A stretch of DNA of 64,000 bases from Phycisphaerae bacterium (GCA_026004655.1 BPJO01000008.1:62001-126000), one strand, 5' to 3'; counted from the stretch's first letter, positions 1 to 64,000 are shown. Program-made: numbers and translations. Notes: generated from the sequence alone by a model not told the origin.

Positions 1-311
1 TGATCTGCGAAGAACTGAACGGTACTACCCTTGTATTCTGACCATTCTTGATCAAACAGGCGTTGTGATGTTCCGCATGAATTTTATGTTTTTGCGCAAA
101 TTGGAATTCTTCGTGTTTCAAGTCATTTCCGAATTGATAATTCGAGGATTTTGACGTCTGTCCGGCGTGACCGATGGTGAATGCAACTTTCAAAATAACA
201 ATACAGCGTCGAAGGAGAGTTATCCCAACAAGACTGAAGCACTCTAAACACAAACCATCCCGGAGACCGAGATGGCTGTGAGTAATAATGTTGCTCTGAA
301 AATCGGACGGA
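1..311. other. Leading stretch with no recognised gene
   Basis: No convincing reading frame, tRNA or known RNA motif was found on either strand. It lies downstream of the minus-strand gene ending at 312, so it may hold that gene's 3' untranslated region. No clear hairpin with a T-run was seen. Confidence 0.4.
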
Positions 312-806
312 TCAGAAAATAGCTTTGAGCGTACCTTTTCCGTCAGGACATGAAGGATTGGCAACTTTAGCCGCTTCTGGAGTCCCTCTTTTCACCCACT
401 GGGTATCCCCGGGACGTTTCACTTCTCCATTCGCATAAGCGGCTGAGAGTGCACTTTCATAGGCTTCGGGGGAGACGGCTTCGGCAGCCTTGATTTTCGC
501 AATTTCATCGGCAGGCAGACGGGACATGTAACCCACGAAAAGGGTCTTACCATCGTCGCAGGTGAAAAGATGAGCCTGGAAGGCTTCTTTCCCCTCATGC
601 ATGAATGGCGAGAGATTGGACGCCGGTGCCTGGAAGAAAGACTTTCCATCGTCCGTGGTATAAAACGCCAGCATCGGCTCCACAGTAGCGGTCGTACTCC
701 CGCCCATCATTTGATAAGCCAGGAAAATTAAAGCTCCTACGGTAACCACCAATGCGATCCCGGTGGTCAAACCTTTCTTTTGATTAATTGTTTCCCGTAA
801 TCCCAT
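312..806 (-). CDS. Membrane-anchored hypothetical protein
   Basis: 164 residues. A short positively charged N terminus (MGLRETINQKK) is followed by one hydrophobic segment at about residues 14-33. The rest should be a soluble domain outside the membrane. That part has two repeated phrases, TDDGKSFF and CDDGKTLF, about 37 residues apart, suggesting a small duplicated beta unit, and a second Cys near the end (NPSCPDGKG). A Shine-Dalgarno sequence GCGAGG lies 8 nt before the ATG, which supports this start. It sits downstream of the prepilin-like gene in the same direction, about 200 nt away. The family is not recognised; N-in/C-out topology is inferred. Confidence 0.75.
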   Translation of the reverse strand: MGLRETINQKKGLTTGIALVVTVGALIFLAYQMMGGSTTATVEPMLAFYTTDDGKSFFQAPASNLSPFMHEGKEAFQAHLFTCDDGKTLFVGYMSRLPADEIAKIKAAEAVSPEAYESALSAAYANGEVKRPGDTQWVKRGTPEAAKVANPSCPDGKGTLKAIF

Positions 807-1003
807 AAATAAAACCTCGCTTCGTGTTAATGATCGTTCATTCCCTAAGTATGTTTGGGATAATACTGGTTACTCTACTGATCAGATCGCCAATCCGACC
901 GAATATAAACAGTATCGCCGCTAAAAAGATCGGTCGGCTGCCCGAAGCAACCGACCGACGCTGTTTTTTGATCTGCTCACAGGATGCAATCGGATGCCTT
1001 GAA

Positions 1004-2062
1004 CTAGAACCCGGCTGGATCTTCGTAAGGCGAAGCCGTGTGACGCTGACGGAGAGAATCCTTACGCGAAATCTTTCCGGCGTGTCCATCGACGAAAGCC
1101 ACATTACCGAGAACATCCGTATTGGAGGTCACGCCCGTTCCATAGATATTGCTCCCACTGTTCAAACTGATGGTCTTATTACCGGACTTGGTTCCGTGAC
1201 GACCTGCTAGCATGTCGGCTTTTTGGTTATTGACGTATTTGGTGGGACGTGGAGAAAAAGCCGCATCATCAAGCGTGGCTTCGTCCTGGCAATAGAACAG
1301 GATCCTGTCGGAAGCCCCTTTGATGGAAGAAATTTTTCCTGTGAAGGTGAATCCATCTCGTTCTGCGGGTAGAGGCGCCAAAGCACCGACGCGGGGACCC
1401 GTATATCCTTGGCTAGGACCACCCAGGTTCACAGCGTTTTGAACAGGGAAACACAGATAATCGTTCATAGCATAGCTGTATCGGTAAACCAGTTCGCCCG
1501 CCCCGACATTCATGCTGTTACGTTGACCGATATTATCGCTGGGACATCGATAGATGGACTGAAGCGCCTTGGCAACTTCATTCTCACTTCCCGGAGTAGA
1601 AACATCGTGATCCACCCGAGGGAAGTTGAGATACTTGGCCAAGGACGAACGGGTGATGTTCCAACCGGGATTCCCCTGGCCTGTTGAAAGACCGGTGACC
1701 GGATCAATACGGGTGTTCCAGACGATCCAGTTGGCAATATCCCCGTCGGCCGCGGTCTGAGGGGCTGTGAATCCGGAATTACGGGGCTTACCGTTGGTTT
1801 CAAATCCTACCAGGTTCTTGGTCCCACGAACGGGCATCCAACCTTTATGGTCATTCGCGAACATGATCGTTGCCTGTGCGAGCTGACGCAGGTTGCTCAA
1901 ACACTGAACCGATCTTGCCGATTCCCGGGCTTTATTCAGCGACGGAAGCAAAATGGAGATCAACAGAGCGATGATCCCGATGACGACCAATAATTCCACA
2001 AGTGTAAATGCCTTACAGGAACGACGGTATATGGAAGATGATATATGGGGCAGAGCAAGCAT
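1004..2062 (-). CDS. Prepilin-like protein with N-terminal methylation motif
   Basis: 352 residues from the chosen start. The N terminus has the type IV prepilin / type II pseudopilin signature: a short basic leader (YRRSCKA), then FTLVELLVVIG with the conserved Glu at +5 and a hydrophobic helix to LLPSLNKARE. The C-terminal part holds NVAFVDGHAGKIS, matching the 'DGH' ending common in the large planctomycete DUF1559-like/H-type pseudopilin families. The residue before the cleavage site appears to be Ala rather than the usual Gly, which prepilin peptidases tolerate less well. An in-frame ATG exists 57 nt upstream (2119), but a strong GCGGAGG lies 5 nt before the ATG at 2062, so 2062 is preferred. 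It stands alone, without a secretion operon, as is usual for these proteins. Its role is unknown. Confidence 0.85.
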   Translation of the reverse strand: MLALPHISSSIYRRSCKAFTLVELLVVIGIIALLISILLPSLNKARESARSVQCLSNLRQLAQATIMFANDHKGWMPVRGTKNLVGFETNGKPRNSGFTAPQTAADGDIANWIVWNTRIDPVTGLSTGQGNPGWNITRSSLAKYLNFPRVDHDVSTPGSENEVAKALQSIYRCPSDNIGQRNSMNVGAGELVYRYSYAMNDYLCFPVQNAVNLGGPSQGYTGPRVGALAPLPAERDGFTFTGKISSIKGASDRILFYCQDEATLDDAAFSPRPTKYVNNQKADMLAGRHGTKSGNKTISLNSGSNIYGTGVTSNTDVLGNVAFVDGHAGKISRKDSLRQRHTASPYEDPAGF

Positions 2063-2295
2063 AAGAGCCTCCGCAAGAAATGATACGCCGGCAAGCGGAA
2101 TGTTTTGTTCACCGGCCAACAGTTCGATTCGGTCCGCCAGAGGTGTTCAAGCACTCACTTGATCACCACAACACTTGTTACTATACCCCGTTTTGCCTGC
2201 AACACTTTGCAACCTTGCGGAATGTTTTTACGACTTTGCGCAAAGCGGTTTCTACCGTTTTTCCTCGATTTTTCGATTTTCAGGACAAGGGAGCC

Positions 2296-3312
2296 TCAAC
2301 CCGCGCACACCGGAACCGGGCAGACCGGTGCTTCCATCGGTATCAGTTGCTCGGGGTCGATTTTGACGTGTTTGATTTTCAAGCGTTTCCAGGTGTACGC
2401 AGTGTGAACGCAGCCATCCCGTGTCTGAATCATGCAAGGATAAGAATATTGCCCGGGAGGTTCGGTCTCCAGTTGTCCGACGCACTCCCAAACCCGCCCA
2501 TCCTGCGACCTTGCCAACGCCAACGGGAATCGAAACTTATTCGTGTTTGAGTGATTGTATACCAACAAATGTTGTCCATTTTGTAACGTCACTGCATCGG
2601 TTCCGCTGTTGCAGTTAGGCACATCGAGCAATTCAATTTTAGACCAGGTTTGTCCGGCATCATCGGACCATGTCGAGAAAATTCGTCCGTTGGCTTGGGT
2701 TCGGCCTATGGCTTGGAGGTGGCGGTCTGAATGAATCAGGATACTGGGCTGAATCGCTTTGATGTTGGAGGATTGTTCGACCAGAGGAGTCTTGGTCCAG
2801 GTGAGCCCGTCGTCGGTACTCCGTTCGAAATAAACTCGCCAACCGATCTGAGGTCCTTCGACGCTGGTGGGAGAAATGATAGTTCCATCCTTCAGTTGAA
2901 CGGGTTTATTCTTGATCGGTCCCAGAATGCCTTGTGGAAGCGGTTTGGCGGAGGACCATGTCCGTCCGTCATCGGTACTGGTTTTGTACATTCCCCACCA
3001 AGTCGAAGGACTCGGGCCGACTTTATAAAAAAGGAATAAAGGCCCCCCTTGAGATCGGAAGAGGACAGGATTCCAGGTCGGATAGCGTTTTCCGGTCGCC
3101 GGATCTATTCCGTCAGCCACCCGGACAGGGGTTTGCCAAACCCCTGCCACCTGTCGGCTGGTGTAGATGCAAACATCCGGATGACGTTCATGAGTCCCCC
3201 CGAAATAAGTAGCGAGTAAACCGTCGTCTACTTCAACAAGACTGGCCGAGTGACACGACGGGAACTCGGCTGATTCAAAAATAAATTGGCTTTGAACAAC
3301 ACCTGGCATCAT
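2296..3312 (-). CDS. BNR/sialidase-like beta-propeller hydrolase
   Basis: About 338 residues. Three Asp-box motifs (STDDGRTWS, STDDGLTWT, SDDAGQTWS) mark a six-bladed sialidase-type propeller of the BNR_2 class. An early conserved stretch (ESAEFPSCHSASLVEVDDGLLATYFGG) is typical of sialidase-like proteins in polysaccharide-use loci; true sialic acid specificity cannot be told from sequence. No signal peptide is evident, so the product may be cytoplasmic. The frame is open to a TTG at 3330, but an ATG pair at 3312/3309 with GCGGAG about 10 nt upstream is the more likely start. It diverges from the GH78 rhamnosidase at 3478, and shared control is likely. Confidence 0.8.
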   Translation of the reverse strand: MMPGVVQSQFIFESAEFPSCHSASLVEVDDGLLATYFGGTHERHPDVCIYTSRQVAGVWQTPVRVADGIDPATGKRYPTWNPVLFRSQGGPLFLFYKVGPSPSTWWGMYKTSTDDGRTWSSAKPLPQGILGPIKNKPVQLKDGTIISPTSVEGPQIGWRVYFERSTDDGLTWTKTPLVEQSSNIKAIQPSILIHSDRHLQAIGRTQANGRIFSTWSDDAGQTWSKIELLDVPNCNSGTDAVTLQNGQHLLVYNHSNTNKFRFPLALARSQDGRVWECVGQLETEPPGQYSYPCMIQTRDGCVHTAYTWKRLKIKHVKIDPEQLIPMEAPVCPVPVCAG

Positions 3313-3477
3313 CACGCTTCGACTCCGCAAAACCGTCTAGCTTTGATTACAAACTCCTATCCACGACTCTGGATTGCAAGAGAGGTGTGTTTTCTGCAAA
3401 GAAAGTGATGAGATTTGAAGTCAGAGATCCTGGAAGCTTTCTTTGATTCGGTGGGATATTCCGTAGGATGGTCCGAC

Positions 3478-6085
3478 ATGAATAGCCGATTGTTTGACCT
3501 ACGTACAGAATACCATACCAATCCGATCGGAATAGGAGAAAATATCCCACGACTTTCATGGAAGCTTCAGGATGACCGTCAGGAAATTCTACAACAGGCT
3601 TATCAAATTCAGGCGGCTTCGACACCCGAACAGTTGGATAAAAATCAACCCGATCTATGGGACAGTGGAAAAGTAGAGTCGGATAATTCCATTCATATTC
3701 CGTATGGAGGGACGGCTTTGAAATCCCGCCAGCGTGTCTACTGGAAGGCTCGCGTGTGGCTAAACACAAACGACGGTCAAACACCTACCGATTGGAGCGA
3801 AACCGCTTTTTTTGAAACAGGGTTATTGCAACCGTCGGATTGGAAAGCACACTGGATCCAAACCACGATTGTGGGAGGCCCACGATCAATCCCCCCCTGT
3901 CCGCTGATTCGCAAAGTGTTCGAGGTCGCACGTCAAGTTCGTCAAGCCCGACTCTATATTTCCGCACTCGGACTGTTTGAGTGCTGCATCAACGGTCAGC
4001 CCATCTCCAAGGATGTCTTTACCCCGGGGCATACGGACTACTCAAAAACGCGTTCAATACATGACCTATGACGTCACGTCCTATCTGCAATCCGGAGAAA
4101 ACTGTATTGGTGTGATACTCGGGGACGGATGGTATTCAGGACACATCCATTCGGACCCCCGAATGTTTTACGGAGACCGGCCACGTCTTCTGGCTCAGAT
4201 GGAGATCGAGCTGGAAGACGGATCCAAACAGGTCATCGTATCGGATCAGACCTGGCGCTTTACCGATAAAGGTCCGATCCGGTCCAGTGACCTGATCCAA
4301 GGTGAAGATTATGACGCACGGATGGAAATCCCCGGATGGGATCAACCAGGTTTTGATGACTTGAACTGGGCCAACGTGGAAGTCTGGACCGCACCTCCCG
4401 GTCTTCAGATCGTGGCAAAGTGTGTCAGCCCGGTTCGTCGCATTCAAGAACTGAAACCGGTCGTCCCAGCCTTCAATCCTCCCGGGAAACCCAATCGTTG
4501 GAACTTTGACCTTGGTCAAAATATGGTGGGTCGAGTTCGTTTGAAATTGCGTAACACTCGTCCTGGACAACTCATTACGATTCGACACGCTGAAATGCTC
4601 GATCAGGGAAAACTTTATGTCGAATCTCTTCGTACTGCCCGGTCGACCGATTACTACACGTGCCGCGGATCAGAGGAAGAAATTTATGAACCGCATTTCA
4701 CTTTCCACGGGTTTCGTTACATCGAAATCAATGGATTAAAACACGCCCCTGAGGTCCCCCCTGCGGATACCGTAACCGGGATTGTCCTGCATAATGACCT
4801 TGAATCGACCGGAACATTCGAATGCAGCAATCCGATGATCAATCAACTCCAGTCCAACATTCGATGGGGACAAAAAGGAAATTTCATTGAAATTCCTACC
4901 GACTGTCCACAGCGAGATGAACGGCTGGGTTGGACAGGCGATGCACAGGTGTTTATCAGGACCGCTTCTTTCAACATGAACGTTGCCCCATTTTTCACCA
5001 AATGGATACAGGATATTGTCGATGCGCAGTTCGAATCCGGAGGCATTCCAAGCACCGTGCCCTTTTGTGTTTCAATCCCCAAAGAAGGCGGTCCGGCTTG
5101 GTCCGATGCTGCGATCATCTGTCCCTGGACCATCTGGAAATGTTTCGGTGACACCCGAATCCTGGAAAAGCATTACCCGATGATGGTCCGATTTATGGAC
5201 TATCTTGAACGAATCAGCCCTGGATTCATTCGCTTACACGAAATTCCTCAATTCGGCGGATATGGGGATTGGCTGAATATCGACTCCCCAACCCCCAAAG
5301 ACTACATCGGGACGGCCTTTTTCGCCTATGACTGTCAGTTGATGTCCCAAATCGCCTCTGCTTTAGGGAAAAGTCAGGACGTCTCGAAGTACACCCGTCT
5401 GGGCCAGCAAATCAAACAGGCGTTCCGGGAACGATTTACTTCTAAGGGTATCATTCAAACCCCCTCTCAGACCGCTTATGTTCTAGCACTTCATTTTGAT
5501 CTGCTAGAAGAAAAGGACCGACCCCAAGCATTCGAATCTCTCGTTCAGGACATCGAATCCCGAAACAATCATCTAAGCACCGGATTTGTGGGAACCCCTT
5601 ATCTGAATCATGTGCTGACCCGTTTCGGACGGGCGGATTTGGCTTTTGCGCTTCTGGAGCAGAAAACCTATCCGTCATGGCTTTATCCGATTACTCAAGG
5701 CGCAACTACCATGTGGGAACGATGGAATGCTTATACCCATGAACACGGATTCGGCGACGCTTCAATGAACAGTTACAATCATTACGCGTATGGTGCTGTT
5801 GGTGACTGGATGTATGCTGCCGTTGCTGGAATCGATCTGGGTTCAGGGTTCTGCGGGTTCAAACGGATCGATTTTCGTCCCCATGTCGGTGGGCATCTGA
5901 CCTTTGCCCGGGCGTCGCTTGAATCACCTTACGGGAGGATCGAAAGCGCTTGGGAACGTGAGAAAGATAAAATCAAGTTTGATTTTAGGGTTCCTCCGAA
6001 TACCCGTGCGACAATTTATCTTCCCGACGGCTCGACACATGAGGTCGGAAGCGGTAAATACGAGTTTGTGCTTTTCAACAACTAA
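3478..6085 (+). CDS. GH78 alpha-L-rhamnosidase, split by one extra A
   Basis: Releases terminal alpha-L-rhamnose from oligosaccharides. The frame from 3478 encodes the N-terminal beta-domains and ends after GHTDYSKTR; the +1 frame continues with RVQYMTYDVTSYL to 6085. Dropping one A from the A5 run at 4044-4048 gives DYSKRVQYMTYDV, as expected for this family, and a protein of about 868 residues. The GH78 catalytic-barrel hallmark TDCPQRDERLGWTGDAQ lies near residue 476, and a C-terminal beta-sandwich follows. The ATG at 3478 (MNSRLFDLRTEYHTNPIGI) is preferred over 3415 because the family starts here. No signal peptide is seen. The uxaC-like gene follows after 2 nt, so they form an operon. 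Either a sequencing error or a real frameshift breaks it. Confidence 0.88.
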
Positions 6086-6087
6086 CT

Positions 6088-7384
6088 ATGAATATTCCAC
6101 TGAACCAAATTCCTGACGTCGTCAAAGAAGTCGTCTCACAACAATCCATTATTGACATTCACACCCACCTCTACAGCCCCGCCTTCGGAACGCCGGTGGA
6201 AGCACGCGATTCGAAGGTCGATCCGACCGGGTTATTACTCTGGGGAATCGACGAGCTAGTAACCTATCACTATCTCGTCGCCGAAGTATTTCGGGTGGTA
6301 CCGGCTTCGAAGTTGCCTTATGAACAATTCTGGAAATTGACCAAGCAGCAACAGGCCGACCATATCTGGAAACACCTGTTCGTTGAAAACGCTCCTCTTT
6401 CCGAAGCCTGCAGGGGGGTTTTAACCACCCTGCAAAAGCTCGGACTCGATCCGAACGAAAAAAACGCTCGAACCCTACCGACAGTGGTTTCGTGCACAGA
6501 ATCCCAGTCAATACATCGACCAGGTCATGAAAATCAGTGGTGTGGAACAGATCACCATGACCAACCCTGTGTTTGACGACAATGAACGCAACCGCTGGCT
6601 GGCCAATCCCAAGGTCGGGGAGGATCCGCGGTTCAAAGCCGTCCTACGAATCGATCCGTTGCTCAGAAACTGGAAGGTCGCGTCGCGGAAATTGACCGAA
6701 TGGGGATTTTCCGCTTCGGAAACCCCCGACGCGGCCTCGATCGAATCAGCCAAAAAATTTCTCCGACATTGGATCGACCTGCAAAAGGCAATTTATCTAG
6801 CGGTATCACTTCCCCCGGACTTTCGTTACCCGTCCGGGGATGCGTCGCAGGTCATCTTTGAAAAAGTAGTCATGCCGGTCTGCGAAGAACGGAATCTCCC
6901 GTTTGCCATGATGATCGGAAGTCGGCTTCAGGTGAACCCCAGCCTGAAAGATGCCGGGGACATGGTCGGGAAAAGTGATATCGGATCTCTGACCAACATC
7001 TGTGCTGCCTTTCCCCGGAATCGTTTTCTGGTCACGATGCTCGCACGTGAAAATCAGCACGAATTGTGCGTAGCCGCACGCAAGTTTGGAAATCTGATGG
7101 TTTTCGGGTGCTGGTGGTTTACTAACAACCCCAGCATCATCGAAGAAATGACCCGGATGCGTTTTGAACTGCTCGGTCCGACTTTTATCCCGCAGCATTC
7201 AGACGCTCGTGTGCTGGATCAATTGATTTATAAATGGTCTCACAGCCGCGAAATCATAGCCAAAGTCTTGGCCGACAAGTTCGTTGATTCCGCCCGGGCG
7301 GGTTATGCTGTCACCCGAAACATGATCGAAAAGACCAGCAATGACTTATTCCGAGGAAACTTCACTCGGTTTCTTCAAAGATAG
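6088..7384 (+). CDS. uxaC: Glucuronate isomerase-like protein, split by one extra A
   Basis: The first part (6088 to about 6464) carries the metal-binding motif IIDIHTHLY near residue 22, typical of the amidohydrolase-fold glucuronate isomerase family. The second part, in the +1 frame, runs from YRQWFRAQNPSQYIDQVMK through ITMTNPVFDD to 7384. Removing one base from the A7 run at 6458-6464 joins them as DPNEKTLEPYRQWF and gives about 431 residues, close to the family length. The known reaction is aldose-ketose isomerisation of glucuronate or galacturonate; the specificity of this member is uncertain. It lies 2 nt after the rhamnosidase, consistent with breakdown of a rhamnose/uronate polymer such as a rhamnogalacturonan or ulvan. 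Confidence 0.8.
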
Positions 7385-7591
7385 CAAAGCCCTATTTCCG
7401 AATAGATTGGATTCAGACCCGACTAACTTATTGAATTCATCTGTAGCTCGTACGTTTAATCCGTGTATCGGATGAACTAGTCACTTCAGACCCATGATCC
7501 TTTAAACTCCTTGGATTCGCGGATTCCCCAAGCCCCCGGGTTTGTGCAATTCAGAAAATGACTAGTGTGTTCGTGATTATAAGCCCACTGA

Positions 7592-8495
7592 TCATTGAAC
7601 CACGCCATGCACTCGCCGATCGAAAACTAAGGGTTCGCCTTGATCTAAGATGAGAAGGCGATACTCATAGCCCTGTTCAACTAGATCATTCCGGATTCGT
7701 ATAAACTCGTTGTAACTGTCCGGCCAGACCGCTAACCCGATATAATGACTGTCGGGAGACAGAGGCTTTGTCAATTTTTTTCGCCAATGCACGATTTGAT
7801 CTCGCGTATTAACCACCAATCCGATTTGCTTTTTTATCTCATCTACCGTGAGTTCGTTATCCAATAACGCTTTGTAATAACTCGACTTTACGGTCCTCGA
7901 AAAGCCATCCGACTCATACTCGAATGGTTCATAAACCTTACCACCGAGCAGTAAAACAGGTACTTCCATTTTGGAAGTAAGACGTGAAATAGGTAGACGT
8001 ACCTTTATCTCTTGTCGTTGTTGTCGCTGGGCAATTTCCGCTTTTTTTTCGTGTTAGTTCAGCGCGCAGGACCAGCAATTGTTCGGATATCTGGTGATAT
8101 TCATTTTTCAGCACGCTCTGCTTTTTCTGCTCTTCTGCAATAGCCGAATCGAACCTGGCAATTTGATTTTCAAGCTCATGGATCTCGCCCAAAAGTTCCG
8201 ATATATGCTTCAGATCTGCATCCGAGGCACCCATTGATTTTAAGAGCTGACGCTGATGCGAAACTAATTCAGACATGTGCTCGTCTTCGGCTGAAAGCTT
8301 GCGAACCTGACTTGCCACTTCTGCGTACTGCAAACTGGTCGATTCGACATCCCGGCGTAGTTGGGTGCCCTGTCCGACATTCCGTGAAAGAATACATACC
8401 AGCAATGCTAGAAAGATAATACCTCCGAATGTGTTGCAGATCGTATCGAGTAAAAGTCCTAAGCTGTCATTATGCTCGCGATTGCGCCTTCTCAT
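7592..8495 (-). CDS. ExbD-like stator protein 2, split by one extra A
   Basis: Last gene of the seven-gene operon. The N terminus is basic (MRRRNREHN) and is followed by one membrane helix starting LGLLLDTICNTFGGIIFLALLV, with an Asp at its mouth as in ExbD/TolR/MotB proton-path helices. A long coiled coil follows (about residues 45-140), then a compact C-terminal domain. The first frame shifts into a spurious Thr-rich tail at the A8 run (T8 on the plus strand, 8042-8049). Dropping one A restores RKKAEIAQRQQRQEIKVRLP and continues to 7592, giving about 300 residues. The ATG at 8495 overlaps the stop of the upstream gene as ATGA, which fixes the start. No peptidoglycan-binding OmpA domain is seen. 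Confidence 0.72.
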
Positions 8496-9298
8496 TTTTC
8501 TCTCTCTTGGTAAATCCTCTGCTCGTCTGTCAAAAGATCCCATCCGACATCAAAATCATTCTTCCTTACGTGTGTGATCAGTCTATTTGCAAGCTCGGTC
8601 GCATCGGAATGAACGTAAATCACAAAATACTCCTTTTGAGGGTCAAATAGACGAAAGATCTGATCGATTTTTTTCTCCACTCGTTGGGCACTGACCGATT
8701 GGATGATAGACAGCTCTCCTTGACTGCTCAGAACTCCGATAATCGCGTTATCATTTTTGCACTCAATGATGATAGGGTTCTTGGTTGAAGGGCCGGGCAA
8801 TAATTTGACGGTTGGAACTTTGCTCAACTGAAGCAGCTGAAGATCTGCCTCATGATTTTGGGCTTCAACCGCTGCATGCTCGTTGACAATCTGATCGAGC
8901 TGCTTTTGGGATGCGTCAAGCTCATTCAGCTCCCCTGCAAGTTGTGTCTGACGTATATGTAGAAGTTGCTTCAGTGTAGACAGTTTATCCGACAATTCTT
9001 TAAACCGAGTGACCTTGTCCTCAGAAGAGTTTTTTCCGAGTACAGCCATCACTTGTTGCAGTGACTGTATTTGTTTTTTCTTCTGCTGAATAGAAGAGGA
9101 AATGGCAGCCAACTCTGATTCAAGAACCCGAAGATCGTTAATCACAGGGGTATGAGAGGCGTTTTCAACTCGAGTCGGGTCAATGATGTCAACTGCCAGC
9201 ATTAGCGTTACCAGGATCAGAATTCCGGTCACACTGGTGACAATATCCTGAAAGCTGAAAAACGAGATGGGGACTGAACTTCCTGCTCGCCGACCCAC
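8492..9298 (-). CDS. ExbD-like stator protein 1 with coiled coil
   Basis: 268 residues. One N-terminal membrane helix (FQDIVTSVTGILILVTLMLAV) carries the acidic residue expected for the proton path of ExbD/TolR/MotB partners. A coiled coil spans about residues 50-140, and a globular C-terminal domain of about 100 residues includes a beta-rich stretch (EYFVIYVHSDATELANRLITHV). That domain resembles the small periplasmic domains of ExbD/TolR more than the OmpA-like domain of MotB; this is an inference. It begins 1 nt after the channel gene's stop and overlaps the next gene by 4 nt, so the three are co-translated. The two ExbD-like genes probably form a heteromeric stator with the channel protein. 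Confidence 0.75.
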   Translation of the reverse strand: MGRRAGSSVPISFFSFQDIVTSVTGILILVTLMLAVDIIDPTRVENASHTPVINDLRVLESELAAISSSIQQKKKQIQSLQQVMAVLGKNSSEDKVTRFKELSDKLSTLKQLLHIRQTQLAGELNELDASQKQLDQIVNEHAAVEAQNHEADLQLLQLSKVPTVKLLPGPSTKNPIIIECKNDNAIIGVLSSQGELSIIQSVSAQRVEKKIDQIFRLFDPQKEYFVIYVHSDATELANRLITHVRKNDFDVGWDLLTDEQRIYQEREK

Positions 9299-9299
9299 G

Positions 9300-10157
9300 T
9301 CAACCTCCTCGTTCCAACATTGAAAGCTTTACTCGTCCCAAAATCTGGCGTTGGCAATATTCTTTGCAGTCGTCGAGCAACTGTTCTTCACTTCTGCGTA
9401 TAAGCGTAATCCACATTTGGATTGCCAAGGCTGCGACCAACGCAATCAGGGTGGTTTCGAACGCCGTCGCGAGTCCTGCTGTCACACCTTGCAGCGCCGG
9501 TTTGATCGTGGCGATATCCGCTGTTTCGGAAAGAACTGAACCGAACTTACTGATGGCTTGAGAAAGTCCTTGAACAGTACCTATGAACCCGAGTACCGGT
9601 ATGGCCCATACGAGCCCCTTGATCAGTCCATAACTCGATTCGATGGTATCTTCATCATTATCCGCTTGATCATGAAATATTTTGCTCAGATCAGCAACTC
9701 GACCAATATTTCGAAGATTACACAACCCGAGTTCGATTCGATTAAAAAGTACAAAATGCTGTGGATTGTCACAGATACCATGAATCCGATCCAAAACTTC
9801 GCTTACGGTACCGACTGAAAGTACGAATCCACCTTCTTTCGGAATCAATGGAACTTGTAATGCCTTTCGCTGAACTCGGATCTTATGCATCTTCACAAGA
9901 AGAATGTAAGCTGCCCAGATCGTAAAAAGGACTGTGACATACTGGACCGGCCCACGATCGGTCAACATGGCGACAAAAGGATGCGACCGGTTTGGAATAA
10001 GGATTCCGAAAAGCCCAGCCGTGGTTATCAACGCCAGAAAAAAAGTCAGTGCCGCATTTGTATGAGTATACCGTCCCCCACGCACACCAAGTCTTTCTTC
10101 AATATCTGCTCTGGTCCATGAAAGACGAGATAATTCCTTGTCATTTGTCGAGGTCAT
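9300..10157 (-). CDS. MotA/TolQ/ExbB-type proton channel protein
   Basis: 285 residues. Hydrophobic segments lie near residues 33-50 and 68-88, and a pair in the C-terminal third. The family core is clear: VLGFIGTVQGLSQAI followed by a loop and ALQGVTAGLATAFETTLIALVAALAIQMW, matching the TolQ/ExbB/MotA pore helices. In known members five such subunits surround two ExbD/TolR/MotB helices and use proton flow to move the stator. The two genes just downstream encode such partners. It follows the GYF-like membrane gene after 25 nt. Unlike ZorA it has no very long cytoplasmic tail; here the neighbouring 982-residue coiled-coil protein might serve that role, which is conjecture. Confidence 0.85.
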   Translation of the reverse strand: MTSTNDKELSRLSWTRADIEERLGVRGGRYTHTNAALTFFLALITTAGLFGILIPNRSHPFVAMLTDRGPVQYVTVLFTIWAAYILLVKMHKIRVQRKALQVPLIPKEGGFVLSVGTVSEVLDRIHGICDNPQHFVLFNRIELGLCNLRNIGRVADLSKIFHDQADNDEDTIESSYGLIKGLVWAIPVLGFIGTVQGLSQAISKFGSVLSETADIATIKPALQGVTAGLATAFETTLIALVAALAIQMWITLIRRSEEQLLDDCKEYCQRQILGRVKLSMLERGG

Positions 10158-10182
10158 AATCGTTACCTACTGCTTGAGCCCA

Positions 10183-11538
10183 TCATGCTTGCCGGAGGTT
10201 TTTAGATAGAAGTATTTCACAAAGTGACGTGCAAATTAACGTTATACACCCTCCCAAAATAATTAAGTTTTTAAGCACGAACTGGCTAGCGCTCTGCATG
10301 TCACGTATCTGGGTAAATACATTTTCGTCAGCCACAGCCAAGGTATAGACCGTGTAATTTATACCGCTCAGGAAGAGGAGTGCGGGAAAGAGGAATGAGC
10401 TAAGTGAAATCAGTGATGCCAATACAGTAAACTTCGCCAAAAGAACTCGCCGCATGAATCCACTAAGAACGGATAAAATCCCAGGAGTAATACCGACTAG
10501 AAGTACACTTATTATTACAATTAAAGTAATGAATGGTAAGTCTATTGAACTGAGATCATTTGCCTGGAAAAAAGCTGTGAGTATCGTTATTCCCAAAATC
10601 AAATAGGAAATGATACAAATTTTGCCAAATACGATGGAAACACCTCGATAGTCATTTATGTCGAACCTGTATCGGGCTACTTCGGTTATTGCTATCACCA
10701 AAGTAAAGATTGGTGACAGTATAGCCAATGATACCAGTATCGATACGAGATGAAATTTCAGATAGATGCTATAAGTGATCAACGTGATCAAGATCGGGAA
10801 AGCTGCCAATAAAAGGATTGGAATAGACCGACCTAATTTTTTGAAAGTGAAACTTAAAATAATCGTCGAAATCGCTGAAATATTGACATAGACTCCGAAC
10901 AAGAAACCCAAGCTCCCTTGATCATTCCACCAGAAAATTGTTTTTCCGCCGTTCCTCCAGAAAAGCGCATTGATCATGAGTAGCTGTAGCAATCCGACGA
11001 TCAACCCCGACAAGAACGCAATATCCTGAATGTACCGGGTCAATATATCGGATAGTCTATATCCTTTATGTTCATGCGGTTCTGCCAAGTTCTCCGCAGC
11101 AACTGGCTCTGGTTTAAAAATAGCTGCCAATAATGGAGCTTGGGCTGCTTCGTGAGCCGTTTCGTCTCCCTCAGCCCATACCAGATCTTTGGGACCAATG
11201 ACTCCCGATGAGGCTAGGCTACGAAGAACTGACGCCTCTAGAGGTCCTACGCTTTTTCCGTTCCTTGCGTAAAAGTATCGTGGACCGACCGAACCTGGAA
11301 ATGTAGCAGGATTGCCGGATCCTGATGAATCCGTCTGTTGATGGGATGCTCGCGAAGGCAACGAAATCTTCTCGAACAGGCCATCGACTGAGTCGATCGG
11401 TTTCCAGTTACGCTGGTCTTCGGACACCTCATCAAATCGCGATATGGCGCCTCGAGTAGAAAGTTTCTTCAGCACTTCAAGCGTAAAAGGTCCTGACACG
11501 TGACCTCTGGATCTGACAAAATACTTTGATACCTTCAT
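10183..11538 (-). CDS. Double GYF-like domain, multi-pass membrane protein
   Basis: 451 residues. Two N-terminal GYF_2/DUF4339-like modules are seen: KYFVRSRGHVSGPFTLEVLKKL (residues 5-26) and RYFYARNGKSVGPLEASVLRSL (about residues 87-108), each with the Y-x2-R/N-G-x-x-GP pattern and a following 'W' segment. The C-terminal two thirds is very hydrophobic, with about eight membrane helices from residue 165 on. GYF-like modules bind proline-rich peptides in eukaryotes; in bacteria they commonly sit on membrane proteins of unknown role. The start overlaps the previous gene's stop by 4 nt (11535-11538). It probably anchors or senses for the operon's complex, which is inference. Confidence 0.7.
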   Translation of the reverse strand: MKVSKYFVRSRGHVSGPFTLEVLKKLSTRGAISRFDEVSEDQRNWKPIDSVDGLFEKISLPSRASHQQTDSSGSGNPATFPGSVGPRYFYARNGKSVGPLEASVLRSLASSGVIGPKDLVWAEGDETAHEAAQAPLLAAIFKPEPVAAENLAEPHEHKGYRLSDILTRYIQDIAFLSGLIVGLLQLLMINALFWRNGGKTIFWWNDQGSLGFLFGVYVNISAISTIILSFTFKKLGRSIPILLLAAFPILITLITYSIYLKFHLVSILVSLAILSPIFTLVIAITEVARYRFDINDYRGVSIVFGKICIISYLILGITILTAFFQANDLSSIDLPFITLIVIISVLLVGITPGILSVLSGFMRRVLLAKFTVLASLISLSSFLFPALLFLSGINYTVYTLAVADENVFTQIRDMQSASQFVLKNLIILGGCITLICTSLCEILLSKNLRQA

Positions 11539-14483
11539 TCGGGACTCCTGATTTGATCTTCAGCGTGATTCATCGGGTGCGTAACGAATACCATGCAACC
11601 GTCGGTCAAGAGACTTGAGTTGTTCGTTATTTGAGGTGTTCCCTTGATGATTTTACCTAGCTCAAGCCATACGGGCGTTCCGTTCGTGTCAACTACGACT
11701 GTGTAGATGTCACCATTTTCGACCGTGTTCTTCAGACGTACACTGGAACCTGCGCGATTCGTAAAAAGCACTCCCCGTTTGATGACTCGGATGGAATTCT
11801 GCATGTAATTCAAAAACCAAGAGTCCTGAGATTCTGTGAATATTTGGGGAAGATTTTTTGCTTCCTTGAGCAACTCAATACAGATTTTTCTTTTTTCGGC
11901 TGCATTGGTATTTGTCGGATTCATCCACGCCACATTGGTGAGATTATGCTCAGATATCTTTGTCAATAACATTCTCAGATCAGATGAAACGGGCAAAACC
12001 TGTGAGGTAACGTGAGACTCTATCAGCAGTTGTAATAGAATTGTTCGTATGATCGGGTCGACCGAATCGGCTGAGAGAATTTTTCTGGCCAGTCTCGGAT
12101 AAAAGGTATGCCAGTTGTCCAAACTTGTTTGATTGATTTCCTGAATTAGGGAGTTGGCCAATATGCTCTGTTCCGATTTTTCTCCGAATGAATCTTTTCC
12201 AGCAATAATCCTGGCTGTATCGAGAGTCATTTCCTTTTTGAGTGGTTGGTTCGAATCGAGCGTTTCCGCCTCGATGTAGTTCACACGAAGGGAAATGACC
12301 TTATCGTTTATTCGGATTGGTATAATATCATCTGAATTCGCCACATAGTACGTCCCTTCCTTTGTTTTTAGCTGAAGCCAACGGCTCATCGGATTGCTCT
12401 GTAGGATCCGAACGAATGATCGGCGTAAACTCGATGATGGATTGGCGATAGAATCGATTTTATTGATGTATTCGAATACCACTTTCGCTTGGGATTGGAG
12501 TACTCCCCGGGAATTTCGAACAATCCAATTGGAAAGATCTTGGCGTGCCTGTATGAGCGCCATCGGATTTCTCTGCCTCGATTCGATCGATGTCGCGATC
12601 CGAGTACAAATATCCGAAAATTGCTCCACCGTCTGCCAATGAGGATATAGTTTGGCGGTCTCTGCCCAAACGATAGCACGTGCCTCGTCATCTATCGTCT
12701 TCCCAGACTTTATGAGCTGTTCTGCAAACTGACTGGCGGTCTGCGTCGCGTCTACCAGATCCTGTATAGTTTGAGAATACCGTTTTCTGCGTTGAATTTT
12801 TGTATGAACAGAATCGATTCGATCCTTCAATAAATTGATATTTACTCCGAACTCGGGAGGTAAAGAAGCTTCATTTAAATCAAGCAATAATCTTTGGGCT
12901 TCCGCAGAAGAACGATCCGCTGCTTCAAGATCATCCTCGGCAAATGATCCTTCGGCCGAAGTCACCAACTTATTCAAGGTAGTAATTACCTGATTCGCCT
13001 TTTCAATTTCAGCCTTTTGTTTCGCTAGCAGAAGGTCGGAATGCACCTCTTTGAGTTTCAAAAGGTTGAGTTTTTCATCGTTTGTTTTCGCCAAACTGTT
13101 GACCTTTGAAAAATCGACTTTGGTATTCTTGCTTTCAATCTCGGCAGTAATTCGCTTTATTTCTTCAGCAAACTGTTGAGTTCGTTTAAGTTCCTTCTCG
13201 TTTGCATCTGTTAACTGTTTTGCCGCCGTGACGATTTCCGGCATGTCTTGGTATCCCAAACTTTTTGCCATCTCGAGAACGGCTAAGGCTTCTGGCAGTT
13301 TCTCGGTTACTGTCAGCTCTGTGATTTGTCTTGCCAAGCGGTTCGCTTCTTGACGGTCATATATGTATTTTCCAACGAATGCCACCAAAGCAATCACAGC
13401 AACCGCTGCCAAACCAGCCATCAGTATGTTCCGTCTCTTGCGACGAAGGATGGTTAGTTCATGTTGATGTATGACATTGTGATAATTGCGCTCCAGCTCC
13501 TCAGGGATAGGGAACCCGGTATTTCGCAGAGAGTACATCATTTCTCGAAGCTTTTCCGATTCCATGGAGGAATCCTTCAACGCATTTTGAAGATATTCAC
13601 AATCGGATTCGAATTGGCGCCATGCGTTTCGTTTCTTACGCTCTTCCTCCACCCAGGATTGAATAGGACCTACAGCCTCTTCCAGATCATGAGGAACTGT
13701 CAGATTATTGGCTGAGACAATTGCAAACCACTGATCCATTAAGACGGATGTTTCGTCGAACATCATGGCGCTGTAAGCATCACTTAAATCCGGCAATAGC
13801 TGCTTCAGTGATTCGATCGCTTTATGCTTTCGATAGTCATCTACGATCTTTTGAACTGTTTGCTTTAGATCCTCTGGAAACGTGACACTCCATTGTGTTG
13901 TCTGAATTTCCTGCTCGATGGCTTCGATCCGCAAAAAGTTGGTGGTCTTCGCGGCCTCGGCGAGTTCTGATCTCAATTGCAGGATTCGAACTTTTTCCAG
14001 CTCTACAAGATCCTGTTTCCAGAAGACCGTCATAGGATCAATCTTGATCAGCTCCTTGAGAATTTTTATCCGATCCCGGATTGGCGCTAGCGCTATTGCA
14101 GCGATTCGATGGAGTTGAAGGACTTGCGCAATTTTCCGGTAAGCACTGTAAGCTTCATTCAGTTCAGCTGCCAACTCAATAGAGACGCGTGTCGGCTGAG
14201 GCAATTGATGCATCGCACAGATCGACTCCCATAACGGGAATTCGGGGAAATCTGCTACAGAAACCATATCAAGCAGCGCAGGTGTCTTCTCGGCCTCGAA
14301 AATTGCTTCTGACCTCAGTCCCCTGCGTAATAAGTCCGAACAACGAATAAGTCGTACGTTGATATTGTCACACAGCGTAGCGTAGCGTGCCGCCCAGTCA
14401 GTTAACTGAGGGAAATGATTCTGATCTGCCTTTTTACAGAACTCCCGTATATTGCCGACCAAATGCCGATAACTCGTGGTCAT
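11535..14483 (-). CDS. Large single-pass membrane protein with long helical arms
   Basis: 982 residues. The N-terminal about 350 residues are helical and lack a signal peptide, so they are probably cytoplasmic. One membrane helix (NILMAGLAAVAVIALVAFVG) lies near residue 352. After it comes a long coiled-coil region (about residues 375-560, rich in E, K, Q and A, with a DANEKELKRTQQFAEEIKRI-like heptad pattern), and then a globular end with beta-rich character. No enzymatic motif is evident and the family is not recognised. It starts 1 nt after the GAP1-like gene and overlaps the next gene by 4 nt. Its size and two-sided layout suit a scaffold linking the GTPase side to the channel side; this is inference. 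Confidence 0.7.
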   Translation of the reverse strand: MTTSYRHLVGNIREFCKKADQNHFPQLTDWAARYATLCDNINVRLIRCSDLLRRGLRSEAIFEAEKTPALLDMVSVADFPEFPLWESICAMHQLPQPTRVSIELAAELNEAYSAYRKIAQVLQLHRIAAIALAPIRDRIKILKELIKIDPMTVFWKQDLVELEKVRILQLRSELAEAAKTTNFLRIEAIEQEIQTTQWSVTFPEDLKQTVQKIVDDYRKHKAIESLKQLLPDLSDAYSAMMFDETSVLMDQWFAIVSANNLTVPHDLEEAVGPIQSWVEEERKKRNAWRQFESDCEYLQNALKDSSMESEKLREMMYSLRNTGFPIPEELERNYHNVIHQHELTILRRKRRNILMAGLAAVAVIALVAFVGKYIYDRQEANRLARQITELTVTEKLPEALAVLEMAKSLGYQDMPEIVTAAKQLTDANEKELKRTQQFAEEIKRITAEIESKNTKVDFSKVNSLAKTNDEKLNLLKLKEVHSDLLLAKQKAEIEKANQVITTLNKLVTSAEGSFAEDDLEAADRSSAEAQRLLLDLNEASLPPEFGVNINLLKDRIDSVHTKIQRRKRYSQTIQDLVDATQTASQFAEQLIKSGKTIDDEARAIVWAETAKLYPHWQTVEQFSDICTRIATSIESRQRNPMALIQARQDLSNWIVRNSRGVLQSQAKVVFEYINKIDSIANPSSSLRRSFVRILQSNPMSRWLQLKTKEGTYYVANSDDIIPIRINDKVISLRVNYIEAETLDSNQPLKKEMTLDTARIIAGKDSFGEKSEQSILANSLIQEINQTSLDNWHTFYPRLARKILSADSVDPIIRTILLQLLIESHVTSQVLPVSSDLRMLLTKISEHNLTNVAWMNPTNTNAAEKRKICIELLKEAKNLPQIFTESQDSWFLNYMQNSIRVIKRGVLFTNRAGSSVRLKNTVENGDIYTVVVDTNGTPVWLELGKIIKGTPQITNNSSLLTDGCMVFVTHPMNHAEDQIRSPE

Positions 14484-14484
14484 A

Positions 14485-16914
14485 TTACTTTCCCGTTATG
14501 AGTTCAAAGATCTGGTAAATCGCTCCGTTCGGGAATCGCACAGGAACCCAAACAATCCCAATATCACGGAATGCGTCCAGGTGGTTGCCTTGAATTAATT
14601 TCTCGAGATTCTGGTTGAGCTGCTTGATGGGTTCCTGAAGACTACTTTTCGTGTCTTGGCTGGGAGAGTTTTGTTTGTTGTTGGTGATTTCCGTGATTAG
14701 GCGCTGTAATTGTTTCGCCAATTCGTCAATTTTTTTGATAATTTCCTCTTGGGTTTCTAGTGTCTGGATTTTGTGCTTCCAGTTGCTTTGGAGCTGATAT
14801 GATTTTTGATCATCTGCTCCGATCTCTACATGAAATTCCTCGGAGTGTTCCTCCGGGGATGTCTTTTTTGTCGTAGGACAACGTTTGAACAGCAACTGAT
14901 TTTTTGACGAATGCACAGACCACTTTGAAGCCGATATCTGTGAAAGCTGAAGGGGAGAAAGCTCATCAGAAGTGGGTTTGATCCCCAGAGGAAGCTCTAG
15001 GGTTACCTTATCTTGTTTATCGAGTTGCCATTTCTGCCTTTTTGGACGGCAGAACTGTATGACTTGGTCTTTTTCTACACTGATTGCAGCCGTTTTAATG
15101 GCTTGGTATGCCCATATCTGAATGTCTTTTTCTCTCAATTTCACGAAATAATCCGTGAACGTACAGGACCATTTTTTTCCGCCTTCATAAGTCAGACGAA
15201 AAATCTCTTTATCCGAACTGGTTTCGAACGCACTAGCCGATGAATGCGTCACTGATAATGAAGATTCTTGCCAGATAATCTTCAACCGATGAGTCCTATC
15301 GGGTGTTGATATCTCTTGCAGGTTGTTCAGAAATTTGGGTTCCAGTTTCTCGTAATCTGATAGTTTGGATAAATCGAACTCCGTATGGATCGTGATGGGG
15401 TCATCAGGATGGATCGTCTCGAGTGAATCGGGAATTGGAACGATCAAGATGCCGAGTGAATCGATACTAATATTCTTTTCCGACTTTCCGGATATTCCAG
15501 CTTCGTTTATCGAGGAGGTTTCAGGACCGGCTGGGTCGATTTTCGATGTCTGGGTAGACAGACTATCCGGTACAGGATTAGCACGATTGATCGGTTCGGG
15601 TTCGTTCGCCGGTTTTTCGTCTTGGATTGAGATAGCTTTTTCTAGCAAAGCTTTATTTTTTGATAATTCTTTGTTGAGCTTTTCGAGGTCGTCTTTTACA
15701 GTTTTTAACTCATTTCGTGTTGCATCGTGTTTTTCGATTTCTTCCTGATACTTTTGCTTGTAATCCTCGGATTCCGCCGGGCCTGAGGTAGGTATCGATG
15801 TTGGTTGAGTAATTTGGGCTGTTTTTTCACCCGTGCGAAAAGCCTGAATCCATACCAGAACACCCCCCGCCACAACAATCGGCCATAAAGCAGCAAGAAT
15901 CCAAAAGACCGGAGCTGGTCGTGAAGAAGAGGTTGAGATCTTTTCGTATTGTCTTGTTTTTGGTGGCTTTGTAATACTCTTTGGATATCCTTCTGGGTGC
16001 AGGATTTCGTACGTCTCCGCTGGATCCCGTGTAAAGACCGGTTTGATTTCTGAGTAGCCCATCCTAGTTGGCATGGGCGTGATGGTTTTCTCCTGCGGTG
16101 GTTTTTGATCGTTCAGAATTCCGGTACGTGCAGCATCGATCATACCACCGGATTGATTCAGTGATCGTGGTTGGGTCAGATCAATGACGAGTGCGGAACG
16201 CACACTTGTGATCTTAGAGGCCATTGTTGTTCCGCTAATGACACATCGCCAGGCACAACGAACGTCACTAGCAAGATCGGTCGCGTAATAAGTGGAGAAT
16301 GTCGCTTGCCAACGCTGATTGATCGGGAGTAAAGCGATTGCCTCTCTAAAAAGAGGGAGCATGTCGATTCCATGGGGAATGATGAGATAAACGATCTTCG
16401 ACGGATCGGTAATCAAGGTATCAGCCAAGAGACCGGCCCATCCTGCGTCCCCTGCGATTTTCGCCCAATTTTGGCAAATCGTGGGTGCTAGATCACCCTC
16501 CGGAATGATTTTGCTCGGGGCAAGTAAGCTCGGTTCGCCTTGCCAGGATTCTGGCATGAAATTGGGTTGAGATATGAGCCAAGCTGGTCCGCCTTTGGGT
16601 AGTTCAGATGGTTCGATCGCAACGTGGTAGGCAATTTTGTTGGAACGATTCGTGTAATCCAGACCGGCAAAGGCAATCCGAGAAAGAATGTGCCAGTTTT
16701 TCCCTCCGATGGAGATTCTGTAATGACAGTAGTTGACCGGATTATCGGATGCGTTTGGATCGTGAGGTGGGAACAGTGGTCGGTAACCACTTAGAGACTC
16801 CAGTCGGTCCGCGAGCCAGGATGGTATTCCCCGACTGGCGGCTACGGTACAAAAACCTTTTGTTCCGGGTTTCAATCCCTTAGGCGCGGAAGTGAAGTAT
16901 AGTTCAAAACTCAT
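14485..16914 (-). CDS. GAP1-like GTPase-associated membrane protein
   Basis: 809 residues. The N-terminal about 260 residues (FELYFTSAPKGLKPGTKGFC, then SRIAFAGLDYTNRSNKIAYH, then WQATFSTYYATD) resemble the GAP1-N domain of 'GTPase-associated protein 1', a family defined by its co-occurrence with a GTPase gene in predicted conflict or signalling systems. A membrane helix (VFWILAALWPIVVAGGVLVW) lies near residue 330, then a coiled coil (about residues 365-420), a Ser/Pro-rich linker and a beta-rich C-terminal region with a second coiled coil near residue 720. It overlaps the GTPase gene by 4 nt (16911-16914). The domain assignment is from remembered motif patterns and was not searched. Confidence 0.65.
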   Translation of the reverse strand: MSFELYFTSAPKGLKPGTKGFCTVAASRGIPSWLADRLESLSGYRPLFPPHDPNASDNPVNYCHYRISIGGKNWHILSRIAFAGLDYTNRSNKIAYHVAIEPSELPKGGPAWLISQPNFMPESWQGEPSLLAPSKIIPEGDLAPTICQNWAKIAGDAGWAGLLADTLITDPSKIVYLIIPHGIDMLPLFREAIALLPINQRWQATFSTYYATDLASDVRCAWRCVISGTTMASKITSVRSALVIDLTQPRSLNQSGGMIDAARTGILNDQKPPQEKTITPMPTRMGYSEIKPVFTRDPAETYEILHPEGYPKSITKPPKTRQYEKISTSSSRPAPVFWILAALWPIVVAGGVLVWIQAFRTGEKTAQITQPTSIPTSGPAESEDYKQKYQEEIEKHDATRNELKTVKDDLEKLNKELSKNKALLEKAISIQDEKPANEPEPINRANPVPDSLSTQTSKIDPAGPETSSINEAGISGKSEKNISIDSLGILIVPIPDSLETIHPDDPITIHTEFDLSKLSDYEKLEPKFLNNLQEISTPDRTHRLKIIWQESSLSVTHSSASAFETSSDKEIFRLTYEGGKKWSCTFTDYFVKLREKDIQIWAYQAIKTAAISVEKDQVIQFCRPKRQKWQLDKQDKVTLELPLGIKPTSDELSPLQLSQISASKWSVHSSKNQLLFKRCPTTKKTSPEEHSEEFHVEIGADDQKSYQLQSNWKHKIQTLETQEEIIKKIDELAKQLQRLITEITNNKQNSPSQDTKSSLQEPIKQLNQNLEKLIQGNHLDAFRDIGIVWVPVRFPNGAIYQIFELITGK

Positions 16915-18440
16915 TGTCTGGATCTACCTTCGTTGGGTTGTTTTTGATTTAAAGAAAATACAAGGTCGATTGACATTCGGGCCAGCGCGTACATGAAAGG
17001 AACGGCCACCCATTGGGGCTTCAGATGACGTGGACGGAGCCCAAATATCTGACCGGACTCGTCTATTTCAGGTGAACAACCTGTTGCACTGCAGGGAATG
17101 TAAATAACCGTTTCACAAAAATCTTCGGCTGCGAAAACCAGATCCGGGACTGTGTTCCAGAGCAAGTGACGGACTTTATTGGAAATGAACTCGACCTTCT
17201 CCGTGTCCACGAGATGAGTTTGGCCTGATGACGAAACGATGTACGGTTCATCTCCTAGTCGGACATCCAGTAATGAAGCCCAGACGTCGTATTTGGGAAT
17301 AATAACGATCAAAGGTACTTTGTGCTTTTGTGTCGGGGATAAACCCAGTGATTTTCGAACACGATGCGATGCTTCAGTTAGCGTAACTTCTTGTCTGGAT
17401 ACGATCGTATCTTTTTGAAGTTGAGGGTCCTTGCTAAAACCGAGGCATCGTTGTCTGAACCGAGGATCCTGGGTCGGATCATACATGAACATCAATATCC
17501 TGGATCGGGCCAAGTGGTGAGTGACCATCGATCCTGCGTTATCCGATCCGGGAAGAAAATGCTCCCCTGCGTTATCGTACATGCAAATCACGCGTGAGAT
17601 CTGTTTCGCCTGCTGGTAGTGCAAGTGTTCGGGCAAGGGTCTTATGGAAAACAAAAACGGACGAGGTAAATGTACCGTCTGTTCTCCGAGCCTAATTTGA
17701 TCATAAAGCTCCCCTTCTGTTTCGGTTTTTCGTATGGCTACAAGAGCGTCCGGATCCGGGGCTAAGAAAAGCGTTTCTTCGTATTCGTTCAAACTCCGGT
17801 TGCTCACGGTGTCGGCATCAGCAAATGACAGTCCGAACTGGTTCGGAAGTATTTGCCGAAGTTGCCAAACCATGGAAGTCAAAAAGTATGATTTTCCGCT
17901 CGAAGGCACTCCGATGATGGAGGCAAAAAGTAAATCCATCTCAATGGCATGTCGGGGCACGGAAAGATGACATTTCGGACAAGCCATTGTTTGACAAACA
18001 CTCCCGCGTGCGTCGATGGCATGCCCTTGAGGCGTGAAACGGGATGGAAGAAATCTCATCAAAGCTTCCGGACCCAGGACGGTATCTCCCAGCAATTCGA
18101 TGTGCTGAGCGACCCAAAGAACTGATTCTGGTGGGAACACGTACCAGCAATGGGGACAGATTACTTTTTCACGTAGGCCCCATCTTTTTTGCCACGACCC
18201 AAAGAATGAATCGGATTTTGGCTGTCGAAGTGACGCGGGCGAATCCGATGAGGTCTTAGGTAGGTTATGTTTGTTCTGGATTTGTGAATAACATTCCTCG
18301 CAGTAGTAACAGCCGGACGAGTCTTTTATTCGTGACGTTTTTGCCACATCCGTACCACAATACACACATCTTTTTTCAATGACCTTACTCATCCCAAAAC
18401 CTTTCACTCTCCATGATTTGACTGTATCGACATGGATCAT
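16911..18440 (-). CDS. Zinc-ribbon GTPase, first gene of the operon
   Basis: Up to 509 residues. The N terminus has a four-Cys unit CVYCG...CEEC (residues 25-52), then a second split ribbon CPHC...CPKC (about residues 95-157). A P-loop GVPSSGKS follows near residue 177, then a switch II-type DNAG in MYDNAGEHF, and PKYD in the place of the NKxD guanine-specificity motif. This order fits a TRAFAC-type GTPase, probably of the DO-GTPase group found with GAP1 proteins. No membrane helix is seen. Starts at 18440 (MIHVD) and 18392 (MSKVIEKRCVYCG) are both possible; the latter begins just before the zinc motif. It leads the operon, with the tRNA-Leu gene divergent upstream. Confidence 0.78.
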   Translation of the reverse strand: MIHVDTVKSWRVKGFGMSKVIEKRCVYCGTDVAKTSRIKDSSGCYYCEECYSQIQNKHNLPKTSSDSPASLRQPKSDSFFGSWQKRWGLREKVICPHCWYVFPPESVLWVAQHIELLGDTVLGPEALMRFLPSRFTPQGHAIDARGSVCQTMACPKCHLSVPRHAIEMDLLFASIIGVPSSGKSYFLTSMVWQLRQILPNQFGLSFADADTVSNRSLNEYEETLFLAPDPDALVAIRKTETEGELYDQIRLGEQTVHLPRPFLFSIRPLPEHLHYQQAKQISRVICMYDNAGEHFLPGSDNAGSMVTHHLARSRILMFMYDPTQDPRFRQRCLGFSKDPQLQKDTIVSRQEVTLTEASHRVRKSLGLSPTQKHKVPLIVIIPKYDVWASLLDVRLGDEPYIVSSSGQTHLVDTEKVEFISNKVRHLLWNTVPDLVFAAEDFCETVIYIPCSATGCSPEIDESGQIFGLRPRHLKPQWVAVPFMYALARMSIDLVFSLNQKQPNEGRSRQ

Positions 18441-18615
18441 TCCCTTTGGGAATCTTGTACAAGGGGAGGATGACAGCTGTATGTCAGGGGTGGTTGAAAT
18501 AGTTCAAGAAAAAAATGATATCGTGGGACTGGGCCAATGGATTTCAGTCTTGACCCGAAGTTTCACTGCGTAAATCTTTGATAAGTAACGAGTTGACGTT
18601 AACATAATGGGTGTT

Positions 18616-18948
18616 CCGGGTATGACGGAATGGCAGACGTAGCGGACTCATCGACCGGTCCTAAACCTCAAGGTATGGATTCGGTCTGAGGGTCGCCGGA
18701 TCGGAAACGGTTCGGTTGTCAGGCGTAAATTCAGGAAACGCTCTGGGATAATTCCCGTGCCAATCCTGAGCGAAGCCCGCGGATGCGGGAACGTGCAGAG
18801 ACCATAATCGCCCACCTGTATTTCCGATAAGGAAAATGGTGAAGGGATGGTCCAGACCACAAACCCGAAAGGGACGGCGAAAGCCGCAGTGGTAGGTAAA
18901 ATCCGCTGCTCCGAAAGGGGCGTGTGGGTTCGAATCCCACTACCCGGA
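18616..18948 (+). tRNA. tRNA-Leu(UAA) interrupted by a group I intron
   Basis: The exons are 18616-18648 and 18897-18948. The acceptor pairs CCGGGTA with TACCCGG (7 bp), followed by discriminator A at 18948. The D arm is ACG/CGT around a GAATGGCAGA loop. The anticodon stem is GCGGA/TCCGC and the joined loop reads CTTAAAA, giving anticodon UAA. The long variable arm GCTCC-GAAA-GGGGC marks a class II tRNA, and the T arm is GTGGG-TTCGAAT-CCCAC. The 3' CCA is not encoded. The intron interrupts the loop between U33 and U34. Confidence 0.92.
18649..18896 (+). ncRNA. Group I intron, tRNA-type (IC3-like), 248 nt
   Basis: P1 forms between the 5' exon end GGACT (18644-18648) and the internal guide GGTCC (18657-18661), leaving the required U.G wobble at the splice site. 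The last intron base is G (18896), as needed for omega-G. P7 is seen as GACCAT (18800-18805) with ATGGTC (18847-18852). The intervening GGTGAAGGGATGGTCCAG is close to the core of the Azoarcus tRNA-Ile intron, as is AAATTC-GGAAACGCT upstream. There is no internal endonuclease gene. It should be self-splicing. Confidence 0.9.
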
Positions 18949-18977
18949 CTTTTTATTCCCCATTTTTCCGATCCTGT

Positions 18978-21329
18978 TTATCCGCCTGAGGTTTGGGTGG
19001 TCGGACGGGTGGTCGAACCGGTGATCTGTTGTAACAAAGATTTGGCCGATTCATTTTTTGGCTGCATTCGTACTAACGCCTGCAACTCACGAACCGCGTC
19101 ATCCTTACGACCGATCTGAACCAGCAACCGTCCGAGCATCAATCGGGCTTCAAAATGATCCGGTTTGATTTCGATCAACCTGACCAACTGGGCAGCGGCA
19201 TAAGACGGGTTTCCTGACTGCACCAGTGCTTCAGCAGTCACCAACATAGCCTCGACATTCGTTTTATCTTCCGATAACACCTGGTTCAACAAGTCCGCCG
19301 ACTCTGACGTTCGTCCGAGTTTTAATAAGACTTTCGCCAGCTCGATCTTCGGACCGGACAACCGCGGAGCGATCTCGGACGCGACAGTCAGATCTTCAAT
19401 GGCTTGGCCGATCACTTTCATATGAGATTCTTCAAGAGGCTGTCCTTCGGTCAACTGCAAAGATTTGAGCTTCAAATCGGCTGCTTTCATTCGGGCTTCG
19501 GCAAATGTAGTCGGCATTTTGTCGGACATTTTCGGTTCGAGTTCCTGAATCTCCTGGTAGACCTGCAAAGCCGATGCCTTATCATTCATCTGGGTATAGA
19601 GCGCTGCAAGCAAAAACTTCGGACCGACGAATTGTCTGATCCCCTGCTCAGCAGCCATACGCTCGGATTCCATCGCCAGGCGCATAGCTTCATCACGGTT
19701 CCCATACCTTAGCGCCAATAATGCTTTCTGAAATGGGATTTCCCATGCAGAGGGGTTCATTTTTTCGGCCGTAGTCAGCCATTTTCCCGCAGCGGTGTAA
19801 TAATCGGCTATCCATTTCCTGACCTTCTCCGGATCTTCCGCAATTGGTAGTACGTCGGATGTCAGTCGATCGGCTTCGGATCGGAACCAAGCCCCCAGAT
19901 TCGTCGCTGCCAGCCACGATCGATCATTACGAATCAACGTGTCAGTCCACAGACGTCTCGGATTCGCAAAACTAAGGCTGTGCAAGATGGTGAATGTTCC
20001 CAGGACGATAATCAACCCCACCGCTGGAATGGTAAGTAGCTTGTGGCTCACAAATAGACGCGTCAGTCCCGTGGCAAAGAGCACAATCAATCCGACCGAA
20101 GCCACATACACAAAATGATCTGCCACCCACGAAAATCGCATCGGATAGACGTTCGCCAGTCCCATCGCAGGCACCAGAGAACCCAGATAAATCAGCACCC
20201 CTGCCAAAACTCCTCGTCCCCATCGTTTGCGCATCACCAATAGTACCCCGACCACTACCAGCACCCCGATAACCCCCAACCATTGGATCGGATTCGAGGC
20301 GTTGAGTTCCCACTTGGGATAGTTGAACATCAACCCGTCCGGCAAATAGCGTCTCAAACCCTCACCGACCGAAATCACCGTCGCAGGCGGGTTACTCATC
20401 TGCATCCCCTCGGGCAACCCCCAGGCAAATGGATGAGGCAAAAACAGTTTCCATACATAAAACCAGCAAACTTGTCCGGCTAACACGATTCGATCCAAAA
20501 TCCCATATGACCAGGGTTGACCGGTCGCTCCGACGATGAACGGATGACGTTCGATCCAGGAGGTAAGCAATCCCCCGGCTACTGCCAAGATCAACGGAAG
20601 GATCAAAGGTTTCACATCCTGCAGCGTAATCCGTCCCTTTTTCCACCACACCAGCACCCCAATCACCCCCGGAAGCACCGCGAGTGTGGTTTTAGAGAGA
20701 ATTGCACAAAGAAAAAGAATGAAAAACAGAAGGTAGAGACGCTTCGGATCGTCCGGCAAAGATAAATCCATCCCCCCTTCGTCCTCATCCGGGGTCGATT
20801 GGACAGTTGGAACAGGCTTTTCGATCAGCCCGATGTATCTCAGATAAATCAGCAAAGCACCTAAACCAAAAGCCAATGAAAGCGTATTCTTGCGTTCCGA
20901 AATCCAAGCCACCGATTCCACGTGAATAGGGTGCACCGCAAAAATCGCCGCTGCCAACCAGGCGCCGGGCACTTTGAGTCCTTGAAGAATCTTCCACAGC
21001 AAGACGGCGCTGATCCCATGGAGCAGAAAGTTCACCACATGTGAAACCACCGGATTAGCTCCAAAGACCTGGTATTCAATCCAAAAAGACGTAAACGTCA
21101 CCGGGTAGTATTGAGGTGTGGCTCCGAGAGTGGTCCACATTTGGCTTAAACCGGCCAGATCTCGAAGATAAACGTTGTTGACAAGATAGGTGTCATCATC
21201 CCATATGAAATCGAAACGACTGGTGTAGGCATAACATAAAATAACCAGTCCCATCAGCAACAGGCCGCCCGTTGTCCCGTTAAACCATTCAGTGAATCCC
21301 GATTTTTTGTGTCCTACCGACTCCACCAT
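18978..21329 (-). CDS. TMTC/ArnT-like membrane protein with C-terminal TPR repeats
   Basis: 783 residues. The first helix is followed by an acidic pair in FDFIWDDDTYLVNN, and then by FAVHPIHVESVAWISERKNTLS, the hallmark stretch of TMTC-type and related GT-C glycosyltransferase-like proteins. About ten membrane helices reach residue 440. The C-terminal about 330 residues are TPR-type helices (for example AKVLLKLGRTSESADLLNQVL and ARLMLGRLLVQIGRKDDAVREL). In eukaryotes TMTC proteins transfer mannose to Ser/Thr; in planctomycetes such proteins are common and untested. GAGG lies 8 nt before the ATG. It ends 30 nt from the convergent tRNA-Leu gene and diverges from the GT4 gene. Confidence 0.8.
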   Translation of the reverse strand: MVESVGHKKSGFTEWFNGTTGGLLLMGLVILCYAYTSRFDFIWDDDTYLVNNVYLRDLAGLSQMWTTLGATPQYYPVTFTSFWIEYQVFGANPVVSHVVNFLLHGISAVLLWKILQGLKVPGAWLAAAIFAVHPIHVESVAWISERKNTLSLAFGLGALLIYLRYIGLIEKPVPTVQSTPDEDEGGMDLSLPDDPKRLYLLFFILFLCAILSKTTLAVLPGVIGVLVWWKKGRITLQDVKPLILPLILAVAGGLLTSWIERHPFIVGATGQPWSYGILDRIVLAGQVCWFYVWKLFLPHPFAWGLPEGMQMSNPPATVISVGEGLRRYLPDGLMFNYPKWELNASNPIQWLGVIGVLVVVGVLLVMRKRWGRGVLAGVLIYLGSLVPAMGLANVYPMRFSWVADHFVYVASVGLIVLFATGLTRLFVSHKLLTIPAVGLIIVLGTFTILHSLSFANPRRLWTDTLIRNDRSWLAATNLGAWFRSEADRLTSDVLPIAEDPEKVRKWIADYYTAAGKWLTTAEKMNPSAWEIPFQKALLALRYGNRDEAMRLAMESERMAAEQGIRQFVGPKFLLAALYTQMNDKASALQVYQEIQELEPKMSDKMPTTFAEARMKAADLKLKSLQLTEGQPLEESHMKVIGQAIEDLTVASEIAPRLSGPKIELAKVLLKLGRTSESADLLNQVLSEDKTNVEAMLVTAEALVQSGNPSYAAAQLVRLIEIKPDHFEARLMLGRLLVQIGRKDDAVRELQALVRMQPKNESAKSLLQQITGSTTRPTTQTSGG

Positions 21330-21408
21330 GCAATTTTCCTCGTTTCGCTTTCGTTTGGTGCAAAACTATAACTCAAAAAACTTTTGTTCGCGCGTTCCGG
21401 GTCATTTC

Positions 21409-22530
21409 ATGATCACGATAGGTCCCGTTTGGGATTGCCAGTCAGTGATATCGGCGTTACGCTTGAGGGTTGTGGGACTGAGGGTTTTATTCCTAGTGAC
21501 GGATCTGGAAATCGGTGGGACACCTCGGGTAGTGCGAGATCTGGCAATCCGTTTGCGGTCTGAGGATATCTTCACGTCCGTAGCCTGTCTTGCCCCCTGG
21601 GGACCGGTCGCAGGCGAACTTCTGGATGCCGGAATCCGTGTTACAGAGCTGGGGGCAACATCAACGTTGCAACTTGCTCGTGTTGTTCGGGATTTTGTAC
21701 GTCTGACAAGGCAGGTTGATGTGGTCTTTTCATTCCTGATCCACGCCAACACCGTGGCCGCCCTGAGTTCGGCTTTTCGAAGAGATGTTCGATTTTTCCA
21801 GTCTATCCAGACCACGCAACCCACACCGAGATGGCATTGGCACCTTCAGGGGCTCATCGAACGGGCTGCCGAGAAAATTGTCGTTCCCTCCGAGTCTGTG
21901 GCCAGTGTGGCGGAAAAATGGTCGCATATTCCCCGAAACCGATTCGAGGTTATTCCTAACGCGATCGATGTGCAGAGCTTTCAGAACCTTCAAGTCCACC
22001 TGTTTGAAAGGCCTTGGACCCGTATCGGATTCATTGGGAGACTGGATCCAATCAAATGTGTCCCGGATCTGGTCGAAGCGTTAAGTCGCACGGAACGGGC
22101 GGAACTGCATATTTATGGGATCGGTGAAGACGAAACCCGGATTCGTACAAGTATTCACACCTTTGATGTGTCACATCGGGCCATACTTCACGGAGAAACC
22201 CAATCCGCCCATCAGGCATTACAGCAAATCGACGTGCTGGTACTTCCGAGCACTGCTGAGGGTTTCGGACTGGTCTTGATCGAAGCCATGGCAGCCGGCG
22301 TTCCGGTAGTGGCCACCGATGTACCCGGGATCCGGGATGTGGTCCGGGATCAGGAAACCGGACTTTTGGTCCCGCCTCGTTCTCCCAAAGCCATCTCCGA
22401 AGCAATCCAACGACTGCGTAACGACGTGGACCTGCGTAACAGGCTTATCACATCCGCACGTCAGGAAGTGGCGCAAAGATACACCTGGTCAGTCGTACGG
22501 GACCGATACCGGACGCTGCTGCTTCAATAA
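21409..22530 (+). CDS. Family 4 glycosyltransferase
   Basis: About 373 residues. GT-B fold: an N-terminal LFLVTDLEIGGTPRVVRDLA (acceptor side, glycine-rich loop), FEVIPNAIDVQSF at the start of the donor half, IGFIGRLDPIKCVPDLVEAL, and the E-x7-E signature in PSTAEGFGLVLIEAMAAGVPVVATDVPGI. Uses a nucleotide sugar to extend a glycan or lipid; the substrate is unknown. The start is unsure: ATG at 21409, or GTG at 21472 just before the conserved strand; the frame's first ATG at 21292 would overlap the divergent gene. trpF follows after 12 nt. Confidence 0.85.
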   Translation: MITIGPVWDCQSVISALRLRVVGLRVLFLVTDLEIGGTPRVVRDLAIRLRSEDIFTSVACLAPWGPVAGELLDAGIRVTELGATSTLQLARVVRDFVRLTRQVDVVFSFLIHANTVAALSSAFRRDVRFFQSIQTTQPTPRWHWHLQGLIERAAEKIVVPSESVASVAEKWSHIPRNRFEVIPNAIDVQSFQNLQVHLFERPWTRIGFIGRLDPIKCVPDLVEALSRTERAELHIYGIGEDETRIRTSIHTFDVSHRAILHGETQSAHQALQQIDVLVLPSTAEGFGLVLIEAMAAGVPVVATDVPGIRDVVRDQETGLLVPPRSPKAISEAIQRLRNDVDLRNRLITSARQEVAQRYTWSVVRDRYRTLLLQ

Positions 22531-22542
22531 AGTGAGGAAACC

Positions 22543-23208
22543 GTGTCGCGAGTTCGGACCAAACTGTGCGGGATCATGACGGTCGAAGACGCTTTGGCTG
22601 CGGTCGAAGCCGGAGCAGATGCCATCGGTATGATCCTGCACGCCCAGGCCCGACGACGCATCGAACCAGAACTCGCTCGGGAGATCGTCCAGGCTTTGCC
22701 CCCCTACGTGACACCGGTCGGGGTTTTCGTAAACGCATTGCCCGCTCGAGTCTTGGAAATTGCACAACTGGTCAGGTTAACAACTGTGCAGTTTCACGGG
22801 AATGAGACCATCGAAGACATTCGCAGCGTCGACCCACTCAAAGTTATCAAGGCAGTCCGAACAGATCCTCACACCGTTCGAGATGTTCTTTTGGAACTGA
22901 AAGAGACTTCGTGCAAAAATCTGTGCGGGATTTTGCTCGAAACAGCGGTTCCGGGTTCGACAGGGGGAACGGGAGTTGCAAATGACTTTGATTTGATCGA
23001 GCTTCTCAGAACCGAGGGGGCTTTTGAAGGCCTGCCTCCGGTGATCGTTTCCGGAGGGCTGACTCCGCAGAATGTAGGTAAGGTGGTTCGTAGGATCCGA
23101 CCTTATGGGGTAGATGTTTCAAGTGGGATCGAGACCGAGTTCGGGAAAAAATCACCGGAAAAAATGCGGGATTTTGTCAAACAGGCGATGTCGGGTTGTC
23201 ATGGGTGA
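22543..23208 (+). CDS. trpF: Phosphoribosylanthranilate isomerase
   Basis: 221 residues, family-typical. Converts N-(5-phosphoribosyl)anthranilate to CdRP in tryptophan synthesis. The TIM barrel starts with TKLCGIMTVEDA, where the Cys is the catalytic base (KxCG motif). Then come VGVFVNA, VQFHGNE, the catalytic Asp region (LLETAVPGSTGGTG, with Glu-Thr in place of the more usual LLD) and the phosphate-binding VSGGLTPQNV and GVDVSSGIE. It starts with GTG, preceded by AGTGAGGA. No other trp gene is nearby. The 3' end overlaps the convergent prenyl synthase gene by 32 nt. Confidence 0.9.
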   Translation: MSRVRTKLCGIMTVEDALAAVEAGADAIGMILHAQARRRIEPELAREIVQALPPYVTPVGVFVNALPARVLEIAQLVRLTTVQFHGNETIEDIRSVDPLKVIKAVRTDPHTVRDVLLELKETSCKNLCGILLETAVPGSTGGTGVANDFDLIELLRTEGAFEGLPPVIVSGGLTPQNVGKVVRRIRPYGVDVSSGIETEFGKKSPEKMRDFVKQAMSGCHG

Positions 23209-24253
23209 AATACTTCTGTTGCATGAGTTCGAGGATCGATCGCATGGATTGTCGCAAGGAATCGGGCAAGGCCCTGCTTTGCAGCACACGGGCCGAAGTC
23301 CGCAGCAGATCGCGAATGATATCGATGGTTTGCTCAACGGCTGGGGTCTGAAGAATCTGACAACGCAAACGATCTGCTAGGGATAAGGCTTGCTCCAGAG
23401 GCGCGTTCTGAATGAGGCTGAGGGTCTGATCCAAAGCGTCATGTTCGGATGAGGACTGTGCTGATCGGGCTAGTAGAAGCGTGAGAGTGCGTTTGCCTTC
23501 GACCAGATCCGAACCCTCACTGACAGGTTTAAGCAAATCGATCAGATCATTCTGAATCTGGTACGCCTGGCCGATTGACAGTGCAAACTCTGAGATAGCC
23601 TGACGGGCCGCATCGGAAAGATCGGCCAAAATCGCGCCAGAGAGCATGGGACCTTCAAAGGTGTATGCCGCCGTTTTCCAGTGATATTCACGCAACAACG
23701 TATGAACATCACACAACTTCAGCGGGACATGCGATTGTAGAATATCTACCGCTTGTCCGAACCCTGTTAGCGACGCTACGCGAGCGAAAAGGCGGTGGAG
23801 CTGACGATACGATTCCGCATCGGTCTGAAGTTCAGAGAGAATCCGCTGGGTAGCGGCGTACATCAGGTCACCCGCCACGATTCCCAAGTTCACACCGAAT
23901 CGGGGAGAATCACTGTCAAGACTCTGAAGCTGCTTGTGAAGAGCTGGTTGATTGCGACGCTGGTCCGAACCATCGACAATATCGTCGTGAATCAACAAAA
24001 ATGCGTGGAAGATTTCCCATGCTGTCGCTACGTCCAACACCACTTCTGGTGCAGATGACTCGGAGCGATCGGATGCATTTAAATATGTCCATATGACTAA
24101 CTGTGGTCTTAGGCGCTTTCCAGACCGACAAGCATATAACTTCATTAGTTGGCTTAAAGAAGCAAGATCTGGAATATCGAGTATCTGATCCAGTTTATGT
24201 CTGAAGTGGTTATCGAAGTCTCGAAATTGTGTGTCTGAAATTAGATTGAGCAT
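23177..24253 (-). CDS. Polyprenyl (trans-isoprenyl) diphosphate synthase
   Basis: About 358 residues. Chain-elongating synthase making C15-C20 or longer diphosphates for quinones or carotenoids. The first Asp-rich motif is DDIVD in LLIHDDIVDGSDQRRNQPALH. The second is weakened to NDLID in QIQNDLIDL, but the overall pattern (GKRLRPQLVIWTY, MYAATQRILSE, EGKRTLTLLLA) is clear. Some TTG-started readings extend to 24274; the ATG at 24253 is chosen. The product length cannot be told with confidence. Convergent overlap with trpF of 32 nt. Confidence 0.85.
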   Translation of the reverse strand: MLNLISDTQFRDFDNHFRHKLDQILDIPDLASLSQLMKLYACRSGKRLRPQLVIWTYLNASDRSESSAPEVVLDVATAWEIFHAFLLIHDDIVDGSDQRRNQPALHKQLQSLDSDSPRFGVNLGIVAGDLMYAATQRILSELQTDAESYRQLHRLFARVASLTGFGQAVDILQSHVPLKLCDVHTLLREYHWKTAAYTFEGPMLSGAILADLSDAARQAISEFALSIGQAYQIQNDLIDLLKPVSEGSDLVEGKRTLTLLLARSAQSSSEHDALDQTLSLIQNAPLEQALSLADRLRCQILQTPAVEQTIDIIRDLLRTSARVLQSRALPDSLRQSMRSILELMQQKYFTHDNPTSPV

Positions 24254-24359
24254 CCGACCATCACCGTTTGCCAATTGTTCGCTCTTAATCAGAAAAAGGC
24301 AACCAAAATGTTTCGGTGGTGGTGTTTGAATTACAAAATACTAATAGGCCATATACGTT

Positions 24360-24908
24360 TTAGTTATGAGATAGAGTCTCCAAGTAATCGATCGCAGCTT
24401 TGAGGACGGCTTTGGCATTAGCGTAGGTAAGCCGATGTATGGCAGACGACTCATCCAGCCATGCGTAATCGACGTGTTCTTGCGAAAGTCGTACCGATTC
24501 GGTTTCGGTACGGGCCAGAAAAAAAACGACGGTCTTTTTGATCAGCCTACCCTTGCGATTCCGAAAAAAATATTCGATCTCCCGCACGAATCCTTCATGA
24601 AAAGAAATAGTGTCGATCCCGGTTTCCTCCCGGAGTTCACGAACCGCAGCCGATCGGTCATCTTCCGTCGCTTCGACGTGTCCCTTGGGATAATCCCAAT
24701 GACTTCCATAATCGAGAAGTAAAAACAAGCGTTGGCCCTGAGGGTTGACTCGGTACAAAACAATTCCTGCAGAGCGTTCGAAATTCACGTACCAAGTTGT
24801 AAAGCACCTGTATTGCGGGTGCAAGACATAAACCCCTTTTCCCTGATCCGATTCGCGAACAAACATAATCGGACCTTCAGTATTGCCTAATTTAACTTGC
24901 TTTCCCAT
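24360..24908 (-). CDS. Nudix hydrolase, Ap4A hydrolase-like
   Basis: 182 residues. The Nudix box is complete: GHVEATEDDRSAAVRELREETGI at about residues 78-100, fitting G-x5-E-x7-REUxEE-xGU. The neighbouring LLDYGSHWDYPKGH and a C-terminal EHVDYAWLDESSAI are typical of small bis(5'-nucleosyl)-tetraphosphatases. An N-terminal extension of about 45 residues precedes the usual family start at ERSAGIVLY; its role is unknown. It diverges from the calpain gene across a short spacer holding a 16-bp perfect palindrome. Confidence 0.88.
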   Translation of the reverse strand: MGKQVKLGNTEGPIMFVRESDQGKGVYVLHPQYRCFTTWYVNFERSAGIVLYRVNPQGQRLFLLLDYGSHWDYPKGHVEATEDDRSAAVRELREETGIDTISFHEGFVREIEYFFRNRKGRLIKKTVVFFLARTETESVRLSQEHVDYAWLDESSAIHRLTYANAKAVLKAAIDYLETLSHN

Positions 24909-24914
24909 TTTCCG

Positions 24915-24930
24915 TATCTGACGTCAGATA
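24915..24930. promoter_or_regulatory. 16-bp perfect palindrome between divergent genes
   Basis: TATCTGACGTCAGATA reads the same on both strands, sits 6 nt from the Nudix ATG and about 14-23 nt before the calpain start. Likely a dimeric repressor site for one or both genes; the protein is unknown. Confidence 0.5.
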
Positions 24931-24952
24931 GGGTCAGAAAAGGATGTGTGGT

Positions 24953-26329
24953 ATGGTTCAAAACGGGATTAACCAGTTACAAGTTCTGGAATCACGGTGT
25001 TTAATGTCGGCCGGATCGTCAGGAAGTGACATCGTCCGCTTCGGAGACGGCCATCAGCTGATCCTCTACGGCACACGTCGGGATGATGTGATTCAACTGT
25101 ATTTCACGGGCGACACCTATCTGGTACGAGCCAATAACCAGCAGCCTTTGACTTTCACTCAGCCTTTTAATTCCGTTCGAATCATCGGGGGAAAAGGAAA
25201 CGACGTCATCAAAGTCGATGCTTCGGTCATGGTCCCGGCCTATTTGCACGGTGGTAACGGAAATGACACCCTCTGTGGTGGGAGTGGCCAGGATTTTCTC
25301 TACGGCGATCAAGGAATCGATCGGCTTTACGGAAATGCAGGGAACGACCAGATCATCACCATCGGGGGCGGAAATCGTGATTTGGTCACCGGGGGCAAAG
25401 GTCTGGATTCTTTCTGGATGGACTTATCTTCCAGGGAAAAACTCATCGACCCCTCCGCAGACGAATGGAAAGTCGGCTCGGTCAATCGTGTCAAAGGCTT
25501 TCAGTCTTCTTCTGCGACCAATGGACAAATCAATCAGTCGGTCAGCACTGAACTTCTTGGTCAACGGATCAACGACCCAACGTTAACCAATGGAACGTAT
25601 GTGTATGAGTCTTTTAATCGACATCCGTTGTTTTCGTCCCGAGGTCCGAGTATGGATGATGTGAAACAGGGTCAAATCGGTGATTGTTATTTCTTGGCCA
25701 CTCTGGCCGGGGCCGCCCATGTTTCACCGGATTCGATCCGATCGATGATCACCGACCTGGGCGACGGAACTTATGCGGTGAGGTTTGCGAATCCCGATAA
25801 TTCCTATCGGTTTTATCGGGTAGACAATGACCTGCCTGTGTCACGAGAAGGGAGCAACCGTCCCGTGTACGCCGGTTTGGGAAATGAGGACTGTCTGTGG
25901 GTCGCACTGGCGGAAAAAGCCTACACCTATCATCGTAACGGGTCCGGAAGTTACGAATCCATCCACGGGGGATGGATGAGTCAAGCGCTCACCGCGATCG
26001 GGGCCCGTCAGCAAGAGACTCTTTGGCGACAACAATCCGGAGGTGCCCAACCATTCATCCACTGGGTCGAACAACAACTGTCTGAGGGAAAAATCGTCAC
26101 CCTGGGCGTGCTGGATGCACAGGATGATTTAAATCTTGTCAGTGGACATGCTTACACCGTCGATTCGGTCAAAACCGACACGGACGGGTCTAAATATCTG
26201 ATTATCCGTAATCCGTGGGCGATCGACGGATACACCTGTACTGACCGTACCAACGACGGATACTTACGTCTGACACCGGATCAAGCCTATCGGGGGATCA
26301 ATGTTTTTGTCAGTGGTCGGGCGGCCTGA
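24953..26329 (+). CDS. Calpain-like Cys protease with RTX repeats and LEPR-type tag
   Basis: About 458 residues. The N terminus has VLESRCLMSA, the planctomycete LEPR-XLL-type motif. Then come haemolysin-type calcium-binding repeats (GGKGNDVI, GGNGNDTLCGGSGQDFLYG, GNAGNDQI; about residues 80-145). The C-terminal calpain (C2) domain has its Cys in QGQIGDCYFLATL (near residue 244), its His in GHAYTVDSV (near 397) and its Asn in IRNPWAID (near 418), so the triad is complete. RTX repeats and the tag suggest an exported, calcium-dependent protease. ATGs at 24944 and 24953 are possible; AAAGG lies at good distance from the second. Confidence 0.85.
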   Translation: MVQNGINQLQVLESRCLMSAGSSGSDIVRFGDGHQLILYGTRRDDVIQLYFTGDTYLVRANNQQPLTFTQPFNSVRIIGGKGNDVIKVDASVMVPAYLHGGNGNDTLCGGSGQDFLYGDQGIDRLYGNAGNDQIITIGGGNRDLVTGGKGLDSFWMDLSSREKLIDPSADEWKVGSVNRVKGFQSSSATNGQINQSVSTELLGQRINDPTLTNGTYVYESFNRHPLFSSRGPSMDDVKQGQIGDCYFLATLAGAAHVSPDSIRSMITDLGDGTYAVRFANPDNSYRFYRVDNDLPVSREGSNRPVYAGLGNEDCLWVALAEKAYTYHRNGSGSYESIHGGWMSQALTAIGARQQETLWRQQSGGAQPFIHWVEQQLSEGKIVTLGVLDAQDDLNLVSGHAYTVDSVKTDTDGSKYLIIRNPWAIDGYTCTDRTNDGYLRLTPDQAYRGINVFVSGRAA

Positions 26330-26368
26330 TGAGTTGCCTTGGTCGATTCTTTTGACACACCACACCAG

Positions 26369-26410
26369 CGCCGGCCCGTAGGTTCGATCGTGCGATCGAG
26401 CGGGCCGGCG
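26369..26410. terminator. Strong nested hairpin between convergent genes
   Basis: CGCCGGCCCG pairs with CGGGCCGGCG, and inside it TCGATCG pairs with CGATCGA. It lies between the ends of the calpain (+) and PCD (-) genes. No T-run follows on either strand, so it may be a processed or Rho-assisted end rather than a classic terminator. Confidence 0.55.
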
Positions 26411-26425
26411 TGATTCTCCGGTCAT

Positions 26426-26713
26426 TCATAATCCACCCAACGCTTCGACCCGCGAGGCCGCCTGCAAGTCGATTTCAGTGACTCCCCCGGCATCATGAGT
26501 CGAGTACCAAACCACGCAACGGTTATACCCGACTTCTAAATTCGGGTGATGATTCATCTGATGAGCCACCCAAGCGACCGAGTTGACGAATGCCATCGTC
26601 TGATAGTAATTCTCGAACTGATAAGACTTTACGATCGAATTATCGGACAATTCCCAACCGGAAAGCTGTTCAAGTCGTTCCCGGACCTGGTCGGGGGTCA
26701 GTTTCTCTGGCAT
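26426..26713 (-). CDS. Pterin-4a-carbinolamine dehydratase
   Basis: 95 residues, full family length. The motif MNHHPNLEVGYNRCVVWYSTHDAGGVTEIDL carries the conserved His-His-Pro of the active site. Known members dehydrate 4a-hydroxytetrahydrobiopterin, or act as small regulators. AAAGGAG lies 6 nt before the ATG at 26713, so the upstream in-frame ATG at 26776 is not used. No phenylalanine hydroxylase gene is nearby. Confidence 0.9.
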   Translation of the reverse strand: MPEKLTPDQVRERLEQLSGWELSDNSIVKSYQFENYYQTMAFVNSVAWVAHQMNHHPNLEVGYNRCVVWYSTHDAGGVTEIDLQAASRVEALGGL

Positions 26714-26804
26714 AAAAAACTCCTTTCTTGATTGCGACGGAATCTTACTTGCAGACTGGTTTTCTGAGTGACACAATCATTGGCGAAAAATCAGTCACCT
26801 GACC

Positions 26805-26810
26805 GATAAT
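26805..26810 (+). promoter_or_regulatory. -10 hexamer GATAAT for dut, leaderless
   Basis: GATAAT ends exactly 6 nt before the GTG start of dut, and no Shine-Dalgarno site is present. A weak -35 (TTGGCG, 26780-26785) has a 19-nt spacer. Confidence 0.5.
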
Positions 26811-26816
26811 AGCCTT

Positions 26817-27275
26817 GTGACAGTTGTTCCGATCGAGGTCCGGTTAAAAAGGTTTCCTCACGGCCGGGGTCTACCCCTACCGACGCGGATGACCGCTCAT
26901 GCTGCCGGGTTTGATGTTTGTGCTGCAGTCGACCAGCCGGTGGTTCTCAAACGGGGTGAAATTCGTCTGATTCCTTGTGGGTTCGCGTTGGCTGTTCCCG
27001 AAGGATATGAGTGTCAGGTACGTCCCCGGTCAGGTCTGTCGAGCAAGTTCGGCGTGACCATGATCAATTCTCCCGGTACGATCGATTCGGACTATCGGGG
27101 AGAAGTTTTCATCCCGCTAGTCAACCACGGTCCGTCGGATTTTACGGTCGAACGGGGAATGAGGATTGCCCAAATGCTCATTTTGCCGGTCCCGCCGGTC
27201 AAGCTGGTAGAAGTCGAGGATCTGGACGAAACCGCCCGTGGTTCGGGCGGTTTTGGTCACACAGGACACGTATGA
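26817..27275 (+). CDS. dut: dUTP diphosphatase
   Basis: 152 residues. Hydrolyses dUTP to dUMP and pyrophosphate. All five family motifs are present: AGFDVCAA (1), RPRSGLSSK (2), INSPGTIDSDYRGEVF (3, with catalytic Asp), RGMRIAQM (4) and GSGGFGHTG (5). It starts with GTG and probably has a leaderless mRNA. The ftsK reading frame follows closely. Confidence 0.95.
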   Translation: MTVVPIEVRLKRFPHGRGLPLPTRMTAHAAGFDVCAAVDQPVVLKRGEIRLIPCGFALAVPEGYECQVRPRSGLSSKFGVTMINSPGTIDSDYRGEVFIPLVNHGPSDFTVERGMRIAQMLILPVPPVKLVEVEDLDETARGSGGFGHTGHV

Positions 27276-27330
27276 GGATGGTTCGCAACCGTCCGAAACG
27301 GGTCGAGGCGGGTGCGGTCATGACGAGAAG

Positions 27331-29832
27331 ATGCAAAGAACCCCCATTCGAACAGGTTTTATGATCCTGGGAATTGCCGCTTGGTTGTTCGCGGCCATTT
27401 CGGTCGTAAGTTTTTCCCCGTCCGACTGGCCTTCTCATGCGGTTTATCCTTATCCCGACCAGGTCGACAACTTATGCGGTTCTGCCGGAGCATTTATTGC
27501 GTATTGGGCGCGTTATGCCGTCGGACCGGGGGTTTATCCGGTCCTGTTTTTCACCGCAGTATTTATTGGTCTGTGGATGAGTCGAAACCGGGTCAGCGAC
27601 ATCTGGTTACGAGCCATCGGGATCGTGGTCCTGGCGGTATCCTTCGGGGCGATCGTTCATCAACTGTCGGGAGGATCCATCCGGGGTTTGCCGGAAGGCA
27701 ACGGTGGGGTTATGGGGATCGCATCGGCCCATTTTCTGCAAACCCATTTCAATAAACTTGGGGCAATGTTGGTGCTGGTCAGCGCGATGATCGTGGGACT
27801 GATCCTGGCGGCTGATGATCTGGCGTTGCGAACACCGGGGTTGATCGGTTCGGCATGGCAAAGTGCAAAGGGACATGTATCTGAAAATCCGCTTTTAAAG
27901 TTCAAGTTTCCCGAAATTCCCAAGCTTCCCTCGATGGAACGGTTCCGAACGGTGGATCATGCGGTAAGACGGATGGTTACCGAAAAACCGACCAGTGTGG
28001 CTGAGGATGAGGACGATGATCTGAAACCGAAAGTGTTGCTGGAAACCAAACCCAAGCGTCAGCCCCCCGCTGCTACTGATAAGCCGGATCTGAAGTATGT
28101 ACCGGCTCCGGACGAAGAAATCGATCTGGATTTTGATCAAGACGCCCCGGCTAAGGAAGGCGCTTCGGTCATTCCGGATCCTCACGATCTAGGTCCGAGT
28201 GAGGAAGCAACTGTTCCCGAAGTAACCCCCAGCGATTCTGAAGAAACACCAACAATTCGTAAGGATATTGTGGTGAGACTTCCGAGCATGCAAAAGCCCA
28301 AGCAGCTTGCTCCCCCACCTCCCAAAGAACTGGGCGATTATCAACTGCCGGCCTGGGACGCGCTGGCAGATGCCGAACACGGATTCGCCGAATCCCAAGA
28401 ACAATATGTCCGAGAAAAGGCTGCCGTTCTTGAACAGGCACTGAAAGAGTTCGACATCGACGCGCGGGTCGTCGAGATCGATACCGGTCCGGTGATTACG
28501 ATGTATGAAATCAGTCTGGCCCCGGGGATCAAGGTCAGTGCGATCACAGCCCTGACGAATGACATCGCTCGTGCGCTGGCGGCGACCAGTGTCCGAATCG
28601 TGGCGCCGGTTCCCGGAAAACACACCGTCGGTATCGAAGTGCCCAACGCAGTCAAGGAAAAAGTCCGACTCAAAGAATTGATGCAGCTGGCTCCCGAAGC
28701 CACTCAAAAAATGATGATCCCATTGTACCTCGGGAAAAACGCTTCGGGTGAACCGATGATTGCGGACCTGACGGCCATGCCTCACTGTCTGATCGCAGGC
28801 ACCACCGGATCCGGAAAATCGGTCTGCATCAATACCATCATCATGTCGATCATGTACACCCAGAGGCCTGACATGGTCAAGCTGATCCTGGTCGATCCCA
28901 AAGTCGTCGAAATGGCGCCATTTAAGGACATTCCTCATCTGATGTGCCCGGTCATCACTGAAACCGCTAAAGCCACCAGCGTTCTGGAATGGGCCTGCAC
29001 CAAAATGGACGAACGCTACGAACTGATGGCCGAAGCCGGGGTACGCAATATCAAAGATTACAATAAAATGACCTGGGAAGAACTGAAAGAACGTTTTTCC
29101 ATCACCTCCGATGAAGAAGGGGCCAAAATACCGAAGAAACTGCCTTACATCGTGATCGTCATCGACGAATTAGCCGACCTGATGATGACGTCGGGCAAGG
29201 AAGTAGAAAGTTTTATAGTACGAATCGCGCAAAAAGCCCGCGCGGTGGGTATTCACCTGATTCTGGCCACTCAGAGACCCCAGGCCACGGTCGTGACAGG
29301 TCTGATCAAATCGAACATGCCTAGCAAAATCGCGTTCCGCGTTGCCAGCAAGATGGATTCCCGAATCGTTCTGGACCAGAACGGGGCCGAACTGCTCTTA
29401 GGGCATGGTGACATGCTGTTCTTACCGAATGGCGCAAGCAAACCCTGGCGAGGACAAGGAACGTTTATTGACGATAAGGAAATCCGTGATTCGGTTAAAA
29501 TCGTCAAATCTCTAGCGGAAGCTCAGTATGAACCGGAACTAGTACAGATCCGGGCAACCGGTTCGGTTGATGAAGAAGCCGCCAAGGACCCGCTTTTTGA
29601 TGACGCCGTGCGTGTGGTTCTGGAAACCCGTCGTGGGAGTGTGTCGTTGTTGCAACGTCGGTTGACCATCGGTTACGCCCGTGCCAGCCGTCTGATTGAA
29701 GCTATGGCCGCTGCCGGGATCGTCGGGGAATACAAGGGATCTCAGGCTCGTGAAGCTATGATCACCCTCGATGAATGGCAAGCCATCAAATCTCAACAAC
29801 AAACCGACTCCGAAAACGGCATGACTGAATAG
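27331..29832 (+). CDS. ftsK: FtsK/SpoIIIE DNA translocase
   Basis: About 833 residues. Moves chromosome DNA through the closing septum. Four N-terminal membrane helices (about residues 10-170), then an acidic and Pro-rich linker (about 210-350). The motor part has Walker A AGTTGSGKS (near 490), Walker B IVIVIDELADLMM (near 610) and ATQRPQATVVTG. A C-terminal winged-helix gamma domain (RRGSVSLLQRRLTIGYARASRLIEAM) should read KOPS-like sites. Start unsure: ATG 27331 or 27361; earlier in-frame codons overlap dut. Confidence 0.93.
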   Translation: MQRTPIRTGFMILGIAAWLFAAISVVSFSPSDWPSHAVYPYPDQVDNLCGSAGAFIAYWARYAVGPGVYPVLFFTAVFIGLWMSRNRVSDIWLRAIGIVVLAVSFGAIVHQLSGGSIRGLPEGNGGVMGIASAHFLQTHFNKLGAMLVLVSAMIVGLILAADDLALRTPGLIGSAWQSAKGHVSENPLLKFKFPEIPKLPSMERFRTVDHAVRRMVTEKPTSVAEDEDDDLKPKVLLETKPKRQPPAATDKPDLKYVPAPDEEIDLDFDQDAPAKEGASVIPDPHDLGPSEEATVPEVTPSDSEETPTIRKDIVVRLPSMQKPKQLAPPPPKELGDYQLPAWDALADAEHGFAESQEQYVREKAAVLEQALKEFDIDARVVEIDTGPVITMYEISLAPGIKVSAITALTNDIARALAATSVRIVAPVPGKHTVGIEVPNAVKEKVRLKELMQLAPEATQKMMIPLYLGKNASGEPMIADLTAMPHCLIAGTTGSGKSVCINTIIMSIMYTQRPDMVKLILVDPKVVEMAPFKDIPHLMCPVITETAKATSVLEWACTKMDERYELMAEAGVRNIKDYNKMTWEELKERFSITSDEEGAKIPKKLPYIVIVIDELADLMMTSGKEVESFIVRIAQKARAVGIHLILATQRPQATVVTGLIKSNMPSKIAFRVASKMDSRIVLDQNGAELLLGHGDMLFLPNGASKPWRGQGTFIDDKEIRDSVKIVKSLAEAQYEPELVQIRATGSVDEEAAKDPLFDDAVRVVLETRRGSVSLLQRRLTIGYARASRLIEAMAAAGIVGEYKGSQAREAMITLDEWQAIKSQQQTDSENGMTE

Positions 29833-29978
29833 ATTTTGCTTGTGGATTCAACCCGTTGGATTCTCATGACCGATGATGCATTATAAGGGATGAAGATTGT
29901 GTAAAGCCCCGTCCGTCGACATAACAAACTTCTCGGGCAATTTTTCATCACGTTTCGTAGTCTTTTTCGGGCACCATT

Positions 29979-30587
29979 GTGGCTAATTCTTATCAACGCA
30001 AAGCAATCGTTTTCATCTGCTTCACGGGCATTTTGACACTGACAACAATGTTTTTACTGGCGTTATCTCCCGACCCGTTGAAGCCGGATTCACAAACCGT
30101 TCTCTGGAACACCGAGCCTGTTGAATCCGATGAGCTGGGAGTCGTTTTCCAAACAGATCGTCCGATCCAACCCGGTTACTGGTCGGGAATCCTTATTCAT
30201 CATTCCAAAACCCCCGCCGGAAATGGGGTGTCGCCGGCAGACCCTCATCTGGGCGAAAAGGATCATTTTGTCATTGGAAACGGTCAAGGCGCACTGGACG
30301 GAGAGATTCAGATCTCGTCACGCTGGCGTTTGCAGACCGGTGCATTACCCCCACCGGGTACCCAAGGGATAGATCGACGCTGCATTTCGATTTGTCTCGT
30401 TGGGGATTTTGATCAAACTGAACCGACAGATTTGCAGATGGATCGGCTGAGCCTTCTGGTCCGAACTCTACGAACGCGTTTAGGAATCCCGGCCGAGCGG
30501 GTGTGGATGTTATCAGACCGGACTACTACTGACCGGATCCAGGCGCGGTTTCCGCGAAGTCGGGGGGAATCGGCCTTTATTCGATAG
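29979..30587 (+). CDS. Membrane-anchored PGRP/amidase-like protein
   Basis: 202 residues, GTG start. One N-terminal membrane helix (AIVFICFTGILTLTTMFLLAL) and then an N-acetylmuramoyl-L-alanine amidase/PGRP-like core: WSGILIHHSKTPAGN gives the first zinc-ligand His, DHFVIGNGQGALDGEIQISSRW the central part, and ISICLVGDFDQTEPTDLQMDRLSLLVRTL the typical late strand and helix. The last zinc ligands (H-x-D-x-x in active amidases) are replaced by MLSDRTTT, so it may bind rather than cut peptidoglycan. Location after ftsK fits cell-wall work. Confidence 0.7.
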   Translation: MANSYQRKAIVFICFTGILTLTTMFLLALSPDPLKPDSQTVLWNTEPVESDELGVVFQTDRPIQPGYWSGILIHHSKTPAGNGVSPADPHLGEKDHFVIGNGQGALDGEIQISSRWRLQTGALPPPGTQGIDRRCISICLVGDFDQTEPTDLQMDRLSLLVRTLRTRLGIPAERVWMLSDRTTTDRIQARFPRSRGESAFIR

Positions 30588-30911
30588 GCTTTACCAATAT
30601 TTTTTGATTAATTTAACATCATTCCAGCTATAAGAAGAAAGCATGCGCAATTTTCTTGCCTGATCTGGTCTTGTCCCATATCTTAGCAGTTGTCGCGGAA
30701 ATGGTGTATGGTATGGGTGGTCGATCCATACGCCGAGATTCCCTGACGTACTGCGGAACGGTACCGCAGCAGGGGTTGGCGAATAAGGCCAGAAGGATCG
30801 GCTGGACTGTGGACTTTTACTTATTTCGTTATTCCATCCTAGCCGAACGATCTCGAACCGAGTTCCACCAATTCGGTCGTGACATGAAGTAAGCCGTGGT
30901 GGACATTGTAC
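30588..30911. other. Intergenic region with no supported gene
   Basis: 324 bases between the amidase and kinase genes. Open frames on both strands lack family-like sequence; the minus-strand one covers the kinase start and is judged spurious. No known RNA was recognised. Confidence 0.5.
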
Positions 30912-31796
30912 ATGGCACAAATACTCCTCCATTACACCGTTCTGGAACAGTTGGGTGAAGGGGCCAAGAGCACCATTTATAAAGTGCTTGATCCTACAAC
31001 CCGACAGACTTTTGCTCTCAAACATGTTCAGCGCATTGATCCGAAGGACCTCCGATTCATCGAACAGATGGAAACGGAGTTTGATATTTCGCGTAATTTT
31101 CATCACAAGAATCTGCGACGATCTTATGATTTGAAAATTGTTAAAACTTTGCTGCTGAAAGTCAGCGAAGCTTTTCTAGTCATGGAATACTTTGACGGAC
31201 TCCCCTTGGACCAGGGGCTTCCGACGGACTTGATGGACGTTCTGGATACTTTCGTCCAAGCGGCTGAGGGTCTCAAAGCCATGAACCAGATGGGGTATGT
31301 TCACTGCGACATCAAACCCAACAACATCCTTCGCGACCGTCATGGACGAGTGAAAGTGATTGATTTTGGTCAATCCTGCAAAATCGGGACTGTAAAAGAA
31401 CGTATTCAAGGGACACCTGATTTCATCGCTCCTGAACAAGTCAACCGTAAACCGGTCACCGTCCAAACGGATGTGTATAATCTTGGGGCAACGTTGTATT
31501 GGGCAGTTACCGGAAAGCACATTCCCACTTTGTATACCGTGAACAAGAAAGGGGATAACAGTTTTCTGCTCGATGCGACCATTCCTTCCCCGATTGAGCT
31601 GAATCCCAAATGTCCGTTACCGGTCAGCAATCTGATTTTGGAATGTGTTTCGACTTCTCCGTCCAAACGACCCGCGGATATGGACGCGGTGATCCATCGT
31701 TTGGAATTAGGCAAACACGTCCTGGCCAAGTCCAGAGACCCCAACTGGACTCCGGACCCTACCTTGACCGATTCCCTGACTGAATCCAAGTTCTGA
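30912..31796 (+). CDS. Small Hanks-type Ser/Thr protein kinase
   Basis: About 294 residues, a kinase domain only. Gly-rich loop LGEGAKSTIYKV, the ATP Lys in FALKHVQ, catalytic loop HCDIKPNN (near residue 130), DFG (DFGQSC, near 151) and APE (PDFIAPEQ) are all present. The HRD motif is HCD, lacking the Arg that usually couples to activation-loop phosphorylation, so it may not need it. No membrane helix or sensor domain is seen. The frame opens at a TTG at 30906; ATG 30912 is preferred. Confidence 0.88.
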   Translation: MAQILLHYTVLEQLGEGAKSTIYKVLDPTTRQTFALKHVQRIDPKDLRFIEQMETEFDISRNFHHKNLRRSYDLKIVKTLLLKVSEAFLVMEYFDGLPLDQGLPTDLMDVLDTFVQAAEGLKAMNQMGYVHCDIKPNNILRDRHGRVKVIDFGQSCKIGTVKERIQGTPDFIAPEQVNRKPVTVQTDVYNLGATLYWAVTGKHIPTLYTVNKKGDNSFLLDATIPSPIELNPKCPLPVSNLILECVSTSPSKRPADMDAVIHRLELGKHVLAKSRDPNWTPDPTLTDSLTESKF

Positions 31797-31831
31797 TACA
31801 GCCAGCCACCTTGGATCGAATAATCGATCAA

Positions 31832-31861
31832 TTGATTCGGGGGGAATAGAAATCTTATACC
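31832..31861 (+). promoter_or_regulatory. Possible argG promoter
   Basis: TTGATT (31832-31837), an 18-nt spacer and TATACC (31856-31861) precede argG by about 48 nt. A TATACT lies just downstream and could serve instead. GGAG lies before the ATG, so this gene has a normal leader. Confidence 0.35.
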
Positions 31862-31909
31862 TTGGGCGTATACTGCTCCGCTCAATATTAAAATAGGACG
31901 GAGCAAAGC

Positions 31910-33130
31910 ATGGCTACGGAATATAAACCTAAAAAGATCGTTCTAGCTTATTCCGGGGGACTGGATACCTCAGTCATTCTTCCCTGGTTGAAAGAAAGAT
32001 ATCCTGGCGTGAAACTGGTGGCATTTGCCGCCGAACTCGGACAGGGTTCAGAACTTAAAGGAATCGAAGAAAAGGCCTACAAAAGTGGTGCCGATGAAGT
32101 GGTCGTCATGGACCTGCGACGTGAGTTCGCCGAGCAGTATTGTTTCCCGATGCTTCGGGCTCATGCGGTTTATGAACAGGATTACCTGTTAGGAACCAGT
32201 ATCGCCCGACCCTTGATTGCAGCCAAGCAGGTGGAAGTCGCCCGCCAAACCCAGGCCGATGCCGTCGGACACGGCGCTACCGGAAAAGGTAACGACCAAG
32301 TCCGTTTTGAGCTGACATACATGTCCTTGGCACCGGATCTCAAAATCATCGCGCCCTGGAAAGACCCCTCTTTTGAGCTGCGAGACCGTGAAAGCGCCAT
32401 CGAATACGCCGAGAAACACGGGATCTCGATCCCGGTCAGCAAAAAGAAAATCTATTCCCAAGACCGAAATCTCTGGCACATCAGTCACGAAGGGGCCGAA
32501 ATCGAGCACACCGATTCTGAACCGAACTGGGAAGCCTGTCTAACGATTACTTCCCCTCTGAACAAAACCCCTGACGAAAGCGAAATAGTCGAAATCGGGT
32601 TCGAAAATGGAAATCCGGTCAGCGTCAACGGTCAAAAAATGCCCGGCGACGCGCTGATATCCACGTTGAATGACATCGGTGGAAAACACGGGGTGGGAGT
32701 GGCTCTACTGGTCGAAAACCGTCTGGTAGGTATGAAATCCCGAGGGGTTTACGAAACACCCGGAGGAACTATCCTGTACGAAGCCCACAAATCCCTCGAA
32801 CAGATCTGCATCGAACGGGACACCCTTCATTACAAACAACAAGTCGCCTTGCAGTACGCCAAAATGGTCTACAACGGGCAATGGTTCCATCCCCTTCGAG
32901 AAGCCTTGCAGGCGTTTGTGGATCATACCAATGCGACCGTCACCGGTTCGGTGAAAGTACGATTGTTCAAAGGTCGCGCCATGGCCATAGCCGCCACAAG
33001 CCCGCATACGCTTTATGACGACAAGCTCGCGAGCTTCTCGATGGAAGGGTATGACGTGACCTCCGCCCGTGGATTTATCGACTTATTCGGGTTACCGATG
33101 AAGGTCGCGCAACAAGCCAAGCGATGGTAA
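31910..33130 (+). CDS. argG: Argininosuccinate synthase
   Basis: 406 residues, normal length. Joins citrulline and aspartate using ATP in arginine synthesis. The PP-loop AYSGGLDTS lies at residues 14-22, with GHGATGKGNDQVRFE and EGAEIEHTDSEPNWE as further family signatures. GGACGGAG precedes the ATG. Its last 39 nt overlap the convergent DUF3179-like gene. No other arginine gene is near. Confidence 0.97.
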   Translation: MATEYKPKKIVLAYSGGLDTSVILPWLKERYPGVKLVAFAAELGQGSELKGIEEKAYKSGADEVVVMDLRREFAEQYCFPMLRAHAVYEQDYLLGTSIARPLIAAKQVEVARQTQADAVGHGATGKGNDQVRFELTYMSLAPDLKIIAPWKDPSFELRDRESAIEYAEKHGISIPVSKKKIYSQDRNLWHISHEGAEIEHTDSEPNWEACLTITSPLNKTPDESEIVEIGFENGNPVSVNGQKMPGDALISTLNDIGGKHGVGVALLVENRLVGMKSRGVYETPGGTILYEAHKSLEQICIERDTLHYKQQVALQYAKMVYNGQWFHPLREALQAFVDHTNATVTGSVKVRLFKGRAMAIAATSPHTLYDDKLASFSMEGYDVTSARGFIDLFGLPMKVAQQAKRW

Positions 33131-34300
33131 ATCCCAGTTTTCCGGCCGGATAAGTCGCAGATCCGAAAACCATTCTCGACTCACACCCCAATAAACGTTT
33201 TCTTCCAAGACGACGGGAGTGAGCTGTTTTCCTTTCAGTGGCCCTTGAACGGATCTTCCGGAAAAAGTCCAGACCGAACCGGTCTGTCGATCCACGAGTT
33301 GTTCCACCCCTTGGCGGTTTTGACGGACCTCAAAAGTCAAAAACAGATCGGTATCGACGGTCCGTTGAAACGCCCGGATTTGTCCGTGGTCCGACCAGAT
33401 CACGATCGGCGTCTGCCCTACACGGACATAGGTCGGTTTCTCGTAATTTCCCATCAACAATGCCGCGGGTGGATCGGTCCGAAGAAGTAAAATCGGGGTT
33501 TCGGCCGGTAAAGAATCATCCTGCAACGTAGGAGGATATTTGGGTTTTAATGGCACCCCCGGAAAACCCATATCTCGTTGGGTCAACACCATCAACTTCG
33601 ACTGCGGATAAAGCCTTCGCCAAAGCATCAACGGCATTCGATAGGTCGGGAGAAAGTTCCTGACACCCGTTGGCATCAAGCCGTCCACGGTTTTACCCGT
33701 CAATCCGACAATAAACTCCCCGTATTTCCGGTTATAGACCAATGTACTGTTGGCGGGCTGGGCAATGTATTCCAGGTCTGAGGCCCGAACTTCGCGGGTC
33801 GTTTCCAAGGCGGACGCGGTATTGGCATGAGGCGAATGGATCAAAACCAATCGTCGGTCAAAGTCCGTCAACTGAACGATCGGTGTCCGATACAATCCCC
33901 GATACGGAAAAGCAAATGCCTGATCTCCCAGAACCACCCCCACCACGTATTCATCATCACTATCCAGTTTGGCTTCTGCCAAAGTCGGCATCGATGCGGC
34001 CTCGAGCACACGTACCGGTTTTCGTGAGTTAGCCGAAAACCGGAAAAACAACATCCCCACCACGATCGAAAGCCCCAGCAACCACATCACCCGGGCTTTG
34101 TTCATGGAAACAATTACGATCAATACCAGACAGGGCAAAAGGGTCAATATCAGCAAAATCCACTGTATCTTTCGGGTTAGTACGATCAGCCAAAGCCCAC
34201 CGAAATCCCCGAAAAGCGCGGCATAGGCCGGATCCATTCCTAGCGCCAGCCACACCGACGCAAACACCGATATCAATAACAGTGGAAGCGCCATCCGCAC
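33092..34300 (-). CDS. DUF3179-like membrane protein, Cys motif missing
   Basis: Up to 402 residues. Three N-terminal hydrophobic segments (about residues 4-95), then a soluble domain: YVVGVVLGDQAFAFPYRGL matches the start of DUF3179, and QTGSVWTFSGRSVQGPLKGKQLTPV its end. Usual members carry a CPLCG-type Cys motif in between; here the place is taken by RRLVLIHSPHANTASALE, with no Cys. Function unknown. A TAATCT hexamer ends 7 nt before the GTG at 34300, supporting that start over ATG 34294. Confidence 0.65.
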   Translation of the reverse strand: MRMALPLLLISVFASVWLALGMDPAYAALFGDFGGLWLIVLTRKIQWILLILTLLPCLVLIVIVSMNKARVMWLLGLSIVVGMLFFRFSANSRKPVRVLEAASMPTLAEAKLDSDDEYVVGVVLGDQAFAFPYRGLYRTPIVQLTDFDRRLVLIHSPHANTASALETTREVRASDLEYIAQPANSTLVYNRKYGEFIVGLTGKTVDGLMPTGVRNFLPTYRMPLMLWRRLYPQSKLMVLTQRDMGFPGVPLKPKYPPTLQDDSLPAETPILLLRTDPPAALLMGNYEKPTYVRVGQTPIVIWSDHGQIRAFQRTVDTDLFLTFEVRQNRQGVEQLVDRQTGSVWTFSGRSVQGPLKGKQLTPVVLEENVYWGVSREWFSDLRLIRPENWDLPSLGLLRDLHR

Positions 34301-34307
34301 GTTTCAC

Positions 34308-34313
34308 AGATTA
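34308..34313 (-). promoter_or_regulatory. -10-like TAATCT next to the GTG start of the DUF3179-like gene
   Basis: Lies 7 nt before GTG 34300 on the minus strand; predicts a leaderless mRNA. Weaker than the other cases. Confidence 0.35.
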
Positions 34314-34403
34314 CCGCACATGACCTTGACCTGCGAGTTTGTCGCTGTTTCTTTTTAATCCGAACCATACTACTCTTTTCGTGCGGGTCGAGGTAAAAAA
34401 CGT

Positions 34404-34409
34404 TAATAT
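34404..34409 (+). promoter_or_regulatory. -10-like TAATAT, leaderless start of the 34416 gene
   Basis: TAATAT ends exactly 6 nt before ATG 34416. No Shine-Dalgarno site lies between them. Confidence 0.45.
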
Positions 34410-34415
34410 CCGTAC

Positions 34416-34862
34416 ATGCTTGAAGGGTTTTCGACCGTTCTAGTCGCGTTTTTCGTGTTCTGTCTCTATCGGCAGGACCTGATCCGAAGCAAAAAGTACT
34501 ATTACGCCACCTTCGGATGCCTGATCCTCATTATTTTCTGCAACGTATTTTTCTATTTCATGTCCACCGCCAGTGGGCAAGGCGTTTTTGCGATCCTGTT
34601 GGGGCTTCTCCATGTTGCAGCCTTGATCCTGACGATGGCTTACATTGGTGGAATCGGCGTGACACAGCTCGGACAGGAAATTGCGCAGGTCGTCCACGAA
34701 CTTCAGCCAAAACCGGAACCGAGGGATTCGTCGTCAATACAGCAACCTGAACCGGATTCGGCGCAGCAATCAGTCCCCGTCCCCGAACAGCCCGGTCCGT
34801 CGGTAACAACACCTCTGAAAGACCAACCCCGGATCATTATCGATCTATCGAAAAAAGATTGA
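34416..34862 (+). CDS. Small three-helix membrane protein
   Basis: 148 residues. Three hydrophobic helices (about residues 3-17, 30-49 and 54-76), with RQDLIRSKKYYYA between the first two, then a Pro/Gln/Ser-rich tail of about 60 residues ending in IIIDLSKKD. The tail is probably cytoplasmic and disordered. The family is not recognised. Faces the sppA gene convergently with a 25-nt gap. Confidence 0.65.
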   Translation: MLEGFSTVLVAFFVFCLYRQDLIRSKKYYYATFGCLILIIFCNVFFYFMSTASGQGVFAILLGLLHVAALILTMAYIGGIGVTQLGQEIAQVVHELQPKPEPRDSSSIQQPEPDSAQQSVPVPEQPGPSVTTPLKDQPRIIIDLSKKD

Positions 34863-34887
34863 TCGTCGAACTTTACTCAAAACGCTT

Positions 34888-36807
34888 CTACCGGCCTGTC
34901 ATGACAAAAGGTGCCATCAAAGCCACTGGACGGTTTTCTAGAACTTCCATTAGTTGCAGCTGCTGTCCCAACACCTTGCGAATGTCCCCGGGAAGGGCTT
35001 TGAGCAGAGAGTCGGCCTTGACCTGCAATTTGATCGCGGGTTTCACACCGCCTAACGCTTGGGGACCCCGATTCCCGGTCAACAGATCGGCTAAGCTCAT
35101 CGGGGGGGGAAGGACCATCACCTCATAGTCGCCTGTCCGCAAGTTTGCCTGTTTGGCTGCGTGTTTGATAGCGGTGCTCAATCCGCCAAGCTCGTCTACC
35201 AGGCCCAGATCTTTGGCATCCTTTGCTAGAAAGATTCTTCCACGCGCTACTTCGTCGATATCTTTGATTTTGTTCCCACGGGTTTGTTGAACCCGATCGA
35301 GAAATTGATCATACGTATTCTTCATCCACGTCCGGACCATGCGTTTTTGACGGTCGTCAAAACGGGACGTTGAGCTGAAAAGTCCCGCATTCTGCCCGCG
35401 TTGAAAGGTCATCGTGGTGATACCAATTTTTTCATACAGGTCTGACATCACGAACTTGCCCCCTACCACGCCGATCGAACCGACGATCGCACTCGGATCA
35501 GCAACGACATAATCCCCCGCCGATGCCAGATAATACCCGCCCGATGCGGCCATCGAACCGATCGAAATGACGACGGGTTTTTGACCCGCCACTCGTCGGA
35601 CCGCTTGCCACATGGCTTCGCTAGCTAAGGCACTACCGCCGGGGGAGTCGATACGAATCACAATGGCTTTGACATTTTCGTTCCTCAAGGCCAGACGCAT
35701 GGCTTTGCGAATATCCTCGCTGCCCACACTCATGCCGCCCAGGATGCCTTCACCGCCTTGCCCATCGACGATGGCTCCCTCGGCATATATCACCGCGACC
35801 TTGGGTAGGTCGGTTTCCGGGGATTTGCGAGTCAGGGCCTGAAAAATCGCAAACGGATTGGAAAAATCGGGGGTTTCGGAGTCTTGTATTCCATAATCAT
35901 GGATCAATTTAACTTCATCCCCCAGCTCCGATTTCATCAGGGTACGAAGTCCGTCGGCATCGACCAGATGATCGACCCAGCCCGCCTGTTTCGCTGACGG
36001 TGCGGTCAGGATCGCTGCGTCAATGGTCCGTTTAACTTTTTCAGTCGGCAGCCCCCTTTCCAGAGAAATCGTGTCCACAATCTGCTGAAAATACGCGTCC
36101 ACCAGTTTGTTCATTTCGCCCTGTAGTTCTTCGGACGGGCGTGACCTGGTGAACGGCTCCTCCGCTCCCTTGTATTCGCCAATCTGAATATAATCCGCAT
36201 GGATTCCGAGCTTATCCAGCGTTCCCTTGTAAAACATCGTTTCAAACCCGATTCCGGGAATAAAGACCTCTCCCCCTTCCAAAAGACATATGTCCGTGGC
36301 AGCACTGGCGATCAGATAACTGACCGTGTCATAACTGTCTGCATAGACAAACGTCTTCTTTCCTGCTCTTCTCAGTTCGTTTAGCACTTGCTTGACTTCC
36401 TGGGCTTGGGCCATGCTCAGACTCGTGCCCGACCCCAAGTAGACGAGAACTGCTTGGATATCGGCATCTTCCACCGCGGTTTCCATGCGTCCGATCAGTT
36501 CGTAGAGCGTCTGGCTGTCATCTGCAAAGAACGAAAAATCTGCAGGTCTTTCTCGAACAGAGCCCGTCAGGTCAAAGTACGCCACCGAGATCTGACGGGA
36601 TTCCTGTTCCTGTTTGGCCAGGATTTTGCGAGCCAGCTCTGCAGGGGTGGGGTAATTTTTGTCCTGTGATCGGGTCGAAGGTTGTGTGGTGGACGAAGCT
36701 GTCATTTCCACCGAACGGGTTGTAGGTCGGGTGGTTGAAGTCTCTGCCAAGACCCAAGATGACCCGATCAGTATGGACAGAAAAAACCATGGGATTGTCT
36801 GAATCAT
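34888..36807 (-). CDS. sppA: Signal peptide peptidase SppA, 67K type
   Basis: 639 residues, the double-domain length. Degrades signal peptides left in the membrane. A signal anchor lies at residues 5-22. The catalytic Lys is in GEYKGAEEPF (near residue 212) and the Ser in SIGSMAASGGYYLA (near 417), in line with Lys209 and Ser409 of E. coli SppA. A Thr/Ser/Pro-rich stretch follows the anchor. CCGGAG lies before the ATG. Divergent from the dehydrogenase at 36888. Confidence 0.92.
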   Translation of the reverse strand: MIQTIPWFFLSILIGSSWVLAETSTTRPTTRSVEMTASSTTQPSTRSQDKNYPTPAELARKILAKQEQESRQISVAYFDLTGSVRERPADFSFFADDSQTLYELIGRMETAVEDADIQAVLVYLGSGTSLSMAQAQEVKQVLNELRRAGKKTFVYADSYDTVSYLIASAATDICLLEGGEVFIPGIGFETMFYKGTLDKLGIHADYIQIGEYKGAEEPFTRSRPSEELQGEMNKLVDAYFQQIVDTISLERGLPTEKVKRTIDAAILTAPSAKQAGWVDHLVDADGLRTLMKSELGDEVKLIHDYGIQDSETPDFSNPFAIFQALTRKSPETDLPKVAVIYAEGAIVDGQGGEGILGGMSVGSEDIRKAMRLALRNENVKAIVIRIDSPGGSALASEAMWQAVRRVAGQKPVVISIGSMAASGGYYLASAGDYVVADPSAIVGSIGVVGGKFVMSDLYEKIGITTMTFQRGQNAGLFSSTSRFDDRQKRMVRTWMKNTYDQFLDRVQQTRGNKIKDIDEVARGRIFLAKDAKDLGLVDELGGLSTAIKHAAKQANLRTGDYEVMVLPPPMSLADLLTGNRGPQALGGVKPAIKLQVKADSLLKALPGDIRKVLGQQLQLMEVLENRPVALMAPFVMTGR

Positions 36808-36887
36808 GATCCGAACTCCGGTTCAAATATCATTTTGAATCATACCCTCAAGCCATTCTGTTCGTCATCTGGTATCTTTAAGACTCC

Positions 36888-37841
36888 ATGAAGACAGATC
36901 GTCCGATAGTGGTAGTAACTGAGGGTTCAGACCCTGAACCACTCGATTGGTTGAAGCAACGGGCCGATGTAAGGGAAGTGGCTTATGATTCGCCTGAACT
37001 AGCCGGTCATCTTCGACAAGCCGACGGGCTGGTGATCCGGACATATACACGGGTTACCGATGCGTTTCTGAACCAGTGTCCGCGACTCCGGGTGGTAGGA
37101 CGAGGCGGTGTAGGAATCGAGAACATTGATGTCCCTGCCTGCAGAAGACGGGGTATTGAAGTGGTTTACACACCCGATGCGAATACCCTAGCCGTGGGGG
37201 ATTATGTTTTTGGTTATATCCTGCAATTGATCCGTCCGTGGAACTTTTTCAGACATCAGGTCTATTCCCCGCAAGAGTTCAAACGAATTCGGTCGACGGT
37301 CCGAGGTCGACAGTTGAATGAATTGACGCTGGGTGTTCTGGGAATGGGGCGCGTCGGAAAACGTGTCGGACAGATCGCTAGCCAGGGTTTCGGAATGAAG
37401 GTGATTTATAATGACCTGCTGGACGTTCAGGATCAACTTTGTTTCCCAGCCACGCCGGTGGATAAAACCACCCTCTACCAGCAAGCGGATATTCTCACTA
37501 TCCATGTCACAATGCTACCCGGGAATGAAAATCTGGTCGGGCGACAGCAGATCGCGTTGATGAAACCGGACGCGATTTTGATCAACACGTCGCGTGGCGA
37601 AGTGCTGGACGTTCATGCTCTAGCTGAGGCGCTCCGGGAGAATCGTTTGTTCGGGGCGGCCTTGGACGTTTATTGGCCTGAACCCCCTCCTTCGGATTTT
37701 CCCCTTTTGGGGTTGAACAACGTATTGCTAACCCCGCATTTAGCCGCCAGGACAGGAACTGCCCTGTTGAACATGAGCTGGGTCGTAAAAGACGTCATGG
37801 CGGTTTTGGAAGGTCGGAAACCACAATACCCTGCTCCTTAA
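36888..37841 (+). CDS. D-isomer-specific 2-hydroxyacid dehydrogenase
   Basis: 317 residues. The NAD-binding motif is LGVLGMGRVGKRV (GxGxxG), the substrate Arg is in NTSRGEVLD, the Glu in DVYWPEPPP and the catalytic His in LTPHLAARTG. The substrate may be phosphoglycerate, glycerate or another 2-hydroxy acid; it lacks the C-terminal ACT domains of full SerA. A TATCTT hexamer ends 9 nt before the ATG, so the mRNA leader is at most a few nt. Confidence 0.88.
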   Translation: MKTDRPIVVVTEGSDPEPLDWLKQRADVREVAYDSPELAGHLRQADGLVIRTYTRVTDAFLNQCPRLRVVGRGGVGIENIDVPACRRRGIEVVYTPDANTLAVGDYVFGYILQLIRPWNFFRHQVYSPQEFKRIRSTVRGRQLNELTLGVLGMGRVGKRVGQIASQGFGMKVIYNDLLDVQDQLCFPATPVDKTTLYQQADILTIHVTMLPGNENLVGRQQIALMKPDAILINTSRGEVLDVHALAEALRENRLFGAALDVYWPEPPPSDFPLLGLNNVLLTPHLAARTGTALLNMSWVVKDVMAVLEGRKPQYPAP

Positions 37842-37888
37842 AGATCAGGACGCGGATTTGGTGTTTGTCGGGTGGAATCTGAGCGGTT

Positions 37889-37918
37889 TTGCGTATAGGC
37901 TTACCATATGCGTATAAG
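37889..37918 (+). promoter_or_regulatory. Possible ftsH promoter
   Basis: TTGCGT (37889-37894), 18 nt, TATAAG (37913-37918), about 35 nt before ftsH. GCGTATA occurs twice in this stretch, which may be a regulator site. Confidence 0.3.
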
Positions 37919-37953
37919 GGGCAAGGTGGCCTGGTTGAAAAGAGAAAAACGAC

Positions 37954-40011
37954 ATGGCAGATGAACGAGATGACAAGCCCTTGAGAGATTCGAACGGTCG
38001 TCGGCAGCGTCCCGGAGGGGGAATGCGGTTCGGCAGGGGTATTTTCGGTTGGGTGCTTTTTATAGGTGTGATCATCCTTCTGTTTTTGTACCTGCAGAAC
38101 CAAGGCCCGGTACGGACCGAAATCTCGATCGACGAGTTTTATGCCAAGCGGGATGCGGGGGACATCAAGGAAGCCAAAATCGTTGCCGATGGTGTGGAAG
38201 GCTCATTCTACGAAGGACGTGAAGCCAACACCGGAAACGGGACCAAAATCAAGGATTTCCGCGTGGTTTTCCCCGTTGGGGTCACACAAGATAAAGCTTT
38301 TACTGAAAGCCTCTATTACGGAGAAGACGGCAAATCCCCGCGCGGGATCAAACTTCGGGCCGAGAACGAAAATAATCTGCTCACCGGCATACTGATCACT
38401 TTGATTCCCTGGCTGTTGGTGTTTGCGGTCATATGGTTCATATTCATCCGTCAGTTGCGTAATTCCGGCGGGGCTGGGGGGATGCTGGGTAATTTCGGTC
38501 GATCCCGACACAAAATCACCTCCAAGGAACATACCAATGTCACCTTCGACGACGTGGCCGGCGTAGACGAAGCCAAGGAGGAAGTGCGAGAGATCGTCGA
38601 GTTCCTCAAAAATCCTAAAAAGTTCCAGCGTCTAGGCGGGCGAATCCCCCGCGGCGTTTTGTTAGTCGGTGAACCGGGTACCGGAAAAACACTGTTGGCC
38701 AAAGCCATTGCAGGTGAGGCTGATGTACCGTTTTTCTCCATTTCCGGGTCCGATTTCGTCGAAATGTTTGTCGGTGTCGGGGCCAGTCGCGTCCGAGACC
38801 TGTTTAAACAAGCCAAAGACAATTCACCGTGCATCATCTTTCTGGATGAAATAGACGCGGTCGGAAGACGACGCGGGTCAGGCTTTTCCTCCGGTGGACA
38901 TGACGAGCGAGAACAAACCCTCAACGCGATTCTGGTCGAAATGGACGGTTTTGACAGCAACGACCAAGTGATCGTCGTGGCATCGACCAACCGTGTGGAC
39001 GTGCTAGACCCGGCCTTGACCCGTCCCGGACGGTTCGACCGCCAGGTCTACGTCCCTTTGCCCGATGTCAAAGGACGAGTCGAAATCCTTAAAGTGCATA
39101 GCCGGAAGGTGAAATTGGGTCCGAATGTGGACTTGACCCGTCTGGCACGGGCAACACCGGGATTTTCCGGTGCCGATCTGGCCGCGATCATTAACGAAGC
39201 TGCCTTGGCGGCTACACTGGCCAATAAGGATTTCATCGAACAAGTTGATCTTGAAGAAGCCCGCGACAAAGTGCGGTTCGGGCGAGCCAACAAAAGCCGA
39301 GCCATGGACGAAAAGGAGAAGCTGGCCACTGCCTATCACGAAGCCGGCCACGCGGTGGTCCAATATCTGCTCCGTCCGGACGCAGACCCGATACACAAAG
39401 TCACGATCATTCCCCGGGGCAGGGCTTTAGGCGCGACCATGACCCTTCCGGAAAAAGACCGGTACAACTATTCCCGAAAATGGTGCATCGCGTTCATCAA
39501 AATGACTTTCGGCGGACGTATCGCTGAGGAAATGTTTACCGGCGATATTAATTCTGGCGTCATGGGTGATATCCGACAGGCTACCGGTGTCGCCCGGAAG
39601 ATGATCGCTGAATGGGGAATGAGCGAACGACTCGGGTTTGTTTTCTACGGCGAGGATGAAAATCGTGTAACGTTCGCTGGTTTTGGTGGAAAGGAATATT
39701 CCGATCACACCCAACAGATCATCGACGACGAAGTCAAGTCGCTGATCGATCGGTTGTACAGTGAAACCCAAGAATTGCTGGCTGCTCACAAGGACAAGAT
39801 CGAGGCTCTTGCCAAAGCGTTGATGAAATATGAAACGCTGGATTCCAACGACGTCGAACGCATCATGAGAGGTGAAGAGCTGACCCGTCCCTCGGTCAGT
39901 GATTTGACCAGCCCTCCTGCACCGGAACGAAAAATCACACTCGCCCCGACACCGAACGAGTCCAAGCCGGATCTCGGGCTAGGCGGTGGGCACGTACCTC
40001 AACCGGGATAA
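37954..40011 (+). CDS. ftsH: ATP-dependent zinc metalloprotease FtsH
   Basis: 685 residues. Membrane AAA+ protease for quality control. Two membrane helices (about residues 28-47 and 146-166) flank a periplasmic domain. The AAA part has Walker A GEPGTGKT (near 238), Walker [11 protein letters not shown] and the SRH region [10 protein letters not shown]. The zinc motif HEAGH lies near residue 462, and the third ligand Asp is in the [15 protein letters not shown] region. The last 40 residues are Pro-rich and disordered. Confidence 0.97.
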
Positions 40012-40105
40012 GCGACGATTTGACCTCAATTGATTGAAGGATTGCGCACTCAGTCACAAGAGTTGATGTCAACCTATGTCGGTTCGAGCGACCTCGCATG
40101 AGCGA

Positions 40106-41416
40106 TCAGATAAACCGCCGGACAATGATGGTGTCATTTTGTCCTCCGAAACCGAAGCTGTTGGACATGGCGACCTCGACACAAGCCGGTCGTGCTTTGT
40201 TGGGAACGTAATCCAGATCGCATTCCGGATCGGGGGTTTCTAGATTCATGGTGGGCGGAAGAATCTGATCCCGAATCGATAAAACGCAGGCAATCAATTC
40301 TACCGCCCCCGCGGCCGCGATCAGGTGTCCCATCATGCTTTTAATGCTGCTGACGGGAATCCGTTTAGCATGGTCCCCGAAAACCTGTTTGATGGCACCG
40401 GTTTCGTTACCATCGTTTTCGCGGGTGCCTGTTCCGTGAGCATTGATGTAATTCACTTGAGACGGTGATAACCCAGCATCTTTGAGTGCTTCTTTCATGG
40501 CCACAACAGCCCCGGTTCCATCGGGATGCTGATCGGTAATCCGATAAGCGTCGGCCGTCGAACCGTATCCGACGATTTCCGCCAGGATCCTGGCACCGCG
40601 CTTTTGAGCATGTTCTAGGGTTTCCAGAATGACCACTCCCGACCCCTCTCCGAGAACGAAACCTCCCCGGTTGTTGTCAAAAGGCCTCGACGCTCGACGG
40701 GGATTGTCTTCTCCCAACACCGATTTAAGCTTTTCGTTTTCTGCTAGTGCGGTCAATCTGTTAAACCCTGTCACCCCGAACGGATGAATCATGGAATGCG
40801 CTCCCCCGGAGATCATGACCTCGGCATCGCCGCGACGGAGAATTTCGGTGGCTTCACCGATCGCCTGGGTCGATGCTGCACAGGCCGTCAGACAGTTCAA
40901 AGCCGGACCTCGTGCACCGGTTAACATCGCCAGATGAGGCAACGCTGCGTTGGGTTCCTGTTCGATTTCACGGATCGCGTCCATCAACCGGGCTGCGGAT
41001 TGTGCCCACAGGACGGCATCAATTTTTCCCGAATCAGGTTGCCAACTTGATAACGCAGACTGGGTATAGGCCTGAAAATCCAACGATCCTTCCCCGGACG
41101 CAAAGTAAATCCCCACCCGGTCTAGATCGAGGGTATCCGAACGCAGACCGGCCATTTCCCAAGCCTGTCGGCAAGCTGCCAAGGCAAATTGGGTGGATCG
41201 CCCTGCGCCTTCGTGCTGCTGTATCTCATTGCCCAGATGCTTTTTCAATTCAAAACCCTTCACCTCGGCACTGATGCGTGTGGGGAAGGTGCTGGCATCG
41301 AATAGGGTTGTGTAATCGATTCCCGTCTGCCCGGTCAGTAAACCTTTCCAGACCGACTCGATCTCATGGCCCATCGGGGTAATCCAGCCCATACCGGTAA
41401 TGACGACTCTATTCAT
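40106..41416 (-). CDS. fabF: Beta-ketoacyl-ACP synthase, FabF-like, active
   Basis: 436 residues. Condenses malonyl-ACP with an acyl chain. Catalytic Cys in LTACAASTQAIG, His in NAHGTGTRENDGNE, Lys and second His in KSMMGHLIAAAGAVE: all are present. The upstream gene encodes a paralogue that has lost its Cys, 60 nt away in the same direction, so the two look like a ketosynthase and chain-length-factor-like pair. Could serve a dedicated lipid or polyketide pathway rather than bulk fatty acids; no acyl carrier protein gene is seen beside it. Confidence 0.92.
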   Translation of the reverse strand: MNRVVITGMGWITPMGHEIESVWKGLLTGQTGIDYTTLFDASTFPTRISAEVKGFELKKHLGNEIQQHEGAGRSTQFALAACRQAWEMAGLRSDTLDLDRVGIYFASGEGSLDFQAYTQSALSSWQPDSGKIDAVLWAQSAARLMDAIREIEQEPNAALPHLAMLTGARGPALNCLTACAASTQAIGEATEILRRGDAEVMISGGAHSMIHPFGVTGFNRLTALAENEKLKSVLGEDNPRRASRPFDNNRGGFVLGEGSGVVILETLEHAQKRGARILAEIVGYGSTADAYRITDQHPDGTGAVVAMKEALKDAGLSPSQVNYINAHGTGTRENDGNETGAIKQVFGDHAKRIPVSSIKSMMGHLIAAAGAVELIACVLSIRDQILPPTMNLETPDPECDLDYVPNKARPACVEVAMSNSFGFGGQNDTIIVRRFI

Positions 41417-41476
41417 GTGTATATCGATCCTGATCTGAACGTCGATTTCACCATCATCAGATGCATTGTTGCATGG

Positions 41477-42784
41477 TTACTGAGCTTCATCCGGAGCCTT
41501 GAAGACCAACGCCGCATTCTGACCACCCAGGGAATAAACGGTCGTTAATACGGTCCGGACGGGCGCTTTTCGGGATTGATCCGACACATTTAACCGGATA
41601 TCTCCTGTCTGTCGGGTGTTGATTGCCGGTGGAACGGTCTGATGATGAATGCTCAACACCGCTGTCGCTACATCGACCCCACAACCAGCGCCGAGTTGAC
41701 TGATCTGAGCCTTAATGGCTGAGACAGGAATGCGTGACAAGTGCTCACCCAACCCTTTTTTTAGACCTTCAAGTTCTGCACGGTCGTGCGAAGGGATTCC
41801 TAACCCGTGGGGAATTAGCAAATCCACTTGTTGGGGGGTCGAACGCGCGTCTTTCAGTGCATTTTCTACGGCTTTACCGTAACTACGACCCGTGGGGTCG
41901 GGTTCGGTCAACTTATACGTATCCTGGCTGGCGGCAAAACCGGCCAGTTCGGCGTAAATCGTTGCCCCACGAGATTTTGCGTGTTCATATTCTTCCAGAA
42001 TCAAAAGCCCCCCGCCTTCACCGACCACCGTTCCCGTTGCCTGGACGTCAAAGGGTTTCAGTGCCTGTGACGGATCCACCCCCCGACAGGTATTCAAGCG
42101 ATTCAATAATTGATAACGCATAATCCCCATTGGATTGACGCGTGATTCGGCTCCCCCGCAAATCGCCAGTTCTGCCTTACCTCGCTGGATCGTCCGAAAC
42201 GCTTCGCCAATCGCCAGATGGCTGGATGCATCGGCGCAGGTAATCGTGTTGCTGGGTCCCATCAACCCGTGGATGATAGTCACATGACAAGCCAGCATGT
42301 TTGGCAAATATTTGAGCAACCAAAGGGGGGTCAATTGCTGCATCCCTTCAATCCCCCACTTATGCAGGTCCAGACGGTTCCCGTCTCTGGCAACGTGCAT
42401 GGCGCTGGTCAACTCGTCCAATTCGGCACTGATCAAACCAGCCCCGATATTACAGCCGAATCGCAATCCGTCTATTTCCGAAGGATTTGCATAGGCCTGA
42501 GACTTCAATCCAGCGTTCTTGAATGCTTCGTCCGCGGCAATGACCGCCAATTCGATATCTCGTGCCATTACCTTGGTGGCTTTTCGATAGCTTTTGGGGA
42601 CATAATCCCCGATTTTGTACTCCGGAACCTGACCAGCAACCGTCGCGGCAAACCCCGATGCATCAAAGGAACTGATCGGCCGAATCCCGCACACCCCCTT
42701 TAGCAGGTTCGACCAGTAATTCTCTATGCCGATCCCGATCGGTGAAACGATCCCAATTCCCGTAACAACAACTCGCTTGGCCAT
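41477..42784 (-). CDS. Ketosynthase-like protein without the catalytic Cys
   Basis: About 435 residues. Clear thiolase-fold ketosynthase (KRVVVTGIGIVSPIGIG, AICGGAESRVNPMG, GTVVGEGGGLLILEE). Aligned on AIGEAF, the nucleophile position reads Asp in TCADASSHLAIG, where FabF has TACATGAHAIG; a Cys two residues earlier is out of register. The first His is kept (IPHGLGIPSHD) but the second is Gln (KAQISQLGAG). This fits a chain-length-factor-like partner for the enzyme at 40106. ATG 42784 is chosen over an unconserved 50-residue extension. Confidence 0.82.
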   Translation of the reverse strand: MAKRVVVTGIGIVSPIGIGIENYWSNLLKGVCGIRPISSFDASGFAATVAGQVPEYKIGDYVPKSYRKATKVMARDIELAVIAADEAFKNAGLKSQAYANPSEIDGLRFGCNIGAGLISAELDELTSAMHVARDGNRLDLHKWGIEGMQQLTPLWLLKYLPNMLACHVTIIHGLMGPSNTITCADASSHLAIGEAFRTIQRGKAELAICGGAESRVNPMGIMRYQLLNRLNTCRGVDPSQALKPFDVQATGTVVGEGGGLLILEEYEHAKSRGATIYAELAGFAASQDTYKLTEPDPTGRSYGKAVENALKDARSTPQQVDLLIPHGLGIPSHDRAELEGLKKGLGEHLSRIPVSAIKAQISQLGAGCGVDVATAVLSIHHQTVPPAINTRQTGDIRLNVSDQSRKAPVRTVLTTVYSLGGQNAALVFKAPDEAQ

Positions 42785-42877
42785 GTGAATTCTTAGAAGA
42801 GTAAACGGAGAATCGTTGTGTGTAAACCCGCGCTTCCACATCGACCAATCCTGCTTTAATGATTCCGGGAGTTGACA

Positions 42878-43255
42878 GTGGAAAAGGACGATATACGCTT
42901 GAGATGCAATATTATGTTCAAGGATCGCCGTCATCCTATTCTAGATATTCCGTTGACTTCGGTTCTCAAACCCGAGATCGCCTTATCCTTGCAGCAAGTT
43001 TTAAGAATTTACACCGTGGGCAATCTCATCGATGCTTGGCAAGACCCTCGCGACCAGAAACGGATCGAGCAACTGTTTGATACGCCCGATCAGGCTAGAC
43101 ACGCAGTGAGTGTCTGCGCCACCTGGCTGGGATTTGATACCCTTGTCATGCGAAAACCCAACGGGGATCCCTGGCGAGCTGGAGAGATTACCCTTCAATC
43201 ACCCACAGCCCACGACTTGCCTGCTTCTGATCCCGATGGCGAAATTCCTTTCTGA
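42878..43255 (+). CDS. Hypothetical protein, weak RpoA-CTD-like helix pattern
   Basis: About 125 residues. GGGAG lies 6 nt before GTG 42878, which favours this start over TTG 42872. The segment SLQQVLRIYTVGNLIDAW resembles the helix-turn in the RNA polymerase alpha C-terminal domain (helix, then 'I-TVGDL'), though only weakly. A Trp pair and an acidic Asp-Pro-rich tail follow. Not assigned to a family. It diverges from the ketosynthase-like gene. Confidence 0.55.
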   Translation: MEKDDIRLRCNIMFKDRRHPILDIPLTSVLKPEIALSLQQVLRIYTVGNLIDAWQDPRDQKRIEQLFDTPDQARHAVSVCATWLGFDTLVMRKPNGDPWRAGEITLQSPTAHDLPASDPDGEIPF

Positions 43256-43306
43256 TGATTTCACGACCCGGAAGAGTTCTGGTGGTGGCGGTGCTTTTTT
43301 TACAGA

Positions 43307-43438
43307 TCACGTCGAGTGGGTTATCAAGTAAATCCATATCAGGATACCGACCCATCCGATGAATCCCAGAACGGAGATGAACAAACCCACGGGACGAGGC
43401 TTGAGCGGACGGAAAGGTGATAACGTGGGCGCGGTCAT
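43307..43438 (-). CDS. 43-residue single-helix membrane protein, coupled to Minf_1886 gene
   Basis: Too short for most gene callers. The ATG overlaps the Minf_1886 gene stop as ATGA (43435-43438), so translation should be coupled. The protein has a Pro/Arg/Lys-rich start (PTLSPFRPLKPRP) and one hydrophobic helix (GLFISVLGFIGWVGILIWIY), ending ITHST. The basic side is probably cytoplasmic. No family recognised. Confidence 0.6.
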   Translation of the reverse strand: MTAPTLSPFRPLKPRPVGLFISVLGFIGWVGILIWIYLITHST

Positions 43439-43842
43439 CGATTTACACGCTCGGACCGGATCTGATAACCGGAATCGAACGCTTTTCGAAAGTCATAAAC
43501 GTTTCTGAAATCTTCGATCGTGTCCTGATCGGTTTTGCTGAACAATCCGGCTGAGATCATGGCATAGACGATCCGACCGAAGTCCATCGTGCTGAAAATG
43601 CCCCAACGTTCCAGCACCAGTCTGGCCAACATCCCCCATCGGGCAATCGCCAGTTCACGAAGTCCTTCTGACAACTCTCGTCCGGTCACGTGGCGATCGG
43701 ATGTCAGATCCGCTTTCGTGCCATGAAGTTTATCCGAGGTGTATTTCAGACCTTCTTGAACAAAAATAAACGCTTCCGGAGCGTAGTGCATCTCGGCAGC
43801 AAGCGTCTCGATCGACTTGGCAGAAATGGGCGGCTCTGGCAT
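43435..43842 (-). CDS. Minf_1886 family protein
   Basis: About 135 residues. Matches the small Minf_1886 family by YAPEAFIFVQEGLKYT, HVTGRELSEGLRELAIARWG, WGIFSTMDFGRIVYAMISAGLFSKTDQDTIEDF and the closing YDFRKAF. The family is widespread in Planctomycetota and Verrucomicrobiota and has no known role. Start at ATG 43842 (MPEPP), with TAAACT 6 nt or TATAAA 8 nt upstream. Confidence 0.85.
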   Translation of the reverse strand: MPEPPISAKSIETLAAEMHYAPEAFIFVQEGLKYTSDKLHGTKADLTSDRHVTGRELSEGLRELAIARWGMLARLVLERWGIFSTMDFGRIVYAMISAGLFSKTDQDTIEDFRNVYDFRKAFDSGYQIRSERVNR

Positions 43843-43848
43843 GCACAC

Positions 43849-43856
43849 AGTTTATA
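43849..43856 (-). promoter_or_regulatory. -10-like TATAAACT before the Minf_1886 gene
   Basis: On the minus strand TATAAA/TAAACT lies 6-8 nt before ATG 43842, with no Shine-Dalgarno site; predicts a leaderless mRNA. Confidence 0.4.
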
Positions 43857-43900
43857 GGTCTGTCTTATTTTGTCCACCAAATGTCCAAAAGAGAACGCAT

Positions 43901-43937
43901 TTGTCGTACTCGACAATTTGGTGGTTTGGTTTAAATT
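43901..43937 (+). promoter_or_regulatory. kdgK promoter with inverted repeat
   Basis: TTGTCG-tact-CGACAA (43901-43916) is a 6-bp inverted repeat overlapping a -35-like TCGACA (43910-43915). After 16 nt comes TAAATT (43932-43937), which ends 6 nt before the kdgK ATG. It could be an operator for a sugar-acid repressor. Confidence 0.4.
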
Positions 43938-43943
43938 AAGATT

Positions 43944-45029
43944 ATGACACTCTCAATTCGCGATTCCATTTCTACGAAATATGACCTGATGTCTCTAGGG
44001 GAATGTATGGTGCGTTTGTCACCACCGGGACATGGCAGGATCGAGTTTTCACCGACTCTGGAAGTTTGGGTGGGCGGTGGTGAGTATAACGTCGCTTATG
44101 CCCTAGCCCGACTCGGAATGCGTACCGGTTTCCTTTCTCGACTTGTGGACAACCCGGTCGGACGGATCATCCTCAATCATGGACGGGCGGTCGGTGTGGA
44201 TATGTCGCACGTCGTGATGGCCAAATATGACGGGGTAGGAAAGACCGATCGCGTCGGATTGAACTTTACCGAAGTCGGGACCGGTGTTCGGGCTTCGGTT
44301 ACGATGTACGACCGCGGACACTCTGCTGCCATGAACATGAAACCCGGAATGATCGATTTCAAGGACATTTTCGGAAAACAAGGGGTCCGATGGCTGCATA
44401 CGGGTGGCATTTTTACCGCCTTGTCGGACGGGACGGCCCAGGTCTGCAAAGAAGCCCTTGTGGCTGCCAAGGAATCCGGAACGATCGTAAGTTATGATCT
44501 GAATTTCCGGTCCAAACTTTGGTCCGCCAAAGAAGCCCAAGCCAAAACCAAAGATCTGGTTCCCTATATCGACTGTCTGATCGGTAACGAAGAAGACTTT
44601 CAGAAGGTGCTCGGATTCGAAGTCGAAGGGGTCGACGAAAATCTGTCGGCTTTGGACACCAGTGCGTACAAAAAGATGGTGGAAAAAGTCGTGAAGACCT
44701 ATCCGAATATCAAAGTGGTCGGAACGACGCTCCGCGAAGTGAAAAGTGGTCTGATCAACAACTGGTCGGCTATTCTCTACGTTAACGGTCAGTTCTATGA
44801 ATCGCGTCAGTACAAAGATCTGGAGATCGAGGACCGGGTCGGGGGCGGCGACGGGTTTAGCTCTGGATTTGCCTACGGATTCCTGAACGGAAAAACCCCT
44901 CAGGAATGTGTCGATTTGGGCGCAGCCCACGGCGCGCTTCTTCAAACGACGCGGGGCGATTCTTCCCAGATCGATCTGGACGAACTCATGCACGTCTTCA
45001 AAGGTGGCTCGGCACGGATCAAACGATAA
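43944..45029 (+). CDS. kdgK: PfkB-family sugar kinase, probably 2-keto-3-deoxygluconate kinase
   Basis: 361 residues. Starts with LMSLGECMVRLSPPGHGR and WVGGGEYNVAYALARLGM, typical of KDG kinases. Closes with the PfkB signature RVGGGDGFSSGFAYGF, which holds the catalytic Asp and the anion hole. Makes 2-keto-3-deoxy-6-phosphogluconate from KDG, the end of uronate breakdown, which fits the uxaC-like gene far upstream. No Shine-Dalgarno site; probably leaderless. Confidence 0.85.
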   Translation: MTLSIRDSISTKYDLMSLGECMVRLSPPGHGRIEFSPTLEVWVGGGEYNVAYALARLGMRTGFLSRLVDNPVGRIILNHGRAVGVDMSHVVMAKYDGVGKTDRVGLNFTEVGTGVRASVTMYDRGHSAAMNMKPGMIDFKDIFGKQGVRWLHTGGIFTALSDGTAQVCKEALVAAKESGTIVSYDLNFRSKLWSAKEAQAKTKDLVPYIDCLIGNEEDFQKVLGFEVEGVDENLSALDTSAYKKMVEKVVKTYPNIKVVGTTLREVKSGLINNWSAILYVNGQFYESRQYKDLEIEDRVGGGDGFSSGFAYGFLNGKTPQECVDLGAAHGALLQTTRGDSSQIDLDELMHVFKGGSARIKR

Positions 45030-45127
45030 CTTCGTTGGAAAATCCTGCAGGCTCGATGAAAAGTCGCTGGTACTTCTACTCGCGTCAAGTATCAGTCGTT
45101 GGTGGGTGACGCGGGTTTTTTCTGCTT

Positions 45128-45793
45128 TTAACGATATCGTTCGCCCCGATCCCGACGTTCACGGATACGGTCTTCGGCCGAATCTCGATCTCGTTGCTGG
45201 TCACGGTCTCTTTTTCGTTGCTCACGGAAGTGGTCCGCATCATCCCAACGGGCGGGTTGGGAATAAACTCGCCCGCGATCGACACGAATGTCTAGTTCAC
45301 GTCGTGGGGTCGGAGCGGTGGTCCAATAACCTTCGCGAACGCAGACCTGCCGGGGAACGTACTGCCAATACCCTTCGCGGACTAGTACACGCCGTTCGAT
45401 CGTCTTCCATTGCCCTTCACGAATGACAAACCGTATTTTCCGCTCCTCATAGTGACCGGGTTCGACCAGAACGGTTTCGTAGCGGATAACGACTCTGCCG
45501 CTATAATCCAGACACCGGATTTCTCGTTGTTCGTAACGATCCGGGATCCAGACGCGTTCGCAACGTTCCTCAATGACAGGTTCCTGCCAGACCCGTTCAT
45601 AGTGGATTTCGTAAACCGGTTCGATCCAGACCTGTTCCTGATGGACCTCATAAATCGGTTCAACCCAAATTCGCCCGGGATTCCCTGCCTCTATCGAAAC
45701 GTCCACCGACCAGTCCCCGGCCCGGACCGGAGTTTGGGTGCACAATCCCATCCCTACCAATACTAAAAAAACTGTTGAGATCCGTCGTTTCAT
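45128..45793 (-). CDS. Secreted protein with Trp/Glu/Tyr repeat
   Basis: About 221 residues. Signal peptide MKRRISTVFLVLVGMGLCTQTPVRA. The mature part repeats a unit of about 11-13 residues with the pattern W-x-E-P-x-Y-E-x-x-x-E-x-V-W (about residues 30-150), then REGYW twice. The last 45 residues are almost all Arg, Asp, Glu and Gln. Likely periplasmic or cell-surface, elongated and charged. GAGAGG lies before ATG 45793. Known planctomycete proteins share this style but have no assigned role. Confidence 0.75.
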   Translation of the reverse strand: MKRRISTVFLVLVGMGLCTQTPVRAGDWSVDVSIEAGNPGRIWVEPIYEVHQEQVWIEPVYEIHYERVWQEPVIEERCERVWIPDRYEQREIRCLDYSGRVVIRYETVLVEPGHYEERKIRFVIREGQWKTIERRVLVREGYWQYVPRQVCVREGYWTTAPTPRRELDIRVDRGRVYSQPARWDDADHFREQRKRDRDQQRDRDSAEDRIRERRDRGERYR

Positions 45794-45867
45794 ATCCGAA
45801 CACCTCTCTTGTTCAGACACAGGAGAATGTCCGAGGTCAGGAAGAATCCTAAGTCAATGAAATACCT

Positions 45868-46908
45868 TCACTTATAATCCGATCGGGTCTGATACCCTTC
45901 GGCGTCAGTCCGGAAAAGGTACTGGTAAGTCCATGTCAAGGTCCGACCCGGTGGAAGGTCGATATCCAAGAATGGTTCGACCGAAATGACCTCTGGAATA
46001 GCAAAAAAGACGTACTTTGCGGGTGTAAAATCGTGAGAAACGGTCAGTTGAAGTTTCCCTTTCCGGAGCGTGAACGACTTCGCGGGGTCGCTCGAATTAA
46101 TCGAAATAGGAAACCAAACACTATTTGTAGTAGATTTCGTGACCCTGAGCGTATCACTCGATTGGTTAATTTCGATCGAATCCGGTATTCGAGCTTTATC
46201 GTCGAATCGAATCGGGCGGTCAAACTCGATCCGGATAGGAGGTTCAAATCCTCGCGAATCCGGGCGGAGAAAATTATGATTATACACATCGGTCACAATC
46301 GGATTTTGTCCGATGTTTTCCAGCCTACACCCGATCAGTAATTTTTGCGCGTCCAGCCGAACTGTCTTGGAATATTCATAACCCCATCCGTGGTATTGAA
46401 GTTTTTGTCTAAAACTGACCTGTTTACGGTCCTCAGAGACCGTCACCGACCAGTCACCCGTATCGAGAATACGGTATGGCCGACGGAAAAAGTAAGGTTG
46501 CCCGTCGTCGGGTTTTTGCAGCACTCCCACCCCAATCTTGATGAAACCTTCAAGTGGTTTTGCCTCCTCAAAGCCCAAAGGAGACTTCATTCCGAACTCG
46601 AGCACTGGCCCCGTTGCGTTGTCGTGGTCACCGGTGGGATCATCACTCGGATTCCACTCATCCCAGAAAGTCATTGAATCAAACTGAGCTTTATTGATCA
46701 TCCCTGACCAGTCGAATCGCGTCCCTCGATAATGTCCATTTTGAGGATCGGGTAGATACACCAAAACACTGAGTTTACCTGACTCCAGAACGACGGCTGG
46801 CACAGGCTGGGTTGTCGATGGGGTTTCTGCGCAGGCTGATAAAATCATACTTCCGAATAGTCCGATGATACCGAGAAATGTCATGACTGTTCTCTCTGAC
46901 CGAGTCAT
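45868..46908 (-). CDS. Lipoprotein with mutarotase-like fold
   Basis: 346 residues. Lipobox-like SMILSACAE near residue 20-27. The start of the mature part (GHYRGTRFDWSGMI) and W-G-Y/Y-N-H-N-F motifs (KLQYHGWGYEYSKTV, TDVYNHNF) resemble the beta-sandwich of aldose-1-epimerase-like sugar-binding proteins. Overlaps the preceding hydrolase gene by 4 nt (ATGA, 46905-46908), so both act together on a carbohydrate, probably outside the cytoplasm for this protein. Confidence 0.72.
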   Translation of the reverse strand: MTRSERTVMTFLGIIGLFGSMILSACAETPSTTQPVPAVVLESGKLSVLVYLPDPQNGHYRGTRFDWSGMINKAQFDSMTFWDEWNPSDDPTGDHDNATGPVLEFGMKSPLGFEEAKPLEGFIKIGVGVLQKPDDGQPYFFRRPYRILDTGDWSVTVSEDRKQVSFRQKLQYHGWGYEYSKTVRLDAQKLLIGCRLENIGQNPIVTDVYNHNFLRPDSRGFEPPIRIEFDRPIRFDDKARIPDSIEINQSSDTLRVTKSTTNSVWFPISINSSDPAKSFTLRKGKLQLTVSHDFTPAKYVFFAIPEVISVEPFLDIDLPPGRTLTWTYQYLFRTDAEGYQTRSDYK

Positions 46909-48885
46909 TCAAAAACAACCATTGCGTGACCTTGAACTCGTGGAACCTGCAGGTTAACCCGACCCGCCAGATGCTCAAACTCTATCGGATCCCCCTCCGG
47001 CGCCAAATAGACCCGTTTAGGGGATTTTCGACTTCTCAATGATAACGGAACCGAATATAGCGGAACAATGTCCTCCACAATATCCAGCTTATCGGTTCTA
47101 CGTTCCGGAGCGTATTGTAGCACGTGTACGATTGTCCTGTTTTTCTGACGCATCACGGTCGCTTCGGTCGTTGTTGGGGCATCGAGTCGAAGCAGTGGCT
47201 CGGGCATCAGCAACTGAATGACATTTCTAACCAGAAGCCGAAGCGGATAATTCCCGTTCTTCGCAAAACTCCCGAACACCGGTGCAGCAATATACGCGAT
47301 CTTACCCCGTAGAACCGCTAGCGAATACCGACTCGGTTTATCCCCGGGCGTCTGCGCGTGCGACGAAAAATGCTCCCAAGTCCTTTCAAAATAGGGCTCT
47401 ACGACAGATCCCAACGACTTGGCTCCGTTGGCAGGTGTGACACGAATTGTGGTGTCATACAGAACATGATCAGAATCAGGAACATCTTCCCGGATCGACT
47501 TTCCAAAACGCATATAGGTGGTGGTGAAAGGGGATACTCCGTGGCTGACTACCGGGAGGGATTTCCAGATCAGTTGCATCGAGTTTTCTTCAAACCCGGA
47601 ATAACCTGTCGCCAGTACCGACCCACCCCCGCGAATGTATGCGTCTAGTTTTTTGCATAAACCCGAATCCAGCCTGGCCACATCGGGTAGGATGATCAGT
47701 TCGTATTTCTTCCAGTTGGTCTTCGGAAGAATGATATCGAACTGGTGTTTGAGCTGTGTCAGCATCCGTGTTACGCCCTCTCGCGTACTGCCGAACACAT
47801 TGGTAGTTCTCTGATCATCCACCAGCAACACCCCGATCTGTGTGAGGGGTTTGGCGTCTTCCAACCAGGGCTCCCGATCGGCAACCCGTTTGTAAACTTT
47901 TCCGATCAATTCATAGGCCCCCCGATCCAACGTACCGCGAGGATGCAGTTGATCTCCGATCGAACATTGAGCCCCGTGCGCCATCATTTGAGAGGTTTCG
48001 TATTCCAATGCGGCGTAGGGCTTGAGTCCACCAAAATCCGCCCAAGATTTGTGGAACCGGGCTGTCATTCCTAAGTAAGGACGGTTGAAGTTTCGCGCAA
48101 ACCTCACATTGGTCGGAAAATACATGTACCCCCCATCCGCCGGTCGGAAGTGCTTCGATCTCGATCTGAGACTGCATCGGCGCTTCTTCAGCCAGATTCC
48201 AGAGAGGACGTGAATTGAAATAATAACTCCCCTTTGGCGAATACTGCTTGACCAACTTGGAGAATCGTTTCATGTACGCAATCGCCACGTCATGGGCATA
48301 TTTGACCCGATCCTCCTCTGACCCGGGATCGTATCCTTTTGTCTTCATACCGTCCTTGGCCCAGTTGCTGACCGAACGCTGATCCCAGCACATATCGAAA
48401 AAGATCCCATCAACGGGTTTGAATGTTTCGAGTACTTCGACGACCTGCTCGTATAAGTACTCCTGATAAGGGCTCGACATATCCAGGATCTGCCACGTGA
48501 ACGGGTCGTGCGCCAAAGGCCCACGGCCTACCCGTGTTCCGTCAGGTCTCAATGCCACCCATTCCGGATGCGTATTGGCAGCAAACTCATCACATTGAAC
48601 CGAAATATAAATCGGCGCACGAATGTTCCTTTTATGTAATGCTTCAATTTGCCGTCCGAGCAGGTCAAAACCGGTTTGCAGTCCCGGATGACGGGCAGGA
48701 TGACGGGTATTGTAATACAGATGTCCATGATGGCATTTGGCAAACACCGTGACGCTATTGACGTTGGCGTCTTTCATCATGTCACCGAACGTGTCCGCAT
48801 CAAACTCTGAACCGATCCCCGGGATCCACGGTCCGGTATGAAAGTCCAAATGAATCTGACGCGTTGCCAACTTAAATCCTTCCAT
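46905..48885 (-). CDS. TIM-barrel glycoside hydrolase, split by one extra G
   Basis: About 659 residues once repaired. N-terminal barrel: QIHLDFHTGPWIPGIG, DANVNSVTVFAKCHHGHLYYNT, YISVQCDEFAANTHPEW and VDGIFFDMCWDQ (likely catalytic Asp). This resembles GH29/GH151/GH42-like families, fucosidase or galactosidase type. A later GATase-like trimerisation domain (IGVLLVDDQR, YELIILPDVARLD) supports the GH42/GH151 side. The first frame breaks after PTGGWG; removing one base from the G6 run (C6 on the plus strand, 48129-48134) gives GGWGYMYFPTNVRFARNF. AAGGAG precedes the ATG. No signal peptide. Overlaps the mutarotase-like gene by 4 nt. Confidence 0.8.
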
Positions 48886-49283
48886 TCAGATCTCCTTATT
48901 GGAAACCACCAACTTCAATTATCGGGTAGTGTAAAGCAGAGTCATTCGATTACCTAATGTGCCCTCATACCTGGAATCCCCGTTGAAGATTCGCCGGGTG
49001 ATTCTTTGAAGCTTTATGAATAAACCCAGCGCCTAACCTACGGAGGAGGTATCACGCGACTGAAGCGACAATTACTGGCGTTCTCGGGATGTCAGATGGA
49101 ATTTCGGGTAGGAAGACCCGGCCCGATACGATCTTCCGGTTTGTATAAACCCCATCCCGATTTTAGATTCCGCCTGCATAGCTTATTCCAAGGACTTCGG
49201 TACGAGGTACGGAATGATTCTGCGGGATCAGGGCGACACAGTGATGTGAGTAAAGCTTATCTCCCCTATCAACACGGTTTGAA
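48886..49283. other. Intergenic region with no recognised gene
   Basis: 398 bases between the hydrolase gene and tRNA-Lys. It contains GGAGGAGGT near 49041 but no start codon at a sensible distance. A plus-strand frame from 49096 runs into the antisense of the tRNA and is judged spurious. No RNase P, SRP, tmRNA or 6S motif was recognised. Confidence 0.45.
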
Positions 49284-49356
<73 letters not shown>

Positions 49357-49364
49357 ATACCTTC

Positions 49365-49392
49365 AATGTACCGCAAGACGGTTTTAACGCAA
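49365..49392 (-). promoter_or_regulatory. Likely tRNA-Lys promoter
   Basis: On the minus strand TTGCGT (49392-49387), a 16-nt spacer and TACATT (49370-49365) lie 8 nt before the tRNA. Confidence 0.4.
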
Positions 49393-49570
49393 GTTTTCAA
49401 GAAACCGATTCAACCACCAAACGCGTTCACGCTGCACGCTGGATTGCTCGAATGGACTCTCAACAAGTTCGGAAAAACAAGTGGGTGATTAGCAATGTGA
49501 ACAACCGTTTTTATAATCGGGTAATTTAATGCTGATCGAGGATATGATCGGTGTTTCATTGATGTGACGA

Positions 49571-51580
49571 ATGTCACGGCGGTTCATGGTTGTACTTCGC
49601 AAATATTCCGGTGAGATCGAAAGACTCGAAAATCGATGTCTGCTGGCGTTTGAGGACTGGGGGCTGGCCGAGCGACTAATCCGTCTTCCGGACGCGATCG
49701 ACGCCTACAGAAGCATGCCCTTGAACGGGGCAGGACAGACCATTGCGGTAATCGATTCCGGGATCGATTACACCCACCCCGCGCTTGGAGGAGGATTCGG
49801 TCCATCATTTAAAGTCGTCGGGGGTTATGATTTTGTAGACAACGATCCGGACCCCATGGATACCTACGGTCACGGGACCGAAGTAGCCGGAATTATTGCT
49901 GCCGATGAGTTCATGGCCGACGGTTTGAGACACCGGGGGATCGCTCCGTCAGCCAAACTGGTATCACTGAGAATCGACTCTAATGGGGGTTCGGTACCCG
50001 ATTCGCGGATCGAACAGGCTTTACAGTGGGTGATAGATAACCGTACGACTTATGAGATTACGGTGGTCAACATTTCATACGGGACTGGTCGATACGACGA
50101 GCCGACGATCAGCACCATTTACGGTGATGAGATTCAGACACTGATTGATTCCGGGGTCACCATCGTCGCAGCCGCGGGGAACGGGGGGGTAGCATCCGGT
50201 CGAGGGATCGACACCCCGGCTGCGGATCCGAACGTCATTGCGGTAGGGTCTGTTAACGGGGAGGACGTGATTTCCAGTTTTTCAGAACGAGGTAACGTGC
50301 TAGACATTCTGGCCCCGGGCGAGTTTGTCTACACCACACTTCGATCCGGTGGGTACGGCGTGGTGGATGGTACGAGTTTTGCATCGCCTGTAGTGGCTGG
50401 GACGGTTGCTCTCATGCGGTCAATCGACTCGCAGTTGCGCCCGGCAGACATCCGTTCCATCCTTGTTTCTTCAGGTGTGCTGAACTTTGACGGTGATTTG
50501 GAAGATGCCCCTTATACCCGTCTGACTTTTCCAAGACTGGACTTGCTGTCCGCATTGGAATTGACCCGTTCGCGAATGGATGCCCCCCCGGCTGAGCAGC
50601 AATTGTTCGGCCAATACGGGAATGGCAACAGCCTGGCTGTGGATCGCTTTGGAATTACTCATTTCGTTTATTACGATTCTTCAGCGCGGACAATGCGTTA
50701 CAGCACACGCTCTAATGCCGGGGTTTGGTCCCGACTTCAGACCATCGATACCTCACTACCTTTTCAGGGTTATTATCTCTCATTAGCGGTCGATCGCTGG
50801 GGCAGGCCTTCAGTAGCTTATTTTGACGGCGTGAACGGCGATCTGAAGTACGCTCACTTTAATGGTGTGCGATGGACCACCGAATCGATTGATACCAAAA
50901 ACTCCGTAGGGCTTTATCCGTCGCTGGTCTTTGATCGGAACGAGCTGCCGGTAATCAGTTATTATCGGAAAACTACGGGTGATCTGCGAGTCGCACGTCA
51001 AAATGATCAAGGAAACTGGGTCATTACAGAGGTGGACGCCAACGGTGATGTGGGACGGGATACGAGCTTGTCCATGGATCGCAACGGAAGGCTGGGTATC
51101 GCCTACGCGGATTCGACCACAGGATTTCTGAAATACGCCATGTATAATCCGTCTACAGACCAGTGGGCCAACACGTTTGTCGATAAACTCACTCGGGGTG
51201 TGTCATTCATTTCCACCCGTTTTGATCCGGACAACAAACCAGTCATCAGTTACTATGATGCGACGCCGGCCGATCTTAAAATCGCGCGTTTCTATGCACG
51301 CAAGTGGACGACCGAACGGGTGGTTTCCCGTGGAGCAACCGGATTGTTTTCAAACCTCTTTTTTGATACTTCCGGGGATGCCAACATTTTGTACTTCGAT
51401 AAACGTGCTCAATCGGTCATGCGGGCAACATCCTCGTCAGGGGTGTGGACCCTTCAGACCCTTTTCAGCTCGGCAGGACGATTCATTGCTTCAGCCGAAG
51501 ATGGATACACGGGAGTGCTGCGGTTCAGCTACTATGACAACCTCAATGCCAAGTTGAGGATAAGCCAGACACCCATCTAG
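49571..51580 (+). CDS. Subtilisin-like protease with LEPR-type tag and propeller-like tail
   Basis: 669 residues. N-terminal IERLENRCLLAF is the planctomycete LEPR-XLL-type motif. The S8 domain has Asp in AVIDSGIDYTHP (near residue 61), His in YGHGTEVAGII (near 99) and Ser in GTSFASPVVAGT (near 266), a full triad. From residue 345 to the end, units of about 45 residues repeat with the pattern SLAVDRWGRPSVAYFD...DLKYAHFNG, likely a beta-propeller for binding. No transmembrane anchor is evident; probably exported. Confidence 0.88.
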   Translation: MSRRFMVVLRKYSGEIERLENRCLLAFEDWGLAERLIRLPDAIDAYRSMPLNGAGQTIAVIDSGIDYTHPALGGGFGPSFKVVGGYDFVDNDPDPMDTYGHGTEVAGIIAADEFMADGLRHRGIAPSAKLVSLRIDSNGGSVPDSRIEQALQWVIDNRTTYEITVVNISYGTGRYDEPTISTIYGDEIQTLIDSGVTIVAAAGNGGVASGRGIDTPAADPNVIAVGSVNGEDVISSFSERGNVLDILAPGEFVYTTLRSGGYGVVDGTSFASPVVAGTVALMRSIDSQLRPADIRSILVSSGVLNFDGDLEDAPYTRLTFPRLDLLSALELTRSRMDAPPAEQQLFGQYGNGNSLAVDRFGITHFVYYDSSARTMRYSTRSNAGVWSRLQTIDTSLPFQGYYLSLAVDRWGRPSVAYFDGVNGDLKYAHFNGVRWTTESIDTKNSVGLYPSLVFDRNELPVISYYRKTTGDLRVARQNDQGNWVITEVDANGDVGRDTSLSMDRNGRLGIAYADSTTGFLKYAMYNPSTDQWANTFVDKLTRGVSFISTRFDPDNKPVISYYDATPADLKIARFYARKWTTERVVSRGATGLFSNLFFDTSGDANILYFDKRAQSVMRATSSSGVWTLQTLFSSAGRFIASAEDGYTGVLRFSYYDNLNAKLRISQTPI

Positions 51581-51626
51581 TGGTTGCAATCAAGCTTTCG
51601 CGCGTTTTCGGTTCAGCGCCTGTATG

Positions 51627-52775
51627 TCAGAAGTAAAAGTGCAATCCCAATCCGTAATACCGGATGCGGTCCGTGTAAAATTGTCCGTTGGGGCTTCTCC
51701 CGTCGTAGTATTCAAACATCAGCAGAAGCCTTTGGCTGAAACGACCGGGGTCTTCGAACTGAAATCCCGCACGAAGGGAAAGGTCCAGATCCCAGTCGTT
51801 TTCTTCCCGGTGCTGAAAATCGGCAGCCACCACAGGTCGAACCGCACCACCGAGCCAGGTCTTGGGGCTTCGGAACTCGAATCCGTATTGAGCAGCCCAT
51901 TCCTTGAAATCGGCCGGTTCCTGATCGAACAAGTAAGCTCCCCCACCGTACAACCGAAATCCGTACGCCAACTCGTAGCTCAGTAGCAGATCGACCGCTT
52001 CGTAGGAAAGGTTGACGCGCTGGCTTCCGTCAAAACTGTCGCGGAGAATATATTCATCGCCGAGGTGGGAAGATTGATGATACAAACGGAGGATCGTTGA
52101 AAAATCACCGTGCCTCAGCGCCACGTACGGACCCACAAAATAGTCGGCGTTGATCAGGTCCTTGGATTCGGAATCGAGGTCAAAAATCGCGAAAACGGCC
52201 GCCTGAATCCCGCCTTCAATGCGCCATTGGGATGCATAGCTTTTACGAACGAACGCGATGGTTTCACCGAATCCGACCGAACCGACGTGCTGAAGGTCGA
52301 TCGCAGATTTGTCGTAGTAATTGTAACTGGCATAAAAGTGAGGCCATCGCGGATCGGCCAACAGGGGTTCGAACAGGCGACCCATATCCAGATAAAACGT
52401 CAAAGGTTCGTTAGACGGACTATATACAGGCGCGGGGGTTCCACGAGAAGTCTCTGCGACCGAAACCGCACGGGTCGAACTTTGCTCGATCACTCGTGGC
52501 TGGCTGACGAGGGTGACCTTGGTGACACCAGGAATCGAGGACAGGGATTTGATCAATTGCTGTTTTTCCAGGGTGCCAAATCCACGCTCGGGATAACGAA
52601 TTTCCGTTCCGACGACTTCCAGACCCTCACTTTTCAGAGAAAACTCACGTTCCAGAATCGCCGCTGCGTATCCGGCAATGAATCGCTCGTCCGGAGTTTG
52701 GGCGGAAACCAAGCTTTCCATACCCCATCCGACGGTCATAAAAGCCGTTAACAAAAAAAGCATCTTTTTAGTCAT
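51627..52775 (-). CDS. DUF1207 outer-membrane beta-barrel-like protein
   Basis: About 382 residues. Signal peptide MTKKMLFLLTAFMTVGWGMESLVSA. Family signature GRLFEPLLADPRWPHFYASYNYY near residue 110, then alternating strands to the C-terminal ending YGLGLHFYF, typical of outer-membrane barrels. Residues 24-85 form a small domain with 'IPGVTKVTLVS' resembling a BON-like fold. The ATG at 52775 overlaps the end of the SDR gene by 8 nt, so the two are coupled. Confidence 0.8.
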   Translation of the reverse strand: MTKKMLFLLTAFMTVGWGMESLVSAQTPDERFIAGYAAAILEREFSLKSEGLEVVGTEIRYPERGFGTLEKQQLIKSLSSIPGVTKVTLVSQPRVIEQSSTRAVSVAETSRGTPAPVYSPSNEPLTFYLDMGRLFEPLLADPRWPHFYASYNYYDKSAIDLQHVGSVGFGETIAFVRKSYASQWRIEGGIQAAVFAIFDLDSESKDLINADYFVGPYVALRHGDFSTILRLYHQSSHLGDEYILRDSFDGSQRVNLSYEAVDLLLSYELAYGFRLYGGGAYLFDQEPADFKEWAAQYGFEFRSPKTWLGGAVRPVVAADFQHREENDWDLDLSLRAGFQFEDPGRFSQRLLLMFEYYDGRSPNGQFYTDRIRYYGLGLHFYF

Positions 52776-53697
52776 ATTTCGTTTCTCTGAGAGTTTCATT
52801 GGTACGTAACAATTCGCGGACGTATTCACGAACACCGTCCAAACCACGTCTCAAGGCCTGATGATTTCCGTGACGGTCGAAAAAAGCAATTGCCTTGGCA
52901 CAATCGAATTGATTTTTAGGCCCCGTTCCCTTGCGGTTCACGATCGTGACGTCGGATTTAGTCAGTTCTCGGGCGATTTCCGCGACATCCTGCCAATAGA
53001 TGTATCGCTCCGCCAGATTGAAAAACTCTCCGGAAACGGTTTCATCCCCGATTGCCAGTGCAACAGCGTCGGCCACGTCCTGAACATGAGTGATCTTACC
53101 ACCGCCGGGAACATCAATCCGGTTTCCTGATCGGACGTCATGAATAATTCCGCTCCATTGAGATCGCAGGGCTTCCGGCGCAATCCCATAAACGGCTGCA
53201 GGACGCCAGGCACTGGTATTCATTTGAAAGCAATGGTGATAGGCTTTGAGATACGATTCCACCGCCGCCTTATATGCCCCGTACAACGATGTCGGCCAGG
53301 TCGGGTGGGTTTCGGTGATTAGTCCCCCCCATTCGTCGCTGATTTCGCTGACCGCAGCCACCGACGAAATGAAAATGAACTGTCGAATCCCGGCTTTACG
53401 TGTCAACTCCAGAAGCTTAAGAGAACCCATCAGATTAGATTCGAACCCGCTGATCGGCTCATTTCGTACCTTCCAATCGACTGAGTTATGAATCACCGCA
53501 TCCACCCCCTTGACCAGGTGATGAAGTATTTCTTCCTGATCATGTTCTCCGACGACCAACTGATCAACCACGTCCCGGAGGTGATCAACTCGGGATGTTT
53601 TGCGGATCAGACCACGAACCGAATGCCCTCGAGCTTTCAGCGCACGAGCGATTGATGAACCAATGAAACCTGAACAACCGGTTAAAGCTACCCACAT
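52768..53697 (-). CDS. NAD-dependent epimerase/dehydratase (extended SDR)
   Basis: 309 residues. GxxGxxG in LTGCSGFIGSSIARAL at the start, the Ser in FISSVAAV, and Tyr-Lys in YGAYKAAVESY. Acts on a nucleotide sugar or similar NAD(P)-linked substrate; exact one unknown. AAAGAG precedes the ATG. Followed by the DUF1207 gene with an 8-nt overlap. Confidence 0.85.
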   Translation of the reverse strand: MWVALTGCSGFIGSSIARALKARGHSVRGLIRKTSRVDHLRDVVDQLVVGEHDQEEILHHLVKGVDAVIHNSVDWKVRNEPISGFESNLMGSLKLLELTRKAGIRQFIFISSVAAVSEISDEWGGLITETHPTWPTSLYGAYKAAVESYLKAYHHCFQMNTSAWRPAAVYGIAPEALRSQWSGIIHDVRSGNRIDVPGGGKITHVQDVADAVALAIGDETVSGEFFNLAERYIYWQDVAEIARELTKSDVTIVNRKGTGPKNQFDCAKAIAFFDRHGNHQALRRGLDGVREYVRELLRTNETLRETKYD

Positions 53698-53729
53698 GAA
53701 ACACTCTTTCTTGAAAATCGATGATCGTC

Positions 53730-55133
53730 TTATTCCGTCCGGGGACGGGTCATGGCGTCGTAATTCAACCGTTTGTTCAGGGTTTGTTCGTCCAATAGAT
53801 CAAGTTCTCGAACAATCTGACGGATGGTTTTCCCCTCGGTCAACGCTTTTTTAGCGATTGCGGCAGCTTGGTCGTATCCGATCACCGGCGCAAGAGCTGT
53901 AATATTCATGAGGTTTTGTTCGACGAGTTCTGAACAACGTTTTTCGTTGACCCGAAGACCCGTAAGCAATTTTTCGATGAAAACACGGATCACTCGAGTC
54001 AACAGGTGTGCGGATTCCAAAAACGTGTCAATGATGACCGGCATCGCGACATTCAGTTCAAAAACACTCCCGATTCCGCCCAGATCAGCTGTTGCGATGG
54101 TCGTATCATTGCCGATGACCCGACATGACACCTGAATGACGCTTTCACAGATCACCGGATTTTCTTTCCCGGGCATGATCGACGACCCCGGTTGAATGGC
54201 CGGTAGGATCAATTCACCGATTCCGCATCGGGGTCCTGATGCCAACAGCCGGATGTCGTTGGCGATCTTGGTCAGACCGATCGCGATCATACGCAGATGA
54301 CCATGCGCCACGACAAAATTGTCTCGCGTGGCTTGCGCGTGTGGGTGATTCTCGGCTTCTTGAAACTCCAGCGGTGCGGCATCGTGCAGTAATCGTTCGG
54401 TCAGAATCCTGCAAACCCTCTTGGCAAAATCCGGATGAGTGTTGATGCCTGTTCCGACGGCTGTTCCCCCGATGGCGAGATTCTCCAGCATCTCCTGTCG
54501 AGCCATTTTGGCTTTTTCAATCATTTTTGAGGCTGCGTCGGCATATCCACTGAAGACCTGACCCATTCGGATCGGGGTGGCATCCATCAAGTGTGTTCTC
54601 CCCACTTTAACGATTCGGTCCCAGTCCCGGCTCAACGTGTTGAGTTTTTGTTCTAAGTTTTCAAGGGTAGGAATTAATTCCCGTTGAAGAACCATCGCAG
54701 CGGCTATCTGCATCGCGGTGGGAAAGGTGTCGTTGCTCGATTGTCCCATGTTGACATGATCGTTGGGGTGGACTGATTTCCCACTTTTCCGATAGGCCAA
54801 CTGGGCAATTACCTCGTTGGCGTTCATGTTCGTGCTTGTTCCCGACCCGGTCTGATAGACATCGACGGGAAAATGGGCGTCATGCATCCCCCGGGCAACC
54901 TCATCCGATGCGGATCGAATGACATCTGCTATATCGGGAGGAAGTTTACCCAATTCCAGATTCGCTTGCGCACAGGCCGCTTTGAGATGACCAAACGCAT
55001 GAATCAACTCACCGGGGAGAGGACGTCGTGCGATGGGAAAGTTCTGCACCGCGCGGGCTGTTGATGCGCCATATAACGCATCCGCAGGTACCTGCATCGG
55101 ACCCATCGTGTCATGTTCTGTTCGTGTCCGCAT
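53730..55133 (-). CDS. fumC: Fumarate hydratase, class II
   Basis: 467 residues. Interconverts fumarate and malate in the TCA cycle. Signature GSSIMPGKENPVI near residue 315, plus GSGTSTNMNANEVIA, NMGQSSNDTFPTA and GRTHLMDATPI. TACAAT ends 6 nt before ATG 55133 and no Shine-Dalgarno site is seen, so 55133 is preferred over the upstream frame start at 55172 and the mRNA looks leaderless. Confidence 0.95.
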   Translation of the reverse strand: MRTRTEHDTMGPMQVPADALYGASTARAVQNFPIARRPLPGELIHAFGHLKAACAQANLELGKLPPDIADVIRSASDEVARGMHDAHFPVDVYQTGSGTSTNMNANEVIAQLAYRKSGKSVHPNDHVNMGQSSNDTFPTAMQIAAAMVLQRELIPTLENLEQKLNTLSRDWDRIVKVGRTHLMDATPIRMGQVFSGYADAASKMIEKAKMARQEMLENLAIGGTAVGTGINTHPDFAKRVCRILTERLLHDAAPLEFQEAENHPHAQATRDNFVVAHGHLRMIAIGLTKIANDIRLLASGPRCGIGELILPAIQPGSSIMPGKENPVICESVIQVSCRVIGNDTTIATADLGGIGSVFELNVAMPVIIDTFLESAHLLTRVIRVFIEKLLTGLRVNEKRCSELVEQNLMNITALAPVIGYDQAAAIAKKALTEGKTIRQIVRELDLLDEQTLNKRLNYDAMTRPRTE

Positions 55134-55139
55134 ACCGTT

Positions 55140-55145
55140 ATTGTA
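55140..55145 (-). promoter_or_regulatory. -10 hexamer TACAAT for fumC, leaderless
   Basis: On the minus strand TACAAT ends exactly 6 nt before ATG 55133. No good -35 is seen at 16-18 nt. Confidence 0.5.
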
Positions 55146-55176
55146 GGACTTTGTCGGAATACGGTTCTGCAAACTT

Positions 55177-56397
55177 TCACGACCCTTTTTTCGGACCCGA
55201 GAAGTACCGGTATCCTTTCAAATCCAGGTTTCCGCCCGGGCGCGCCCAAGGGACATCTTCAAGTTCTGATGGGAGTTTTCTCTCAGCCACACACCGGAGC
55301 ATCACCTGCTTAAGGCCTGTGACGGCTTGCATCACTTTCCCTTCAACGGTAGCGGTTTCGGTTACGTACTGCTGGGCGAACGGAATGATCGGTGCTGCTT
55401 CGGACGCGCCATTGACGATCATTGTATGAATCCGGGCCATTTCGAGAGTGGCTACGGCTCCGTCATAGGGTTGTTTACGCAAATGACGGGAAATGATCCG
55501 AAGCATGTTGGCGTGTTTATGCTTGTCCGCAGGCCAGACACGTGGATGATCCGAATCGATCCGGTACCCATTTGAATCGACCGTAAGCGAACCATGGGAA
55601 CCCTTCAACACGACGGTCGCATCGACCAGCTCTCTTTCGGCATGTGTGAAAAATACGGTAACAGGCACCTGACCCCGGATGGTCAGACGCAAGGCACAGG
55701 TGTCGTAGTTTTCAATGTCGTTAGCGCGATAAAGCTCTGCTTGCACCTGTTCAGGGACGGCCGTGACATGGAGTGACTCACCAAGCAGGAACATCGCCAA
55801 ATTGAGATAATGAGAAATAGCGTTTTGTAGGGGCGAGTCCAGGACCCAGGTGTCTGCGACCCTGATCGCACCAGCCCATTTATTACGACCAAAATACGTC
55901 AAATCCCTCGGCCAAGACGCATAAACGATGGCGTACTGGATTTTTCCGATAGCTCCGTCGAGGATCGCTTGTTTGGCAGGAAGGGTGGGTGATGCGTAAA
56001 TGTCTTGAAATCCCACAAGAACTTCACGCTTTGCATTATCTCGTGCGGCAATCATCGCATCGACATCCTGGATGCATCCGGCAGCGGGCTTTTCGGTTAC
56101 GACATGACGACCGGCTGATAAGGCTACTTCTGCGAACGGTCGGTGCAGATGGATCGGAAGAGGCAACCAGACTGCGTCAAACTCTTGTTGTTCAAGCATC
56201 TGCTCAAAACTCGGATAGGCCTGAACACCTAAAGAACGAAGTTTCTGAATACGATCTGCAAACTGGTCCAAAGCAGGATCACACACTGCAACCAACCTCA
56301 GATCCTGTCCCCCGTTTTGAATCATTTGCTGAGCGATAGACCACGCATAACCGCCTAATCCTGCACAAGCCATCCGAATGGGTAATGAACCGTTCAC
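55177..56397 (-). CDS. Gfo/Idh/MocA family oxidoreductase
   Basis: 406 residues. Rossmann start ACAGLGGYAWSIAQQM, AVCDPALDQF, then LPIHLHRPFAEVALSAGRHVVTEKPAAG with the conserved EKP and a catalytic-site region. Typically oxidises a sugar or cyclitol with NAD(P). GGAG lies 6 nt before the GTG start. Ends 44 nt before the fumC start and could be transcribed together with it. Confidence 0.88.
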   Translation of the reverse strand: MNGSLPIRMACAGLGGYAWSIAQQMIQNGGQDLRLVAVCDPALDQFADRIQKLRSLGVQAYPSFEQMLEQQEFDAVWLPLPIHLHRPFAEVALSAGRHVVTEKPAAGCIQDVDAMIAARDNAKREVLVGFQDIYASPTLPAKQAILDGAIGKIQYAIVYASWPRDLTYFGRNKWAGAIRVADTWVLDSPLQNAISHYLNLAMFLLGESLHVTAVPEQVQAELYRANDIENYDTCALRLTIRGQVPVTVFFTHAERELVDATVVLKGSHGSLTVDSNGYRIDSDHPRVWPADKHKHANMLRIISRHLRKQPYDGAVATLEMARIHTMIVNGASEAAPIIPFAQQYVTETATVEGKVMQAVTGLKQVMLRCVAERKLPSELEDVPWARPGGNLDLKGYRYFSGPKKGS

Positions 56398-56530
56398 GTT
56401 TTCTCCTTCATCTTGCCTAACTGTGCTGTGGAGAATAAGCGAAAATTCCCCCGAACAATAGTTCCCCTTGCATATTCATAACAGTTCATTTGGTATATAC
56501 TTACATCTTAAGGGTTTGCTAAAGGATTTC

Positions 56531-57166
56531 ATGAGGTTATTTAGAACATCCGTCAACGCGGTTCTGCTTGTTGCCATCACGTGCCAGGCACAGTCCTCCC
56601 AACCAGACTATTCGACCCCTCAAGGCGTTTTTCGGACTTACACCCAATCGATTGCGAACGGGGACATCGAGGAGTTGAAAAAGGCCTCGGTCACAACCGA
56701 CAAACATCAGCAATTACTGAAAAATCAGATCAGCTACTTGGCGACCGAGAAAAAGTTTCGTGAAACATGTATACAAGCATTTCCGGGTGCCACAAAGGAG
56801 CTGGCAGATCCGACCCAGCAAACGCTTCAAGCTATTGCCAAAGCAGAAGTTAAGATCGACGGCGATACCGCGATGCTGTTCACACCCGACAGCCCCGAAC
56901 CGGTACGACTCAAACGCATCGACAATCGCTGGAAGGTCGATCTCCCTGCGATGTATGATGACCAAGCGGTCGATGACATCCTCGCGTTCCGTAGTGCCCT
57001 TCAATTCGTCATGAATGATCTGATAGATGATATCCAGAAGGGTAAATACAAGACCTTCGATGAGCTGAAGAATGTGCTTGAAATCCGGGTCAAAATGAGA
57101 ATGGCGCTACCCCCCGCGGAAGAATCTTCCGATGCAAATCCTTCGACCAAGCAAGCGTCTTCATGA
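56531..57166 (+). CDS. Exported hypothetical protein
   Basis: About 211 residues. Signal peptide MRLFRTSVNAVLLVAITCQAQS. The mature part begins STPQGVFRTYTQSIANGDIEELKKA, a pattern seen in NTF2-like fold proteins, and includes TAMLFTPDSPEPVRLKRIDNRWKVDLP, a further NTF2/DUF4878-like strand pair. Function unknown. AAAGGA lies 4 nt before ATG 56531, so the upstream ATG at 56468 is not used. Confidence 0.7.
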   Translation: MRLFRTSVNAVLLVAITCQAQSSQPDYSTPQGVFRTYTQSIANGDIEELKKASVTTDKHQQLLKNQISYLATEKKFRETCIQAFPGATKELADPTQQTLQAIAKAEVKIDGDTAMLFTPDSPEPVRLKRIDNRWKVDLPAMYDDQAVDDILAFRSALQFVMNDLIDDIQKGKYKTFDELKNVLEIRVKMRMALPPAEESSDANPSTKQASS

Positions 57167-57172
57167 TCCGGG

Positions 57173-57202
57173 TCGAATCTGCGACATGTCGACGCAGTTC
57201 GA
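57173..57202 (+). terminator. Hairpin after the 56531 gene
   Basis: TCGAA(T)CTGCG pairs with CGCAGTTCGA with one bulge, 7 nt after the stop. No T-run follows. Confidence 0.35.
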
Positions 57203-57334
57203 ATTCCGGTTCCTATATCCTTCTATTATACTCTCGGCAGACACCCGATTCGCCCGTGAGAAAAATGCCCCTATACTTTGCGAGAAAATCGAAATAGTTT
57301 GTGAACAAACTTGAAAGCTTTATTTATCTAAGTC

Positions 57335-58499
57335 ATGACGCGTCATCAATTTACAATCGTTTTGATGGTCAACTCGTTGGCCCTTCTGGCCGTGGCGGCC
57401 TTGTTGGCGTTCGTGATCGTAGATCAAATGAAACAATCTGAACCGGTTATCACGGATGTTGAACCCGAGCAAACCATCGATTCCACCGGACTTCCGATCC
57501 TCTGGACGGTACCCCCATTTTGAATACACCACACACGATGGAAGACGCATCAGCAACAGTGATTTGAAAGGACAAGTCTGGATCGCCGACTTTTTTTACA
57601 CCCGTTGTGTTTCTGCTTGCCCGATTTTGACGGCTCAGTTGATGATTCTTCAACGGTCCATTCCCGAACCGAATGTCCGATTCGTTTCATTTACGGTTGA
57701 TCCGGAGCATGACACCCCTGCGGTTTTGGCAGAATACGCCCGGACCTGGAGCGGCGACACTTCCCGGTGGATTCTCCTGGCAACCGAAAATGAGACACGG
57801 CTTCGTGAAACTGCGATGGGCATGCGGGTGGCCGCCCAGAAGACCAATGACCCGGTCGATCCGGTCATGCACTCCAACAAGTTCATCCTGGTGGATGCTT
57901 CAGGAAATGTCCGGGGTCTGTATGACAGCACGGATGCGGCTTCCATGCAGAAACTGATCGAACACGCCCGGTTGTTGGCCAATCATCAACCGGCACCGGC
58001 GGTGCGGCTGCAACTTCCCGATCAACCGACCGTTCAGGCCGGACAAGAGATCTTTATGACGTTGGGATGTTACGCCTGCCACACAAATGAAAGGATCGCG
58101 CCGAGGTTGAATGGGTTAATCGGACGAAAAGTAACTCTTTCCAACCAACAAACCCTGGTTGCCGATGAGGCTTATGTAAAGGAATCCATCTTAGAACCGT
58201 CTGCCAAAGTGATCGCGGGATATCCTCCGAACATGCCCCGATACGCAGCCTACCTCAGTCCGACTCAGGTCCAGGCGTTGGTCGCGTACATTGCTTCGCT
58301 GACCCCCGATACAGGACCGGCGACCGAACGTTCGGTCTCAGTCGATCCAGTCTGCAAGATGGACGTTTCGGTCGGTCCTGACACGCCTCAAGCCACTTAT
58401 CAGGGAAAAACGTATTATTTCTGTTGCGAAAGCTGCAGATCACGTTTTGAAAAGAACCCCCAAAACTTCCTTAATCAGGACCAGGATAGTTCTCAATAA
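57335..58499 (+). CDS. SCO1/SenC - cytochrome c - YHS fusion, split by one extra C
   Basis: About 387 residues when repaired. One N-terminal membrane helix (about residues 6-30). SCO domain: FFYTRCVSACP carries the copper CxxxC (near 90) and MHSNKF the His ligand (near 177). Then a class I cytochrome c with CYACH (near 245) and a Met-rich PPNMPRYAAYL. Last a YHS domain (VDPVCKMDVSV ... YFCCESC). Expected to help assemble the copper site of cytochrome oxidase. The first frame stops at WTVPPF; removing one C from C5 at 57512-57516 gives TVPHFEYTTHDG, the normal SCO start. Confidence 0.85.
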
Positions 58500-58602
58500 G
58501 ATTGATTCATGTTGGGTGTCTTATCACCCCGAATTCACGTATAGAATGAATCAACGGTTTGATTTATAGTAATCCCGCAACTGGATCTGACACGTGACAC
58601 AA

Positions 58603-60003
58603 ATGTCTGAAACCAACGTCTCTCGCGCGGAACCGGCTGAAATTCGTCAGCAGTTAGCCGGTAAACATGTCTGTCCTTTCTGCGGGGTGATCCGTTCGGA
58701 CCCCAACCAGCCATGCCCACGCTGCACCATGGAAGACACACCCGCTACGCGGTCATCCACCTATCAGCGGATCGGTCCGTGGTTTGTCCTTCAGGCCAGA
58801 AATCCGTCTGCACCGGGAATGAGATTTGCCACCCTGATTTCACTGGTCAAGAAGGGACACGTTACCCCGCGATCCATCGTCCGCGGTCCGACGACCCAGC
58901 AAATGTGGACTTTTGCCTCGCGGGTCAAGGGGCTTTCCCGTGAGTTCGGACTCTGCTGGTATTGTGGTGAAGGAATCGAAACGACTGCCGAGACTTGTAA
59001 CCGGTGCAGCCATTCCCAGGTGCCCCCGTCGGACGCTCAGGCAGCGTTCCTCGACCCGGATTCCCCCGGTGTTCCGGAATTAAAGCTTTCGGCCTCGACC
59101 AATCCTGAAACAGGAATGGACGGTGGCGCGTCGCTCGACTTGCAGGTCGATTCCGCCTTTGGAATCAACACCACTCCGTCGGTCAAGACGATTCGTCCAG
59201 GGTCAACCGGTCCTGCTTCGACCACACCAGTGATAGGGGTGTCAACGGAATCACGTCATCTTTCATCCGTGCGTCCTACTCCCACTGCGGAAGAAAGCAT
59301 TTTGTCTGCCAAAGAACTAGCGGCTGCGTTTCAGTTGAATTTCAAACCGTCGCCTGCATCTCGGGACACGCTTCTGGAAAACAAAAACTTAAAACCCCGT
59401 CTTTCACCCCCCCCGCAACGGATGGGTTTTTTAACCACGCTTCTGATTTTGTCGGTGATTGTCATCGCGGCAGTTGCCGTTGTTTTGGGGCTGCGGGCAG
59501 ATTTGCGTGATCAAGCTTTTGCATGGGCCGCTGCCCAATGGGCCGATCTCAAGTCCGTGCTGGAAGCCCCCGCATCACCGGTCAAGGTCAATTCACCGGT
59601 TTCTTTCCCGGTTGATTCGTCAGATTCTCGAAATACTCCCGCACCGACTCCGAGGAAACTCGAATCACCCCCTACACCGATTCCGTCTGCAACACCCTCT
59701 GTACCTCCTACGGAAGTCACTAACAAAGTTGATCCGCCTGTGCCCACTCCCGCGGTTATTTCTCCCCCCCCCTCGGTTGTGTCATCTGCACCCACATCAA
59801 AATCTGACGTGCCTTCAACGCTCGATATCGATCAGGCGATGAGTCTTGCCCAACAGTTACGCAAAAACGCGATCGAAGCCGAGGGACATGACTGGGCTAC
59901 AGCATTGAAACTTTACGAACAAATCCAAAAGCTTCCTCCCGAAGCCTGGCCGAAAGACCTTCAAATCCGTATCGACCGGGCCAAAGCCAATCTTAAACCC
60001 TGA
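58603..60003 (+). CDS. Zinc-ribbon, single-pass membrane protein
   Basis: About 466 residues. Two four-Cys ribbons: CPFCG...CPRC and CWYCG...CNRC, flanking a GYF-like stretch GPWFVLQ...VKKGHVTPRSIVRGPTTQQMW, a layout common in planctomycetes. One membrane helix (TLLILSVIVIAAVAVVLGL) near residue 280, then a Pro/Ser/Thr-rich linker and a C-terminal helix with TPR-like character (ATALKLYEQIQKL). Function unknown. A GTG at 58594 is an alternative start. Confidence 0.72.
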   Translation: MSETNVSRAEPAEIRQQLAGKHVCPFCGVIRSDPNQPCPRCTMEDTPATRSSTYQRIGPWFVLQARNPSAPGMRFATLISLVKKGHVTPRSIVRGPTTQQMWTFASRVKGLSREFGLCWYCGEGIETTAETCNRCSHSQVPPSDAQAAFLDPDSPGVPELKLSASTNPETGMDGGASLDLQVDSAFGINTTPSVKTIRPGSTGPASTTPVIGVSTESRHLSSVRPTPTAEESILSAKELAAAFQLNFKPSPASRDTLLENKNLKPRLSPPPQRMGFLTTLLILSVIVIAAVAVVLGLRADLRDQAFAWAAAQWADLKSVLEAPASPVKVNSPVSFPVDSSDSRNTPAPTPRKLESPPTPIPSATPSVPPTEVTNKVDPPVPTPAVISPPPSVVSSAPTSKSDVPSTLDIDQAMSLAQQLRKNAIEAEGHDWATALKLYEQIQKLPPEAWPKDLQIRIDRAKANLKP

Positions 60004-60050
60004 TCGGTCGGTTTCCGCTATTTTTGAAAGTTTATAACCGACTGAAACGC

Positions 60051-60056
60051 TATACT
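60051..60056 (+). promoter_or_regulatory. -10 hexamer TATACT for ubiX, leaderless
   Basis: TATACT ends exactly 6 nt before ATG 60063; no Shine-Dalgarno site. A TTGAAA is 21 nt upstream, too far for a normal -35. Confidence 0.55.
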
Positions 60057-60062
60057 TTAGGC

Positions 60063-60690
60063 ATGAACATCGTGGTCGCCATCACCGGTGCTTCGGGTGC
60101 CTTGTACGCCCAGCGTGTGATCGAAGGATGCGTTCTGGCAGGGGTTCATGTACATCTGGTTATCTCGCCCTTGGGGCGTCGTCTACTCCATGACGAAATG
60201 GGAATGGAAACCCCTGATCTTGAAGTACTGGCTGGGACCCCCCCATCACACGATTACGTTGTACAATTACAATGACGTCGGGGCCAAAATCGCGTCAGGA
60301 TCATTTTTGCACGACGGAATGATCGTGGTTCCTTGTTCAAGCAACACTTTAAATGAAATTGCTCATGGGCTAGGAGACAATCTCATCGCACGTTCAGCGG
60401 CCGTTGCACTGAAAGAAAGAAGACGCTTGGTCATTGCCCATCGAGAAATGCCTCTTTCCCCGATGGATGTCAATGCCTATAAACTGTTAACCGATGCCGG
60501 GGCGATCGTAGCACCGTGCAACCCCGGTTTATATCTGAATCCGACAACGGTAGCTGAGATTGTGGATTTCGTCAGCGGTAAACTGCTGGACCTGGTCGGG
60601 GTCAAACATAATTTCGACACCCGATGGGATCCCAAACAACCCCGTCCACCGGTGCGATATTCAGACGTCACCGGTACAATACGATCATGA
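60063..60690 (+). CDS. ubiX: Flavin prenyltransferase UbiX, split by one extra C
   Basis: About 208 residues when repaired, full length. Makes prenylated FMN for UbiD-type decarboxylases. Opens with VAITGASGALYA (FMN site), and the second part has VPCSSNTLNEIAHGLGDNLIARSAAVALKERRRLVIAHREMPLS, the family core. The first frame runs off after PPSHDYVVQLQ; removing one C from the C7 run (60238-60244) gives GTPHHTITLYNYNDVGAKIASGS. Overlaps the CsrA-like gene as ATGA (60687-60690). Confidence 0.9.
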
Positions 60691-61007
60691 CGATCATATC
60701 CAGAAAAGTCGATGAATCCTTGATGATCGGAAAACGTCTGATGGTCAAGGTAACTGATATCGATTCAACAGGCGCTCGGCTTTGGGTTAGAGGTCAGTGT
60801 GTCGGTGGACCGGATGACGGGCAGGAACTTGATCGAGCCTTTGAACTAGGTATTTCCGGAGAATTGCGACTCGGAGATCTCATCTGCATCAACATTGCTC
60901 GTGTGGCGGTGACCGAATCACGCGTTTACCTGAGTGTCAATGCACCCAGACACTTTGAGGTCCTTCGTAAAGAAATTTTCGATACCATGTCGCATGATAC
61001 CTTGTAA
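60687..61007 (+). CDS. CsrA-like protein with internal repeat/insertion
   Basis: 106 residues, against about 60-65 for CsrA. Starts IISRKVDESLMIG and ends RVYLSVNAPRHFEVLRKEIF, both close to CsrA (ILTRKVGESLMIG and VRIGVNAPKEVSVHREEIY). In between are about 45 extra residues. The part ISGELRLGDLICINIARVAVTESRVYLSVNAP can itself be lined up on CsrA, so this may be a fused, incomplete dimer. CsrA normally binds GGA-containing RNA as a strand-swapped dimer. Start fixed by ATGA overlap with ubiX. Confidence 0.72.
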   Translation: MTIISRKVDESLMIGKRLMVKVTDIDSTGARLWVRGQCVGGPDDGQELDRAFELGISGELRLGDLICINIARVAVTESRVYLSVNAPRHFEVLRKEIFDTMSHDTL

Positions 61008-61018
61008 GGACCGGGTGT

Positions 61019-61933
61019 ATGCCTCAACCCCTTGTTCGCGCGTTTTTTTTTGACCGATTAATCGACTTCGCTGCTGACATCAAGTTGTCGCACAGTGTTT
61101 TTGCGCTACCCTGGGCAATTCTGGCGATGGTGATGGCGTCAAGGCAGAATCAACCTCCGGTTTTATACCTCGGGCAGATCTTGCTCATTGTGTTGTGCAT
61201 GGTCACAGCCCGAACGGTGGCGATGGGAATGAATCGTATCCTGGACGCGTCTTTGGACCAACTCAACCCACGGACGGCTCGTCGGGCGATTCCCAGCGGT
61301 CGGTTGTCGATCCCGTTTTTCACCTCGATCACCATTGCTTGCGCACTCGGATTTGTTGTCTCGTGCATCGGATTCGGAATCGTTTACCAAAACTGGATTC
61401 CGCTGATCGCAGCCGGACCGGTGTTGATCTTTATCAGTTTCTACCCGTTGCTCAAACGATTCACGCGATGGTGCCATTATTATCTCGGAGCCGCACTGGG
61501 ATTGGCACCCGTTTGTTCCTGGGTAGCGATTTCAGGATCCCTGTCGCTTGAACCGTGGATCATGATGGCTGCGGTTCTTTTTTGGACAGCGGGTTTCGAC
61601 ATCATTTACGCTTGCCAGGACTATGATTCCGATCGTGTCACCGGGGTGTTTTCGATCCCCGCTAGGATGGGGATCGTTCGGGCTTTATGGGTGTCTCGTA
61701 TGACTCACTTGTTGTGCTTGGTTTGTCTGGTTTTGTTGGGATGGTATTCACCTCTTCTGGGAGGATTGTTCGCTATCGGGGTTGTGCTGGCTGCGGGGCT
61801 TTTGGTGACAGAGCATCTACTGGTCAAGGCTCAGGATTTGTCCAAAGTTAACACTGCCTTTTTCACGTTCAACAGTATGATCAGCACTGTTCTGGGGGTG
61901 ATGGGGCTAGCGGATGTTCTGTTGTCCAACTGA
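61019..61933 (+). CDS. ubiA: UbiA-family prenyltransferase
   Basis: 304 residues. About eight membrane helices. First Asp motif NRILDASLDQLNPRTARRAIPSG (N-R-x2-D-x3-D), second YACQDYDSDRVTG (D-x3-D). Attaches a polyprenyl chain to an aromatic ring. Placed with ubiX, it may serve menaquinone synthesis by the futalosine route (mqnP) as in many planctomycetes, or ubiquinone. Follows the CsrA-like gene after 11 nt with AAGGA upstream. Confidence 0.87.
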   Translation: MPQPLVRAFFFDRLIDFAADIKLSHSVFALPWAILAMVMASRQNQPPVLYLGQILLIVLCMVTARTVAMGMNRILDASLDQLNPRTARRAIPSGRLSIPFFTSITIACALGFVVSCIGFGIVYQNWIPLIAAGPVLIFISFYPLLKRFTRWCHYYLGAALGLAPVCSWVAISGSLSLEPWIMMAAVLFWTAGFDIIYACQDYDSDRVTGVFSIPARMGIVRALWVSRMTHLLCLVCLVLLGWYSPLLGGLFAIGVVLAAGLLVTEHLLVKAQDLSKVNTAFFTFNSMISTVLGVMGLADVLLSN

Positions 61934-63674
61934 TCAGCGGGCAGGCATGACGATCTGGACCGATTGGTCAAAGACAGCGACTTGTTGTCGGACTTTCTGA
62001 GCTTCGGAACGATTTCCGGATTGGTCCAAGAGTTCAGCATATTTAACCCCGATCTGACAAAACGGTGTAAATGCTGCAAACGCAGAAGGTGTCGGTTTGG
62101 GAATCGTATTAAACACCCGCTCATAAACGATCAGCAGTTGCCGACCCTGTCCGTTTTCTCGGAGCGTCTTATCCGTCAGTTCCAGTGCTTCCAGTACGAT
62201 CGGTCCGGCATATAGGTGTCGTGTGAGCACCTCACCCCAGGAAGATAGTGCCCGGTCGATTTGCTTAAGGCTCTTGTAATGTTTTCCCTGTTCGATCCGA
62301 ATCCGAGCTATCAAATCCGGTCTTTGCCCGAATACCTTCACGAGCTGATCCAACAGATTAATCTGTTCCAGATTGCTTTTTCCCGCGATGATTTTTCGAT
62401 AAACCTCGAAGGTCAGATCCGCATAAGGTCGTGCAGCCAATTGACGCACCGCTTCGGTGACCTGTGAGGTCTGTTGTTCAGTCATTACGCCAGTTGACCC
62501 GAGGTCACCCAGTTTCAACCAAGTTTCGCGGTTGGCCGGACAAAGATTCAATGACCGTAGTACGATTTCCACTTGACGAGCGGGTTCGAACAAATCCAAG
62601 ACCCGTACCAGTGACAGTGCCTGCAACCGTTGATCCCACGTGGTATTTTGAAGCTCTCCTAAAAGTGACGTTTCGGATTCGGAAATGTTTTGTCTGGTTT
62701 GAGGGTCTTCTACCTGTCCTGTCCAGTACATTTGCTCGGGATATCGTCCGGAAGTCAGATCCCAGACGGTTTTTTTTACCCTGACGGGCGAGGTATCCGA
62801 CCCAAGCGTGGGCGACCTGTCCCGCGCCGCCTTGACCAATGATCGTGACGGTCGGAACACCGAGCAGACGTCCGATCTGAGTGGCGTAGTACGCCTGATC
62901 CGTGCAAATCCCACCGTGTTTCTGGAGATTATCGAGAGTGTAAGCCAATGCGTCGATTTTTTTGTCTTCCCCTTGATAAAAGGCTGCCTTGTCGTACGGG
63001 ACGTCAAAATAAAAACCACCTACATCTCCGCGTTGGTTGTATCGGTCCCACGCCCAGATCATTTCCTCTCGCGAAATGACCAGATCCACTACATAGATCT
63101 GCAAATTCCAAGGCATGGACCTCAGGTCATACCTGAGCCGGCGATTGTTGCGGGTGTAATAGTCATACAACTGCACAGCCCAATCCCCACGCGCAGCAGG
63201 ATCATCGGAACTTTCACGTCGTGGTTCATCCCAGACCACGACCAAGGCCGTCACCAGATCTGGCCAATCGGCCATCGTTTCACGGTCTGTTCTATACAAA
63301 GCCCGAAGCACCGACAGGACCGCATCCGGACGTTCTGTAGGACCCAACGCGAGGCATAGGGTCTGCATCAATCGGGGATGTTGTACCAACCACAAAAGAC
63401 AGGCTTTGTCCAAATCATCGGAGATGGGTGCCCGTGAAAAAAATACAGCAAACCGGTAAGCAGCAGACAACTCGATCAGTTTTTCCGGTGGAGTTTTCTC
63501 GTCCAGAACCGACCGAGAGAGGTCCTCGGATAAGGGGTGAATCAGTTCCGCCAGAGATTGATTTTGAACTGCCGTGGAAAGACGAACGGTCCAGGATTCC
63601 CCGTGGGCCTGCGAAACTACAATTGCCCACATCAACAGGATAATGCCTATCCCCATGTGTCGGGCTTGGTGCAT
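61934..63674 (-). CDS. Exported transglutaminase-like protein, split by one extra A
   Basis: About 579 residues when repaired. A signal-like start (MGIGIILLMWAIVVSQAHG). The middle has GGICTDQAYYATQIGRLLGVPTVTIIGQGGAGQVAHAWVGYL, with Cys and His as in the transglutaminase-like (papain-type) superfamily. The C-terminal half is helical, TPR-like (for example LVRVLDLFEPARQVEIVL). The first frame leaves this pattern after ARQGKKN; removing one A from the A8 run (T8 on the plus strand, 62770-62777) gives GKKTVWDLTSGRYPEQ. TATAAT ends 6 nt before ATG 63674, fixing the start. Function unknown. Confidence 0.75.
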
Positions 63675-63680
63675 TTTTCT

Positions 63681-63686
63681 ATTATA
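63681..63686 (-). promoter_or_regulatory. -10 hexamer TATAAT, leaderless start at 63674
   Basis: A perfect TATAAT on the minus strand ends exactly 6 nt before ATG 63674. It overlaps the longer reading frame opened by GTG 63689, so that start is unlikely. Confidence 0.6.
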
Positions 63687-63689
63687 CAC

Positions 63690-64000
63690 TCAAGTCGCAG
63701 AAACGTTCAGCAATGATTCAACAACCGACTCGGGCGGGGAATCAAACCGAAGGATTTTCACCCGTGGACCACGCGGCGCCCAGACCGTCGGATCGCTGTT
63801 GGGACCGAACATCGCTACAGTCGCTAACCCCGTTAACGCAGCTAAATGGGTTGGACCCGAATCGTTTCCTAAATAGGCATCCGAATCTTGAAGCTGATCT
63901 GCAAGCTGATCCAAATCACCACACCAGACGACCGGGGCGACCCTCTGGATGATCCGTAGATTCGATACCGGGAGCTTGTCTCGTTCGACTTCACCAAGAA
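63690..64000 (-). CDS. GT9 (heptosyltransferase-like) glycosyltransferase, C-terminal part
   Basis: Partial; the gene runs off the window at 64000. The visible about 102 residues include GNDSGPTHLAALTG and VAMFGPNSDPTVWAPRG, the nucleotide-sugar site of ADP-heptose:LPS heptosyltransferase-like enzymes. The frame stays open to the window edge. Acts in lipopolysaccharide or other surface glycan building; acceptor unknown. Confidence 0.85.
   Translation of the reverse strand, partial: LGEVERDKLPVSNLRIIQRVAPVVWCGDLDQLADQLQDSDAYLGNDSGPTHLAALTGLATVAMFGPNSDPTVWAPRGPRVKILRFDSPPESVVESLLNVSAT

Follow-up and report, generated by a model that had tools for sequence, protein, structure and literature searches.

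A GTPase-GAP1-coiled-coil operon linked to an ExbB-type proton channel in Planctomycetota

Results

Organization of the operon

In the window, by which we mean the whole 64,000-nucleotide stretch of Phycisphaerae DNA that was analysed, seven genes on the minus strand occupy positions 7592-18440 with spacings of -4, +1, -4, +25, +1 and -5 nt. They encode, in order, a GTPase, a GAP1 protein, a coiled-coil protein (CC, 982 aa), a double-GYF protein, an ExbB-type channel subunit and two ExbD-like proteins, stators 1 and 2. An initial annotation of this DNA had described seven co-directional genes, all of which we found again on the same strand and at the same coordinates, and a Pfam search of the operon proteins matched its GAP1, GYF_2 and MotA_ExbB calls. 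A scan for promoters and terminators gave fewer matches than in shuffled sequence.

The first gene (16911..18440) encodes a soluble, DO-GTPase2-like protein of 509 residues with zinc ribbons, a P-loop (GVPSSGKS) and the motifs DNAG and PKYD. It matches DO-GTPase2 (PF19993) at 6.7e-5, under the Pfam cut-off, and better-matching relatives reach 1.4e-6 to 6.5e-6, at or close to the cut-off. Across 15 aligned sequences, little or no variation is seen in the P-loop, DNAG, K-x-D and CxxC...CxxC residues. Two zinc ribbons had been proposed, of which the second (C95, C98, C154, C157) is conserved whereas the first is not. The second gene (14485..16914) encodes an 809-residue protein with a GAP1-N2 domain (PF20013, 3.6e-27) and a GAP1-M domain (PF20014, 1e-9), both over the cut-off, one transmembrane (TM) segment at residues 336-354 and a C-terminal part rich in coiled coil. 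We stress that GAP1 stands for GTPase-associated protein 1, a name that carries no claim of GTPase-activating activity.

The 982-residue CC protein (11535..14483) has a helical N-terminal domain, long helices and a mixed beta/helical C-terminal domain. Its earlier description as a single-pass protein holds, as it contains exactly one hydrophobic segment (residues 353-371), conserved in 20 of the 21 relatives checked. Its predicted structure (pLDDT 84.5) found no useful match in a fold search against the PDB. GAP1 and CC share a topology: about 340 residues, then a single TM segment, then a long remainder. The fourth protein (10183..11538; 451 aa) matches GYF_2 in two stretches (Pfam, 2.4e-18) and has about eight predicted TM segments.

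Several observations concern the surroundings of this gene set. In the window, a tRNA-Leu(UAA) gene at 18616-18949 (+), missed by a default tRNA scan, carries a 248-nt group I intron at 18649-18896 (ARAGORN insertion 33/34; Rfam group I, E 1e-4); its exons are joined, with no intron, in relative G305, and relatives G297 and G314 match its 3' part. A cysteine protease of the calpain family, carrying an RTX calcium-binding repeat, is encoded at 24944-26329 (+). Beside the GTPase operon, nine related loci (e.g. L029:5439-6557) encode a von Willebrand A protein whose N-terminus bears a hydrophobic segment. Five same-family GTPases (L060, L067, L070, L073, L082) have no GAP1 gene recognised nearby, and the gene that follows the GTPase of L082 is VWA-like.

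The channel and its stators

The fifth gene (9300..10157) encodes an ExbB/TolQ/MotA-type proton-channel subunit of 285 residues, with four hydrophobic segments and a Pfam match to MotA_ExbB (3.7e-10). Visualizing the relatedness of such channels as a tree, we observed that the ExbBs of the motor operons form one clade of 28 sequences (100/99), 25 of which adjoin this GTPase; of the rest, one belongs to a genome whose GTPase lies on another contig and two to a single genus without a detectable GTPase. Because our ExbB profile (A2) was seeded from GTPase-linked loci, its genome counts are biased towards linkage. In one of the two genomes of this genus, a CC-like gene and ExbB-ExbD1-ExbD2 follow a histidine kinase (L131:8906-14883). 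Related ExbB-ExbD cassettes without the GTPase, mostly with two ExbD-like genes, occur at six further loci (L132-L136 and L138), and in some of these the ExbB has a zinc-ribbon-like N-terminus.

Among solved structures, the closest relative of the channel is TolQ (E 0.0026), and the channel's match to TolQ at E 3.5e-4 scores 20.4 bits against a curated cut-off of 221. A separate clade, with 25 of 28 members beside the GTPase, and a TolQ match so far under its cut-off rule out an ordinary Tol/Ton system, a match to which the initial annotation had named as a refutation.

That annotation had also called two ExbD-like stators. Each of them has a short N-terminus, an Asp that opens the sole TM segment and a helical spacer; in aligned relatives the motif is an invariant FQD in stator 1 and LLD or FLD in stator 2. 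Neither stator, however, matches Pfam ExbD; the call is upheld by the TM Asp motif and, for stator 1, by its predicted fold. The seventh gene is not a single ORF in the window. The model of stator 1 (8492..9298; 268 aa; mean pLDDT 79) runs from the TM helix through a helix of 107 residues to a C-terminal beta-beta-beta-alpha-beta-alpha-beta domain. This model aligns with E. coli TolR (5by4) at a TM-score by target of 0.54 and an rmsd of 3.2; since many proteins of similar topology rank higher, a TolR-like fold is supported, not proven. A PDB search with the stator alignment returned coiled-coil chance matches only.

The gene for stator 2 (7592..8496), a protein of ~300 aa in relatives, falls into two ORFs, 7938-8543 and 7592-7969, because a stretch of eight A (T8 on the plus strand) at 8042-8049 (-) holds one base too many. 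In all relatives the gene is intact, a single ORF of about 250-310 aa that spans both halves. With the gene interrupted, the window copy of the operon may be inactive or the assembly may be wrong. Two neighbouring gene pairs look frameshifted as well: 3415-4071/3977-6085, apparently one alpha-L-rhamnosidase gene, and 6088-6576/6527-7384, an uncharacterised gene. These breaks suggest indel errors in this stretch, and a dead gene is therefore no more likely than an assembly error.

Conservation and alternative partners

Of 294 Planctomycetota genomes surveyed, 22 contain GAP1-N2 and 16 the GTPase. Homologous operons, whose absence the initial annotation had named as a refutation, exist elsewhere: our neighbourhood survey found the motor operon order again in more than 20 independent loci across Planctomycetota. 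The order GTPase-GAP1-CC is fixed, and in most complete neighbourhoods it is followed by (GYF)-ExbB-ExbD1-ExbD2. Cultured strains in which the operon is complete include Botrimarina colliarenosi Pla108 (L063) and Rhodopirellula solitaria CA85 (L058).

A seed consisting of the GTPase only, with one genome per species, yielded 80 loci, 45 of which have at least 8.5 kb downstream and were considered informative. Counted by hand, the ExbB motor is present in 17 of the 45, a PilM-type set in 6 and a GYF-fused GspE/PilB-type ATPase in 4; the other 18, several of them close relatives of each other, contain none of these. The GTPase and GAP1 thus regularly occur without the channel (28 of 45), which the initial annotation had named as a refutation, and the motor is one of several partners and not a defining part. 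Chance falls far short of explaining the link between GTPase and motor, which is nevertheless optional. Two loci (L095, L125) were left out of the 17, since their ExbB genes lie upstream on the opposite strand and fall among unlinked families; both are still labelled motor in the GTPase tree.

Downstream of the core, Lentisphaerota have a gene for a PilM-like protein (PilM_2, 6e-16; Amuc_1101-family pilus protein, 3.6e-26; PDB PilM, 9e-11) and then two small proteins with only weak GspM/GspC-like matches, which from position and size we take as putative PilO and PilP. In these loci an FHA domain is part of the GTPase, and GAP1 is short (about 306 residues) and lacks a TM segment. Oligosphaera ethanolica is one bearer of the PilM-type variant. 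An FHA domain fused to this GTPase is found in Lentisphaerota, in Kiritimatiellota and in one planctomycete locus. The ATPase variant belongs to a clade made up of Planctomycetaceae and one MAG labelled Brocadiaceae; its CC protein is cut to about 377 residues, with the TM segment at its end, and its GYF is fused to the GspE/PilB-type ATPase (T2SSE, 2.3e-96). The single TM segment of GAP1 is conserved in both motor-type and ATPase-type loci.

A tree built from 95 GTPases places motor-linked loci on branches of every depth, ranging from the most divergent to shallow ones. The ATPase variant is a single nested clade (100/100), and the PilM variant lies inside one PVC clade (17 rows, 100/100). 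This distribution, in a tree without a root, suggests but does not prove that the motor is an old partner and that the other machines are later replacements. Pairwise distances of GTPase, GAP1 and CC co-vary, also after thinning. After thinning, the correlation of GAP1 with ExbB also holds (r 0.47, 0/2000 permutations), that of GTPase with ExbB is weak (r 0.30, 112/2000) and that of CC with ExbB is absent (r -0.19).

Discussion

A possible GTPase-linked machine of the cell envelope

A soluble GTPase, the topology of GAP1 and CC, a channel with four TM segments and two stators with one TM segment each point to a machine seated in the inner membrane, with its switch in the cytoplasm and long arms outside it. 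We give about even chances to the hypothesis that the operon encodes such an envelope machine under the control of a GTPase switch. In a possible cycle, the GTP-bound GTPase would dock at the membrane through GAP1 and CC, and docking would assemble or activate an ExbB-ExbD complex, probably of 5:2 stoichiometry. Proton flow would then move the stators, the parts of CC and stator beyond the membrane would pass force to the wall or the outer membrane, and GTP hydrolysis, perhaps aided by GAP1, would turn the machine off. Candidate outputs are adhesion, surface movement, secretion and envelope upkeep. The conserved operon, the dedicated ExbB clade and the membrane topology speak in favour of the proton-driven, GTPase-linked envelope machine that had been proposed earlier, but the motor is not an obligatory part.

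An antiphage or other conflict system, in which GTPase and GAP1 sense an invader and ExbB-ExbD acts as effector, for example by membrane depolarisation or in a Zorya-like manner, is to our minds unlikely. GAP1-N2 systems are classed as conflict systems in the text of Kaur et al. (2020; PMC7159879), Zorya defence employs a 5:2 ZorAB motor (PMC11890865), and the patchy spread of the GTPase in the phylum would suit such a role. Against it, the operon lies among housekeeping genes in the window (FtsK, argininosuccinate synthase, FtsH, ketoacyl synthase), the motor operon holds no nuclease or toxin gene, and the alternative partners of the GTPase core include pilus and secretion machines. With PADLOC, the operon proteins gave only coiled-coil matches and, to ZorA, a similarity of the kind shared by channels in general (E 4.4e-5), and 97 flanking ORFs of related loci gave few matches, mostly to families such as PD-T4-6 and kinases, which are not necessarily defence-specific. 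No defence island, a location that the initial annotation had proposed to check, was seen in either set of surroundings, and these lend a possible defence role no support.

Still less probable, in our estimate, is a constitutive, Tol-Pal-like maintenance motor whose GTPase serves the assembly or biogenesis of CC and does not switch anything on or off. TolQ as nearest solved channel relative, the predicted TolR-like stator fold, the long parts of CC and stator beyond the membrane and the CC-ExbB-ExbD unit found without the GTPase are all consistent with it; however, the operon is missing from most genomes of the phylum, unlike an essential Tol system, and Pfam finds no Pal, TolA or TolB in it. 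That a mobile ExbB-ExbD-ExbD cassette came to lie next to a GTPase system to which it is functionally unconnected is very improbable: GTPase-less cassettes do exist in the phylum and the ExbBs of L095 and L125 do group with unlinked families, but the genes of the operon overlap or nearly touch, their order is fixed over a deep tree and the ExbB clade is a dedicated one.

Returning to the GTPase-switched envelope machine, the occurrence of the same core with a PilM-type pilus complex or a GspE/PilB-type ATPase in relatives leads us to think that GTPase, GAP1 and CC are best seen as a putative controller with exchangeable output, by analogy functionally comparable to MglA and not homologous to it. 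Judged from sequence, the GTPase switch may serve quite generally to turn cell-envelope machines on and off. More broadly, we put forward, tentatively and at somewhat less than even chances, that the core is a general control module of the PVC superphylum acting on varied force-producing envelope machines; it would then parallel MglA polarity control independently and give GAP1-N2 a role outside defence. Speaking against the GTPase-switched envelope machine, 18 of the 45 informative loci lack all three machines in their vicinity, and the ExbB clade occurs in two genomes without a detectable GTPase, in one of which CC-ExbB-ExbD1-ExbD2 was read directly. The weak GTPase-ExbB and absent CC-ExbB correlations after thinning, the CC model without a useful PDB match and the interrupted stator 2 gene of the window also weigh against it.

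Gene context has been the ground for reading GAP1/DO-GTPase systems as conflict systems, and we found no experiments on them in the literature. That one core is tied to a proton motor in some loci, and to a pilus platform or a secretion-type ATPase in others, offers a direct and testable alternative, namely GTP-controlled envelope machines, in a bacterial group of unusual cell biology. Our analysis also defines a planctomycete ExbB motor clade with two coiled-coil stators, linked to this GTPase.

Comparison with known systems

With Zorya (PMC11890865) the operon shares a MotA/ExbB-type motor with a TM stator. Zorya is recognised by a ZorA with a long cytoplasmic tail, a ZorB with a peptidoglycan-binding domain and an effector gene; the 285-residue ExbB lacks the long C-terminal tail of ZorA, ZorA matches are weak and generic, and there is no effector gene, and we reject membership. 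With Tol-Pal and Ton it shares an ExbB/TolQ channel and a stator fold predicted to be TolR-like. Unlike in those systems, the two stators are coiled-coil proteins that leave Pfam ExbD unmatched, the ExbB clade is separate, and GTPase partners take the place of TolA or TonB, neither of which matched any operon protein in Pfam; the combination of TolQR or ExbBD with a TolA/TonB partner is thus absent.

The text of Kaur et al. describes DO-GTPase/GAP1-N2 systems, proposed to act in conflict, and a planctomycete link to double-GYF proteins with TM regions (PMC7159879). The operon resembles these systems in having GAP1-N2 and GAP1-M downstream of a zinc-ribbon DO-GTPase, a planctomycete double-GYF protein with a TM-rich region and membrane association. 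Two hallmarks of a GAP1-N2-type, GTPase-centric system are present, namely a GAP1 with N2 and M domains and an adjacent DO-GTPase with N-terminal zinc ribbons (the latter by a sub-cut-off PF19993 match, the G motifs and CxxC pairs); the FNIII-repeat component found no Pfam match in the seven window proteins. In contrast to the systems described in that text, the operon adds CC, the ExbB channel and two ExbD-like stators. The pairing of GAP1/GTPase with an ExbBD motor had been put forward as undescribed: the GTPase, GAP1 and double-GYF part is published, whereas the text of that paper, taken apart from its figure and supplements, names no ExbB, ExbD, MotA or proton channel. As that text is silent on the motor and we found no other report on GAP1-N2, the links to motor, pilus and ATPase look undescribed, within a partial coverage of the literature.

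The resemblance to MglA/Agl-Glt of Myxococcus xanthus lies in GTPase control, a bitopic membrane transducer, an FHA domain in the machine and a GTPase that also serves pili. Myxococcus GltJ has zinc-finger and GYF parts. MglA-GTP in Myxococcus stimulates the assembly of type IV pili and of the gliding machineries (PMC9481161), and AglRQS consists of one TolQ/ExbB and two TolR/ExbD proteins, with the FHA domain in the bitopic transducer GltG (PMC3169522). The window operon has the same composition of one TolQ/ExbB and two TolR/ExbD proteins, its stators being assigned by fold and motif and not by Pfam ExbD. Unlike in Agl-Glt, no Glt outer-membrane parts were seen in it, and in place of a Ras-like MglA with a Roadblock MglB there is a GTPase that matches DO-GTPase2, in an operon without a Roadblock protein. 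By analogy, the likeness to MglA is one of putative function and of layout, between a GTPase and partner that belong to different families.
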